A DNA stretch of 47,645 nucleotides from Alicyclobacillus acidiphilus NBRC 100859. GTDB lineage: Bacteria > Bacillota > Bacilli > Alicyclobacillales > Alicyclobacillaceae. Numbering within the stretch: the stretch's first letter is position 1; each line of letters begins with the position of its first letter. Both the position numbers and the translations under genes were made by a program. This document shows positions 1-47,645 of this stretch, one piece after another. The notes below the pieces were generated by a model that was not told the origin of the DNA, did no database searches, and saw only the letters and a list, made by a program, of their open reading frames with translations. The stretch is from assembly GCF_001544355.1 (NCBI RefSeq), contig NZ_BCQI01000021.1:1-47645 (forward strand). The letters run 5' to 3'.

Positions 1-2
1 TC

Positions 3-227
3 CTGTTCAGCAAGCACCATCCCGTCGCTACACGTGTGTACGAAGACGTCCCGATCGCGCCTGCCGCCGACACCGTCGTATCAATGCCCACATTCTCGAT
101 GGTGCCAGTTGCGTCACCGAAGAAATCCACAAAAGCAGGAGTCGACCGTTTGTGGATCGCGCAAGCAACCGGATTTCACCTTCATGCTCGCGAGTCATCT
201 GCGCTTGTCGGCGACAGGGACTTGTAA
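3..227 (+). CDS. 3' end of an unrecognised gene, cut by the window edge
   Basis: An open frame enters from the left edge and ends at TAA 225-227, giving about 74 codons. It has coding-like third-position GC and ends in LHARESSALVGDRDL. I do not recognise the protein. The minus strand also has an open frame here (through roughly 4-175, including FVDFFGDATGTIENVG), so the coding strand is uncertain. The next gene converges from the right, with only about 38 bp between them and no clear terminator. The upstream sequence would settle strand and identity. Confidence 0.3.
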   Translation: MFSKHHPVATRVYEDVPIAPAADTVVSMPTFSMVPVASPKKSTKAGVDRLWIAQATGFHLHARESSALVGDRDL

Positions 228-265
228 AACACCCGTTCTGTGAAACTTGCCAATCCGGCACAACA

Positions 266-1159
266 TCAACTCAGATGCTGCGCGATGAAGAGTGCTGCTC
301 GATCCAGCGCTTGATCGGCTTCCTCGAGGACACCTGCAAACGCTTGGAAGACGTGCGGAACATCCGCGGTCACGTCGAGGATCACATCCACGCCTGCCGC
401 CATGGCGCGGTGTGCCATCTGCGTGGAATCGTCAAGCAGGACCTCATTGGTCCCGACCTGGAGCAGGAGCGGCGGGAATCCGGTCAGATCCGCGAACCTT
501 GCGGGGCTCACAAGTTCATGATTCGGGTCCTGTCCAGCGAGGTACATCGCATCTGTGCGGTCAAAACTCTCACGGGTGAAGAACGGATCGATCCCGGCTT
601 TGCTGTCCATGCTCGCCCCAGAATGCGTCTTGTCCAAGCCTGGCGAGAACGCGACCACTGCCGCAGGCATGGGCAGACCCGATTTTCGTGCCATGAGGCA
701 CGTCGAGACTGCGATTCCTCCGCCAGCGGAGTCACCAGCGAAAACGATGGACGCGGCTTCGATCCCACCGTCCAGGATCTCGCGATAGGCAGCGAGCGAG
801 TCTTCCAGCGCCGCAGGAAACGGATGTTCCGGAGCAAGACGATAATCAAGCGAAATCGCTCGGATACCTGTCCTGCTGACAAGGTTCGCGGTGATTGGCA
901 TGGCGGTTTCGGGAGAGCCGAATATAAACGAGCAGCCATGAAAATAGAGAATCGTTCCCGGACGAGCAGTCTGTTGAAATTCCACGAGCACACCAGGCCG
1001 ATTCCCCAGGGTTGTCTGCGTTGTCCGCACGTTCTGAGGCACATTCATCGTCGCCATCATGGCGGCAAAACCTGCTCGCATCTCCTCGACGGTTTGCGGC
1101 TTGGACGGTCGGACACGCCGAAGCATTGCGTCCACTGCTTTACGCTGTTCTCTACTCAT
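266..1159 (-). CDS. Alpha/beta hydrolase, hormone-sensitive-lipase family esterase
   Basis: The product is a 297-aa cytoplasmic serine esterase that probably hydrolyses short acyl or acetyl esters. An oxyanion-hole motif sits at about residues 74-78 as HGCSF, where the family usually has HGGGF. YRLAPEHPFPAAL follows at about 106-118, which is diagnostic of the HSL/acetyl-hydrolase family. The nucleophile elbow GDSAGG puts the catalytic Ser at about 144. An acid near D243 in GTNEVLLDD and H269 in DVPHVF complete the triad. There is no signal peptide. ATG 1159 has a purine-rich AAGGAAGAGAG stretch upstream. The gene diverges from the WYL-family regulator at 1310, and the operator-like palindrome at 1270-1290 lies between them, so that regulator may control it. 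The substrate cannot be told from sequence. Confidence 0.85.
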   Translation of the reverse strand: MSREQRKAVDAMLRRVRPSKPQTVEEMRAGFAAMMATMNVPQNVRTTQTTLGNRPGVLVEFQQTARPGTILYFHGCSFIFGSPETAMPITANLVSRTGIRAISLDYRLAPEHPFPAALEDSLAAYREILDGGIEAASIVFAGDSAGGGIAVSTCLMARKSGLPMPAAVVAFSPGLDKTHSGASMDSKAGIDPFFTRESFDRTDAMYLAGQDPNHELVSPARFADLTGFPPLLLQVGTNEVLLDDSTQMAHRAMAAGVDVILDVTADVPHVFQAFAGVLEEADQALDRAALFIAQHLS

Positions 1160-1269
1160 AGGTTTCTCTCTTCCTTTCCACGACCAATATGAGGCCAGTC
1201 CGATGCGGCGAATTCCTGCTTGCTGTCATTTCGTCCTCATCCCATACTCATTCGTAGCGTAGAATACAA

Positions 1270-1290
1270 TAGTGACAAAACACGTCACTA
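1270..1290. promoter_or_regulatory. Perfect 7-7 palindrome, probable operator of the WYL regulator
   Basis: The sequence TAGTGAC-N7-GTCACTA is a perfect inverted repeat. It begins at the last base of a TACAAT -10-like element (1265-1270) and ends 19 bp before the regulator's ATG at 1310. A protein bound here would cover the transcription start of the regulator and could also affect the divergent esterase gene. The palindrome is seen directly; autoregulation is inferred from its position. Confidence 0.55.
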
Positions 1291-1309
1291 TTTTTGGGGT
1301 GAACTCTTG

Positions 1310-2284
1310 ATGAGCAAGTCGCGGCGCCTCATCGAATTGATGATGGCGGTGAATCGGAAACGAAAATTCACGGTCAAAGAACTCGCCGAGGAATTTGGCG
1401 TGTCTACCCGAACCATGCTGCGTGATTTGCAGGAACTGAGTGGTATGGGTGTGCCCTTGTACTCTGAAGTGGGCGCGGGAGGAGGATACCGGGTCCTTAC
1501 GGAGCGAAGCCTTCCGCCGATCTCGTTTACGGAAAATGAGGCATTCTCCATATTCTTTGCCTGTCACGCGTTGAGACACTACAGTTCGCTCCCCTTCAAG
1601 GCGTCTGCCGAGTCCGCGCTTCGCAAGTTCTTCGCGTATTTGCCGGATGACCTGAAAAATCGCATCGATGACATGCGACACCGTGTGGACTTCTTTACAC
1701 ACAAACGTGCGCAACGGGCTGAATACCTTGAGATATTGCTTCAAGCATCCATGGAAAGGCTGCCTGTAACCATCGATTATGGCGTTCGGACGGATCAAAC
1801 CACACGCAGGACCATCCAGCCTGTTGGAATCTATGCGGATGAGGGATACTGGTTCTGCCCAGCATACTGCTATCTGCGAAAGGCATACCGATTGTTCCGA
1901 GTGGATCGAATATGGTCAGCCGCTATAGCGAATGCCGAAACAATCCCGGAGCCGGTTGATGTTCGCGAGGTAAATTTGTCGAACTTTGGCTTGTATTTTC
2001 AAAGCGAATCCGAAAGCGTAAACGTCAAAGTGAAACTCACAGCGAAGGGAATTGAATTGTTCCGCGACAAAAGCTGGTTGTTCCCTTGGGGGAAGATTCG
2101 TGTGTCCGATGCCGGGACAGGTGTGCTCGAGGCAGGTATTCGCGCCTCAGAAATACCATTTTTCGCCGAATACTTTTTCTCGTTTGGAGCGGAAGCGATC
2201 GTGCTGGAACCGAACGACCTGAAAGAAGCGGTTAGAGCGAAGTTGATCCATGCTCTGAAAGAGTACGACCTCTCAAACGCCTAG
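1310..2284 (+). CDS. YafY/WYL-type transcriptional regulator (HTH_11 plus WYL)
   Basis: This is a 324-aa DNA-binding regulator. An N-terminal winged helix-turn-helix occupies about residues 5-60 (KFTVKELAEEFGVSTRTMLRDL). A WYL domain spans roughly 135-225 (QPVGIYADEGYWFCPAYCYL, then YRLFRVDRI), and a C-terminal WCX-like segment follows. WYL domains are thought to sense small ligands or nucleic acids. ATG 1310 is preferred because GGGGTGAA lies just upstream and the HTH begins normally. The frame stays open to 1220, but that extension crosses the promoter and operator. The gene diverges from the esterase and is followed after 173 bp by a nitronate monooxygenase, so it may regulate either neighbour. 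Confidence 0.85.
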   Translation: MSKSRRLIELMMAVNRKRKFTVKELAEEFGVSTRTMLRDLQELSGMGVPLYSEVGAGGGYRVLTERSLPPISFTENEAFSIFFACHALRHYSSLPFKASAESALRKFFAYLPDDLKNRIDDMRHRVDFFTHKRAQRAEYLEILLQASMERLPVTIDYGVRTDQTTRRTIQPVGIYADEGYWFCPAYCYLRKAYRLFRVDRIWSAAIANAETIPEPVDVREVNLSNFGLYFQSESESVNVKVKLTAKGIELFRDKSWLFPWGKIRVSDAGTGVLEAGIRASEIPFFAEYFFSFGAEAIVLEPNDLKEAVRAKLIHALKEYDLSNA

Positions 2285-2320
2285 CGTTCTGTTCCCTCGC
2301 CTTCTATGCCAACCAAGCCA

Positions 2321-2349
2321 CTGCAAACAATGGCGAACGGCAGTATAAT
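2321..2349 (+). promoter_or_regulatory. Probable sigma-A promoter of the nitronate monooxygenase gene
   Basis: A perfect TATAAT (2344-2349) lies 17 bp after CTGCAA (2321-2326), a weak -35. It sits in the gap after the regulator gene and would give a leader of about 100 nt before GTG 2458. A short inverted repeat (ACGTGT 2456-2461, ACACGT 2468-2473) straddles that start codon and might modulate initiation. Confidence 0.5.
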
Positions 2350-2457
2350 CAGCCTAAACCAACAGGATGTACGCCCTGCCGGGTGCAGCGCTTCCTGTTA
2401 CCGGACGATATTTCTCGAGCTTTCAAACCGAACGCCTACGTCAAAGGGGAGAGTCAC

Positions 2458-3564
2458 GTGTGGAATGACACGTCAGTCACGCGCATGTTGGGTATCCAAT
2501 ATCCAATTATCCAGGCGCCAATGGCAGGTGGCCCATCCACACCTGAGTTGGTTGCCGCGGTATCCAATGAAGGTGGACTCGGTTTTCTTGGAGCTGGGTA
2601 CATGTCGGCTGATTCGATCCGATCAGGTATTCGCAGGATACGAGAACTGACAGACAAGCCATTTGGGGTGAACCTATTCATTCCGGATGAGAACATACAG
2701 CTTGATAGGGAGATCATCAACTCCATGAAACGTCAGCTAAAGTCGCTGGGGTCGTTTGCAGAGGAATTTGCGGGCGAGATCGACAGCATTCAAGTAGAAC
2801 ATACCCCTGGAGCCGACTTTGCAAAACAACTGGAGGTTATCATAGAAGAACGGGTTCCTATCTTTAGCTTCACTTTCGGGTGCCCTACACGGGAAACCAT
2901 CGAGGAATTGAAAGCAAGGGGAACCTGTGTCATCGGTACTGCAACCACAGTTGCGGAAGCGATGACACTTGAACGCGCAGGCGTGGATGCCATCGTGGCT
3001 CAAGGTTATGAAGCCGGTGGCCATCGGGGCACGTTTCTAGGGTTCGGCGCGTCTTCCCTCATCGGCACGATCGCGCTGGTCCCTCAGATTGTGGATACGG
3101 TACACTTGCCAGTCATCGCGTCGGGCGGGATCATGGATGGCAGAGGCATCGCAGCTTGTCTTGCCTTGGGGGCGTCTGCGGTTCAAATGGGTACTGCGTT
3201 TCTCGCCAGTTTGGAAAGCGGAGCCCATCCAGAGCACAAGCATGCCATTCTCCATAGCCGAGACGCGGAGACCGTGATCACGACGGCTTTTTCGGGAAAA
3301 CCTGCCCGTGGTATTCGAAACGACTTCATGACGATAATGGAAGCATATGAGGCACCCATACCGCCGTACCCGGTCCAAAATACGCTGACTCGTCCACTGC
3401 GAAACTGGGCCGCACGACAGTCCAATCCAGCGTTTATGTCTCTGTGGGCAGGGCAGGCTTTTGCCCTGAGTCGGGAGGCGAGTGCGAGTGACCTAGTCCG
3501 GCGGTTTGTTCAAGAAGCACAGCAGGTTTTGAGTCCGTTTCATGATGAACAGCCAAAGACGTGA
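2458..3564 (+). CDS. Nitronate monooxygenase (2-nitropropane dioxygenase family)
   Basis: The product is a 368-aa FMN-dependent TIM-barrel enzyme that oxidises alkyl nitronates such as propionate 3-nitronate. The N-terminal LGIQYPIIQAPMAGG is the family's FMN-binding opening. AQGYEAGGHRG carries the histidine expected as catalytic base, and PVIASGGIMDGRG and QMGTAF form the phosphate-binding end of the barrel. The length is normal for the bacterial class. GTG 2458 is chosen because AAAGGGGAG lies about 6 bp upstream and the conserved N-terminus follows within ten residues. An open extension to 2383 lacks a ribosome site and has no family resemblance. Related folds such as enoyl-ACP reductase FabK are possible, but the GGHRG and N-terminal motifs favour nitronate monooxygenase. 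Confidence 0.85.
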   Translation: MWNDTSVTRMLGIQYPIIQAPMAGGPSTPELVAAVSNEGGLGFLGAGYMSADSIRSGIRRIRELTDKPFGVNLFIPDENIQLDREIINSMKRQLKSLGSFAEEFAGEIDSIQVEHTPGADFAKQLEVIIEERVPIFSFTFGCPTRETIEELKARGTCVIGTATTVAEAMTLERAGVDAIVAQGYEAGGHRGTFLGFGASSLIGTIALVPQIVDTVHLPVIASGGIMDGRGIAACLALGASAVQMGTAFLASLESGAHPEHKHAILHSRDAETVITTAFSGKPARGIRNDFMTIMEAYEAPIPPYPVQNTLTRPLRNWAARQSNPAFMSLWAGQAFALSREASASDLVRRFVQEAQQVLSPFHDEQPKT

Positions 3565-3650
3565 GGGAAAATTTAACCTCATCGATACTCCAACCTTCCG
3601 CATCGAAATTCACCTCGGTCGCTTTCACTTGCGATTTGCGTCATGGTAAA

Positions 3651-3685
3651 GGCCAGTCGCGGTCAGTGCACGCCCGCGACTGGCC
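3651..3685. terminator. 12-bp perfect stem between convergent genes
   Basis: GGCCAGTCGCGG (3651-3662) pairs exactly with 3674-3685 across an 11-nt loop. It lies between the convergent nitronate monooxygenase and the ABC exporter. The minus-strand side continues TTTACC, a weak U tract, and the plus side has none. It is probably a shared terminator. Confidence 0.55.
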
Positions 3686-3704
3686 CTTGCGCCTCCTCCA
3701 AACG

Positions 3705-5504
3705 TCATGCAAACTGTTCCTGCCCGGATGTTCCAGGCTCCTCTTCCTCCAACAACTTGCCGTGCCACAGCTTGCGCATCTCAGAACTGGTCTGCAGCAA
3801 TTCATCCAAGGTCCCTTGGGCCTCGACACGCCCATCCTTGAGAACGATAATCCGATCCGCTTGGGCCAATGCCGCCCGGCGGTGCGAGACGGCGATGCAG
3901 GTCGCTCGATTCTCCGCAAACAACCGCAGCCACAATTGCTTTTCCGTCTCTGCGTCCAAGGCGCTCGACAAATCGTCGAAGATGAGCAGCTCCGCTTGCG
4001 TCAGGAGCATTCGCGCCGTTGCCGCGCGCTGAATCTGTCCGCCGGAGAGCATCACGCCGCGCGGTCCGACGAAGGTGTCGAGGCCGTGTTCGAGATCGAC
4101 CAGGTCCTGCTCCATCACCGCGTGCCGAATCGCCGTGTCCAAGGTCGTCTGGGATACGTCTCGGCCCATGGTGATGTTTTCGCGCAGCGGATCGCTGAAC
4201 AATCTCGGCACCTGGGACGTGTAGGCGGCGTGCGGCGGCGTGAAAAACGCCGCTGGCTCGTGAATCGTCCGGCCGTTCCAGCAGATGGTCCCGGCCGTTT
4301 TCGGGAGCATGCCGAGGAGCGTGCGAATCAGTGTCGACTTGCCCGATCCGATGCGCCCCGTAATCACGAGGAACTCGCCGCGCTTGATGCGAAAGTCGAT
4401 CCCGGCAATCCCGTTCTCCGATTCCGGATATCGGTAGGTCAGTCCGCTGACCGTCAGTTCGGCAAACGGCTCGGCGGCAGGCTCAGCGTGCTGCGGTTGG
4501 GTCTGACCGGGTTCGTCGTAGAGGTGGATATCGGCGTGATCGATCAGTCTGTCGCCTTCCCCAGGCTTGAACAGAATGCGCATCCGATCCAGCGCGACCC
4601 GCAGCCGTTTGTGTTGATACACCATGTACGCGAACAGCGAGACGCTGTTGCCGAACCACGCCAGATAGGTCGTGAACAGGGCGAAATCGCCGACGGTGAA
4701 ATGGCCTGCCCGCATCTGCGCCGCGCACATCAGCAGAATGATGCCGGTCGAAATGTTCAGCACGTGCTGGTTCATCGACTGCACCCATTGGCGAAACAAG
4801 TTGTCGCGCAAGGCTGCCTGGCGGCGCTGTTCGTTCAACTCCAGGAACCGACCCAGCACATGATCCTCAGCCTGGCCCAGTTTGACGGCCTGAACCGCGC
4901 CGAACACTTCGGCGATGAACCCGGTGATACGGCCGGTAGCCTCGCGGTTCAACCTGCTGTACTTTCGAGCCCGGTTCCCCGACAAATTGTTCAGCAGCGT
5001 GACAATGAGCAGTGGAATCATCGCCACCAACGTGATCTGCCAATTGACGCGGACCATGATGGCGATGGAGACAACGGCAAAGACCAGGAATCCCCAGAAA
5101 TCCGTCCACGACTCCACATATTCAACCACTTCCTGCACGTCTTCTCGAAACCGCGTCATCGCCTCTCCGGGCGACGCAGGCAAGTGGCGGCCCGGCCAAC
5201 GCAGGATGCCAGCCAGCATGTTCGTCCGAAGCACGGCCTGCACGTGATAGATATGCGTTACCCAGGTGAAAAACGCGCCAAGAAACACGCCGACGCGCGT
5301 CCACCGCACGATCGCGACGAGCAGCAACGGCACCGCCATCCACCACATGCTGTGCGAATGATCTGTCATTCTATCAAAAAACCAGTCCATTCCAATCCCA
5401 ATGCCAAGCGGCAACGAGTGGAACACGCACCACTGCAGTCCGTCGACGACGTACAGCAGCGATCGGAAGCGAATCAACTTCCACATAAACTGTGTGACTG
5501 TCAC
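3705..5504 (-). CDS. ABC exporter half-transporter, degenerate-site subunit
   Basis: The 599-aa protein has an N-terminal six-helix exporter domain and a C-terminal ATPase. It carries Walker [11 protein letters not shown]-loop [10 protein letters not shown], signature MLSGGQIQR, Walker [13 protein letters not shown] and switch histidine AVSHR. The residue after Walker B is Asp, not the catalytic Glu. This is the usual mark of the non-catalytic site in heterodimeric exporters such as TM287/288 or BmrCD. The GTG start at 5504 overlaps the upstream subunit's TGA as GTGA, and GGAAAGGCGG lies just before it, so translation is probably coupled. The frame is open to 5675, but that part lies inside the upstream gene. 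It probably pairs with the 5501-7267 product to export a drug or lipid; the substrate is unknown. Confidence 0.9.
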
Positions 5505-7267
5505 GCAAATTCCGCCTTTCCATCGGCACGCAAGAGCGCGGCATAATGCGACGACGGATCGACCGCCAACGCGTCGCGTGCTCCAAATTCCACAATGCGT
5601 CCGTTTCGCAGGACCATGATTTTGTCGACTCGCTCCAACGTCGACAGCCGATGCGCGATCACGATACCGGTACAACGCTCCAGCAATTGCTCCACTGCGG
5701 CTTGAAGCGTCGCTTTCGTGGCGGGATCGAGCCGAGACGACGGTTCGTCGAGGATGACGAGGCTCGGCTTGGTCAGAAACACCCGCGTCAACGCGAACAA
5801 TTGCGCCTCGCCGGCAGACAACGAGGTCCCGCCAGAAGCCAGGTGCGTATCCAGGCCATCTGGCAGGCTGTCAATCCATATCTTCAATCCCAATTGCTCC
5901 GCGATGTCGAGAATATCCCCATCCGTCATGTTTCGGTTGAACAAGGTCAGGTTGTCGCGAAGCGTCCCGTCGAATAGTTGAACGTCCTGCGTCACCATTC
6001 CGACGCGGCGATACAACGCCTCAAAGGTCAGGCTCCGGATGTCGACACCGCCGACCCGAATCTCACCGCTGTCGAAGTTGTACAAACGCAACAACAATCG
6101 ACTGATACTCGATTTGCCGCTGCCTGTGCGACCGACAATGCCGAGCCGTTCACCCGGCCGAAGCTCGAAGTGAACGTCGTGCAAGACAGGCTCGCCTGGG
6201 TTGTAGCCGAAGCTCACGTGATCAAACTCGACGCTGAGCGGGCCCTCCGGCAAATACGCGTGCTGGCCTTCTTCAATCTCGCTTCGCAAGGCCAACAACT
6301 CCCGTGCCCTCCGCATGCCGGATTTCGCGCGCTGAAATTCTTGCATCTGGTTGCCCAGTTGCTCGATTGGGTTGTTCAACATCTGCGTGTACTGAAAAAA
6401 CAAGTAGACGGCGCCTAACGTCACCTGGTTGGTCAAGTACAGATGCAGACCGGTCAGCAGCACCGCGGTCACCGCGATGGTGAACAACACAACCGTCGCG
6501 TTCCACGGAATGACGCGCAGCATCCAGGCTTTCCGCCCTGTCTGAAAGACGTCGCGCATCGCGGTGAAGAAACGTCGCATCACGTAATCCACAGCGCCGT
6601 TGCTCTGGACGTCTTCAATACCCGCAATCCGCTCCTCAATCAACCCGAACAACGCCGCGCTCGACTGGCGTTCGGCTTGTGACGCGGTGACACCGAGATC
6701 GCGAATGGCCGCCATCACGACGAGAGACGCCGCCGTGAACGCCGTCATCACCGCCGCGATGAGCCAATTTTCAAAGAACATGACGACGAGAATCCCAGCA
6801 AGCAAGATGAAGCTGCCGACAATTTGCACCATGAACATGGCGAAAAAGTTGGACATGTTGGTGATGTCGCCATCGACCCGCTCAATCATCTCGCCTGGCG
6901 TCTTCAAATTGTGAAACCGCATGTCGAGGCGCAGCAGGTGCTTCATCAAATCGGCCCGCAGCTGATTGGTCGCGCGCCACGCGACATCATTGCCGAGGTA
7001 GCTGACGGCGACCGTGACAAATTGGTTGGCGATGGCAATCACAAGGTAGACGCCTGCAAGGTACAGCAGCGTTGCCACTGGCCCCCGCCCGCTCGCGACA
7101 TTGATAAACCGCTGCACAATCTGCGGATTGACCAATTCAAATATCGTCGTCGCAAACAGCAGCGACACCAGTAAAGCCATTCTCCCTTTCACAGGTTGCA
7201 AATAGCGAATCATCCAGGTCATGGACATGGAATTGGATGAACGATGTGATGAATCCGGGGATTTCAC
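5501..7267 (-). CDS. ABC exporter half-transporter, catalytic subunit
   Basis: A 588-aa multidrug-type half-transporter. The membrane domain spans about residues 20-310 and the ATPase about 345-580. Its motifs are Walker [11 protein letters not shown]-loop [10 protein letters not shown], signature SLSAGEAQL (a variant of LSGGQ), Walker [13 protein letters not shown] with a normal catalytic Glu, and switch IAHRLS. With the next gene's Asp substitution this gives one good and one degenerate ATP site. GTG 7267 follows GAAGGAGG at normal spacing; a later ATG in the MSMTWMIRY stretch is possible. The gene has its own promoter and an attenuator-like leader (7369-7575). Promoter, leader peptide, terminator and two half-transporters is the layout of Bacillus bmrBCD, which is induced by translation inhibitors. 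Confidence 0.9.
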
Positions 7268-7368
7268 AAATAAGCCTCCTTCAGGATGGATTCGGTCACA
7301 AAGCTGTCCATTCGGCTTCGTTGTGACATCTCCATGAGGAGGCCTGGGGATATGAGTGGAAATGGAAA

Positions 7369-7399
7369 CAAAAACACCCCAGGCTTACCGCCTGGAGTG
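7369..7399 (-). terminator. Intrinsic terminator in the ABC exporter leader (candidate attenuator)
   Basis: On the minus strand CACTCCAGGC pairs with GCCTGGGGTG over ten positions with a GGTAA loop, followed directly by TTTTTG. One pair is G-U on this strand and would be a C-A mismatch on the other, so the structure belongs to the minus-strand transcript. It lies about 100 nt before the exporter start and downstream of a dedicated promoter, so it should cap most transcripts unless read-through is induced. Confidence 0.75.
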
Positions 7400-7419
7400 A
7401 TGTGTTCGATTGGATAAAA

Positions 7420-7500
7420 CTATCGCACACGCACAACGAGGTCAGCCGAAATCGACAAGCTTATGAAATTGGATGAGATAACTCCATGAAGTTGCCGCAT
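7420..7500 (-). CDS. 26-aa leader peptide of the ABC exporter operon
   Basis: A 26-codon ORF runs from ATG 7498-7500 to TAG 7420-7422. AAGGGAGG (7510-7517) precedes it by nine bases, stronger than most ribosome sites in the window. It starts MRQLHGVISSNF and ends ADLVVRVR. The stop lies 20 nt before the terminator stem. TGGAGT at 7481-7486, inside the ORF, is complementary to ACTCCA in the stem's 5' arm, so a ribosome stalled early could allow an alternative pairing. The peptide itself probably has no function, as with BmrB upstream of bmrCD. The ORF and its ribosome site are seen; the regulatory role is inferred. Confidence 0.6.
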   Translation of the reverse strand: MRQLHGVISSNFISLSISADLVVRVR

Positions 7501-7546
7501 GTATGACGACCTCCCTTAGATCAACGTGTATGCTTGACGCGTATTG

Positions 7547-7575
7547 ACCATAACATGGCAATTCAACCATGTCAA
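7547..7575 (-). promoter_or_regulatory. Sigma-A promoter of the ABC exporter leader
   Basis: A consensus TTGACA (7570-7575 on the minus strand) is followed 17 bp later by TATGGT (7547-7552). It lies just past the end of the upstream gene at 7607 and about 45 bp before the leader ORF. The exporter thus has a promoter of its own, and the terminator at 7369-7399 falls inside that transcript. Confidence 0.7.
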
Positions 7576-7606
7576 CCACAAAAGCGAAGCTGGTGCGACG
7601 TACAGG

Positions 7607-8533
7607 TCAGTCCAGTTCGACGCGATCGAAATCACGCAACGCTTTGAGCGTCTTGACAGTAAGATGCCCTGCCCATTCCACTTGTGCCTTTGCCCAATCT
7701 TCTTCGTATTCGCCGAACCACGACCAGTTGGGGTGCCAAGCGCCATCCTCGCCGAGATGCTGAATCTCGTAATCGAGATTGGCGTCAATCGCTTCCCGCA
7801 GGGGAGGCGTGAACGGGCTTCGCGGCGACCACGCAATGTTGAGCGGCTTGGCTGCATATCCCTCCCATTCTGCGGGATCGATCGCGACGGTGCGGTGAAC
7901 CGATGGGGCCAAGCGCGCGAGAATGTGCGATCGATGCGACTGTGAGAGACTTTCGGCGAGCCGCTGATAGCAGAGAAAATCGTGCATGTCGATGGGGGCT
8001 GGCAAGGCATCCAGTTCGGTCATGGCTTTGTCCGTGATCGCCTGCAAAAACGGCTCAGGGACGAGCGCTGAGTAACGCCACAGATACCCTACGATCTCGG
8101 CATTGGGATTGGCCCACGTGCCCTCGACGCCGCATCGGCCAGTCGTCGGATCGAAGGTCCACCAGGGGGCGTGAGGGTATTCGTTGACCTCGTCAGGTAC
8201 CGCGTGCCAGCGCTGAGCCGCCTCATCAAATGTGTCAAGAAGGTACTGGATGGCTCGCTGGACGATGGGATCGCGGGCGGTCAGGCCCAACTCCACCGCA
8301 TATTGCAAGCCAACCGTCGTGGCCATGGCCGACGACGCCGGCAGACGAAAATCTGGCTCTATAGCCCGGCCGAAGCCGCCATCCTCATTTTGATAAGCTT
8401 GCAGCGCGTGACGGACGCTATCGATTGATCCGCCGTCGAAGTAGAATGCGGCAAGCGAAAGGTCGATCTCTCTGGCGTGTTCATCGATAAACCGACGGGC
8501 GCGACGCCAAGCGTCCTTCGACAAGATTTCCAT
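7607..8533 (-). CDS. Prenyltransferase/squalene-oxidase-repeat-like protein of unknown function
   Basis: The 308-aa soluble protein has repeats of the terpenoid cyclase/prenyltransferase alpha-toroid type: YQNEDGGFGRAIEPDFRLP near residues 48-66, a middle repeat around TGRCGVEGTWANPNAEI, and LGEDGAWHPNWSWFGEYEEDW near 265-285. It lacks the DxDD motif of squalene-hopene cyclase and is half that length, so a hopanoid cyclase role is not supported. Similar stand-alone proteins are usually annotated only as hypothetical with this fold. GGGGTGAAACG precedes the ATG. It lies 60 bp downstream of the histidine kinase on the same strand and may share its transcript. Confidence 0.7.
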   Translation of the reverse strand: MEILSKDAWRRARRFIDEHAREIDLSLAAFYFDGGSIDSVRHALQAYQNEDGGFGRAIEPDFRLPASSAMATTVGLQYAVELGLTARDPIVQRAIQYLLDTFDEAAQRWHAVPDEVNEYPHAPWWTFDPTTGRCGVEGTWANPNAEIVGYLWRYSALVPEPFLQAITDKAMTELDALPAPIDMHDFLCYQRLAESLSQSHRSHILARLAPSVHRTVAIDPAEWEGYAAKPLNIAWSPRSPFTPPLREAIDANLDYEIQHLGEDGAWHPNWSWFGEYEEDWAKAQVEWAGHLTVKTLKALRDFDRVELD

Positions 8534-8593
8534 CGTTTCACCCCATGATTGGAATATGTGTGCTATTGACCGAGAAACAGCGCTGCTCCTCCC

Positions 8594-9682
8594 TCACATC
8601 GACCCCGACTCGCGATTCGGCAGTTTGACAACGAACGTGGTCCCCTGGCCCAGTTGACTGTCTACCGCGATCTCGCCGCCGTGCATGTCGACAATCCGCT
8701 TGACGATGGACAAACCGAGACCGCTGCCAGATTCGCCGCGCGCACGGGCCTTATCCGCCTTATAAAACCGTTCGAAGATATGTATCTTTTCGTCATCGGC
8801 AATCCCGATTCCTGTATCTTGAAGCCGAACACATACAAACATGTCGTTCGTTTCCAACGCGATCCTGACGAAACCGCCTTCGGGCGTGAACTTGATCGCG
8901 TTTGCGAGCAGATTGATCCAGACCTGATTGAGCAAATCTCGATCACCGACGAACGAGGTGCTTGCGAGATCGAGATCGACCTGAATGGATTTTCGTTGCC
9001 ACAACGGCTCCAGCGACAACACCACATCGCGAAGCTGCCTATCCAATCGATACGATTCGGGATGAAATGGATGGTATCCTGATTCGAGCGAGGTCAGTTT
9101 CAGCAAATTATCGCTCAGACGCGATAAACGGCGGCTCTCGGTCTCGATGATCTGCAGATAGTGGTTCCGCTGATCTGGCGCTAGGTCGGGCTGCTTCAAG
9201 GCGTCGACGAAACCGACAATCGACGTCAGCGGCGATTGAATTTCGTGAGACACATTGGAGATGAACTCTTGACGCATCTGTTCGAGCTGAGCCAATTCTT
9301 GCGCCATGTCGTTGATACTGTGAACCAATTCGAAAAACGGATGGTGTTCGACTCTCGGATCCTCGGCCATGCCGAGATCGACCCGAACGTTGAAATCCCC
9401 CTTGGCAAGCCTGCGGATCACCTCGATCACCGACTGCACGAACGCCCTCTGACGCGGCGCGGCAACCCTGCCGATCATGCCTCCTGTCACGCCAAACAGC
9501 AGCATCCCGATGGCGACCGACGTCATCTGCCAAAGATACGGACTGGGCTTAACGCCGATCTCCCGATACAACCATGCGCTTACCAAATACCCCAGCGAGA
9601 ATGCGGCGAATGCCGCAGCGAGCGCCGAGGCGATCCGCCAGCCGATCCGCCAAACGTTCAGCCCCCGTCTCTCCCGCATCAC
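8594..9682 (-). CDS. Sensor histidine kinase with short extracytoplasmic loop
   Basis: A 362-aa membrane kinase. Two transmembrane helices (about residues 15-37 and 50-71) are joined by only about 12 residues, as in intramembrane-sensing kinases. A HAMP-like linker (IRRLAKGDFNVRVDLG) leads to a HisKA domain with the phospho-acceptor His at about 146 (NVSHEIQSPLTS). The ATPase domain has N box NLLANAIKF, G1 DTGIGI, F box FERFYKAD and G2 GSGLGLSIV. The start codon overlaps the response regulator's stop by 4 bp (ATGA). With so little outside the membrane it probably senses membrane state or a partner protein; the signal is unknown. Confidence 0.9.
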   Translation of the reverse strand: MMRERRGLNVWRIGWRIASALAAAFAAFSLGYLVSAWLYREIGVKPSPYLWQMTSVAIGMLLFGVTGGMIGRVAAPRQRAFVQSVIEVIRRLAKGDFNVRVDLGMAEDPRVEHHPFFELVHSINDMAQELAQLEQMRQEFISNVSHEIQSPLTSIVGFVDALKQPDLAPDQRNHYLQIIETESRRLSRLSDNLLKLTSLESGYHPFHPESYRLDRQLRDVVLSLEPLWQRKSIQVDLDLASTSFVGDRDLLNQVWINLLANAIKFTPEGGFVRIALETNDMFVCVRLQDTGIGIADDEKIHIFERFYKADKARARGESGSGLGLSIVKRIVDMHGGEIAVDSQLGQGTTFVVKLPNRESGSM

Positions 9683-10353
9683 CCTTCCGCCTCCAAACGG
9701 TATCCGAGGCCCCGAATGGTTCGGATCTTGAACGAACAGCGCTCCTCCGAAAATTTGTCGCGAAGCCGCTTGATATGGACGTCGACCGTCCGTTCGTCCC
9801 CGTCAAAATCGTAGCCCCAGATGTCCTCAATCAGTTGATCGCGAGACAACGTTTGCCCAGGATAGCTCGCCAGCTTGAACAGCAGTTCAAATTCCTTCGG
9901 CGGAAGCGCGATATCGTCGCCCTGATACGACGCCTCGCGCGTCCGGTAATCGAGGCGCAAGCCCCCAAGTTCAATCACTTGCTCCATGCTGATTCGATAT
10001 CGCCGAAGCAGCGCGCGGACGCGAGCGACCAGTTCTACCGGCTCAAACGGCTTGACGACATAGTCGTCCGCACCCAATTGCAAACCCTTGACCTTCTGCA
10101 CAGTTTCGCCCTGAGCCGTCAGCATCAAAATCGGCAACGAAGAATGCTCGCGAATCTCGCGACACAACGCCCAGCCGTCGACATTCGGCATCATGATGTC
10201 GATCACGGCCGCATCGACCTTCATCTCGCCCAATAGACGCAGTGCTTCGCGTCCATCTCCCGCTTCGCACACATCAAAACCATCGCGTTCGAGATTCAAG
10301 CGAACCAATTCGCGTATATACGGATCGTCGTCAACCACCAAAATCCGAGTCAT
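9679..10353 (-). CDS. OmpR/PhoB-family response regulator
   Basis: The 224-aa regulator has a receiver domain (acidic pocket VVDDD, phospho-acceptor D52 in AVIDIMMP, Thr in LMLTA and Lys in VVKPFEP) followed by a winged-helix domain (LPPKEFELLFKLA, then DERTVDVHIKRLRDKF and IRTIRGLGYRLE). ATG 10353 follows GGGGAGG at good spacing; the frame is open to 10464 but that part is not receiver-like. It is co-transcribed with the kinase through a 4-bp overlap. Direct repeats GTTCAT spaced 11 bp lie about 55-70 bp upstream, which fits autoregulation by a PhoB-type dimer. Confidence 0.92.
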   Translation of the reverse strand: MTRILVVDDDPYIRELVRLNLERDGFDVCEAGDGREALRLLGEMKVDAAVIDIMMPNVDGWALCREIREHSSLPILMLTAQGETVQKVKGLQLGADDYVVKPFEPVELVARVRALLRRYRISMEQVIELGGLRLDYRTREASYQGDDIALPPKEFELLFKLASYPGQTLSRDQLIEDIWGYDFDGDERTVDVHIKRLRDKFSEERCSFKIRTIRGLGYRLEAEG

Positions 10354-10386
10354 ATGGACCTCCCCATACTGCAGTGACATCGCTAA

Positions 10387-10424
10387 GTGGGATGATCCCA
10401 CGGAAAGATGAACGCAAAATGAAC
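10387..10424 (-). promoter_or_regulatory. PhoB-like direct repeats and a 15-bp palindrome upstream of the response regulator
   Basis: GTTCAT occurs twice on the minus strand (10419-10424 and 10408-10413), 11 bp apart, the spacing used by tandem-binding OmpR/PhoB regulators. Next, at 10387-10401, is the perfect palindrome GTGGGAT-G-ATCCCAC, 33 bp before the start codon. The repeats may be the regulator's own box. The palindrome may be an operator or a small leader hairpin. Confidence 0.45.
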
Positions 10425-10538
10425 AGCGCTTGGCTTCAGCCTGTCCGCACCTGCCCGCATCCATGATACTGCCAAATCTGCACCGGCGGCGAGCAATGGG
10501 CGTGGGGGCGTCGGGGCGTCGGGCGGGGATGCATACGG

Positions 10539-10730
10539 CAAATAAGCCGCCGTGGGCCGCTTAAGTGTGTCGAATCATCTGAGTCACGCCGAATAAGCGG
10601 CCCACAGACGCTTAAATCGCCGCAACCACGCCATTCCGGCGGGTACGGAAGCAAATAAGCGGCCCACGGCCGCCTATTTGCCATCCATTCGGCCATTTCA
10701 TCGAAATAAGCGGCCCAGGGCAGCTTATTT
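10539..10730. repeat. Palindrome block, copy A (four GC-rich imperfect palindromes)
   Basis: A 192-bp unit contains four related imperfect palindromes at about 10540-10564, 10590-10617, 10652-10679 and 10703-10730. The arms read AAATAAGCGGCC and GGCCGCTTATTT or close variants. Each can form a hairpin on either strand. The spacers are unrelated to the palindromes but are conserved between the two copies. It lies upstream of the response regulator and looks like a REP/BIME-style intergenic element. No ORF crosses it convincingly. Confidence 0.8.
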
Positions 10731-10837
10731 CCCCCTGCCAACTGCCTGCCAACTGCGCGAGCCTGCCCGATCACGCCGCCCCCCACCTCCGCGATCGCCC
10801 CACCGCACGATCCCTGGCGAACGGGGGACGCACACGC

Positions 10838-11029
10838 CAAATAAGCCGCCGTGGGCCGCTTAAGTGTGTCGAATTATCTCAGCCGCGACGAATAAGCGGC
10901 CCACAGACGCTTAAATCGCCGCAACCACGCCATTCCGGCGGATACGGAAGCAAATAAGCGGCCCACGGCCGCCTATTTGCCATCCATTCGGCCATTTCAT
11001 CGAAATAAGCGGCCCTGGGCCGCTTATTT
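10838..11029. repeat. Palindrome block, copy B (direct repeat of copy A)
   Basis: It is the same length as copy A with no indels and about eight mismatches in 192 positions, exactly 299 bp downstream in the same orientation. The mismatches fall mainly in the first spacer and in the fourth palindrome, where A reads GGCCCAGGGCAGC and B reads GGCCCTGGGCCGC. B's version restores a perfect palindrome, so copy A's fourth hairpin is the decayed one. Between the copies (10731-10837) is unrelated GC-rich sequence without a gene. Confidence 0.8.
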
Positions 11030-11030
11030 G

Positions 11031-11073
11031 CCCTACCACCTATCTCCCCTACCACCTATCTCCCCTACCACCT
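11031..11073. repeat. 16-bp tandem repeat, about 2.7 units
   Basis: The unit CCCTACCACCTATCTC repeats at 11031-11046 and 11047-11062, with 11 bp of a third copy. It starts two bases after the second palindrome block and runs into the 3' end of a doubtful small ORF. Confidence 0.75.
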
Positions 11074-11255
11074 AGAACGGTGCCGCTCGGCGCAATCGTT
11101 TTGCGGTTTTGGATGAACGTCATGCGCTTGAAATGAAGCGTGATCACATGAGCGTGCGATTGAACGCCAACATAGGCATCTCCCTTGGTTATAAACAAGG
11201 GAAGGTAAAATGCATTGAGCGACGAGCCCAGAAATGCATCTTCGATCTGCCTCAT
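11049..11255 (-). CDS. Possible small hypothetical protein (68 aa)
   Basis: The frame begins MRQIEDAFLGSSLNAFYLP. ACGGGAG precedes the ATG by about six bases, a fair ribosome site. The last residues (TVLGGRGDRW) are encoded by the 16-bp tandem repeat, so the natural C-terminus has probably been lost or overwritten. I recognise no family. It may be a decayed gene or chance. Confidence 0.25.
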   Translation of the reverse strand: MRQIEDAFLGSSLNAFYLPLFITKGDAYVGVQSHAHVITLHFKRMTFIQNRKTIAPSGTVLGGRGDRW

Positions 11256-11692
11256 CTGAGTCTCCCGTTGTCTCCATCGCACGAGCCTTGCGTTTGGCGG
11301 GGTGAGTCCATGTGTAGGGCTATCGCGCGGACCACATTCGATCCAAGCGGCACATTACTTGGTGAATTCGTTGTCTGGGTTTGCGGATTGATTTTCCGTT
11401 CGGTTTTGCGATCGCGTATGATTCGAAACCGTCGTGACATGTGCAAGGTCCCCACGCTGGGCATGCGCAGGCGGGCCATGGTGCCGGCGATCGCGATGAG
11501 AATGGCGGCGACTGCCGTTCCGTTGGTTCCTACCCAATTTCGCTTCTGTGTTTTGTCGTTGCGACGATATATTCTTTCACCGTTTGTTGTTCTGTCACCG
11601 ATCACGCCCCCCAACCTGATCCCACCATGAAGAGATTCTATCGCCTCGTCGCCGCGACAGTCGAAGAACCGTGTCACGATGACTCTGAGTCC
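11256..11692. other. Gene-poor stretch between palindrome blocks and MarR gene
   Basis: I see no convincing gene in these 437 bp. A minus-strand fragment has a hydrophobic segment (NGTAVAAILIAIAGTMARL, about 11470-11525). A separate GTG-led 22-codon frame lies just before it, in another reading frame. They could be one frameshifted small membrane-protein gene, but there is no family match to support it. Confidence 0.3.
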
Positions 11693-12238
11693 CTAATCGA
11701 CCTCATCAGGTTCGGGTGCAATCCATGGAGACGCCAAGCCGTCTCTGAGGAACGACACGATAAAGCGGAGCTCATTGACATCATACTTTTGAAAGAACCT
11801 CTGAACGCCCTCATCGATTCGTTCGTGGAGCATTCGATGAAGGCCAAACAGTTCGTGTCCCAACGGGGTCAAGCGAAAGTAAATTTCCTTCCTGTTTTCA
11901 GGAATGCTCCCCGCGATGATCAGTTCGCTTTTCATTAATCTTCGTGTGATCTTAGACACCGTGCCCTTCGGAACCTGCATCTCCTTCGAGATGGTAATTC
12001 CATTGACAGGCTGACAGCGACCAATGGTGTCGAGGACATGAAGCGTCATTGTCGTCATATTATCCACCATCTGCTGCAGGACAGGATTTTCACAGTGTGC
12101 TCGAAGCCATTGTTTCTCTTCGTCGAATTCGATACGTTGTTGCAACTGCACGATCAAACGAATGATTTCATTCATCAAAGTCTTGACTTCATGCCCATCG
12201 TTCCGCTCAACAGGATCGTTGCTTTGAAAGCGTTCCAT
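11693..12238 (-). CDS. MarR-family transcriptional regulator
   Basis: The 181-aa regulator has a central winged helix: VLDTIGRCQPVNGITISKEMQVPKGTVSKITRRLMKSELI (helix-turn-helix about residues 85-125), a wing in PENRKEIYFRLTPLG, and a C-terminal helix for dimerisation. The N-terminus is longer than in typical 140-150-aa members. It diverges from the FAD monooxygenase gene. Two related palindromes in the 144-bp gap each touch one promoter, the classic arrangement of a MarR repressor controlling itself and a detoxification enzyme. A perfect TATAAT on the minus strand (12268-12273) is its probable -10. Confidence 0.85.
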   Translation of the reverse strand: MERFQSNDPVERNDGHEVKTLMNEIIRLIVQLQQRIEFDEEKQWLRAHCENPVLQQMVDNMTTMTLHVLDTIGRCQPVNGITISKEMQVPKGTVSKITRRLMKSELIIAGSIPENRKEIYFRLTPLGHELFGLHRMLHERIDEGVQRFFQKYDVNELRFIVSFLRDGLASPWIAPEPDEVD

Positions 12239-12295
12239 GACTAGTCTCCTTCATCGTCCTGAGTCTCATTATAGTGGAGAGCGCGTCACCAAAAA

Positions 12296-12357
12296 AGTTT
12301 CTTGGAAACGATATTGATCTTGCCGTCTGTTTAGACTAGTATAGTTTCCAGGAAACT
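12296..12357. promoter_or_regulatory. Two palindromic operators in the MarR/monooxygenase divergent promoter
   Basis: GTTTC-TTG-GAAAC (within 12296-12309) and the perfect AGTTTCC-A-GGAAACT (12343-12357) share the core GTTTC-N3-GAAAC with centres about 48 bp apart. The first abuts the A-tract that would be the -35 of the MarR promoter. The second overlaps a TATAGT -10-like element (12340-12345) of the monooxygenase. Occupancy of both would silence both genes. That MarR is the ligand-responsive occupant is inferred. Confidence 0.65.
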
Positions 12358-12382
12358 TTATGAAAGGGAGATGTACTGAATC

Positions 12383-13798
12383 ATGGATGTGATGATTGCA
12401 GGAGCTGGCCCGACCGGACTTACGTTAGCCATTGACCTCGCTCGCCGTGGACTCGATGTCCGCATCATCGACAAGGCGACTGAATTCTTCGCCGGATCGC
12501 GAGGGGACGGGCTGCAACCGCGCACGCTCGAAGTATTTGAAGATCTCGGCGTTCTCCATCAAGTGCTCGCACAGGGCAGATCCTTGCCGACGATAAGGGT
12601 GTACCTCGACGGAAAATTTGCAACCGAGCGGCGGATGGCCGAACCGCTGCAACCGACGCCGGACATTCCCTATCCCAACGCCTGGGTCCTCGGTCAGTCC
12701 CAAACCGAGGCTATCCTGCGCAATCGATTGGAGGAATTTGGCGTACACGTGGAATTAGGCACGGAACTCGTCAGCTTCACACAGGACTCGGATGGTGTCA
12801 CAGTGCACCTATCCACTGGCGAGATCTCGCGAGCGTCGTATCTCGTCGGGGCCGACGGCGGGCACAGCACCGTGCGCAGGGCGCTTGGCATCGCGTTCGA
12901 AGGTGTGACAGACAGCTCAATCCGCATGCTCCTCGGAGATGTGGCTGTGGACGGGCTCGATCACGAATACGGATACTGGCTCGCCACGGCCGATGATCCG
13001 ATGACCGGGGTTGGTCTCAGCCCGTTGCCGAACACAGGCGGACTGTTCCAATTCAACGCCCCTCTGTCCGAGTGGGACAGCGATACCTCTCTGGACACCC
13101 TCCAGCGTAAACTCGATGCGGTCCATGCGAACGTGCAAGTCGTGAATGTCACGTGGTCGACCGTGTGGCGGCCGAATGTTCGGCTCGCCGAACGCTTCCG
13201 GATCGGGCGGGTATTCCTGGCTGGCGACGCCGCACACGTGCATCCTCCTACGGGTGGCCAGGGACTGAACACCGGCGTACAGGACGCCTACAACCTTGGC
13301 TGGAAACTCGCAGACGGCTCGCCGGAATTGCTCGACAGCTACGAGACTGAGCGGCGCGCGGTGGCGGCGAAGGTACTGGAAATCAGCACGAAGCTCATGC
13401 AACGGTATAAGGATGGTGCCGAGGACGCGCACGAACGCGGGGTGAACACCCGCCAGTTGGATGTGAGCTATCGTACATCAGAAGGCAGGCTCGTTCCAGG
13501 TGATCGCGCGCCAGACGCACCCGTGATGGGCCCCGAGGGTAACGCGATCCGGTTGTTCGATCTCTATCGCGGTCCGCACGGGACCCGCCTCGTCTTCGGC
13601 GCCGCAGCTCCGGACGAACCACACGCCTATGCGGTGCTCCGACCAGGCCAGTCTGTTCCCAGCGGCGCATACGTCGTCGACGTCGAAGGACACGCGTTCG
13701 CTGCCTACGATGCCGTGGACGGTACCACCATCGTCATTCGTCCCGATGGGTACATTGGCGAACGCAGTTTAGCGTCCCGTGATTCCATGCGCCCATGA
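12383..13798 (+). CDS. FAD-dependent aromatic-ring-hydroxylase-type monooxygenase
   Basis: The 471-aa flavoprotein belongs to the p-hydroxybenzoate hydroxylase fold. The N-terminal dinucleotide-binding motif is MIAGAGPTGLTLAIDLARRG (about residues 4-23). LVGADGGHSTVRRALG near 155-170 is the DG motif, and GDAAHVHPPTGGQGLNTGVQ near 283-302 is the second FAD motif. A C-terminal thioredoxin-like segment (about 370-471) resembles that of antibiotic and polyketide monooxygenases such as rifampicin monooxygenase. It probably hydroxylates an aromatic compound or drug with NAD(P)H and oxygen. A GGGAG ribosome site lies 12 bp before the ATG. MarR control and the MFS/TetR remnants downstream suggest a former detoxification cluster. 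Confidence 0.88.
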   Translation: MDVMIAGAGPTGLTLAIDLARRGLDVRIIDKATEFFAGSRGDGLQPRTLEVFEDLGVLHQVLAQGRSLPTIRVYLDGKFATERRMAEPLQPTPDIPYPNAWVLGQSQTEAILRNRLEEFGVHVELGTELVSFTQDSDGVTVHLSTGEISRASYLVGADGGHSTVRRALGIAFEGVTDSSIRMLLGDVAVDGLDHEYGYWLATADDPMTGVGLSPLPNTGGLFQFNAPLSEWDSDTSLDTLQRKLDAVHANVQVVNVTWSTVWRPNVRLAERFRIGRVFLAGDAAHVHPPTGGQGLNTGVQDAYNLGWKLADGSPELLDSYETERRAVAAKVLEISTKLMQRYKDGAEDAHERGVNTRQLDVSYRTSEGRLVPGDRAPDAPVMGPEGNAIRLFDLYRGPHGTRLVFGAAAPDEPHAYAVLRPGQSVPSGAYVVDVEGHAFAAYDAVDGTTIVIRPDGYIGERSLASRDSMRP

Positions 13799-13869
13799 CC
13801 TTCTGGATGTCCAGGTCGCAGGAATTGTGAACCATATTCATCTCTCGTGTTCGCCCATGGACCATAAGA

Positions 13870-13895
13870 GCGGGAGGTTTCGCACAGCCTCCCGC
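13870..13895. terminator. GC-rich hairpin after the monooxygenase gene
   Basis: GCGGGAGG pairs perfectly with CCTCCCGC across a 10-nt loop, 72 bp after the monooxygenase stop. Neither side has a strong U tract. It is a possible terminator for the monooxygenase. Confidence 0.35.
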
Positions 13896-13969
13896 CAACT
13901 GCCTGCCGTACGGGAGCCTTCCAACCAAACCGCCAAGATGGAATGTTCACGTCGGAGTTCTCCGCTGAA

Positions 13970-14139
13970 TAGAACGACGAAATTAATTGATTGCGCGCTC
14001 GTTCGACGAGCAGATCGTCCTCAGACATGCCAGCAACCGTTTCTCGGACGGCATTTCGTAACGCTTCGATGGGACCTAATTCGGGCGGCTGTGCTTCGAG
14101 GGCCTCCACAATCCAGCGATCATACTCATCGTGCAAGAC
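13970..14139 (-). pseudogene. TetR-family regulator, C-terminal fragment
   Basis: In frame with the MFS remnant, the sequence changes abruptly to LHDEYDRWIVEALEAQPPEL then IEALRNAVRETVAGMSEDD and VERARNQLI. This resembles the ligand-binding domain of actinobacterial-type TetR regulators. The DNA-binding half is absent and the sequence after NQLISSF is not protein-like. It is probably a relic of a regulator that once neighboured the transporter. Confidence 0.5.
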
Positions 14140-14500
14140 TCCGGCCTGAATGATGCCATATGTCGTGCAGACCAACCCAATGCTAAAAGCGGATGAACCA
14201 AAGACATCGATGTGTGTTGTGGCGGATCGTTCCGATTTTGGTAATCGAATTGCAATTGCGATGATGGTAACGATCACGACGGGCACGTTGATTAGAAAGA
14301 TCCATCCCCACCAAAAGTGCTCCAACAACCAACCACCGATGATGGGGCCAAGTGGTAGAGAAAGCATGGTCCCAACCAGTAGTATGGTTATCGCCCTAGA
14401 ACGCCCCAAGAATCAATTTCTTGCTCCCGAATCGATCACCGAGCAACCCTGCCGGCATCATGAGCGCGGCAACCACCAGTGTATACGCGTCTTGAGACGG
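14140..14500 (-). pseudogene. MFS drug exporter (DHA2 type), internally deleted remnant
   Basis: The minus strand first encodes AYTLVVAALMMPAGLLGDRF then GSKKLILGAF, the second helix and motif A of a 14-helix drug exporter, and hits a TAG. It resumes as TMLSLPLGPIIGGWLLEHF then WWGWIFLINVPVVIV, the motif C region and fifth helix. About 70 residues that should lie between are missing. After VFGSSAFSIGLVCTTYGII the frame runs into TetR-like sequence. No start, no C-terminal half and a stop all show a non-functional gene. Confidence 0.75.
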
Positions 14501-14548
14501 TCTTCTTGGAGACGGATCGGATGCCGACGTCAAGCTCGCGTAACGTCA

Positions 14549-15010
14549 CTACAAATTCAAAGCAAGCCTAACCATGTCACGGCACTGGATTCCGTTCTCA
14601 TAGATGGGCTCGTCGTAATGATGAGTGAAAAAATCTCTATCCACACCGACGATGCGAAAACCACATTTTTGATACAGGGCCAACTGGCCGACGCTGGAGT
14701 TCCCTGTTCCCAGCTCAATCGTTTTATATCCCATTGAAATTGCGGTTTCTATCGCATGAAGAACCAAATGCTTGCCGATCCCTCTACCCTGTTCTTCCTC
14801 CGCAACCGCAACATTCACCAGTTCGACCGTTTGTGGTCGCGTATCAATGAGGACATACACCCCAATCATTTCGCCCTTCGATTCAGCAATAAAGCAATGC
14901 CCACGGTGAATATAACTCTCGACGGATTTGATACATGGATCGGCAAGCAACAGCAGTGGCATGGGGAACTGTTCTTCAGAGCGTAAGCGTCGAATTCGAA
15001 GACTGTCCAT
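14549..15010 (-). CDS. GNAT-family N-acetyltransferase
   Basis: The 153-aa acetyl-CoA-dependent acetyltransferase shows beta-4/motif A as VELVNVAVAEEEQGRGIGKH, where QGRGIG binds the pyrophosphate of acetyl-CoA. Motif B is ALYQKCGFRIVGVDRDFF, with the GF pair typical of the family. The acceptor substrate is unknown; the closest general resemblance is to small YvbK/PaiA-like Firmicute enzymes. The gene sits 94 bp downstream of the phosphoesterase on the same strand and may share its transcript. The degraded MFS/TetR region begins just beyond its 3' end. Confidence 0.85.
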   Translation of the reverse strand: MDSLRIRRLRSEEQFPMPLLLLADPCIKSVESYIHRGHCFIAESKGEMIGVYVLIDTRPQTVELVNVAVAEEEQGRGIGKHLVLHAIETAISMGYKTIELGTGNSSVGQLALYQKCGFRIVGVDRDFFTHHYDEPIYENGIQCRDMVRLALNL

Positions 15011-15103
15011 CGTCAGATCGCCCCTATTTTGACTATCTCAGAACCAACGATCACAAACACGCATCCAAAGCCATCAACTCGTGTACCCAGCGATTCTGTA
15101 CAT

Positions 15104-15814
15104 TTAGGGTCCGTCGGTTGGTGGATTCAAGACGTGATTGGCAAAATCATTCGCCATGGGTACGCCGGATTGACGTATCTGTTCGGCGGCCTGATGGTAA
15201 TCATACGCCGTCTCCCGCAAATCCACATTCGGACCGAGCAAAACCCAGCAGGCTCCTCGTGCCGCGCTTTGGAGCCCAACACTGCCAGCGTTGATGATTC
15301 GTTTTCCAAGTACGGTGCGGTCAAATTGAATGTGCGTGTGGCCGCAAACGATTGTAGACTGTTTTACCGAATCGACCATCGCCGCAATTTCAGCTTCTGG
15401 GGTATCTTTTCGAATCGCTTCTTCATCGCTCCGCGGGGAACCGTGCACAAACAGGACTTCACCAAGCCCATCGATGTGTATCGTTACATGTTCTTGCAAT
15501 CCGTTCAGGAAATCGATCTGTTTGGGGGTGAGTTGATCTGAGCACCATTGATTGATCTCGGCGGTCCCATCATCAAGACCTTGATCAACTCCGTACCGTT
15601 GTCCAACCTCCCTGTCGGCGTTGCCTCTTATGAAATGCACGTTTCCGCGAAGTGACATCAACCGTTCCATGACGAGTCCAGGCTGCGGTCCCCAGGCTAG
15701 ATCCCCGCCAACTACAATGGTATCAACGCCGCATTGTTCAACTTCTGATAAGACAGCGTCTAATGCCGCGGCGTTTCCATGAATATCATAGATGGCTGCG
15801 ACTCGCTTTGCCAT
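15104..15814 (-). CDS. Calcineurin-like metallophosphoesterase
   Basis: The 236-aa di-metal phosphoesterase has all motifs in order: AAIYDIHGN (D10, H12), VVGGDLAWGP (D near 38), FIRGNADRE (where GNHE is usual), LFVHGSPR, and VCGHTHIQFDR. The layout matches the YfcE/MJ0936-like single-domain group, which acts on phosphodiesters or phosphomonoesters; the substrate is not predictable. ATG 15814 is preceded by AAGGGAGG (minus strand), a good ribosome site. It appears to be the first gene of a two-gene unit with the acetyltransferase. Confidence 0.87.
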   Translation of the reverse strand: MAKRVAAIYDIHGNAAALDAVLSEVEQCGVDTIVVGGDLAWGPQPGLVMERLMSLRGNVHFIRGNADREVGQRYGVDQGLDDGTAEINQWCSDQLTPKQIDFLNGLQEHVTIHIDGLGEVLFVHGSPRSDEEAIRKDTPEAEIAAMVDSVKQSTIVCGHTHIQFDRTVLGKRIINAGSVGLQSAARGACWVLLGPNVDLRETAYDYHQAAEQIRQSGVPMANDFANHVLNPPTDGP

Positions 15815-16192
15815 GACTCGGCCTCCCTTGCGCGCTCATGTCTATGGGCCTCCAAACAGGAAAACAAGGTGCTAAGATAGTGCGAATTTTCAGATGGTCC
15901 TGACTGACACGGGCTAATGATTCATGCTGGTTAAAATCCACGTCTTTGCCGCCTCAAAAACATCATCATGAGTGACAGGCTCGTTGACAGTTCAAACCTG
16001 TCGGCCTTCACGGTGCCGATCAATCGATGCATGACGATGCACAAGAGACCAACGTATCGGCCTTTGTGAAATTCGGGCTACGATACCATTCGAACATGTG
16101 AACCACTCCTGTTAAGGAATTTCCCCGGGGATTTCGCAGGTTTTTCGATGGAGACAGAGAGCAATGCAGATGGTCGCAGGCATGAGGTCGTC
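15815..16192. other. Intergenic stretch with no supported gene
   Basis: In these 378 bp the only protein-like stretch is a minus-strand tail reading VNEPVTHDDVFEAAKTWIL and ending at a stop near 15917. A stop lies a few codons upstream, so at most it is an eroded gene end. I see no palindrome or terminator of note. Confidence 0.3.
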
Positions 16193-16567
16193 TCAGGGTT
16201 GCACGGTTGCTAGTTTGTATTTAGCCCAACTCCGCAAACCGTCGGATAAGCCCTCAGGAGTCAGTGATTGCCTCTTCCACCCGTGTGAATCTGCATAATC
16301 AGTGTACTTCTTCATCAGGCGATCCCAAGAGCCATCAATGACCCGAATTTCATCCGTTACCATGTCCATGGATACCCTTATCAACTTTTCGCCATCCGGC
16401 TCGAACCATAAATCAAGCGCGACTCGTTTCGACTCTTGGTCAATACTCACGTTCTTGAATCCGATGATTCGATATCCATCTCCAGGTGCCAAGATACCCA
16501 CAGCCTCTCTTTCAACGGTTCCAACAAGCATGCGCCACCACCACATTTGTCCGGTAAAAGTACACAA
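16193..16567 (-). CDS. Hypothetical protein, 124 aa
   Basis: I do not recognise this family. The frame has coherent, alternating beta-strand-like sequence (GYRIIGFKNVSIDQESKRVA, then LDLWFEPDG and KLIRVSMDMVTDEIRVIDG) followed by a helical, lysine-rich C-terminus. It resembles a small beta-sandwich domain such as those in secreted or lipoprotein C-termini. The start is uncertain: the N-terminal MCTFTGQMWWW looks odd and the internal Met of MLVGTVEREAVG may be the true start or a truncation scar. The membrane protein upstream is on the same strand, 74 bp away. Confidence 0.5.
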   Translation of the reverse strand: MCTFTGQMWWWRMLVGTVEREAVGILAPGDGYRIIGFKNVSIDQESKRVALDLWFEPDGEKLIRVSMDMVTDEIRVIDGSWDRLMKKYTDYADSHGWKRQSLTPEGLSDGLRSWAKYKLATVQP

Positions 16568-16641
16568 TATTTCGCCTTATCTTAGCAACTTTCGACTTGT
16601 TTTGCCAGTGAGCGTAATCATGCACGACCGAAATGAGCTTG

Positions 16642-17025
16642 CTACTTCATGCGCAACGTTCTCCAAAGCCACCTGACAAAACGCACTAACCTCAATCCAG
16701 CGTCCGTGGTCAACAAGACGACAATGACCGTGGTACAGACAAAGCCAATCCCGATTGGCAGAAACATTGGGTCCGCTGTGACACTCTGGTTCATCGTGCC
16801 AGTTATCGCTGTATAGACGACCTGAACAGATAGGAATCCATATAACAGTGAAAAAACGAGTGCCCTATACCCCGTTCGAAAATTTCGTGAATTCGTAAAC
16901 AAGAATAAGAGAAATAAGCCCACGACGAGCGTCATATACGTAGCTGCATCCTGTACAATGTAGAGCGAAACTGTTGCTGCAATGAAAGCCAAACAGCAGA
17001 TCACGAACGTCATGACTCGCAGCAT
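16642..17025 (-). CDS. Small four-helix membrane protein of unknown function
   Basis: The 127-aa protein has four hydrophobic segments: about residues 4-26 (MTFVICCLAFIAATVSLYIV), 29-46, 54-76 (ALVFSLLYGFLSVQVVYTAI) and 88-108 (PIGIGFVCTTVIVVLLTT). It ends in a basic tail (RLVRFVRWLWRTLRMK), suggesting a cytoplasmic C-terminus. I recognise no family. Composition and length are those of a real membrane protein, but no strong ribosome site decides the start. It may be co-transcribed with the hypothetical gene that follows. Confidence 0.55.
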   Translation of the reverse strand: MLRVMTFVICCLAFIAATVSLYIVQDAATYMTLVVGLFLLFLFTNSRNFRTGYRALVFSLLYGFLSVQVVYTAITGTMNQSVTADPMFLPIGIGFVCTTVIVVLLTTDAGLRLVRFVRWLWRTLRMK

Positions 17026-17143
17026 TTTCTGCTCTGACCTCCATGAGTTGCGCTATCACTCTGAATACCTGATGGGTGTACGGAGACTATGATTTGCGCC
17101 TTCTTTCATCATGTATTAGCTTCCCACCGAATTCCTGAAGAGT

Positions 17144-17320
17144 CTATTTCCGGAGCGGCATAAATTGTGCAGGATCTAGCGCATCCGATTCTATAACAAT
17201 CGCAGTTAAGCCAACGTCCGTCTTCGTTTCATGCCATTCTCCCTGTTCCCAAAAGACCGCGTCACCAATTGCAACAGGAACGATCCTATCTGAATTGGAG
17301 CGGTCCGTCCTTAGCAACAT
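17144..17320 (-). pseudogene. Cupin-domain protein, internally deleted remnant
   Basis: Translation from ATG 17320 gives MLLRTDRSNSDRIVPVAIG, then DAVFWEQGEWHETKTDVG and LTAIVIESDALDP to TAG 17144. The second half is the characteristic C-terminal strand set of small Firmicute cupins (GDAVFWxxGEWHETxTD). The part that should carry the metal-binding GxHxH strand, about 50 residues between RTDRSN and SDRIVPV, is missing. Upstream coding-like sequence (HHSIVELGIDDQE) is in another frame, implying a further frameshift near 17345. It is almost certainly non-functional. Confidence 0.6.
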
Positions 17321-17465
17321 CGCCCACGTTATCGCGTTCCATTCACTCTTGATCGTCTATTCCAAGTTCGACAATAGAGTGATGAGACACGAGAGCATGA
17401 CGCGCGGTCTCCCGCGCGCGGCCATCTTCACATCCGGCACAGCGTGTGGCAGTCCGATCGCTCCC

Positions 17466-18074
17466 TCAGCGGATCCGCCGCGCGATCAACACGTCCATGG
17501 CGTGTTTGTGCGGGACGCCGCTCGAGTTGCAGTCGAAAATGACTTCTTCAAATGCAAGGATCTCCCAGTCCCAATAGTAGCGCAGCAAATCCCCGGACCT
17601 GTAGAAGTATTCGTCTGTGCCCCAGTCGGGCGGCGTCTCGAGGAACGGCTTCTCGACGAACGCGTTGAACACGTTGAGGCCGCCGACGCGGGTGCACGCC
17701 TTGTAGTTTTCAAACTTCTCGTCCCGTCGCTGCGGATGCAGGTACGTCAATGCACCACTGGAATAGACCATGTCGTACATCTCCGACAGGGCGAAATCGT
17801 CGAGGTGTGCGTGGATCGTGGTGATCGCGAGGCCCTCCTCGGCCGCCCAGCGTTCAGCTTTCTCGAGGCCAGGCAACGAGACGTCGACACCGACCGAACG
17901 GAAGCCATGCTTCGCAAAGTGAATCATATCTTTGCCTTCGCCGCAGCCGAGATCGATCACGTTTCCACCTCGAAGCCCGCAAGCATCGATGGCCATCCGA
18001 CACAACTCGTTTGGTTCCTTGCCCCAATAGAATTCTGGCTTCCTGTACACTTCGTCGTACGTCTCCATGGACAT
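17466..18074 (-). CDS. Class I SAM-dependent methyltransferase (TehB-like)
   Basis: The 202-aa soluble methyltransferase has the SAM-binding glycine motif NVIDLGCGEGKDMIHFA near residues 38-54. Acidic residue motif II is in SVGVDVSL, and the loop ALTYLHPQRRDEKFENY is followed by GGLNVFNAF, the TehB/thiopurine-methyltransferase-like arrangement. ATG 18074 is preferred: CAGGAG lies nine bases upstream and the product begins MSMETYDEVYRKPEFYWGK, the usual family opening. An extension to 18107 has no ribosome site. The acceptor is unknown. It follows the YfiT-family gene on the same strand after 54 bp. Confidence 0.82.
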   Translation of the reverse strand: MSMETYDEVYRKPEFYWGKEPNELCRMAIDACGLRGGNVIDLGCGEGKDMIHFAKHGFRSVGVDVSLPGLEKAERWAAEEGLAITTIHAHLDDFALSEMYDMVYSSGALTYLHPQRRDEKFENYKACTRVGGLNVFNAFVEKPFLETPPDWGTDEYFYRSGDLLRYYWDWEILAFEEVIFDCNSSGVPHKHAMDVLIARRIR

Positions 18075-18128
18075 GCGCCTCAACTCCTGTAATCGTACAT
18101 TTCTCACATGCGTGGGGAAGCTTACGGT

Positions 18129-18653
18129 CTACCACCCCATGCGTGCCCGCAAACCTGTGATTTGTGCAAGATGGTGACGCCCATGCCAAGCAAACATCTG
18201 AATCGCACGTTCCAATGTCACACGGCCATGTGTGGGACTGACGAAGGTGCGGGCGAGATCGACAGGCTTGAGTTGTCGTACCAGTATCGCGAACCGTGTG
18301 CGCAGGGCTTCAAGCAACAGGATGGACGTCTCTGCAGGGGTCTCCCGGCTATCGCTCAACTCAGCCCACAAATCTTGTCGGTACGTGCCTGCGTTGGGAT
18401 CTTCCTCGGTCAAAGCCCGTTTGAAGCGAACATATGCATGCACGTCGTTGTCCGCCAAATGGTGAACGACCTGCTGTACGGTCCAGCCCCCCGGACGGTA
18501 AGGCGTCGCCAACTGCTCCGCTGTCAGGCCGTGAATTGCCTCTCGCAAGGCTTGCGGCAACGCCAAAATCGTCTGCAGCCATTCTTCTCGCTGATCCACT
18601 GTCGATCCGTCGGCCGGCACAAACCGTCCAATCGGATAGCGAAGCTCGTCCAT
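18129..18653 (-). CDS. YfiT/DinB-family metal-dependent protein, putative bacillithiol S-transferase
   Basis: The 174-aa four-helix-bundle protein matches the B. subtilis YfiT/BstA group: LRYPIGRF at the start, RPGGWTVQQVVHHLADND (first His ligands), YVRFKRALTEEDPNAGTY, and near the C-terminus WHGRHHLAQI, supplying the remaining His ligands. The family binds Zn or Ni, and members conjugate bacillithiol to electrophiles or antibiotics. ATG 18653 follows GGGAGGAAATCGAG; the frame is open to 18707 but lacks a ribosome site. It starts 50 bp after the addA stop, on the same strand. The bacilliredoxin at 32004 shows the host uses bacillithiol. Confidence 0.85.
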   Translation of the reverse strand: MDELRYPIGRFVPADGSTVDQREEWLQTILALPQALREAIHGLTAEQLATPYRPGGWTVQQVVHHLADNDVHAYVRFKRALTEEDPNAGTYRQDLWAELSDSRETPAETSILLLEALRTRFAILVRQLKPVDLARTFVSPTHGRVTLERAIQMFAWHGRHHLAQITGLRARMGW

Positions 18654-18703
18654 CTCGATTTCCTCCCGACTCTGAAGGGAATGCGCGGCGAATTCACAAA
18701 TGA

Positions 18704-21700
18704 TCACTCCCGCTCGTTCAATCGCGTTCGATCCCGATGAATCAACCGCAGAAACACGTCAGCCAAGTTCATGGGCCGGACGGTGACGGCCCTGGCCGGA
18801 CGGACGAAGTACAGGTAGGCAATCGCTGGCTTGTCGGCCGTGATCGGAGCCAACGCCGCCAAATAGGTTGCCACCTGGGCTTCGTACTCGCGCGCCATGC
18901 TTGCGACACCAGCTTCGTCGACCCGATCCGTCTTGTAATCGACGACGACCCAGCCGTCCTCTTCCTCGAACAGACAGTCGATGACGCCCTGCGCAATCAC
19001 CGATACCGACTTTCCGCCTTCCTCGGCCGGCACGTCGATCCGGTGAAAGAACGGCTGCTCCCTCACCATCCGCAGGGCTTTCTGCATCCGTCTGCCAAGC
19101 GGTGATTCGAGAAACGCCGCGACGTCTTCCAATTGGACGGCGGCGGCGAGATCGGGCGAAAGCTGTCCGATTTCGACCAGTCGATCTCGCTCGTCCATGA
19201 GCGCAGCCAGACTCGTGGAAGGCGGCCACGCGCACCGCTGCATGAACGTGTGAAACGCGACGCCGCCATCGCGAGGGGTGGCGCCGCCATCGCGTACAAA
19301 GACCGGTTCATCGAGCAGCGAAGCGGCTGCGTTCACGTGCAGTCGGCGCACACCGGAGGGCGACGTTGCCACATGCAAGCGACGCATGTCGGTCGCAGTC
19401 ACCTTGGAGAAGATCATCTCGAAGGCGTCCGGTGTGCGATCGCGAATCTGGACGACGCGCGGGCGGGCGGGATCGAGCGTCAGTTCGCGCAACCGCCGAT
19501 CCCAGTCGATGCCTGTTCTCGCGTCGCCGAGTTCATCCGAAGAGCCGACGTCCGTCCCGTCATTGCCCGCCTCGTCCGCAAAGACATGCAGTTTCACAGA
19601 CAAACGGGCCCGATCCGTCTCGAACAGGCGGCCATCGAAGGCGAAACCTCCCGCAAATTCCCGCAGCGCGCGAGCTTGCGGATGGCGAAGAAGGACTGGA
19701 AGCATCCAATCGAGATACGTCCTCGCGGCAAAAAAGCGGCTTGTGGCGAGTCGGCGATCCGCCAGGTCATGGGCGTAACAAGCCATCCGAACCTGCTGTT
19801 CGAGGTTGCGGCAGGATCCGACCAGGATCAAACGTTCTTTGGCGCGCGTGAACGCGACATACAGGATGCGCGCCTCTTCGGCAAGCGTTTCGCGAGCTTC
19901 CGCGTACTGCGCGGCAATCGCGGCCATCGTGCGCCAGCGTTGGCCTGTGGCGGGATCGAACGCGTTCGCGCCGACACCCAGTTTGCGATGCATCGGCAGG
20001 TCGTCCGGACGCAGGCGGAATTGCTTGCCGAGATCGATCACGAAGACAATCGGGAATTCCAGCCCTTTGCTGCGGTGAATCGTCATGACCTGCACGCTGT
20101 TCGCTTCCGGCGGCGCCGCGAGGCCAACGTCCAGCTCTGCGTCCTCCTGTTCGCGCCATTGCTGCAAAAACGTGAAGAGGCTCGCCATCGGCTCTCGTTC
20201 GTCGTGCGCCTGCGCGAATTGCAGCAACTGGGCGACGTTGGCCCGCCGCGCGGCTCCTCTTGGCATGCCGTCGAGATACAGCAGAAGATTCGTGTCGGAC
20301 AGCAGTTGCAGCAGCAGTTCCCGAACGCCGACGCGTCCCGCCAGCCGACGCCAGCCTTCGAACCGCTCGAGGAACGCGGCGCACGATTCGGCGACCGCGC
20401 GATACTCGTGATCTGCCGGGCAGCGGGCGCCCGATTGCACGGCGTGCCAATACGATCCACCCGCAACCAGCCTGACTTGCGCCAGCAAAGTCTCGTCCCA
20501 GCCGACGAGCGGAGATCGCAGCAAGGCCACCAGCGCAAGCGAGTCGAGTGGATTGTCGATAGCTCGCAGGGCCTGGATCAGCCACTGAATCTCCATCGCG
20601 TCGTAGAAACCCGTCGACGTGTTGCCTGCGGCTGGAATGCCGTGTCGCGCCAACGTGTCGATCACGACATTCAACGCGGCCTTGCCGGACCGCATCAGCA
20701 CCGCGAAGTCGCCGAAGGCGACGGGCCGACTCTCCCCCCGCTTCGCATCGTAGACGACCGTTTCCTGTGCGAGCATGTCGTGGATCCGCGCGGCCACCAA
20801 CGCCGCTTCGCGTTCGAGCGCCGTCTCGTCGATCTCGTCGGCCTCTCCATCGCGAAGGCCGCTGTCGTCGGCTGCCCCGCCATCCGAACCCTGATTGTCC
20901 TCCGACTCGGGAGCGCCGTTCGCGAAACGAGCGGGATCGCGCTCGAACAGATGCGCTTCGACGACGCACTCGTCGCCTGGAAGCGCCGGGTAGTCTGCCA
21001 TGCTTCGCATTTCGACGTGTTCATCGTAGGCAAAACCGGTCGTTTCGACGTGAAACAGTTGCCGGAACGAGAAGTTGATGAAATCGACAATCTCGGCGCG
21101 ACTCCGGTAATTGTCCTGCAAATCGATGCTTTGGCCGCCGTCTCCCCGCGCATATCGTTGATAGCGCGCCAGGAACAGCGACGGTTCCGCCATGCGAAAG
21201 CGATAAATGCTCTGTTTCACGTCGCCGACGGCAAACAGGCCGTCCCCGCGACTTGTCAGCAAGTCGACGATGGCGTCCTGAATCGGACTCGTGTCCTGAT
21301 ACTCGTCGACGAAGACATGCGCGTATTTCGCCTGGGCCCTGGCAAGCGCCGTCAAGTCCGAACTGAGAATCTGGTAGGCATCGTGTTCGAGATCGTTGAA
21401 ATCGAGGACGCCGTCCTCCGCTTTCCGAAGCCGCGCGTGGTCAATCAGCCGTTGGCACAACGACGTCAGCGCGCGAATATGCGGAGCCATGCCAATCAAG
21501 TCATCGAGCAGCGCATCGTCTCCGCGCGACAACACGGGCAGCAGCGTCTTTTTGACGATGTCCGTCGCCATTTTGCGCAGCGTTTTGATCTCGTCCGCTT
21601 CCCAGCCCTTGTACGAAATGGACGCCGCGCGGCCTTCGAAGAACCGGAGTTCGCGGTCGACGTCCGCCAGATCCGCGCCAGGGCTGTTCAGTCGATCCAG

Positions 21701-22489
21701 AGCCGCATGCAACGCTGTCAGCGCGTCGCGCAACCATGCGGCGGGTTTGGCGAGTTCGTCCACAGGCTCCGCCAGACGAAGCGCGATTTCGACGGGCGTG
21801 ACGGCCCGGCTCAGCCAGTCCCCCACCCATTGGCGGAACAGGCCGGCAAACGGCGTGCTTGGGTCAGCCGCGTGAAGCGGATACGCATTCGCGGCCTGGT
21901 CCAACCAGTCGACCGGATCGACCTGGGACCTTGCCAATTCGTACAACTGAATCAGCACGCGCGTGAGCGATCTCGCGTCGGTCAGCCGCAGGAAGGTCAT
22001 CATCTGCCGGACCTCGGTCGCGAACGGCTCCTCGGCGAGCGCCTGTCGGACGGTTTCTTCGGCGAAGCGGCGGAGGGCGACTTTCTGTTCGTTGTCCGCC
22101 ATCAGCCGAAACCGTGGAGATCGCCCAAGAACCGTGGGATTTTGTTCGATCACGCTAAGACAAAAGCTGTGAATGGTCGAAATCTGCGCCTGCCAAAGCA
22201 GGTCCAGTTCGCGGCGAAAGCGGCGCGCAAGCCGTTCGTCGCCAGCCGCCCGAGCGGCTTCGACGGCGGACTCGATTCCGCTCGCGAGCCGTTGTCGCAT
22301 TTCGCCAGCGGCAGCCTCCGTAAACGTCATGACAAGGAACCGATCCATGGTGAGCCCGTCGTCTTCCCGCAACAGGGAAAGAACGCGTTCGACGAGCACC
22401 GCCGTCTTGCCGGACCCGGCCCCCGCCGAAACGACCATGCGTGTACCGCGCAAGCCAATGGCCCGCGCCTGCGTCGGCGACCATTTCAT
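18704..22489 (-). CDS. addA: ATP-dependent helicase/nuclease subunit A
   Basis: The 1261-aa UvrD-family helicase plus nuclease is the motor of AddAB, which resects double-strand breaks for RecA loading and recognises Chi. Walker A is VSAGAGSGKTAVLVERVL near residues 19-36, motif II is VFVDEYQDTSPIQ near 395, motif III FAVGDVKQSIYRF follows, and motif VI is ILYVAFTRAKERLIL near 890. The C-terminal RecB-type nuclease core is WVVVDYKTDRVD. It is slightly longer than the 1232-residue B. subtilis protein. Its start overlaps the addB stop by 4 bp (ATGA), giving coupled synthesis of the two subunits. A very long open frame on the opposite strand is a compositional shadow. Confidence 0.97.
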   Translation of the reverse strand: MKWSPTQARAIGLRGTRMVVSAGAGSGKTAVLVERVLSLLREDDGLTMDRFLVMTFTEAAAGEMRQRLASGIESAVEAARAAGDERLARRFRRELDLLWQAQISTIHSFCLSVIEQNPTVLGRSPRFRLMADNEQKVALRRFAEETVRQALAEEPFATEVRQMMTFLRLTDARSLTRVLIQLYELARSQVDPVDWLDQAANAYPLHAADPSTPFAGLFRQWVGDWLSRAVTPVEIALRLAEPVDELAKPAAWLRDALTALHAALDRLNSPGADLADVDRELRFFEGRAASISYKGWEADEIKTLRKMATDIVKKTLLPVLSRGDDALLDDLIGMAPHIRALTSLCQRLIDHARLRKAEDGVLDFNDLEHDAYQILSSDLTALARAQAKYAHVFVDEYQDTSPIQDAIVDLLTSRGDGLFAVGDVKQSIYRFRMAEPSLFLARYQRYARGDGGQSIDLQDNYRSRAEIVDFINFSFRQLFHVETTGFAYDEHVEMRSMADYPALPGDECVVEAHLFERDPARFANGAPESEDNQGSDGGAADDSGLRDGEADEIDETALEREAALVAARIHDMLAQETVVYDAKRGESRPVAFGDFAVLMRSGKAALNVVIDTLARHGIPAAGNTSTGFYDAMEIQWLIQALRAIDNPLDSLALVALLRSPLVGWDETLLAQVRLVAGGSYWHAVQSGARCPADHEYRAVAESCAAFLERFEGWRRLAGRVGVRELLLQLLSDTNLLLYLDGMPRGAARRANVAQLLQFAQAHDEREPMASLFTFLQQWREQEDAELDVGLAAPPEANSVQVMTIHRSKGLEFPIVFVIDLGKQFRLRPDDLPMHRKLGVGANAFDPATGQRWRTMAAIAAQYAEARETLAEEARILYVAFTRAKERLILVGSCRNLEQQVRMACYAHDLADRRLATSRFFAARTYLDWMLPVLLRHPQARALREFAGGFAFDGRLFETDRARLSVKLHVFADEAGNDGTDVGSSDELGDARTGIDWDRRLRELTLDPARPRVVQIRDRTPDAFEMIFSKVTATDMRRLHVATSPSGVRRLHVNAAASLLDEPVFVRDGGATPRDGGVAFHTFMQRCAWPPSTSLAALMDERDRLVEIGQLSPDLAAAVQLEDVAAFLESPLGRRMQKALRMVREQPFFHRIDVPAEEGGKSVSVIAQGVIDCLFEEEDGWVVVDYKTDRVDEAGVASMAREYEAQVATYLAALAPITADKPAIAYLYFVRPARAVTVRPMNLADVFLRLIHRDRTRLNERE

Positions 22490-25400
22490 CGCGTGTTTGC
22501 CTCCTCTCCCTGATCTCTCCAGGTTTCGCGGGCGTCGAACAACTCGTCGAATCGCCGCGACCGCAAGACGCGGTAGTGCGTCGCATGCAGGCCATGCTCA
22601 AACTGGCAAATCGAATTGTAAGAACAGAAGTTGCAGGCCCGATCCGCCCGCTGGCGCAAATACGGGCGGACTGGGACCTTGCCCGTCTTGATATCCGCCG
22701 CGAGCTTTTTGATCCTCGCCTGGACGGCCTCAAGGACGTTCGACCACTCCTTCGCGGTCCAGACCTTGGCAGTCTTCAACAGCGATCCGTCCTGCTTGTA
22801 CACTTCCTTGAACAGCATCGATTGGCGCCGCGGCAAATCGGCATCCATCGCCGCAATCACGGCATCGTCCGCCGCCATGTAGCCTTCGGCGCGGTACACC
22901 TTCAACACGTCGTCGTGCGCTTTCGACGCGTCCAGCGGACCATCGAGCAAATCTGGCTGCGTGACCAGCGGCATATAATACACGCCTGCCGGCAGCGCGG
23001 GCTTGTCGTCCGACAGCAATTGCCCGACGACTGCCGCGTACGCCAACAGTTGCAACTGCAGGCCGTAATAGATGTTGGTGGGATCCAGCCGCTGGCCGCT
23101 GCGCGTCTTGTAGTCGAAGATGCGATACCAGCGAACGTGTTCGGTCTCGAAGACATCGACGCGATCCACCCGCCCTCGCAGTTCGATCTCACTGCCATCG
23201 TCGCCCTCGATCCGAAACGCGGGCATATCGTCTTCGCCAAGCCCGAACGACCACTCGAGCGCGTGCGGCCGGAACTGGCTGCGTTCCATTTGCCGCCACA
23301 GAATCTCCCCAACCACGTCCACGTAACGGGCGAGATCGCGCGAACGGATCCGCCGCAAGGCATCGGCATCCATCGCCCGATACAGGGGACGGTGAAGCAC
23401 CTCTTCAAACTTGTCCCGAACGAGCCGTTGGACATCCTCCATGCTCAGGTGCGCGACGTCCTGTTGACTCAATTCCTCGACCATCGCGTAGACCACATCG
23501 TGCAACAGGTTGCCGATGTCCTGCGGACGAACGTCGTCGAACGCAATGGGCTCGATCCGGAGCCCGTGGCGGAGGAAGAACGCGTATGGACAAGCGGCGT
23601 ACGACTCCAGTCGGTTGACGCTCGTCTTGAGTGGAGAGCCAAACAAGGCCGTGGCGATTGGCTCCGGTATCCGTCCGTTCGGCAGCCGGTGGCCAAGCCC
23701 GCGCAAGCCCTGGGACCACGCGGCCGCGACGCCTTCATCCTGCTGTGGATGAAGCAGGTACTCCAAGATGTCCTGGACAAGCGGAACGCGCAGTATCTCG
23801 TCGGCCCCTTCTGCCGACGTGATGGAGGCCAAGGTTTGAACGAGCAAGGTCAGTGCCTGGCGCGGACGCAGGATTGGCAGGCTTTGATCAGCCGCATGAG
23901 CGGGGCCGATGGCCTCCGGTTCGATATGGTCAAACGACCGGTTCAACAATTCGCTGAGATAGGTCAACAGTTGCGCGGGCCGTCGTTCTGCACCGTGTAC
24001 GAACTTCGCGTAACTGACGACGAGGCGTTCCCTGGCCCGCGTCAGGATGCGATACGGCACAGCCTGCAGCAAGAGAAACGTCTCGCGCTCGGTCCAGCCA
24101 AGCGGCGTTCCGAAAATGTGTGAAAACATCTCGCGCTCATCGTCCTGCAGGAGGCCGCTGGCCCGGGCGCGAAGCGGGATCGTCGTATCGTTTGCACCGA
24201 TGACAAAGACATGCGGTTTCGTCCAGTTTTTCGCATGTTGAAAATCGCATAGAAACACTTGATTGACGCCGCTCGGGATGGTCGACAGGCGTTCGCGGTC
24301 AAGCGCTTCGAGGACGAGCCTCAGCGCGTCCAATCGGTCGAGCGGCAGATCGGGATGGACCGTGGCAAGATCGTTCAACAGCGCGACGATCTGACTCCAC
24401 GCCTGCTCCTCCTGACTCGCGACAAGCGGATTGACTTCGGGGTCCTCACGCACGACCGATATGGCGACCTGAGCCCGGACGTCAAATGCTTCAAACAATC
24501 CCCAAACAGCTTGGGCCAGCTGGATCGGCGTGATGGCGGCTTGGCCAGCGGCCGCGAGAAACGGCTCCAGCCGCGCGTACAAGCGGCGACGCAACTTGTC
24601 GGCAAATTGATCTTCCGGCGCCACCTCCGAAGTCGCCTCGGATTGCCGCGTCCGTCCGGCAAAAGCCCACGGTTCCGAGGCTTGCCAGACGTCGGCGCCC
24701 TGAACGCCGTATTGGCGCAGATAGAGATCCAGCCGATCGCGCTCAGCCAGCGAAAGCTGCACGTAGTCGGTTCGAATGAACGCCGCGGCGGCGTCCACCG
24801 ACATATCGTCGCGGGCAAGCTTCATGGCGGCCCCGAGAAAGCGGCCGAGCGGATGCGCGCTCAATTTGGGAAACGTGTCGATGGCGTACGGAATCTGCTG
24901 CTCGTCGAAGATTTCCGACAGCCGCAGGCCTTCGTCCTCAATCGAAGGACAGACCACGGCGATATCGGAAAACCGAACGCGTTCCAACTCGACCAACGCG
25001 GTGATGGCCTTCGCGACCTGGCGAAATTCCGTCTCTTCATCGCGACACGCCCACAGACTGACGCCCGCTCCGGGAACGCTCGGCGGCTGTCCGTGATCGA
25101 CACCTGCCGTCACACCTGCATCCTCGCGCCGCACGGGCAGACTCTTGCCCTCGCGTATCGCCGTCTCGAGGGCCAGCAGATCGCTGTGCGCAAACCGCCT
25201 GGGCTGGTTGAATCGCCGGACTTCGATGGCGACGCCAGCACGCTGCAACACCGCCGACAACTGTGCAAACTGATATTCGCTGCCAAGCCACAGACTGCCG
25301 ACCTTCTCGCCTGCCTGCAAAGCGTAATCCTGTAACCGCGGAAACGAGGATTGGGCTTCGTGCGGATGGCCCCCGCCGACGCCTGCGTCTGACGCGCTTC

Positions 25401-26142
25401 CGTCGCGATCGCCAATCACGATCACTTTCCCCCCCGCCGTCGCGATGGCCGACACGAGCCGTATTTGCTGATGCGTGAACGAGGTGAATCCGTCCACCGC
25501 GAAATGCGCGTCGGCGATCCACGGAACCTGGTGGACGGTGCTGGCGGCTTCCGTCAGATTGAAGGCGGGATCGAAAAAATTTCGTTCCTCCAGCAGCGCG
25601 CGGTAGCGCACATAGAGCGTGCACAAATCGCGCAGTTTGCCAAGCAAGGACGTGCCGGCTTGGCGGCGGAACGGCTGGTCGGATTGCGAGAGGGACAAGG
25701 CGGCCGACTCCAAGGCCCCTTGCAATGCGGCGAGATTCACCTCATGCTCCGCGAATTCGTCGAACACGTCGAGGATCATCTCGAAAAATCGTCCATCTGG
25801 ATTCACTTGCCGGAGCGGCCCCAGGTCGCTCCGCACATCCCGATACGCCGAGCTCAACAGAATCTGCTTGCCGGTGCTGTTCACCGTCGGCCGACTCGGT
25901 TGCGCGGCATACGAGCGAATGCGTTCCGCCAATCGCTCGAACGTAATGACCTCTGGGCGCAAAGCCGACGACATCCGCTCCATCAACATCTGTTCGGCCG
26001 CGAACGCGGTATCGCTCGGAACCACCCAAAACAGCGGCGCTCCGATGGGCTGCTTGGCCGTTTCTTCAAGAAACGCCTCCACCACTTCATACGATTTCCC
26101 CGTTCCGGACGGGCCAATCCAATAGGACACAAGCTGGTTCAT
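22486..26142 (-). CDS. addB: ATP-dependent helicase/nuclease subunit B
   Basis: The 1218-aa partner of AddA processes the 5' strand and recognises Chi. The N-terminal ATP-binding motif is YWIGPSGTGKSYEV (residues 7-20). The C-terminal nuclease has RIFDYKTRSGQRL. The iron-sulphur cluster cysteines are visible: one in YAACPYAFFLRHGL and three in ADRACNFCSYNSICQFE, the four-Cys clamp typical of AddB. ATG 26142 is chosen because GCAGGAGG lies six bases upstream; a TTG at 26157 falls on that ribosome site. It is the first gene of addB-addA, diverges from the MFS carrier, and YfiT and methyltransferase genes follow downstream. Confidence 0.97.
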   Translation of the reverse strand: MNQLVSYWIGPSGTGKSYEVVEAFLEETAKQPIGAPLFWVVPSDTAFAAEQMLMERMSSALRPEVITFERLAERIRSYAAQPSRPTVNSTGKQILLSSAYRDVRSDLGPLRQVNPDGRFFEMILDVFDEFAEHEVNLAALQGALESAALSLSQSDQPFRRQAGTSLLGKLRDLCTLYVRYRALLEERNFFDPAFNLTEAASTVHQVPWIADAHFAVDGFTSFTHQQIRLVSAIATAGGKVIVIGDRDGSASDAGVGGGHPHEAQSSFPRLQDYALQAGEKVGSLWLGSEYQFAQLSAVLQRAGVAIEVRRFNQPRRFAHSDLLALETAIREGKSLPVRREDAGVTAGVDHGQPPSVPGAGVSLWACRDEETEFRQVAKAITALVELERVRFSDIAVVCPSIEDEGLRLSEIFDEQQIPYAIDTFPKLSAHPLGRFLGAAMKLARDDMSVDAAAAFIRTDYVQLSLAERDRLDLYLRQYGVQGADVWQASEPWAFAGRTRQSEATSEVAPEDQFADKLRRRLYARLEPFLAAAGQAAITPIQLAQAVWGLFEAFDVRAQVAISVVREDPEVNPLVASQEEQAWSQIVALLNDLATVHPDLPLDRLDALRLVLEALDRERLSTIPSGVNQVFLCDFQHAKNWTKPHVFVIGANDTTIPLRARASGLLQDDEREMFSHIFGTPLGWTERETFLLLQAVPYRILTRARERLVVSYAKFVHGAERRPAQLLTYLSELLNRSFDHIEPEAIGPAHAADQSLPILRPRQALTLLVQTLASITSAEGADEILRVPLVQDILEYLLHPQQDEGVAAAWSQGLRGLGHRLPNGRIPEPIATALFGSPLKTSVNRLESYAACPYAFFLRHGLRIEPIAFDDVRPQDIGNLLHDVVYAMVEELSQQDVAHLSMEDVQRLVRDKFEEVLHRPLYRAMDADALRRIRSRDLARYVDVVGEILWRQMERSQFRPHALEWSFGLGEDDMPAFRIEGDDGSEIELRGRVDRVDVFETEHVRWYRIFDYKTRSGQRLDPTNIYYGLQLQLLAYAAVVGQLLSDDKPALPAGVYYMPLVTQPDLLDGPLDASKAHDDVLKVYRAEGYMAADDAVIAAMDADLPRRQSMLFKEVYKQDGSLLKTAKVWTAKEWSNVLEAVQARIKKLAADIKTGKVPVRPYLRQRADRACNFCSYNSICQFEHGLHATHYRVLRSRRFDELFDARETWRDQGEEANTR

Positions 26143-26267
26143 AGAAACCTCCTGCAACCTTACATCTGTTTCCTTATTTCGACACGTCGATGGCCGACTC
26201 CTGTACCTGGCCGTTTGTCACATGTTGGCCGTCGCCCACATATATCGAGGATATCCCGTGACGAAAG

Positions 26268-27497
26268 ATGGTGAAAAACGTGTCAGACACGATAGTTCAA
26301 CTCAGCAAACGGGTCTCTCCAGCCCGTATCCTCACCGCTTCGGGATTTGGGCTCTTATTTGACTCGTTCGACGTCGGCATCCTGTCGTACGTGCTGGTCG
26401 TGCTGGCGAAAGATTGGAATCTCTCGCACACGACTACCGGATTGATTGGCAGCATGAGCTCACTCGGTATGGCGATTGGCTCCGCGCTCGCCGGGCTGTT
26501 TGCGGATCGCTTTGGCCGGAGAACGCTGTTTTTGTTCACGCTGCTCATTTATTCCGTTGCCACAGGCTTGTCCGCGTTTGCCACAGGCATTGGGCTCTTC
26601 TTTGTCCTTCGCTTCTTTGTCGGCCTCGGCCTCGGCGGCGAATTGCCCGTGGCCACGACGTACGTGTTGGAGTCCTCGCCGGAAGCCGTTCGCGGTCGCC
26701 GCGTCGTCCTGCTCGAATCGTTCTGGGCGGTTGGCTCCTTGGTCGGTGCGCTCGTGTCGTTCTTCGTGCTTCCTTCACTCGGATGGCGAGTCGTGTTCCT
26801 GTTGGGCGCAGTCCCTGCCCTTTACTCCATCGTGCTGCGGCTCTCACTGCCGGAGACGCCAAGATTCCAGCATCTCCAGAAGAGGACTTCGATGCTGGAG
26901 GCGATGAAGAAGATCTGGGCGCCTGGGATTGCGTCGCGATCTGTCGTGACCTGGATCCTGTGGTTCGTCATGAATTACGCGTACTACGGGCTGTTCCTGT
27001 GGCTGCCGTCGGTTCTCTCGGATAAAGGCTACTCACTGGTTCACAGCCTGGGCTACTCGCTGGTCATGACGCTCGCGCAAATTCCCGGTTATCTGACGGC
27101 GGCTTGGCTCGTGGAAAAATGGGGACGGAAACGGACGCTGGCGACGGCGATCATTCTGGCCGCGCTGGCCGCGCTCGCGTTCGGATTCGCATGGAATACA
27201 GCCAGTCTCTTGATTTTTGGCTTGCTGCTGTCGTACTTCATGCTCGCGGCGTTCGCTGCCACCTATATCTTCACCGTTGAACAGTTCCCAACGGCGTTCC
27301 GCGCGACTGGCATGGGCTGGGCGGCAGGGTTCGGCCGCATCGGCAGCGTTCTCGCGCCGTTCATCACGGGTTGGCTGCTCGGCGCAAAGTTGGCGTATGG
27401 ATGGATCTTCGGGGTGTTTTTCGCCATCCTCATCGTCGGCTTCATTTTCGTCACTGTGCTGGGGCGTGAGACGAAAGGTGCAACGCCCGAAGAATGA
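26268..27497 (+). CDS. MFS carrier of the sugar/organic-acid symporter type (NiaP-like)
   Basis: The 409-aa transporter has 12 predicted helices. It opens GFGLLFDSFDVGILSYVLVV, with acidic residues in helix 1 as in the aromatic acid:H+ symporter and niacin permease (NiaP/YceI) groups. Motif A is GLFADRFGRRTLF between helices 2 and 3, with a partial repeat VEKWGRKRTL between 8 and 9. SLPETPRF follows helix 6, a sugar-porter-type signature. The substrate may be nicotinate, an aromatic acid or another organic anion; nothing nearby decides it. ATG 26268 has only a weak GAAAG ribosome site. The gene diverges from addB and converges on the signal peptidase gene with 9 bp between stops. Confidence 0.82.
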   Translation: MVKNVSDTIVQLSKRVSPARILTASGFGLLFDSFDVGILSYVLVVLAKDWNLSHTTTGLIGSMSSLGMAIGSALAGLFADRFGRRTLFLFTLLIYSVATGLSAFATGIGLFFVLRFFVGLGLGGELPVATTYVLESSPEAVRGRRVVLLESFWAVGSLVGALVSFFVLPSLGWRVVFLLGAVPALYSIVLRLSLPETPRFQHLQKRTSMLEAMKKIWAPGIASRSVVTWILWFVMNYAYYGLFLWLPSVLSDKGYSLVHSLGYSLVMTLAQIPGYLTAAWLVEKWGRKRTLATAIILAALAALAFGFAWNTASLLIFGLLLSYFMLAAFAATYIFTVEQFPTAFRATGMGWAAGFGRIGSVLAPFITGWLLGAKLAYGWIFGVFFAILIVGFIFVTVLGRETKGATPEE

Positions 27498-27506
27498 GAC
27501 GGCGGT

Positions 27507-28064
27507 TTAGAAGTGTTGGGGAATCCGTTTGAACTTGGATAAGGGGAACAAGACAAAATCCGCTTCGCCGACAATGGCCTTGCGAGCCACGTACTTTTGT
27601 GCCCAAAACCGACTGTCGTATGACACGGAGCGGTTGTCACCCATCATAAAATAGTGACCCGCTGGAACGCGGTACGTTCCAAACCCCCGCAGATTCGGCT
27701 GTGTGATGTCTGGCTCATTCAGCTTCTTGCCGTTCACATACACCGCGTCGTTGGTCACCGTAACGGTGTCGCCAGGGAGACCGACGACGCGTTTCACATA
27801 CAACTGCGTCGGGTCGTCTGGAAAGTGGAAGACAACCACTTCGCCGCGACGGACGCCGTGAACGTCCAACGCCAGCTTATTGTCCAGAATGTAACATGGG
27901 TTGGGAATCGCCAGAACCATGGATGCCGACGGCACATACGCGGCGCTCACCACCCACGCTCGAATGCCAAGCGCAATGCCGATACCAATGACAATCGGAA
28001 CGACCCAACCAGTCAGCCAGTCCCGCCAACTCAGCCGATTCATGACTTGCCACGTCCTCTTCAC
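27507..28064 (-). CDS. lepB: Type I signal peptidase
   Basis: The 185-aa single-span signal peptidase of the Gram-positive SipS type cleaves signal peptides on the outer face of the membrane. One N-terminal helix spans about residues 18-38. The catalytic Ser is S48 in VPSASMV and the general-base Lys is K91 in LYVKRVVGLPGD. Conserved box D/E is GDNRSVSYDSRFWA. The first residues are uncertain: GTG 28064 gives MKRTWQVMNRL, and an ATG seven codons later is possible. It lies 33 bp after dusB on the same strand. Housekeeping copies of this family are often duplicated in Bacillales, so another may exist elsewhere. Confidence 0.93.
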   Translation of the reverse strand: MKRTWQVMNRLSWRDWLTGWVVPIVIGIGIALGIRAWVVSAAYVPSASMVLAIPNPCYILDNKLALDVHGVRRGEVVVFHFPDDPTQLYVKRVVGLPGDTVTVTNDAVYVNGKKLNEPDITQPNLRGFGTYRVPAGHYFMMGDNRSVSYDSRFWAQKYVARKAIVGEADFVLFPLSKFKRIPQHF

Positions 28065-28097
28065 AGAGAGCCATCGCCTGCTCGTCGAATGCGGGCG

Positions 28098-29084
28098 TCA
28101 CGCGGATCGCATCTGAAGCATCTGTTCGACGTACGACCGCAGCGCGCGTTCCATGCCCTCCATCGTTGTCTGTTGGTTGATCACGGTGCGCATCTCCGCC
28201 GATCCCGGCAGTCCCTTGATGTACCACGCCGCGTGCTTTCTCATCTCGCGAACTCCGATGTCTTCTCCCTTGTGATCGACCAGCAAACGCATGTGTCGCA
28301 GCGTCACCGCGATGCGCTCCTCCACATCCGGCCCTGCCAGAAACTCGCCTGTCTCCAAATAGTGTGCGATCTCGCGGAAAATCCACGGATTGCCGAGCGC
28401 GGCGCGCCCCACCATGACGGCGTCGCAACCCGTTTCCTCAAGCATCCGTTTCGCTTCCAGCGGCCCCGTCACGTCGCCGTTGCCAATCACAGGAATATGG
28501 ACGGCTTCCTTGACCTTCCGGATGATGGACCAGTCGGCTTGTCCGCTGTACATCTGTTTCGCGGTCCGCCCGTGCACCGCCACCGCCTGTGCTCCGGCTT
28601 CCTGAACCGCCAGGGCGACCTCGACGGCATTCACGTGATCATCGTCCCAACCCTTGCGAAATTTCACCGTCACCGGCTTATCCACGTGACTCGCGACGGC
28701 GCGGACGATCTCGGCCGCGTATTTGGGATCTCTCGCCAAAGCCGCGCCGCTTCCGTTCTTGTAAATTTTCAAAACGGGGCAGCCCATGTTGATGTCGATC
28801 AAATCGGCATTGGTCTCCCCAACCATTTCCGCGGCCTTCTCCATCGAATCCTTATCGTAACCCATCAACTGAAGACTGACCGGATGCTCGTCCGGCAAAA
28901 TCGTCAACATTCGCTGGGACTTTTCACTGCCGTGAATCAGGGCCTTGTCGCTCACCATTTCGGCGCAAACCATGCCGGCGCCGAGCTCCTTGGCCAAAAT
29001 GCGAAACGGAGGATTGCACACGCCTGCCATCGGCGCGAGAATGACCGGGTTGTCCAACTGTACGCCGGCAATCTGGACTTTCAT
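28098..29084 (-). CDS. dusB: tRNA-dihydrouridine synthase (DusB type)
   Basis: The 328-aa FMN enzyme uses NADPH to reduce uridines in the tRNA D-loop. The N-terminal ILAPMAGVCNPPFR binds FMN. DINMGCPVLKIYKNGSGAAL carries the catalytic Cys. AVHGRTAKQMYSGQADW and PVIGNGDV-TGPLEAKRM complete the barrel, and MVGRAALGNPWIF is the phosphate end. The C-terminal helical tRNA-binding domain is present (HMRLLVDHKGEDIGVREMRK). ATG 29084 follows AGAGAGG at proper spacing and gives the family-like MKVQIAGVQL; the longer frame to 29126 has no ribosome site. It sits between the TM2 gene and the signal peptidase, all on the minus strand. Confidence 0.95.
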   Translation of the reverse strand: MKVQIAGVQLDNPVILAPMAGVCNPPFRILAKELGAGMVCAEMVSDKALIHGSEKSQRMLTILPDEHPVSLQLMGYDKDSMEKAAEMVGETNADLIDINMGCPVLKIYKNGSGAALARDPKYAAEIVRAVASHVDKPVTVKFRKGWDDDHVNAVEVALAVQEAGAQAVAVHGRTAKQMYSGQADWSIIRKVKEAVHIPVIGNGDVTGPLEAKRMLEETGCDAVMVGRAALGNPWIFREIAHYLETGEFLAGPDVEERIAVTLRHMRLLVDHKGEDIGVREMRKHAAWYIKGLPGSAEMRTVINQQTTMEGMERALRSYVEQMLQMRSA

Positions 29085-29202
29085 AGAAAATACCTCTCTT
29101 TGTATCGTAAATTGTGATTTTGTCATGATTCAACTTGATTTGTCCGGCATTTGCGCGAAAGCAAACGACATCTGCATATTATACGGCCGTTCCCAGGTCA
29201 TA

Positions 29203-29433
29203 TCAACCGCGGTAGCCGCACATGCGGGCGGTGAGGACGAGATCGAGCAGCCACCAAATGCCGACGATGAACAGCAGAATATGTCCAATGAAAATGGCCG
29301 CGGTCAAGCCGCCGATGACCGTGCACGCAGCCATCACGAGTCCGCTGAAGACGCGTCCGCAATAGAGCCGATGAATTCCTAGGTAACCCAGAAAGAACCA
29401 GAGCACATACGCCAGCGCGATACTCTTGCCCAT
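29203..29433 (-). CDS. TM2-domain membrane protein
   Basis: The 76-aa protein is one TM2 domain: ALAYVLWFFLGYLGIHRLY, then CGRVFSGLVMAACTVIGGLT and a hydrophobic hairpin ending IVGIWWLLDLVL. The GYLGIHRLY turn is the family hallmark. Its function is unknown; bacterial members are small inner-membrane proteins often seen near envelope genes, fitting a place between a carboxypeptidase and a signal peptidase gene. ATG 29433 is preceded by GGGGGCGGCG, an acceptable ribosome site. There is no charged tail or partner domain. Confidence 0.85.
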   Translation of the reverse strand: MGKSIALAYVLWFFLGYLGIHRLYCGRVFSGLVMAACTVIGGLTAAIFIGHILLFIVGIWWLLDLVLTARMCGYRG

Positions 29434-29531
29434 GTCGCCGCCCCCATTCGCCTGTTGTAATACAGGGTATGAGTGTGCTGCTTGTCAACTTTCGCAGAAA
29501 TTCGACAGTTGACCATGGGGGCAGGCGAGTC

Positions 29532-30371
29532 TCAGGCCTCCGATTGTCGATTCGCCCACGCGAGAAGGCGAATTGTCTCGCGGTACATCAAACTTTTACG
29601 AGGAGCGCCGAAGACGACGCTGATTCGGATATGTCCATCGTCTTGACGCACAGCCGTCGCCAGACAGTACATGGCCTTCGAAGTGAATCCCGTTTTGCCG
29701 CCGATAAATGTGCCAACGGAGGCAGGGGTGCTGTACAACAGTCGGTTGCCGTTGCGAATGGTCTTCCCTGCGACGACGTCAGACTGTGTTTGCATGGCGG
29801 TCACGATGCGAGGATAGCGGATCGCCTCTGCGAGAATGAGCGCGATATCCTTTGCGGACGTCGTGTGCGCCTCCTCGTGCAAGCCGTTCGGCGTGACAAA
29901 TTGCGTGTGTGTACACCCAAGCACGCGCGCTTGTACATTCATCATTCGAGCAAAGCCCATTTGCGAACCGCCGACGGTTTCCGCGACGCCGTAGGCGACG
30001 TCGTTGGCGCTTTTCATCAGAATGGCGTTCAAAGCCTGCTCAGCGGTGATGGTCGTACCCGGTTTGACACCGAGGCGCACGCGAGGTTGTCGCGCTGCTG
30101 TCGATCCGATGTATACCGGACTGTCGGGATCGAGATGCTGCACGAGCAAGATGGCCGTCATCAGCTTCGTGGTACTTGCTGGATACATCGGCGTGTCGGC
30201 ATGTTTGTCATACAACACCTTCTTCGTGGTGGCGTCGTAGACAATCGCCGCTTTTGCGTTGACATACGGTCCCTTGTCGGCCGCCATGACAGGCTGGCCC
30301 CCGACAAGGCCAAAGACCAGACAAACCGCCGAGATACCTCCAATCACGCCTCGCCAGACGCGAACCTGCAT
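29532..30371 (-). CDS. D-alanyl-D-alanine carboxypeptidase (DacF/PBP5-like, lacks the C-terminal domain)
   Basis: The 279-aa exported serine carboxypeptidase trims stem-peptide D-Ala in peptidoglycan. A signal peptide (about residues 1-31, ending PVMAA) precedes the catalytic domain. Motifs are S66-T-T-K69 in PASTTKLMTA, S121-A-N123 in MKSANDVAYG and K226-T-G in FIGGKTGFTSKA. It ends soon after the KTG strand, so the PBP5 C-terminal beta domain and membrane anchor are missing compared with the 389-residue B. subtilis DacF. ATG 30371 is inferred. The frame is open to 30440, but that part runs through the terminator at 30411-30461, and neither start has a good ribosome site. Confidence 0.85.
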   Translation of the reverse strand: MQVRVWRGVIGGISAVCLVFGLVGGQPVMAADKGPYVNAKAAIVYDATTKKVLYDKHADTPMYPASTTKLMTAILLVQHLDPDSPVYIGSTAARQPRVRLGVKPGTTITAEQALNAILMKSANDVAYGVAETVGGSQMGFARMMNVQARVLGCTHTQFVTPNGLHEEAHTTSAKDIALILAEAIRYPRIVTAMQTQSDVVAGKTIRNGNRLLYSTPASVGTFIGGKTGFTSKAMYCLATAVRQDDGHIRISVVFGAPRKSLMYRETIRLLAWANRQSEA

Positions 30372-30410
30372 CGCCGATCGAACGCAATATACAAATCTTG
30401 AAAGACGCTT

Positions 30411-30461
30411 TGAAAACAAAAAGTCCACCTCATTCCGCATGACTTCGCGGTTAAGATGGAC
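30411..30461 (-). terminator. Intrinsic terminator after the DtxR-type regulator
   Basis: On the minus strand GTCCATCTTA pairs with TGAGGTGGAC (two G-U pairs), with an inner CCGC/GCGG stem, followed by TTTTTGTTTT. It lies 15 bp past the regulator stop. The G-U pairs and U tract assign it to the minus strand. It separates the FAH-regulator unit from the carboxypeptidase gene and argues against the longer carboxypeptidase start. Confidence 0.8.
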
Positions 30462-30475
30462 GAAATGACGTTCTT

Positions 30476-31165
30476 CTATGCTTCGGTGACCGAGGCAACC
30501 GCCTGCTCCGACAAGCGTTTGACCTGAACGCGAGCGGCGATTTCCGCATCGAGCGAAATGCTTTGACCCCTGACAATCACCGGAATGCCCGCTTCAAACT
30601 GCTGCTGCGGCTCAACGCGAACGGTTTCCCCAGGCACCAGCCCGTTGCGGTGGAAAAATCGAAGCAACTCCAGATCTTCCTCGGCGACCTCGACGATCCG
30701 GATGACCTCGAGCGGTTCGCCAACCGGAGCTTCCGCAAGCGATACACCCTTCGGCTGCTCGAATCCGTTGCCGGGAATCACATTGCCATGAGGGCACGTG
30801 GTCGGATGATTGAGCATCTCGTCCAATCTCCCTTCGACGAGCGGCGAGACGCTGTTTTCCAAGCGCGCCGCTTCGACGTGCGCGTCAGCCCAATCCAAGC
30901 CCAGAACGTCGGTCAACCACCGTTCCAAGAGCCGGTGTTTGCGGACGATCCCCTCTGCCCTCTGCAGACCCTCAGGCGTGAGCAGAAGTTCTTTCGACTC
31001 GCCCGTCTGCACGTAACCCGCACTCATCATGCGCTGGATGGTTTGCGATACCGTCGGGCGCGAGACGCCAAGGTAATCGGCCACTTTCGACGCCAACACC
31101 TGTTCGCCTTCCGCACGCAGTACGTAGATTGCTTCGAGATAACTGTCCATCGCGCTTCCGCTCAC
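30476..31165 (-). CDS. DtxR/MntR-family metal-dependent transcriptional regulator
   Basis: The 229-aa repressor of metal homeostasis genes (iron or manganese) has an N-terminal helix-turn-helix in VADYLGVSRPTVSQTIQRM (about residues 28-46). A dimerisation/metal domain includes VRKHRLLERWLTDVLG and LNHPTTCPHGNVIPG, whose His, Cys and Glu residues are the usual ligands. A FeoA/SH3-like C-terminal domain starts near 150 (GEPLEVIRIVEV). The full three-domain length fits the DtxR/IdeR group more than the shorter MntR. The GTG start overlaps the upstream FAH gene's TGA as GTGA, with GAGGGGG as ribosome site, so translation is coupled. An intrinsic terminator follows immediately. Confidence 0.9.
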   Translation of the reverse strand: MSGSAMDSYLEAIYVLRAEGEQVLASKVADYLGVSRPTVSQTIQRMMSAGYVQTGESKELLLTPEGLQRAEGIVRKHRLLERWLTDVLGLDWADAHVEAARLENSVSPLVEGRLDEMLNHPTTCPHGNVIPGNGFEQPKGVSLAEAPVGEPLEVIRIVEVAEEDLELLRFFHRNGLVPGETVRVEPQQQFEAGIPVIVRGQSISLDAEIAARVQVKRLSEQAVASVTEA

Positions 31166-31848
31166 TCAAGTACCCCCTCGATATTGGCCTGCCCCATCTG
31201 AAACAGGGCGATGTCTTCCCCGTTCAGGCGCATGACGACGTCGTCCCCCGCCTTCAGCGGACCGACGCCTGCAGGCGTTCCTGTGAACAGAATGTCGCCT
31301 GGCCGCAATCCGAAATGTCGGGCGCAGTAATCAATCAGCGTGTCGAAGGAGAAGACCATGTCCCGCGGCTCACCGACTTGGCGGGACGAACCGTTGACGA
31401 GCAGTTCGAACGTCGATCTCTGTACATCGTCAAACGTGTCAAACCGATAGAAATCGCTCAGAATCGCGGATCGAACGAAGCTCTTGGCGAACTCCCAGGG
31501 ATGACCTTTCTCTTTCAGGCGAGACTGTGCTTCGCGATCCGTGAGATCGAGCCCCAGCGCGATTGCGCCAACGACCTCTTCCGCACGGCTCCCGGCGGCA
31601 GCGGGTTTGTCTATGTACAGCACGATCTCCAATTCGTGGTGCACGACGCTCCGCTGAGGCGGCAACAGAACGGTGCCGGCAGCGGCGGCCAAAGCGTGTG
31701 TGAATTTGCCGAAGATCATCGGTTCCGTGGGAACGGAATTGCCGAGTTCACTCGCGTGATCGCGATAATTGCGTCCCACACACAGAATGTTCCGGACATC
31801 TGGCAAGACGGCTTGTACTGGCCGCCAAAGCGTGAAATTCTCCATCAT
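31162..31848 (-). CDS. Fumarylacetoacetate-hydrolase-family protein
   Basis: The 228-aa single-domain FAH-fold enzyme is of the YcgM/YisK type, which hydrolyses C-C bonds in acylpyruvates or decarboxylates oxaloacetate. The family opening is ILCVGRNYRDHASELGN. The metal-binding acidic set is in VVHHELEIVLYI and LGLDLTDREAQ, followed by GHPWEFAKSF, and LRPGDILFTGTPAGVGPL is the conserved C-terminal loop. The preferred start follows GAGGAG; two consecutive ATG codons make the first residue ambiguous. It is translationally coupled to the DtxR-type regulator, an unusual partner for a metabolic hydrolase; the enzyme needs Mg or Mn. Confidence 0.88.
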   Translation of the reverse strand: MMENFTLWRPVQAVLPDVRNILCVGRNYRDHASELGNSVPTEPMIFGKFTHALAAAAGTVLLPPQRSVVHHELEIVLYIDKPAAAGSRAEEVVGAIALGLDLTDREAQSRLKEKGHPWEFAKSFVRSAILSDFYRFDTFDDVQRSTFELLVNGSSRQVGEPRDMVFSFDTLIDYCARHFGLRPGDILFTGTPAGVGPLKAGDDVVMRLNGEDIALFQMGQANIEGVLE

Positions 31849-31910
31849 CGACCGCTCCTCAAGCTTATTAATTCCATCTTACCATGCCGTTCAACCCATG
31901 CACCGACGAA

Positions 31911-31952
31911 ATGGGCTGCCCCGCATGGCCAAAGCCACGCAGGACAGCCCAT
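31911..31952 (-). terminator. 19-bp stem-loop downstream of the bacilliredoxin gene
   Basis: On the minus strand ATGGGCTGTCCTGCGTGGC pairs along its whole length with GCCATGCGGGGCAGCCCAT through a TTTG loop, using three G-U pairs. The same positions on the plus strand would be three C-A mismatches, so selection is on the minus-strand RNA. It begins 51 bp after the bacilliredoxin stop. No U tract follows, so it may be an RNA-stability structure or a Rho-assisted terminator. Confidence 0.6.
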
Positions 31953-32003
31953 TGTCTTCCGGCAAAGGACAAACCGCCTGAAGAACCACCCAAGGTGTCG
32001 TTG

Positions 32004-32447
32004 TTACTTCTTCACAGGGTCACAGTACTTGTCAAACAAGGACATCAACTTGCCCGCAACGATGTCTGCGCGAGATCCTTCGATGTCGTGGCGATGCAGC
32101 ACTCCGACCAATTCCCCGTCCTTAAATAAGAAGAAGGACGGCGACGAGGGCGGCATGTTGGTGAAAAATTCACGCGCACGCGCGGTTGCCTCTTTATCCT
32201 GACCGGCAAACACGGTCACGAGACGATCCGGACGATGGTCGTTCTCGAGCGCCATCGCGACCGCCGGACGAGCGATGCCGCCTGCGCATCCGCATACCGA
32301 ATTGACAACGAAGAACGTCGTCCCGGTCTTTTCCGCCATCACTTCGTCGACTTCTTCAGCCGTACGAAGCTCGCGGAAACCTATATCAGTCAGCTCGTCA
32401 CGCATCGGTTGAATCATCATTTGGTAGAAATCCAGTTCCAAACTCAC
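32004..32447 (-). CDS. brxB: Bacilliredoxin, BrxB/YqiW type
   Basis: The 147-aa thioredoxin-fold protein of the YphP/YqiW family removes bacillithiol from S-bacillithiolated proteins. The active site is C52-G-C54 in FVVNSVCGCAGGIARPA, the exact CGC motif of the family. FAGQDKEATARAREFF and PPSSPSFFLFKDGELV, then RHDIEGSRADIV, match YqiW (BrxB) better than YphP (BrxA). GTG 32447 follows AGGAGGG at good spacing. With the YfiT-family protein at 18129 it indicates a bacillithiol-based thiol system. It diverges from the heme cluster. Confidence 0.93.
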   Translation of the reverse strand: MSLELDFYQMMIQPMRDELTDIGFRELRTAEEVDEVMAEKTGTTFFVVNSVCGCAGGIARPAVAMALENDHRPDRLVTVFAGQDKEATARAREFFTNMPPSSPSFFLFKDGELVGVLHRHDIEGSRADIVAGKLMSLFDKYCDPVKK

Positions 32448-32557
32448 GAGCGTTCCCTCCTCTTTACCTTATGGTTCACTATTATACGCTTTGGCAAACG
32501 CAAATGACAGTTTCACGAACTCCTTCTTACAAATTGTTAGCACAATGGGTTCTAGCA

Positions 32558-32587
32558 TTGCAAGCAGGCGAACGAAATGGGTATAAC
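32558..32587 (+). promoter_or_regulatory. Probable sigma-A promoter of the heme operon
   Basis: TTGCAA (32558-32563), 18 bp, then TATAAC (32582-32587). It is the best plus-strand promoter in the gap between brxB and hemE and would give a leader of about 85 nt with GC-rich inverted sequence (CGCCCGTCGCGCGGCGG) before hemE. Confidence 0.5.
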
Positions 32588-32676
32588 TGTAGGGGTAGTG
32601 ATTACGGGGACGCCCGTCGCGCGGCGGTTCACGGAGGCCCATCCGGCCTGACCTCGCACAGCGCGGCTTCAACTGG

Positions 32677-33735
32677 GTGTCGAATGGAGCAACGGCATTG
32701 TTGAATGACCTATTTTTGAGAGCCTGCAACATGGAAACGACGGCGACGGTGCCCGTGTGGTTCATGCGCCAGGCCGGAAGGTACGATGCGGACTATCGAG
32801 CGATCCGGCAAAAGTACACACTGGTGGAGATTTGCGAGCATCCTGAAGTTTGCGTCGAAGTGACCAAAATGCCCGTTGACAAGCTCGGTGTCGATGCGGC
32901 GATTCTCTTTTCCGATATTATGGTTCCCGTCGGGGCCATGGGACTGCCTTTTGTGATCAAGGAGCACGTTGGCCCCGTGATCGACACGCCCATCAAGTCA
33001 GAGGCCGACGTGGATCGGTTGCGCCTGTTTGACGCGGAGGAATCCCTGCCTCATGTGATGCAGAGCATCCGCATGCTGAAACGCGAATTGTCCGTTCCTC
33101 TCATTGGCTTCATGGGCGGGCCGTTCACACTCGCCAGCTACATGATTGAGGGCAGTCCATCGCGCGATTATCTGAACACGAAGACGATGATGGCGGCGCG
33201 GCCCGACTTGTGGGCGAAGTTGATGGACAAGCTGGCGGACATGGTGATTGCCTATGGCAAAGCCCAAGTTGCCGCGGGCGCGGCAGCTTTGCAAATGTTC
33301 GACTCATGGGTGGGCAGCTTGGCCGTGCCGCAATTCAGGCAGAGCGTCAAGCCAGTAGTGACGAGGATTTTTCAAGAACTTCGCGAACTCGGCGTACCGC
33401 TCATCTACTTCGGTGTCAACACGGGAGAATTGCTTGGCGATTTCGCCGAGACTGGCGCGACCGTCATCGGCGTCGATTGGCGCGTACCGCTGTCTGTCGC
33501 CCGCCAACGCGTCGGCCAAGCCGTCGCACTGCAAGGGAATTTCGATCCCGCCATGCTGTATGCCCCGAACGACGTGATCGAACGGATTGCCTTGGACATT
33601 CTGGCTGAAGGCACAGAACAGCCCGGCTATATCTTCAATTTGGGCCACGGCGTCAAGCCCACGACAGACATCGGTGTGCTCAAACACTTGGTGGACATCG
33701 TGCACGCGTACAAGCCAGGCAGTGCACACAGTTGA
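32677..33735 (+). CDS. hemE: Uroporphyrinogen decarboxylase
   Basis: The cytoplasmic enzyme converts uroporphyrinogen III to coproporphyrinogen III. It is 352 aa from GTG 32677. The active-site loop is VPVWFMRQAGRYDADYR, with the conserved Arg pair. LFSDIMVPVGAMG supplies the catalytic Asp, and FTLASYMIEG carries the active-site Tyr, followed by a SRDYLNTK loop. FNLGHGVKP ends the family pattern. The start is uncertain: GTG 32677 has no ribosome site, while TTG 32698 has GGAG eight bases upstream and would give MLNDLFLRAC, closer to a minimal family N-terminus. It is first in hemE-cpfC-cgoX. Confidence 0.96.
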   Translation: MSNGATALLNDLFLRACNMETTATVPVWFMRQAGRYDADYRAIRQKYTLVEICEHPEVCVEVTKMPVDKLGVDAAILFSDIMVPVGAMGLPFVIKEHVGPVIDTPIKSEADVDRLRLFDAEESLPHVMQSIRMLKRELSVPLIGFMGGPFTLASYMIEGSPSRDYLNTKTMMAARPDLWAKLMDKLADMVIAYGKAQVAAGAAALQMFDSWVGSLAVPQFRQSVKPVVTRIFQELRELGVPLIYFGVNTGELLGDFAETGATVIGVDWRVPLSVARQRVGQAVALQGNFDPAMLYAPNDVIERIALDILAEGTEQPGYIFNLGHGVKPTTDIGVLKHLVDIVHAYKPGSAHS

Positions 33736-33808
33736 TTGGACGGCCGATCCAGCCTCAACGGTCTCAACGGAACGCTGGATCGCTTATTTTGTGCTAGGAG
33801 GATGACCG

Positions 33809-34729
33809 ATGACCAAGCCGCTTGGACTGCTTGTCATGGCCTACGGGACACCGCGCAGTTTAGACGAAGTACTGCCATATTACACGGACATTCGCAGAGG
33901 CAGGCCGCCATCCGAAGAACAATTGAACGATCTCGTGAGGCGCTATCAGGCGATTGGCGGCGTGTCGCCGCTCGCGGAAATCACCACACGCCAAGCCGAG
34001 GGTCTGGCCAGGATATTGAACGAGGACGGCGGCCGACCTGTTCAAATGTACCAAGGGATGAAACACACTCGCCCTTTTATTGCCGACGCCGTGGAGCAGA
34101 TGGTGAAGGACGGGATCGAAGAGGCGATTGGCATCGTTCTGGCTCCGCACTACTCGACGATGAGCATCGGGACGTACCACAGCAAAGTGCGCGAGACGGC
34201 GGAGCAGTTCGGCGGCCCCAGGTTTAAGCTAATCAATGAGTGGCACATGGAACCGACCTTTCTGGACGTGCTCACGCAGCGCGTGGACGAGGCGTTGACC
34301 AAGTGCGCCAACCGGGATGAAGCGATGGTCGTATTCTCCGCGCACTCGCTGCCGGAACGCATCCTTCAAATGAACGATCCGTATGTGGATCAACTCCACG
34401 AATCCGGGAACGAAGTCGCCCGGCGGCTGAATTTGAAACATTTCACATTCGGCTGGCAAAGCGCGGGCCGGACAAACGAACCATGGCTGGGGCCCGATAT
34501 CCTCGATCTGCTCCGAGATCTGAAGAAGCAGGGATTTGCCGAGATCGTGTCGTGCTCGCAAGGTTTCGTGGCGGATCATCTGGAAGTGCTGTACGACATC
34601 GACATCGAAGCGCAGCAGGTCGCCAAGGAACTCGGCGTACACCTCGTGCGCACCCGTCAGATGAACGACGATCCGGCCTTCCTGAAGGCCTTGGCCAACG
34701 TGGTAAGGCGGATCGAACGCGAGGAATGA
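33809..34729 (+). CDS. cpfC: Coproporphyrin III ferrochelatase
   Basis: The 306-aa soluble ferrochelatase (hemH in older naming) inserts iron into coproporphyrin III. Tyr12 in VMAYGTP matches the axial-ligand Tyr of Gram-positive CpfC. H179 in VFSAHSLPER and E259 in DHLEVLYDID are the metal-site residues. FGWQSAGRTNEPWLGPD is the family signature. There is no C-terminal extension or iron-sulphur cysteine set. ATG 33809 follows TAGGAGGATGACCG. It lies 73 bp after hemE and 13 bp before cgoX. The decarboxylase ChdC (HemQ) needed to finish heme is not in this window. Confidence 0.95.
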   Translation: MTKPLGLLVMAYGTPRSLDEVLPYYTDIRRGRPPSEEQLNDLVRRYQAIGGVSPLAEITTRQAEGLARILNEDGGRPVQMYQGMKHTRPFIADAVEQMVKDGIEEAIGIVLAPHYSTMSIGTYHSKVRETAEQFGGPRFKLINEWHMEPTFLDVLTQRVDEALTKCANRDEAMVVFSAHSLPERILQMNDPYVDQLHESGNEVARRLNLKHFTFGWQSAGRTNEPWLGPDILDLLRDLKKQGFAEIVSCSQGFVADHLEVLYDIDIEAQQVAKELGVHLVRTRQMNDDPAFLKALANVVRRIEREE

Positions 34730-34742
34730 AGGGGGACGTCCC

Positions 34743-36206
34743 ATGCCAAACACGCGTGTTGCGATTATCGGCGGCGGCATTACCGGTCTCTCGGCTGCGA
34801 AACGGCTGATCGACGAAACCAAGGCGTCCGGTGAACGCCCCGCCATCACGCTGTACGAAGCGGACAAGCGGCTCGGCGGCAAGATTCGGACATACCGCGA
34901 AGGCGGCTTCACGCTCGAAGCCGGCCCAGATTCGATGTTGGCTCGCAAGCCATCTGGGATGCGGCTGCTGCGGGAACTGGGCATGGAATCGGACATCGTC
35001 TACATGAACAGCGCGGCATCCCGCACATTCATCGTTCGAAACCGCCGTCTCGAACCGATGCCGCTCGGCAGCTTCATGGGCCTTCCCGGCGCGCTGCAAC
35101 CGTTTTTACGAAACACCGTGCTCTCGTCCTCGGGCAAACTGCGCGCCTTGTTCGATCTCGTTCTTCCCCCAAGCGACCTCAGCCACGACGTGTCGCTCGG
35201 CCATTTTCTGCGCGAACGCTTGGGCGACGAGTGGACGAACTATCTTGGCGAACCGATGCTGGCCGGCATTTACGCCGGCGAGATCGACAACCTCAGCTTG
35301 TTCGCCACCTGGGGCCAGTTCGCGGAACTCGCCAGGAAACACCGAAGCCTCATCCTAGGCGCTCGGGATGCCAAGCGTCGGCAGGAGACGAACGCCACGG
35401 GACTGTCTGGGCGAAGCGCCTTCGTCACGGTGCGCGGCGGACTGGAAAGCGTGATCGAACGATTGGCCACGTTCGTCGGACCCTACACCGAGTTTCGGAT
35501 GGGCTCTGCGGTCGAACGGATCCGCCAAACTCCGGGTGGTTTCGAGATTGTGTCGCGAACGGGCGCAGACACGGAGCGCGCGATCTACGACAGCGTCATC
35601 CTCGCCGTGCCGGTCAAGCAGTTGAATTCGCTGCTCGGCGATATCGCAGGCTCTGCCTCGCTGACGCTCGACGTACCGTACAACTCGACGGCGACCATCG
35701 CGCTCAATTACCGAAGCGAGGACGTCCACGTCGACCTCAGCCAGGCATCGGGCTTTCTCGTGCCGCGCGACGAGGGCATCGCGATGACAGCCAGCACATG
35801 GCTGTCGAGCAAGTGGCCGCACACGACTCCTGCAGGGAATATCGTGCTGCGCTGCTATGTCGGCCGAGCCGGGCAGGACACGTACCTGAGCCTCGACGAC
35901 GAAGAGTTGGCGGACGTGGTGGCCAAGGAAGTGACCGAAATCGTTGGTATTCAGGCACGCCCCACATTCCACAAGGTGACGCGGTGGAACGAATCGATGC
36001 CGAACTACCGCATCGGACATCTCCATCGGGTGGCGGCATTTCGCCAGTCGCTGCAGGCGCAGGCGCCCGGGGTTGCCGTCGCTGGAGCAGGACTGGACGG
36101 TCTCGGGCTGCCCGACTGCATTATTCAAGGCGAACGTGCCGCAGATGAGGCCCTGGCATACGTGCGCAGCAAACGCATTCGCGACAAAGCTGCTGGTCAG
36201 CCGTGA
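34743..36206 (+). CDS. cgoX: Coproporphyrinogen III oxidase, HemY/CgoX type
   Basis: The 487-aa FAD enzyme oxidises coproporphyrinogen III to coproporphyrin III with oxygen, the step before CpfC. The dinucleotide motif is RVAIIGGGITGLSAAKRL (residues 5-22), then YEADKRLGGKIRTYREGGF and LEAGPDSMLARKP. The C-terminal FAD-binding segment is GVAVAGAGLDGLGLPDCI. A membrane-associated substrate domain lies between. It resembles protoporphyrinogen oxidase HemG/HemY; Gram-positive context assigns it to the coproporphyrin route. ATG 34743 follows AAGGGGG. Its last 10 bp overlap the 3' end of the convergent lipoprotein gene. Confidence 0.94.
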   Translation: MPNTRVAIIGGGITGLSAAKRLIDETKASGERPAITLYEADKRLGGKIRTYREGGFTLEAGPDSMLARKPSGMRLLRELGMESDIVYMNSAASRTFIVRNRRLEPMPLGSFMGLPGALQPFLRNTVLSSSGKLRALFDLVLPPSDLSHDVSLGHFLRERLGDEWTNYLGEPMLAGIYAGEIDNLSLFATWGQFAELARKHRSLILGARDAKRRQETNATGLSGRSAFVTVRGGLESVIERLATFVGPYTEFRMGSAVERIRQTPGGFEIVSRTGADTERAIYDSVILAVPVKQLNSLLGDIAGSASLTLDVPYNSTATIALNYRSEDVHVDLSQASGFLVPRDEGIAMTASTWLSSKWPHTTPAGNIVLRCYVGRAGQDTYLSLDDEELADVVAKEVTEIVGIQARPTFHKVTRWNESMPNYRIGHLHRVAAFRQSLQAQAPGVAVAGAGLDGLGLPDCIIQGERAADEALAYVRSKRIRDKAAGQP

Positions 36207-37495
36207 TCGGCTGGAACCCATCCACCCGTATCGTCCGTGCGGAACAGCACGGACTGGGTGTGATCGCGGGAACCGAGCAGCATGTAGCCAATCCCCTCCG
36301 TCAGGAAGTCGATGCCGAGCACACACGGGTATTTCTGCAAGGCCGTCTCCAGCGAGTTCGAATGCTCCCAGCGCCAACTGTCCCCTGAATCGGTCGTTCT
36401 GAGCAGGCGATCGCGACTCACCGCAAAGCCATTATCCGGATTGATGAAGACGGCTGGCGCGCCCTCGACGTTCGCCTGCGCCTGATCCAACCGATCCACC
36501 AGTTGCCCAGCGAACGTCTTACCGCCGTCCCGAGAGCGGAACACGACCACGCGGTTGTCTGCTGCACCTTGGCGATTCGCTTGGAATACGGCGACGAACG
36601 TCCCTTCGCTGCCAAGCCGGACTGGGGCGTACACCCGCACGGCTGGAAGCGCCCCGAGTGGTTTCGGTGCGTGCAGAAGTCTCGACGTCCACGTGCTCCC
36701 GCCGTCGTTGGTTTGGCACAGGTACAATTGCCCTGTCGGCGAAATGGCTGCCATCCACCCCTGCTTGTCGTTGTTGAAGGTCCATGCCCCGTCGATTACG
36801 CCGCCCTTGCCGTTGTCGATCACGCCCGTTCGCATCGAAGCGACCGTGGCCTGATTGGACCGACTGATGAGGTGGAGGAAACGCGTCTCACCCTGATTCC
36901 CCGTTCCTCGAGTCAGCCACAGCCACGCGTCCGAGCGGCTCGGCTGGCTGACACTGACCAACTGATATCCGGTGCGTCCGAGATTGCTTTTCGATACGAT
37001 CCAGTGTTGCCCGGCGTCCGCCGAGCGGCACGCGACGAGCGTCTGACCCTGTATGCCGTACACAAAGATGCTGTCCGGACCAACGATTTGCACATTCGGA
37101 TTTTCCGACCAACCGCTGCCGGTTGTTCCATCCGCAGTGGTGAATGTCACGGGCAGCGAAATGGTACTCCAGGCACCGCCTTCATTCGAAGTCCTTTGCA
37201 TGGCGAAGCGGCCGTTCATATATCCCCAGCGATAGCCTTCCGACGCGTTTGCCATCTCAAAGTGATACCAGGCGTTGGAACGCTGCCAAGCCGCAAACGA
37301 CGTCAAGGCCGGAATCGCTGTTTGATACGGCTCTTGAACCATCGCTCCGTCAGGCGCGTGGCTTGGGCGCACCGACGTTTCCGGCTTGGATACCATCGAT
37401 CCGGCGGCCCCATTGGTATTGGATACGTTACAACCGCCTAGGCAAACTGTCAGCGCCATGGCGGATGCCAACGAAATGGCAGTCAATCTGCGCAT
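36197..37495 (-). CDS. Secreted lipoprotein with BNR/Asp-box beta-propeller repeats
   Basis: The 432-aa lipoprotein has a basic N-terminus, hydrophobic stretch and lipobox LGGC with Cys22 (MRRLTAISLASAMALTVCLG). At least four Asp-box repeats follow: CRSADAGQHWIVSKS, QTNDGGSTWTSRLL, RSRDGGKTFAGQLV and RTTDSGDSWRWEH. Such repeats form a beta-propeller, seen in sialidases and in Ycf48-like assembly factors, but no glycosidase catalytic residues are evident. ATG 37495 is chosen for GAGGAGGG upstream and the signal peptide at the true N-terminus; an open frame to 37684 is not signal-like. It converges on cgoX with a 10-bp overlap. Function at the cell surface is unknown. Confidence 0.8.
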   Translation of the reverse strand: MRRLTAISLASAMALTVCLGGCNVSNTNGAAGSMVSKPETSVRPSHAPDGAMVQEPYQTAIPALTSFAAWQRSNAWYHFEMANASEGYRWGYMNGRFAMQRTSNEGGAWSTISLPVTFTTADGTTGSGWSENPNVQIVGPDSIFVYGIQGQTLVACRSADAGQHWIVSKSNLGRTGYQLVSVSQPSRSDAWLWLTRGTGNQGETRFLHLISRSNQATVASMRTGVIDNGKGGVIDGAWTFNNDKQGWMAAISPTGQLYLCQTNDGGSTWTSRLLHAPKPLGALPAVRVYAPVRLGSEGTFVAVFQANRQGAADNRVVVFRSRDGGKTFAGQLVDRLDQAQANVEGAPAVFINPDNGFAVSRDRLLRTTDSGDSWRWEHSNSLETALQKYPCVLGIDFLTEGIGYMLLGSRDHTQSVLFRTDDTGGWVPADHG

Positions 37496-37868
37496 GCGAT
37501 GCCCTCCTCTGCCGAAGCCTTCGTTTGACGTTAGCTTGGCTTTTGCGAGGAAACGGCATGCATCGGCGAAAACTTCTGTCTTGCCTGATGAAGATTCGCA
37601 TGGTACTTTGAATACGACGACATTCCAGTACGTGGAGGTATCCAGATACATCACGATGAAGACCACCCGTTTGTAATCAACCACAACGCAATAGGACTAT
37701 AGGGCCTCGTGGAAGATGCAAATCGGGATGATCTGTCTATTTGTGGTGTTGGATATCGAAAGGCTGGCGGGATATCGCCAACGACCGTTTCACAGCCTCT
37801 TCCTGCGCTGTGGATCGCCAAGCGAATCGCGACAGCCATCTCGAAGACACATCGAAATCGACATGTTC

Positions 37869-37896
37869 AACCGCAGGCCTAGGCCTGCGGTTTTTC
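37869..37896 (+). terminator. Perfect palindromic terminator in the leader of the ABC-F gene (candidate attenuator)
   Basis: Two perfectly complementary 12-base arms (AACCGCAGGCCT and its reverse complement, 37869-37892) end in TTTTTC on the plus strand. The nearest plus-strand gene upstream is cgoX, 1.7 kb away and already opposed by a convergent gene. So the terminator has nothing to end except the leader of the ABC-F gene, whose ATG is 75 bp downstream. It is most likely a regulated read-through element. I see no leader ORF with a good ribosome site. The rest of 37496-37868 shows no gene. Confidence 0.7.
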
Positions 37897-37970
37897 GTTC
37901 TGCGGCCTGCGAATCACCCGCGGCCATTACACATGGAATCTCCCGAGGCCGATCATTTGGGGGAATCGGC

Positions 37971-39824
37971 ATGGCATTTGTCATTCGCGTTCAGGATGTG
38001 GCGAAGGAATGGGAAGGAAAGCGGCTCTTTGAGCATATATCGATGGATATTGCCGAAGGTGAGCGCGTTGCGTTGTTTGGGGCCAACGGGATCGGCAAAA
38101 CGACGTTCATCCGGGGATTGATGAACGACATCACGTTTGACAGCGGCAAGGTGTGGCGGCGCGATCCGATTGCAGAATGGGGCTGGCTCCGACAACAAAT
38201 CTCGGTGGCGCAAGATTCCACCTTGCGCGCGTTTGTGCAGTCTGGGCAGCCCGGGCTCGACGGAATTCGCAAAGACATGGAACGACTGCAGCGGGTTTTG
38301 CGCGAGATGTCGTCTGCCAATCTCGACCAAAACGTCGTCGCCGCGTACGGCGAGGCGATGGAACAGTACATCGCGCGAAACGGCTACGACTGGGAAGTCG
38401 AAGTCGAGCAGACGCTGAGCCGCCTCGGCTTTCGAAAGGATCAATGCGATACGCCGTACCACCTGCTCAGCGGCGGCGAAAAGACGCGCGCTCAACTGGC
38501 TCGTCTGATCGTGTCGAATCCAAGGTTCCTCATTTTGGATGAACCGACCAACCATCTTGACACGGAAACGCTGGAGTGGCTGGAGGATTGGCTCAAGCAG
38601 TACCAGGGTGCTGTTCTGTTCGTATCCCACGATCGTCAGTTCATCGACGACGTGGCCCATGCGGTCGTCGAGCTCACGGCCAACGGTATGAAGCGATATG
38701 TGGGTGGATACACGTCCTTTCGGGCCCAGCGCAATCTCGAGATCCAGTCGCAAACCGCCTTGTACGAGAAACAGGTGAGAGAAAAGAAGCATCTGCTCGA
38801 GGCCATTCGGCGCTACCAACAGTGGTATGCGCAAGCGCACGAAGCCGCCGGGATCGATTTTCATCTGCGCAAGAAAGCGGAAAAGAACTCGACTCGCCTC
38901 AAAGCCAAGGAGAAAGCGTTGGCGCGATTGGAAAGGGAGATGGTCGACAGGCCGCAATCAGGGCCATCGCTTCGACTCGATTTTGCGGACGGCGAGTTAT
39001 CGGCGAAGACGCTGATTCGGTTCGACGAGGTCGCATTCGGATACGGATCGACAGCACTGTTTCAACACCTCAGCCTCGATGTGCGCCGCGGCGACAAGAT
39101 CTCGGTCATCGGCCGAAACGGCACTGGCAAGTCGACACTGCTGAAACTGCTCACCAGCCGCCTGGCGCCAAACCGGGGCCGGGTGTACCAGCACCCCGCG
39201 CTGCAAATCGGCTACTTCGCGCAGGAACTGGACGATCTCGACCTTGAGCAGACCGTTCTCGACACAATCCTCGCGATGGACGGCATGACGCTGTCCCACG
39301 CGCGCACCGTGCTGGCGGGATTTCTCTTCAGACAGGACGACGTCTTCAAGCGAATCGCCGATCTGAGCATGGGCGAACGCTGCCGCGTCGCCTTCGTCAA
39401 GCTGTATTTTTCAAAAGCCAATCTGCTCGTGCTCGACGAGCCGACAAATTACCTCGACATCGACGCGCGCGAACGGATTGAGGAGGCGCTCGCGGCTCGG
39501 CCCGGCGCCTTGCTGATAGTGTCGCACGATCGCTTTCTGACCAAGCGGATCGCCAACCGCATCTGGCATCTGACAAGGTCGCCGCAAGCTTGCGCGACAA
39601 CGGTGCAGGCGTTTGACGGCTCGTACGAAAGTTGGCTGGCCAGACGCAGTCAGTCTCGCGATATCCCGACGCACGTGCACAATCAGATTCACCAGTTGGA
39701 ATATCGATTGGCGCAGGCTGTCGCGGCTGAAGTGTCCAGCGAGATCGAGCAACGTGCACTGGCGGCTGAAATTTCGCGAATCAGCCGGGTGTTGGCCGAA
39801 TTAAAGCAGCAGTGGGAAGTGTAA
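37971..39824 (+). CDS. ABC-F family ATPase (ribosome-associated, possible antibiotic-protection type)
   Basis: A 617-aa protein with two ATPase domains and no membrane helices. The first site has GANGIGKTT, signature LSGGEKTRA and FLILDEPTNHLDTETLEWLE; the second has GRNGTGKST, signature LSMGERCRV and LLVLDEPTNYLDID. A charged inter-domain linker (about residues 255-330: REKKHLLEAIRRYQQWY, KKAEKNSTRLKAKEKAL) is the part that reaches into the ribosome in ABC-F proteins. A C-terminal coiled coil ends the protein. ATG 37971 follows GGGGGA. Some ABC-F proteins displace lincosamide, streptogramin or pleuromutilin drugs; others are translation factors. The terminator in its leader favours the antibiotic-inducible kind. 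Confidence 0.9.
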   Translation: MAFVIRVQDVAKEWEGKRLFEHISMDIAEGERVALFGANGIGKTTFIRGLMNDITFDSGKVWRRDPIAEWGWLRQQISVAQDSTLRAFVQSGQPGLDGIRKDMERLQRVLREMSSANLDQNVVAAYGEAMEQYIARNGYDWEVEVEQTLSRLGFRKDQCDTPYHLLSGGEKTRAQLARLIVSNPRFLILDEPTNHLDTETLEWLEDWLKQYQGAVLFVSHDRQFIDDVAHAVVELTANGMKRYVGGYTSFRAQRNLEIQSQTALYEKQVREKKHLLEAIRRYQQWYAQAHEAAGIDFHLRKKAEKNSTRLKAKEKALARLEREMVDRPQSGPSLRLDFADGELSAKTLIRFDEVAFGYGSTALFQHLSLDVRRGDKISVIGRNGTGKSTLLKLLTSRLAPNRGRVYQHPALQIGYFAQELDDLDLEQTVLDTILAMDGMTLSHARTVLAGFLFRQDDVFKRIADLSMGERCRVAFVKLYFSKANLLVLDEPTNYLDIDARERIEEALAARPGALLIVSHDRFLTKRIANRIWHLTRSPQACATTVQAFDGSYESWLARRSQSRDIPTHVHNQIHQLEYRLAQAVAAEVSSEIEQRALAAEISRISRVLAELKQQWEV

Positions 39825-39831
39825 ACAGAAG

Positions 39832-39860
39832 CTGGCGTGCCTGCTCATTGGGCGCGCCAG
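39832..39860. terminator. Hairpin between the ABC-F gene and the convergent kinase gene
   Basis: CTGGCGTGCC pairs with GGCGCGCCAG (one G-U on the plus strand) over a 9-nt loop, 7 bp after the ABC-F stop. The G-U favours the plus strand. The U tract is weak (ATGCTCTT). Confidence 0.5.
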
Positions 39861-39873
39861 ATGCTCTTATGCA

Positions 39874-41193
39874 TTATTCAATCGAAGTGGAGTCCTGTGG
39901 AATCCATCCTGTAAGAACAGCTCCTCCACTTGGCGAGTTGTCAGCAAATAGATCTCCTCCATGTGAACGGAAAATACGCCTCGCTATGGTAAGCCCAAGA
40001 CCTGCTCCTCCTGTGGAGAGGTTTCTTGACGTATCTCCCCGATACATCGGCTCAAACATGTGCGTCAAATCATCAGGTAGAAAACCTGGACCAGTATCCC
40101 ATATCTTCAGTACGGCCTTCTCCGGTTCTGTCTGCAATTCAACCGTTATCTTGCCCTCATTGGGTGTGTATTTGAGCGCATTATCCAATAGATTTGTGAT
40201 AGCCCGTTCCAAAAGATGCGGGTCGCCGGAGATAAAAAACTCACCTGTCGGCATCTTCGTATCCAACAAAATTTCCTTTTCTTGTGCTCTGTGAGCCATG
40301 CTTGAAACCGTTGCATTGACGACCTCAGATAAATTGAAGGATTCCCTTTGAAGCGTCTGTTCCATATATTCGAGTCGGGTAAAAGCGAATAAATCAGAAA
40401 CCAAGCGTTCAAGGTGAATTGCTTTTTCTTTACAAACTGAAACATAGTGCATCATTTTGTCTGGGGATGAGGCAATGCCTTGCTCTATGCCATCCAGGCA
40501 CCCACGTAATGCAAACAACGGGGTACGCAGATCATGCGCGATTGCACCGATGAAGAACCGCCGTTCATCCTCCAACTTCTGTTGCTTCGCAAAACCTTCA
40601 CGAAGCCCGTTTACCATGACCTGAAACGCATTACGTACCTGCCTGATCTCCACTGTGCTTGATGAAGCAAGCTTAAAGTCGAGATCTCCCTCAGCGATTT
40701 GCAGTGCTGCGCGACTCATTGATTCCAAGGGCTTTATCACGTTTCGTCCTATTTGAAAGCTGACAAAAACAATAGCAAGGATGGCCGCTGCGATCGCTCC
40801 AATCGCCGCCGTCGGGTCAGCGTTTCCCGGAGACGATAACAGGACAGTTCCGACCCATTTTCCATCGTTCATCACCATCGCTTGTTGCGTCGACATCCAG
40901 CGTGGATGGGGGTGCTTCTCAGATTCAAATATCACTTGATTCGTGGAAGAAAGTATCTCTATGTCAATGCCCTGACGCTCTAATTCTGCAGCCACACCGT
41001 GCTGCCACTCGGGATTTTTCCAATTGCGCTCATGTTGGGCAACCATTTTGATGGTCCGTGCCAGGTTCGCCTGTTGGACACTGCTTTGCGTCTTCCATGA
41101 GTGCCCGTCAACCATTGATATAAAAAAGTAGACGAACCAAGGAAACACCACAATACAAAGCACGCCTATGACCATGTATTTTCGAATTCTCAT
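39874..41193 (-). CDS. Sensor histidine kinase with extracytoplasmic domain
   Basis: The 439-aa kinase has helix 1 at about residues 7-27 and an extracytoplasmic domain at about 28-126. Helix 2 (127-149, IGAIAAAILAIVFVSFQIG) leads to HAMP (VIKPLESMSRAALQIAEGDL), then HisKA with H220 in IGAIAHDLRTPLFAL. The ATPase domain has NLLDNALKYTP, DTGPGFLPDD, FEPMYRGD and GGAGLGLTIA. The roughly 100-residue sensor region is larger than in the first kinase of the window and could bind a ligand. The start overlaps the regulator's stop by 4 bp. The pair may control the divergent membrane-protein/oxidoreductase genes at 42107-44574. Confidence 0.9.
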   Translation of the reverse strand: MRIRKYMVIGVLCIVVFPWFVYFFISMVDGHSWKTQSSVQQANLARTIKMVAQHERNWKNPEWQHGVAAELERQGIDIEILSSTNQVIFESEKHPHPRWMSTQQAMVMNDGKWVGTVLLSSPGNADPTAAIGAIAAAILAIVFVSFQIGRNVIKPLESMSRAALQIAEGDLDFKLASSSTVEIRQVRNAFQVMVNGLREGFAKQQKLEDERRFFIGAIAHDLRTPLFALRGCLDGIEQGIASSPDKMMHYVSVCKEKAIHLERLVSDLFAFTRLEYMEQTLQRESFNLSEVVNATVSSMAHRAQEKEILLDTKMPTGEFFISGDPHLLERAITNLLDNALKYTPNEGKITVELQTEPEKAVLKIWDTGPGFLPDDLTHMFEPMYRGDTSRNLSTGGAGLGLTIARRIFRSHGGDLFADNSPSGGAVLTGWIPQDSTSIE

Positions 41194-41885
41194 TTCGGTG
41201 TCCCCTCAAATCGATACCCGACACCCCACACATTGATGATAAACTCGGGCTTATTTGCATCGCGCTCAATCTTCTCTCGAATCCGCGCAATATGAACACG
41301 AACCGTATGCCTATCGCCAATGCCTTCCCAGAACTTGGCGAGGAGATATTCATAAGTGAATACTTGGCGAGGATGCTCAGCCAACAAGCAAAGTAAATCA
41401 AATTCCTTCGGCGTCAATGAGACATACTGTTCGGACACCGTCACCTCGCGTGCCGATATGTTCAATACGAGTCTGCCGTAGTCGAGAACCACTTGGCGAC
41501 TGGATTGTTTGGAATTCATCCGACGCAATACCGCTTTAACTCTAGCGACCACTTCTGCTGGGGACGCAGATTTGACGATGTAGTCATCTCCGCCAATTCC
41601 CAGTCCACGTATCTTATCCACATCATTGTCCCGAGCACTCAAAAACAAGATCGGAACATCGCCTCGATCTATACGAATCTGCTTGCACAAATCAAAACCG
41701 GTTTGACCGGGCATCATCACATCGAGAAGCATACAATCCACCGATGCACGCTTGAGCACATCCAATGCCTCGTCTGCGCTGGTTGCAACGTCAACTCGAA
41801 AACCGTCATTTTCGAGAAAATCTCTCATGAGTTCCACAATCGATGGATCGTCATCGACGACTAGAATTGTTTTTGCATTGCTCAT
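41190..41885 (-). CDS. OmpR/PhoB-family response regulator
   Basis: The 231-aa regulator has a receiver with acidic pocket VVDDDPS, D55 in CMLLDVMMPG, a Ser in LFLSARD in place of the commoner Thr, and Lys in YIVKSASP, where the family usually has KPF. The winged helix has VSLTPKEFDLLCLLAEHPRQ and HTVRVHIARIREKIE, ending NVWGVGYRFEG. ATG 41885 follows AAGGGGATCTCT. It is first in a two-gene unit with the kinase, and its promoter region (41886-42106) is shared with the divergent SHOCT gene, a natural place for its binding site. Confidence 0.92.
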   Translation of the reverse strand: MSNAKTILVVDDDPSIVELMRDFLENDGFRVDVATSADEALDVLKRASVDCMLLDVMMPGQTGFDLCKQIRIDRGDVPILFLSARDNDVDKIRGLGIGGDDYIVKSASPAEVVARVKAVLRRMNSKQSSRQVVLDYGRLVLNISAREVTVSEQYVSLTPKEFDLLCLLAEHPRQVFTYEYLLAKFWEGIGDRHTVRVHIARIREKIERDANKPEFIINVWGVGYRFEGTPK

Positions 41886-42106
41886 AGAGATCCCCTTCCA
41901 CTTAACTTCGCAATCAATCCTTTATCTCAATTCAGGGCAAGTGTAGCATGTTGCGTACCGCATCTGGGTGGTCGGCAACTGATTGTGCCTCTTTTGTGAT
42001 GCGTTGTTGATCGTTTCGTGACACTTTCCCCCACAGATTTGAGACATTGCATCGATATCCTAGGGTCACGCGCTGAAATACGTGACAGCATAAGGGGGAA
42101 TTGATT

Positions 42107-42370
42107 ATGTGGTGGGGACACCCTTACGGATTCGGGTTTTTTCCGTTAGTCTTTCCGTTTGGATTTTTCTTCTTCGTGGCACTCTGTTTCATCGTCTCTC
42201 GTATCGTCTGCTTTCGCCGGTTTCGCCACTACGGTTACGGCTGCGGTGGACCAACGTACAGAGCGTGGAGCAAAGTCAGTGATCCCGAAATCATCTTGAA
42301 ACGACGGTTGGCAAAAGGAGACATCACTGAAGAAGAATACAGACATCTCCGTGAGACTTTAAGGGGTTAG
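42107..42370 (+). CDS. Small SHOCT-domain membrane protein
   Basis: The 87-aa protein has a very aromatic N-terminal hydrophobic segment (about residues 8-35: GFFPLVFPFGFFFFVALCFI). A short basic linker follows, then a C-terminal SHOCT motif: DPEIILKRRLAKGDITEEEY with RHLRETL. SHOCT tails mediate oligomerisation and are often found on small membrane proteins beside two-component systems. ATG 42107 follows AAGGGGGA. It diverges from the response regulator over about 220 bp and could be a target or accessory of that system. A possible promoter is TTGAGA-N16-TAGGGT at about 42040-42067. Confidence 0.8.
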   Translation: MWWGHPYGFGFFPLVFPFGFFFFVALCFIVSRIVCFRRFRHYGYGCGGPTYRAWSKVSDPEIILKRRLAKGDITEEEYRHLRETLRG

Positions 42371-42445
42371 TGAACCGATTCGTCCGTTGATGACTGATAG
42401 CACGTTGGCACGGTGTGCTTCTGCTCTAGTTTCCCACTGATAAAA

Positions 42446-42571
42446 ATGGGATACATGGAAGGAGAATACATTCAGAAAGGATATCCCTTTGACGTGCTGG
42501 CCGATGACTCTGCATTCATCACTTTCACCAAAAGGAGGCGTGTACGTGAACGTTTCAATTGTAAACGCTGA
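42446..42571 (+). CDS. Possible 41-aa upstream ORF overlapping the next gene
   Basis: The frame reads MGYMEGEYIQKGYPFDVLAD then DSAFITFTKRRRVRERF, protein-like but without a strong ribosome site. Its last 26 bp overlap the start of the unknown protein gene at 42546, whose AAAAGGAGG ribosome site lies inside it. It might couple translation of that gene, be a gene remnant, or be chance. Confidence 0.25.
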   Translation: MGYMEGEYIQKGYPFDVLADDSAFITFTKRRRVRERFNCKR

Positions 42572-43295
42572 TAGCAAATATAGTCGCGTACCCTTGGAAG
42601 AGCCAACGTCCCGCGGTTATATACACATTGCCGCCCAGACGTGCGAACCCAGTTTTCCCTTTCGACCCAACACTGACCCCAGGCTTTTGGCAGAACTCAA
42701 AGACCTAGTCGAACATCTGGAGCAGGTGGACTGCGTCGATACCATTCACACCTTTAGGGCAGTTGGTCTGCCGCCAGTGAGCCGACTCCCTTATGTGAAA
42801 GATCACGCTGGTTCGATCCGGATTGCACGATTTGATGTTGCGGTGTTGATTGAGATGAAAAACAAAGAATCACTGGCAGAAGTTCAAGGTACGCCGCTCT
42901 ACGAAGCACTGGTCGAATACCTGAGAACCCATTCGAAATCGGTCCATGTGATGCCTGCAATGAATATGAAGCGTTTTGGCGAGGTCAACAGCACGCAAGA
43001 CGGATTATTCCTGTTTAACTACTTTGTTGCCGAAGACGCAGCAACATTGATGGAACTGTGGGACTATATGGCAGACTGGTACCGAGTCGAGATGGACCTA
43101 GACAATTCTCTATTACTCGTACCCACAAATCCAGAGGCATCCGATTATGTTGCACTCAACTATGCCCGCTTCGAGGGCAGCCTGCCCAGTTTTCTAGCGA
43201 AGCAAATGCCCAAGAGGAGTTTCCGAAATTATTTGCTGGCTAACCTTGACACCCATCACGTAGGTGCCATGCCCATTCTGTATCGGCTCGCGTAG
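42546..43295 (+). CDS. Unrecognised 249-aa protein, first gene of an SDR-containing operon
   Basis: I do not recognise this family. There is no signal peptide or membrane helix. Two stretches look like related alpha/beta units: SIRIARFDVAVLIEMKNKES then LAEVQGTPLYEALVEYLR (about residues 95-135), and LFLFNYFVAEDAATLMELWD then YMADWYRVEMDLDNSLLL (about 155-195). The pattern suggests a ferredoxin-like dimeric alpha/beta-barrel fold such as Dabb/EthD, but that is a guess from pattern only. The C-terminus (PKRSFRNYLLANLDTHHVGA) is distinctive. GTG 42546 is preferred for AAAAGGAGG seven bases upstream; the open frame to 42489 has no ribosome site. An SDR and a membrane protein follow, probably in one transcript. 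Confidence 0.75.
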   Translation: MNVSIVNADSKYSRVPLEEPTSRGYIHIAAQTCEPSFPFRPNTDPRLLAELKDLVEHLEQVDCVDTIHTFRAVGLPPVSRLPYVKDHAGSIRIARFDVAVLIEMKNKESLAEVQGTPLYEALVEYLRTHSKSVHVMPAMNMKRFGEVNSTQDGLFLFNYFVAEDAATLMELWDYMADWYRVEMDLDNSLLLVPTNPEASDYVALNYARFEGSLPSFLAKQMPKRSFRNYLLANLDTHHVGAMPILYRLA

Positions 43296-43336
43296 TAACC
43301 ACGCTGCATTACAACACATGTAAGGGAGAGGTAAAA

Positions 43337-44122
43337 ATGAAATCGCCTAGTATACCTTTCATTCCGAATTACCCAGACCTCGCTGGCAAAGTGGCCGTTG
43401 TAACCGGTGGGTCGAGCGAACTCGGAGCCGCTACCGCTCAAGCTCTTGCGAAAAATGGAGTATCCGTCGCCGTGGTCGGGAGAGAACAAACGGCTATTGA
43501 TGCTACGGTTAGCGGTATTCTATCTAAAGGCGGCCACGCCATTGGCGTGGCTGCAGACTGCACTGTCCAAAGCGATGTAGAACGACTACATGACACAGTT
43601 TCCAAACAACTCGGCTCCGTAGACATTCTTGCCGTGTTTGCTGGAGGCAACGGAATGCCCGTACCTACCGCGAAGGAGACGGTTACACATTGGCGTGAAG
43701 TCATAGAAGCGAACCTTACGTCAACCTTTCTCACGATTTCCGCGTTCTTGACAGATATGATCGAGCGACAATCAGGTGCCATCGTCACCATGTCCTCCGC
43801 GGCGGCTCGCCAAGCCGCAAAATCGTCGGCAGCGTATGCAGCGGCGAAATCTGGCGTGATTGCTTTGAGTCGCCACTTAGCTGGGGAATTTTCGAAAGAC
43901 GGAATCCGAGTGAACTGCATTGCCCCCTCGGCGATCGAAACCGACCATATGCGCTCGCGGGTTCCAGAAGAACAACGCAAAGCGCTTGCCACCGCGTTCC
44001 CATTAGGACGCCTCGGGCAGCCTGAAGATGTTGCAGCGGCGACGTTGTTTCTCGCTTCGTCCGCATCTTCATGGATTACTGGTATCACGCTCGACATTGC
44101 CGGTGGGAAGGTGATGCTATGA
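43337..44122 (+). CDS. Short-chain dehydrogenase/reductase (FabG-like)
   Basis: The 261-aa NAD(P)H oxidoreductase has cofactor motif TGGSSELG (residues 23-30; the usual GIG is ELG here), an NNAG-equivalent FAGGNG, N126, catalytic S153/S154 in TMSSAAARQ, and Y167-K171 in AAYAAAKSG. C-terminal LGQPEDVAAATLFLASSASSW is typical of classical SDRs. Arg50 after the second strand (VVGRE) suggests NADPH preference. The substrate is unknown. ATG 43337 follows AAGGGAGAGG. It lies 41 bp after the unknown gene, and its TGA overlaps the next ATG (ATGA), so it is coupled to the membrane protein. Confidence 0.9.
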   Translation: MKSPSIPFIPNYPDLAGKVAVVTGGSSELGAATAQALAKNGVSVAVVGREQTAIDATVSGILSKGGHAIGVAADCTVQSDVERLHDTVSKQLGSVDILAVFAGGNGMPVPTAKETVTHWREVIEANLTSTFLTISAFLTDMIERQSGAIVTMSSAAARQAAKSSAAYAAAKSGVIALSRHLAGEFSKDGIRVNCIAPSAIETDHMRSRVPEEQRKALATAFPLGRLGQPEDVAAATLFLASSASSWITGITLDIAGGKVML

Positions 44123-44574
44123 GTGGTACAGAACAGCGCAAAATCTCGAACCTACGTGTTACTTCGTTTGTAGCCTTGGTACTTCTCCTCATTGAAGACG
44201 GTATTGGAATGGGAGGACGTCTCTACGCGGCATTGCCCGCTCATGCCGCCGGGACCTCGCTGCTTGCGAGTTTTGGCAAAGCGGTGACGAATGGTCCTTT
44301 GGCACTGACTGTACACGCTTTACTAGGTACAATATTAGTCGCCTCTGGCATCGCGGGGATTGCGCGTGCCATCCCTGTCGGTAAAACATTGTTGACCATG
44401 CTCTCCTGTGTCGCGATGTTCGCCATACTTGTGGCGTGGGCGTCAGGTTCGAGATATGTGGGCGCCCCTAGTTATGGAGGCTCCTTATCTATGGCAATCA
44501 GTTCATCAGTGGCGATGTTTTGTTACGCGACCATTCTGTCAGTCATACCTGCAACACCTCGTAAGACACCGTAA
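44119..44574 (+). CDS. Four-helix membrane protein coupled to the SDR
   Basis: The 151-aa protein has hydrophobic segments at about residues 15-31 (SFVALVLLLIEDGIGMGG), 59-82, 87-110 (KTLLTMLSCVAMFAILVAW) and 125-145. The second half of the first helix carries an unusual IEDGIGMGGRLYA, with Glu and Asp in the bilayer region. I recognise no family, although DoxX-like quinone-associated proteins have a similar size. ATG 44119 overlaps the SDR stop; an alternative upstream start at 44071 is inside the SDR gene. Coupling suggests it works with the SDR at the membrane. Confidence 0.75.
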   Translation: MSGTEQRKISNLRVTSFVALVLLLIEDGIGMGGRLYAALPAHAAGTSLLASFGKAVTNGPLALTVHALLGTILVASGIAGIARAIPVGKTLLTMLSCVAMFAILVAWASGSRYVGAPSYGGSLSMAISSSVAMFCYATILSVIPATPRKTP

Positions 44575-44901
44575 CCATATTGTCTCTGGATGACTGAGTA
44601 TCAGAAGGCGGAATTGGGGCTAGATTTGAAATGACCGAAAGGCACCGTCAACATGTCACTCGATAAGCCTTTCGGTCATGATCTTGTAGAGTAATACCTA
44701 TATGCCATTCCTCAATCGCCGCGGGATTCTTCCGCGTCGCGTTTCCAAGTTCTTCACGCGTTCCTTGGTCTTCGCCATAGAGTACGAGGCTCTACATCGA
44801 TGTTACACCATGGTAATGGCAACGCCCCCTACAACGTCGAATCCTCATAAATCTTCCGTTTTTTGTATTTTGCGTAGCTTGTTATAGGGCTAGGTCGCCC
44901 T
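44575..44901. other. Intergenic region with a 13-bp inverted repeat and no gene
   Basis: ATGACCGAAAGGC (44631-44643) is exactly complementary to GCCTTTCGGTCAT (44667-44679) across 23 nt, a possible shared terminator between the SDR operon and the convergent MFS gene, though no U tract follows. A second inverted repeat (ATAGGGCT/AGCCCTAT, about 44885-44916) covers the MFS stop codon. The short open frame around 44702-44887 has no family resemblance. Confidence 0.55.
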
Positions 44902-46146
44902 TCAAGAAGCCCTATTCGGCGCAGGATCCGTCAATTTCGACTGATTCCTCGGCGACAACGAAAGAAACGCTATCGAGAGCGCGGCCAATCCCATCAACGT
45001 CGTCATCCCGACCATCAAGCTGCGTACTCCTAACCAAGTCGCTACAAAACCTCCAAGCAGTATAAACACGATGTTGAGGAATTGTTGAGGTGGACCGACC
45101 ACGCTATTGATCCTTCCCATGTGCGACACCGGCATTACCTGTTGCGTGTATGTGGTGAAACCAACGCTCGCACTCGAACCAAACAACCCCAAAACGATAA
45201 GACCCCCAACAGCCGACCAAAATGAATGTGCTAGAGCATAGAGCAGATATCCCAACGCACTCAACAGTGTGCCGATACCCAAAAGCCATGTTGTACTGAT
45301 CCTTTTGGACGTGATCGATAACATCAGGGAACCAGAGACAAATCCTACCCCAGCGAAAGTCACCATCATTCCGTAACCAAGTTGCCCAAGGTGCAGTGTT
45401 TGCCGGGCAAAGACAACCTCTTGCGTGTCTGCCGTGAGGGTAAAAATGTTAATCAGTGCATTTAAACCAAATAGGACAGTAAACAGTCGGTTCTCGCTGA
45501 GAAATTGAAACGCAATTTGCCAATCCTTGAACACGGTACGCCAAGGGTGCTGTCTTTCCGTCGATGCTTGTGGCGTACCCAATTCAGGTAACAAGATGAA
45601 CGATATTGCAGAAGCCAGGAAACTAACCGAATCCAACCAAAGAGGGATGGAAGCATTTCCGTGCATTGAGAGCACGCCAGCAATGGCAGGTCCCGTCAAA
45701 AATGCGCTGTACCGAAGTGTGCTAACAATCGAATTTACTTGTTTCCTGGAATCCTCAGGAATAAGCAGCGTTTGATACGGAAGAAACAGACTCCCGAAGA
45801 ACGTACTCCCGACTCCAAGTAAAAATAGAAGTGCGTAAATAGAAGCCAAGTGGGACAGCAGCGGCAACACACCGATCAACACCGCACGGGCAAATTCGAT
45901 ACCAATCAGTTGTTTCCTGCGGGAAAATCGATCGGTTATGCTTCCGACCCATGGTCCGACAATGAAAGCGGCAATCCTCGACACAACCCACAGACCTGCA
46001 ACAGCGGATGCCGAGTGTGTTTGATCGAGAACAAGGATGTTGACGGCAACCAGGTATATGAAATCTCCGATAGCCGAAATGCCAACTCCAGATACAAAGA
46101 TACCCATCCATATGTGAGATTGAAACTGTTTGGTCCCCGGAGTCAT
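44902..46146 (-). CDS. MFS exporter, MefA/DHA3-like
   Basis: The 414-aa carrier has 12 helices. The opening GIFVSGVGISAIGDFIYLVAVN and motif A-like VGSITDRFSRRKQLIGIEFARA match the MFS_3/DHA3 group that includes macrolide efflux MefA and enterobactin exporters. SLFLPYQTLLIPEDSRKQVN and NSIVSTLRYSAFLTGPAIAG are the helix 4-5 motif C region. It probably exports a drug or small metabolite. ATG 46146 follows GAGGTGAACG. GC is lower here than in the addAB part of the window. The next minus-strand gene upstream is the AHL-lactonase-like enzyme, separated by 389 bp. Confidence 0.82.
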   Translation of the reverse strand: MTPGTKQFQSHIWMGIFVSGVGISAIGDFIYLVAVNILVLDQTHSASAVAGLWVVSRIAAFIVGPWVGSITDRFSRRKQLIGIEFARAVLIGVLPLLSHLASIYALLFLLGVGSTFFGSLFLPYQTLLIPEDSRKQVNSIVSTLRYSAFLTGPAIAGVLSMHGNASIPLWLDSVSFLASAISFILLPELGTPQASTERQHPWRTVFKDWQIAFQFLSENRLFTVLFGLNALINIFTLTADTQEVVFARQTLHLGQLGYGMMVTFAGVGFVSGSLMLSITSKRISTTWLLGIGTLLSALGYLLYALAHSFWSAVGGLIVLGLFGSSASVGFTTYTQQVMPVSHMGRINSVVGPPQQFLNIVFILLGGFVATWLGVRSLMVGMTTLMGLAALSIAFLSLSPRNQSKLTDPAPNRAS

Positions 46147-46535
46147 TCGTTCACCTCGAACATTTCTATTCAGGTTACTGTCAGTTCAACCACCATATTA
46201 CGCTATGGTGAATGACAACAACCTCTGCAAAGCATCACCGCGACGTCGGGACGTCGGGTAAAGTGCTCCCATACGTAAATTCCTACGTAACCTCAGTGCA
46301 TGCTCAGACGGGCTCCGTAGTGAGACCTACCCACGACATGCGTACCTGCGACCTCTTCGCACACGGTCTAATAGGTTCCGTTTCAGAGATCATCGCTCGA
46401 ATTTTCGAATCCAGATGATTGCCCAATCTAACAAACGCCAAATGGCAGTGTAGTCAACCAAGGAGATATGTGCCTGCTCGTTTGGCAACCACTTGTAGCC
46501 TACATCGCTTGTCATGGGACTGACACGCCGCATTT
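46147..46535. other. Intergenic region, no gene seen
   Basis: Nothing protein-like on either strand over 389 bp. A short direct repeat CGACGTCGGGACGTCGGG lies near 46241-46258. The MFS promoter should lie here, but I cannot place a convincing one. Confidence 0.4.
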
Positions 46536-47366
46536 TCAAGAAACGATGGTCGGGATTCTTTGCACCATACGTTCCTTCGACTGTGGATCGTGACTGGGGA
46601 GATAAACTGTAGGTCCTCCACTGATAAACGCATGAATTCGATCAATTGTTTCACTGGCGAGCTTTGCATTTGGAGAAACACCATCGATACTTCTCTCTAT
46701 CATCAGTTGGTCGCTATAGGAAGTATCACCTGCAAAAAAGTACGTGATTTCCCCGTCACGTACAATAACGGACTGATGCCCAAGGGTATGTCCCGGCGTT
46801 GGAACCACTAACACATCTTCAGCTTTTGTCACGGTATACCCTGTTCTGAACGCACCGTACTCTCCGAGAGTATAGCTCACGATTTTCGGGTCAAACCACG
46901 TTGGGAAGCAGTTCGGTAAGTAGCCTCTTAATTTTCCCTTCCATCCCAGAGACAGTGCATATTCCCGACGTGATACGAGAAATTCCGATGTCGGAAAATG
47001 ATATATCCCACCAGCGTGATCTGTATGAAGGTGAGTCATAATCACCCACCGTACGTCATTTAAAGACAACCCTAGTTTTTTGATTCTTGACCCTACTTCT
47101 TGCTCCGGCTCCACCCGCATTCGTACACCAAAACGGAAATACGGGTGCCATTTGGGAAAATGAGATGGATCTGACGTTCTTGCTGTTTCCCCTGTGTCAA
47201 TTACAATGATCCCTTCTGGATGTTCGACCACCCAGCAGTATATTGGCAACCATTCGGTCCACGTCCTATCCAATAACGTGTTAAGGCGTCTTCCAATTGC
47301 CCCTACTCCCTTCCTCTGTCTGGACTTTACCGAAACAAGCCCAGTTTCAATTGCGTGGATTTTCAT
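46536..47366 (-). CDS. Metallo-beta-lactamase-fold hydrolase, AHL-lactonase-like
   Basis: The 276-aa di-zinc hydrolase has HLHTDHAGG with H112, H114, D116 and H117. PTPGHTLGHQS gives the third-strand His, FFAGDTSYSDQ the bridging Asp, and LPSHDPQS the final His. The long segment PIYCWVVEHPEGIIVIDTGE before the motif and the spacing match N-acyl-homoserine lactonases of the AiiA/AhlD type and related lactonases. It may quench quorum signals of Gram-negative neighbours or hydrolyse another lactone. ATG 47366 follows AAGGGGGG. There is no signal peptide, so it acts inside the cell. Confidence 0.85.
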   Translation of the reverse strand: MKIHAIETGLVSVKSRQRKGVGAIGRRLNTLLDRTWTEWLPIYCWVVEHPEGIIVIDTGETARTSDPSHFPKWHPYFRFGVRMRVEPEQEVGSRIKKLGLSLNDVRWVIMTHLHTDHAGGIYHFPTSEFLVSRREYALSLGWKGKLRGYLPNCFPTWFDPKIVSYTLGEYGAFRTGYTVTKAEDVLVVPTPGHTLGHQSVIVRDGEITYFFAGDTSYSDQLMIERSIDGVSPNAKLASETIDRIHAFISGGPTVYLPSHDPQSKERMVQRIPTIVS

Positions 47367-47645
47367 TCTCAGCCCCCCTTGTTATTTGGTTAGCATTTAC
47401 AAACTAACGGACGCACAGTGATTTGCTTCAAACCGACCAATCGTTGTTGGGTCTCAGTCTTCATATCGATAAGGGTCGGCGGCAACCATCCATATCACTA
47501 AACACGGCTAAGTATGTCAACGCACCTACGAGATGCCGCTGCTAAGCATGCAACATTGTTATGAATTCCATTTTATTGAAACCTGAATAAAGTCAATCAT
47601 AGACACAATTAGCAAGCGCTATCTGCCATCCAAACGCGCAAAATC
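47367..47645. other. Right-edge AT-richer region, no gene seen
   Basis: The last 279 bp contain no supported gene. They should carry the promoter of the lactonase-like gene, but I cannot place one with confidence. Confidence 0.4.

Follow-up and report, generated by a model that had tools for sequence, protein, structure and literature searches.

The exporter genes and their leader

The window, i.e. the whole stretch of 47,645 nucleotides from Alicyclobacillus acidiphilus NBRC 100859 that was analyzed, carries on its minus strand two adjacent genes encoding an ABC exporter. Subunit A (5501-7267, 588 aa, defined by ORF translation and domain matches) starts with the GTG at 7267, and subunit B (3705-5504) probably starts with a GTG at 5504 that overlaps the stop codon of A, a start that was placed by eye; for the searches, 5540-3705 was used as the query for B. 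ABC_membrane and ABC_tran were found in both subunits by domain search. In the translations, subunit A reads LSAGE and LDE and subunit B reads LSGGQ and FDD, so that one ATP site is presumably degenerate. Two adjacent half-transporters with such a site place the pair among the heterodimeric type IV ABC exporters. TM_0288 was the first bacterial solved structure for subunit A among the best 60 of 81 matches. The chain names BmrC and BmrD were found neither among these best 60 of the 81 solved relatives of A (E<=1e-60) nor among the solved relatives of B (36/36 inspected, E<=1e-50).

Genes for a histidine kinase and a response regulator are located further upstream (8594-10380, minus strand), before the gene that precedes the leader. 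For the 308-aa product of the latter gene (7607-8533, minus strand), which has the two-component genes on one side and the leader on the other, neither Pfam nor NCBIfam gave a match at E<=0.001.

All elements of the leader are located on the minus strand. It begins with a sigma-A-type promoter (7547-7575) seen in the sequence, with TTGACA as the -35 (7575-7570), TATGGT as the -10 (7552-7547), a spacer of 17 nt and a TG preceding the -10. The promoter is followed by the leader Shine-Dalgarno sequence (SD) GGGAGGTC (7508-7515) and by a leader ORF of 26 codons, MRQLHGVISSNFISLSISADLVVRVR, which runs from the ATG at 7500 to the TAG at 7420. According to covariation, the leader SD is at the same time the 5' strand of a helix, P1 (strand 1), the 3' strand of which is the anti-SD GGCTGACCTC within codons 18-21 (7438-7447, strand 2), as indicated by covariation and folding. 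The last codons, GTGTGCGAT, pair with ATCGAACAC directly 5' of the terminator in a further covarying hairpin, P3 (7402-7430), which is a candidate pause hairpin or antiterminator core. The intrinsic terminator, supported by folding and covariation, starts 20 nt past the ORF stop as the stem-loop CACTCCAGGC-GGTAA-GCCTGGGGTG (7375-7399, strands 3 and 4); its stem has 10 pairs, including seven G-C and one G-U, and is followed by the U-tract TTTTTG (7369-7374), again seen in the sequence. Further downstream, shuffle z-scores point to a stretch termed box 2, CCCCAGGCCTCCT (7337-7349), the first part of which complements the terminator 3' arm and the second part the exporter SD AGGAGG (7275-7280). 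In the read-through RNA the exporter SD is predicted to be mostly paired (13% unpaired).

A first-pass annotation of the locus had listed, besides a promoter and a strong ribosome site, an ORF of 26 codons, a 10-bp stem, TTTTTG and the exporter start, and each of these elements was found in its place. Nine terminator-like sites are present in 3000-12000, compared to a mean of 9.6 in shuffles; the one in the leader has 10 pairs and the other eight have 5-6. The leader RNA folds with -56 kcal/mol, shuffles with -41.05 +/- 3.41 (z -4.38), and none of 200 shuffles was as good.

Conservation and covariation

Altogether, 26 distinct leaders were obtained, nine from the window's family, 15 from a second family and two from named genomes, every one of them upstream of an ortholog of the same exporter; the hosts are related soil and acid-loving bacteria. 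The promoter pattern TTGAC(A/G)-17/18-TATNNT is present in 26/26 leaders. An SD-like stretch, a short ORF and an intrinsic terminator are, by sequence, each kept in all 26 as well, and the proposal of a leader ORF and an intrinsic terminator before a heterodimeric exporter was borne out. The start codon is always ATG or GTG (GTG in three leaders), and the ORF has exactly 26 codons in 15 of the 26, with a range of 19-35. In 17 leaders the anti-SD motif (GGCTGACC or a variant) begins 53 nt after the A of the start codon. It is read in another frame in L005, L015, L016, L017 and L079, and contains the stop codon of the ORF in L015, L016 and L079.

P1 pairs the leader SD with GACC in the 3'-terminal part of the ORF, and P2 pairs the start region with codons of about 14-17, those for G-L-Y. 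The structure was tested on a 26-row MAFFT alignment (A5) with 32 pairs from P1, P2, P3 and the terminator, and 83.3% of the cells were paired, compared to 80.0% in shuffles and 27-45% in slid controls. Two-sided changes were found in 45 cells against 20.3 in shuffles (0/500 as high), 16 pairs had a two-sided change against 10.5 (4/500 as high), and 47 further pair types were counted against 42.5 (19/500), where the shuffles ignore the relatedness of the leaders and the pairs had been picked by eye from the same 26 sequences. P1 and P2 both covary, as does P3, and 99.1% of the terminator cells are paired in the 26 leaders. Compared to linker shuffles (60 each), P3 reached p<=0.05 in 13/26 leaders, with p 0.17 in the window. 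The apical part of P1/P2 varies in sequence and length and contains some conserved bases.

The occurrence of 26 leaders with covarying helices argues for a conserved regulatory leader and not for a chance arrangement. Judged from sequence, it is a real, conserved RNA of the attenuator type, in which P1/P2, P3 and the terminator are well supported and the antiterminator weakly to moderately so. Scanning the window leader and ten relatives against Rfam gave no match at gathering thresholds.

Distribution of the leader

In the window's family, the exporter is present in 9 of 41 genomes (E<=1e-120), and all nine have the leader upstream. A pattern search in named genomes gave 18 exporter loci, with the leader in Alicyclobacillus ferrooxydans, A. 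mengziensis and Gordonibacillus kamchatkensis among others. For wider searches an RNA model (R1) was built from 11 distinct aligned leaders, i.e. the nine of the window's family plus L013 and L015. In the window's order, R1 matched 9 of 59 genomes at E<=5.2e-23. As these are the nine seed genomes, the result demonstrates specificity, with the leader not found elsewhere in the order, and adds no independent finds; seven further matches at E 0.07-0.89 only were taken as chance. In 398 genomes of the class, six matched at E<=1e-4. Five of these belong to the window's family and had been in the seed, and the sixth is G212, the leader of which (L037) is that of L013, so that the class-level matches likewise add no locus to the seed. 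A terminator-only pattern was found in 8 of the 398 class genomes, in five cases in leaders of this exporter and in three in unrelated places (L034-L036).

Matches outside the seed came from a second family, to which G057 belongs and which is probably the Paenibacillaceae; of the 245 genomes searched there, 20 matched at E<=0.05 and 15 at E<=1.7e-6. All 15 strong matches are upstream of the exporter. The five weak ones (L083-L087, E 1.9e-4 to 0.042) are from genomes without the exporter at E<=1e-200 and were excluded from all counts. The exporter itself is present in 62 of the 245 genomes (E<=1e-200), and 47 of these 62 lack a strong R1 match (among them G557, where the stretch is N). When 30 of the 62 loci were viewed, 13 had the leader, 16 had none by eye, and in one (L106) the upstream stretch is N.

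Three Paenibacillus orthologs (L020, L021 and L024) have a terminator of similar sequence before the gene, e.g. ACTCCGGGC..GCCTGGAGT in L020, and no leader ORF was seen in them by eye. From their sequence, these terminators look like a remnant of the leader.

The exporter tree comprised 51 rows with 23 of the 26 leaders; missing were L033 (partial exporter), L069 (G486) and L082 (G456). Every row of the window's family carries the leader, as does a single well-supported clade within the second family. L106 falls inside this clade and was labelled as leader-less in the tree, though its upstream stretch is N, and L013 and L015 do not settle in any one position. The leader label changes five times on the tree and three to five times in bootstrap trees, a pattern that fits an old leader with several losses, the deep forks being without resolution.

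Folding in different states of the ribosome

The first-pass annotation had suggested that TGGAGT inside the ORF pairs with the terminator 5' arm. Both are indeed complementary over 6 nt (7486-7481), but the predicted pairing is 0.000 in the full-length as well as in the truncated RNA, and TGGAGT occurs in 1/26 leaders only, GGAGT in 3/26. Folding of 7250-7545 with 7475-7500 free or blocked did not favour this pairing either, which was 0.000 when free and zero by construction when blocked; terminator pairing in this fold was 0.87 free and 0.71 blocked. In the truncated RNA, pairing of the 5' arm with upstream sequence rose little on blocking, from 0.49 to 0.55. The candidate strand that would compete for the terminator is instead, according to the folding model, the end of the ORF, codons of about 19-26.

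For the switch, the RNA was ended before the terminator 3' arm and folded in three states: free, with an early ribosome, and with a ribosome at the ORF end. In this order, the terminator 5' arm of the window is paired with strand 2 at 0.17, 0.68 and 0.00, and with any partner at 0.39, 0.66 and 0.27. The E. coli trp leader, used as a control, gave 0.05, 0.73 and 0.06 for the 5' arm with anything upstream; by this like measure, the contrast between states is smaller in the window than in the control. With an early ribosome, strand-2 pairing rises by at least 0.15 in 9/26 leaders including the window, falls by at least 0.15 in two and changes less in 15. At the end state it is 0.15 or less in 26/26, mostly because strand 2 is masked. 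For six leaders (L012, L013, L015, L032, L077 and L079), the end state gives a pairing of at least 0.5 between the 5' arm and strand 1, which would oppose termination, contrary to the attenuator model.

Compared to linker shuffles (60 each), the antiterminator reached p<=0.05 in 2/26 leaders, with p 0.05 in the window. Columns 122-125 of A5 pair with columns 200-203 in 88.5% of the cells, but for the whole antiterminator structure the covariation within the second family did not exceed that of shuffles. The terminator is favoured in every state of all 26 leaders, by -4.8 to -19.9 kcal/mol. The trp leader, however, also prefers its terminator (-12 to -13.7 kcal/mol), and the preference therefore does not refute attenuation; its use as a refutation was dropped because of this control.

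Proposed regulation of the exporter

On balance, we regard it as fairly probable that the leader is a ribosome-mediated transcription attenuator of the vmlR/bmrB kind for the exporter operon. P1/P2 overlaps the leader ORF and would be able to act as an anti-antiterminator. When no ribosome is loaded, P1/P2 would form and the terminator would end transcription. A ribosome running through normally would reach the ORF end and cover strand 2, and the terminator would again be free. Slowing or stalling of a ribosome early in the ORF, however, would keep P1/P2 from forming, and strand 2 (codons 19-26 and the following bases) could then pair with the terminator 5' arm as an antiterminator, so that the exporter would be transcribed. 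Slow ribosomes in general, rather than a sequence-specific arrest peptide, would be the signal, with ribosome-targeting antibiotics as the most plausible cause of the slowing. A repeated regulatory codon, comparable to the tandem Trp codons of the trp leader, was not seen in the leader ORF.

Whether peptide or RNA is under selection was judged from substitutions at codon positions 1, 2 and 3. In 13 second-family leaders that share the frame, these amount to 340, 335 and 325 in the N-terminal part, to 116, 118 and 149 in an N-x-I-G-L stretch, and to 79, 116 and 97 in the conserved end, where a third-position excess is absent. In 18 frame-sharing leaders (the other 8 of the 26 differ in frame or length) they amount to 286, 267 and 397 for N-x-I-G-L and to 173, 254 and 314 for the conserved end, i.e. 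a mild third-position excess. We read these counts as suggesting selection mainly on the RNA, with selection on the peptide at most weak.

The counts bear on the alternative that the leader encodes a drug-dependent arrest peptide, in which a C-terminal R-x-R/H before the stop stalls the drug-bound ribosome. +X+ is a macrolide-stalling motif; the ORF of the window ends in VVRVR and many second-family leaders end in VRMR or VRMH, and the mild third-position excess in the N-x-I-G-L codons would be in line with such a peptide. However, R-x-R makes up the final three residues in 5/26 leaders only, several C-termini are quite different (QNG, TIG, SVG, LTS), and substitutions by codon position in the conserved end hardly point to selection at the peptide level. 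A ribosome stalled at the ORF end would moreover cover strand 2, which in an attenuator would favour termination. The arrest peptide was ruled out as the main reading by the codon positions together with the variable C-terminus, and we consider it very unlikely. Much the same probability is given to a ligand-binding, riboswitch-like RNA, in which the apical loop of P1/P2 would sense a small molecule and the ORF would be secondary. A structured, covarying hairpin with some conserved bases is what such an RNA would have, but the SD-like stretch and the ATG or GTG are kept throughout and the 53-nt geometry in 17/26, the apical part is variable in sequence and length, and the Rfam scan of the window and its ten relatives gave nothing at gathering thresholds.

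An unregulated leader, with a terminator that merely lowers basal expression and a short ORF without a regulatory role, would account for L020, L021 and L024, where a terminator is present and no ORF was seen by eye, and for the many orthologs without any part of the leader. On the other hand, it is hard to see without regulation why 26 leaders should keep a steady ORF geometry and conceal the leader SD in covarying hairpins, and this alternative seems unlikely to us, if slightly less so than the arrest peptide and the riboswitch-like RNA.

An extension of the proposed attenuator would be a relay of mutually exclusive helices. It would act as a one-shot ribosome sensor, through which the pump would be controlled in its translation as well as its transcription, a model which we regard as doubtful. 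The order of pairings would be leader SD with ORF end, ORF end with terminator 5' arm, the two terminator arms, terminator 3' arm with box 2, and box 2 with exporter SD. Since the end of the ORF conceals the leader SD, a ribosome could report in such a relay only if it loaded before transcription had reached about codon 19. In the window, the terminator 3' arm is changed to GCCTGGGG (instead of GCCTGGAG), and CCCCAGGC in box 2 (7349-7342) complements it, with the overlapping AGGCCTCCT complementing the exporter SD; a match of the changed arm by its own box 2 is as selected pairing would predict. GGGG is present in the terminator 3' arm of five leaders, and in three of these the best box-2 match contains a CCCC stretch. 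Box 2 of the window has z -2.98 with the terminator 3' arm and z -4.06 with the exporter SD. The pairing of terminator 3' arm and box 2 beats shuffles (p<=0.05) in 9/26 leaders, that of box 2 and exporter SD in 2/18, the analysis of the exporter SD covering those 18 leaders for which the script found an exporter start with SD (the other 8 of the 26 gave none). With the terminator 5' arm masked, the exporter SD becomes only slightly more accessible in most of these 18 leaders (from 13% to 23% unpaired in the window), with the largest change in L082 (from 2% to 36%). Because of this small release of the SD and the 2/18 leaders that beat shuffles, the translational half of the relay was rejected as the main reading.

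Comparison with known leaders

The first-pass annotation had drawn a parallel to bmrB-bmrCD of B. subtilis. The idea is the same, a leader ORF with a terminator before a heterodimeric ABC exporter, but the layout of vmlR is closer, since the terminator of bmrB is, according to the excerpts of the source, inside the ORF, which has 53 codons and an AbrB-controlled promoter (PMC4191407), whereas here it starts beyond the ORF stop. The same excerpts state that induction of bmrCD needs translation of the leader ORF and, in a figure legend, that the antiterminator is energetically less favourable than the terminator (PMC4191407).

In vmlR of B. subtilis, as far as the excerpted text goes, an upstream ORF lies within an anti-antiterminator hairpin; next come a pause hairpin, a terminator and a hairpin that sequesters the SD of the main gene, and stalling in the upstream ORF yields an antiterminator, a regulation that has been demonstrated (PMC9226507). 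The same order is seen in our leader, with a putative anti-antiterminator that overlaps the ORF, a candidate pause hairpin and a terminator, and the putative box 2 pairings of the window resemble the fourth hairpin of vmlR. The gene encodes an ABC-F resistance factor in the one case and an ABC exporter in the other, and the regulation shown for vmlR (PMC9226507) is a prediction for our leader. In addition, the vmlR ORF has, by the same excerpts, three codons and a single-stranded SD, whereas here there are 26 codons, with SD and start predicted to pair with the later codons of the same ORF (PMC9226507). What sets our leader apart from vmlR and bmrB is its SD, which, as the covarying P1 indicates, the later codons of the ORF conceal.

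The E. coli trp leader shares the 1:2 / 2:3 / 3:4 logic and a similar fold behaviour over the three ribosome states, but senses the supply of Trp via its tandem Trp codons. In toiL of E. coli, a short ORF responds in a general way to several translation inhibitors (PMC12121999, excerpts), and our leader would resemble it in this respect, although toiL, by the same excerpts, acts via translation and Rho-dependent termination and not via an intrinsic terminator (PMC12121999). The earlier statement that no description of this leader was known agrees with our literature search, in which none of the open-licence papers among the matches listed dealt with it by title or abstract.

The leader is thus a putative attenuator-type RNA, conserved and tied to one exporter, from outside the Rfam families at the thresholds and for the sequences given above, and it hints at a role of the exporter with compounds that slow ribosomes. 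The 26 natural variants of one switch, together with leader-less and terminator-only relatives, should allow the parts needed for sensing slow ribosomes to be separated.

Two more distant exporters from family f2 (L010 and L011, 44% and 43% identity) have a leader of different sequence on the reverse complement, with an SD (near 1258 in L010), ORFs of 25 and 54 codons and the terminator GGGAACCG..GCGGTTTTTTT; the 54-codon ORF of this pair contains near-repeats around YGI/CGI. These different leaders with ORF and terminator suggest that the layout has been used more than once, or that it is old.
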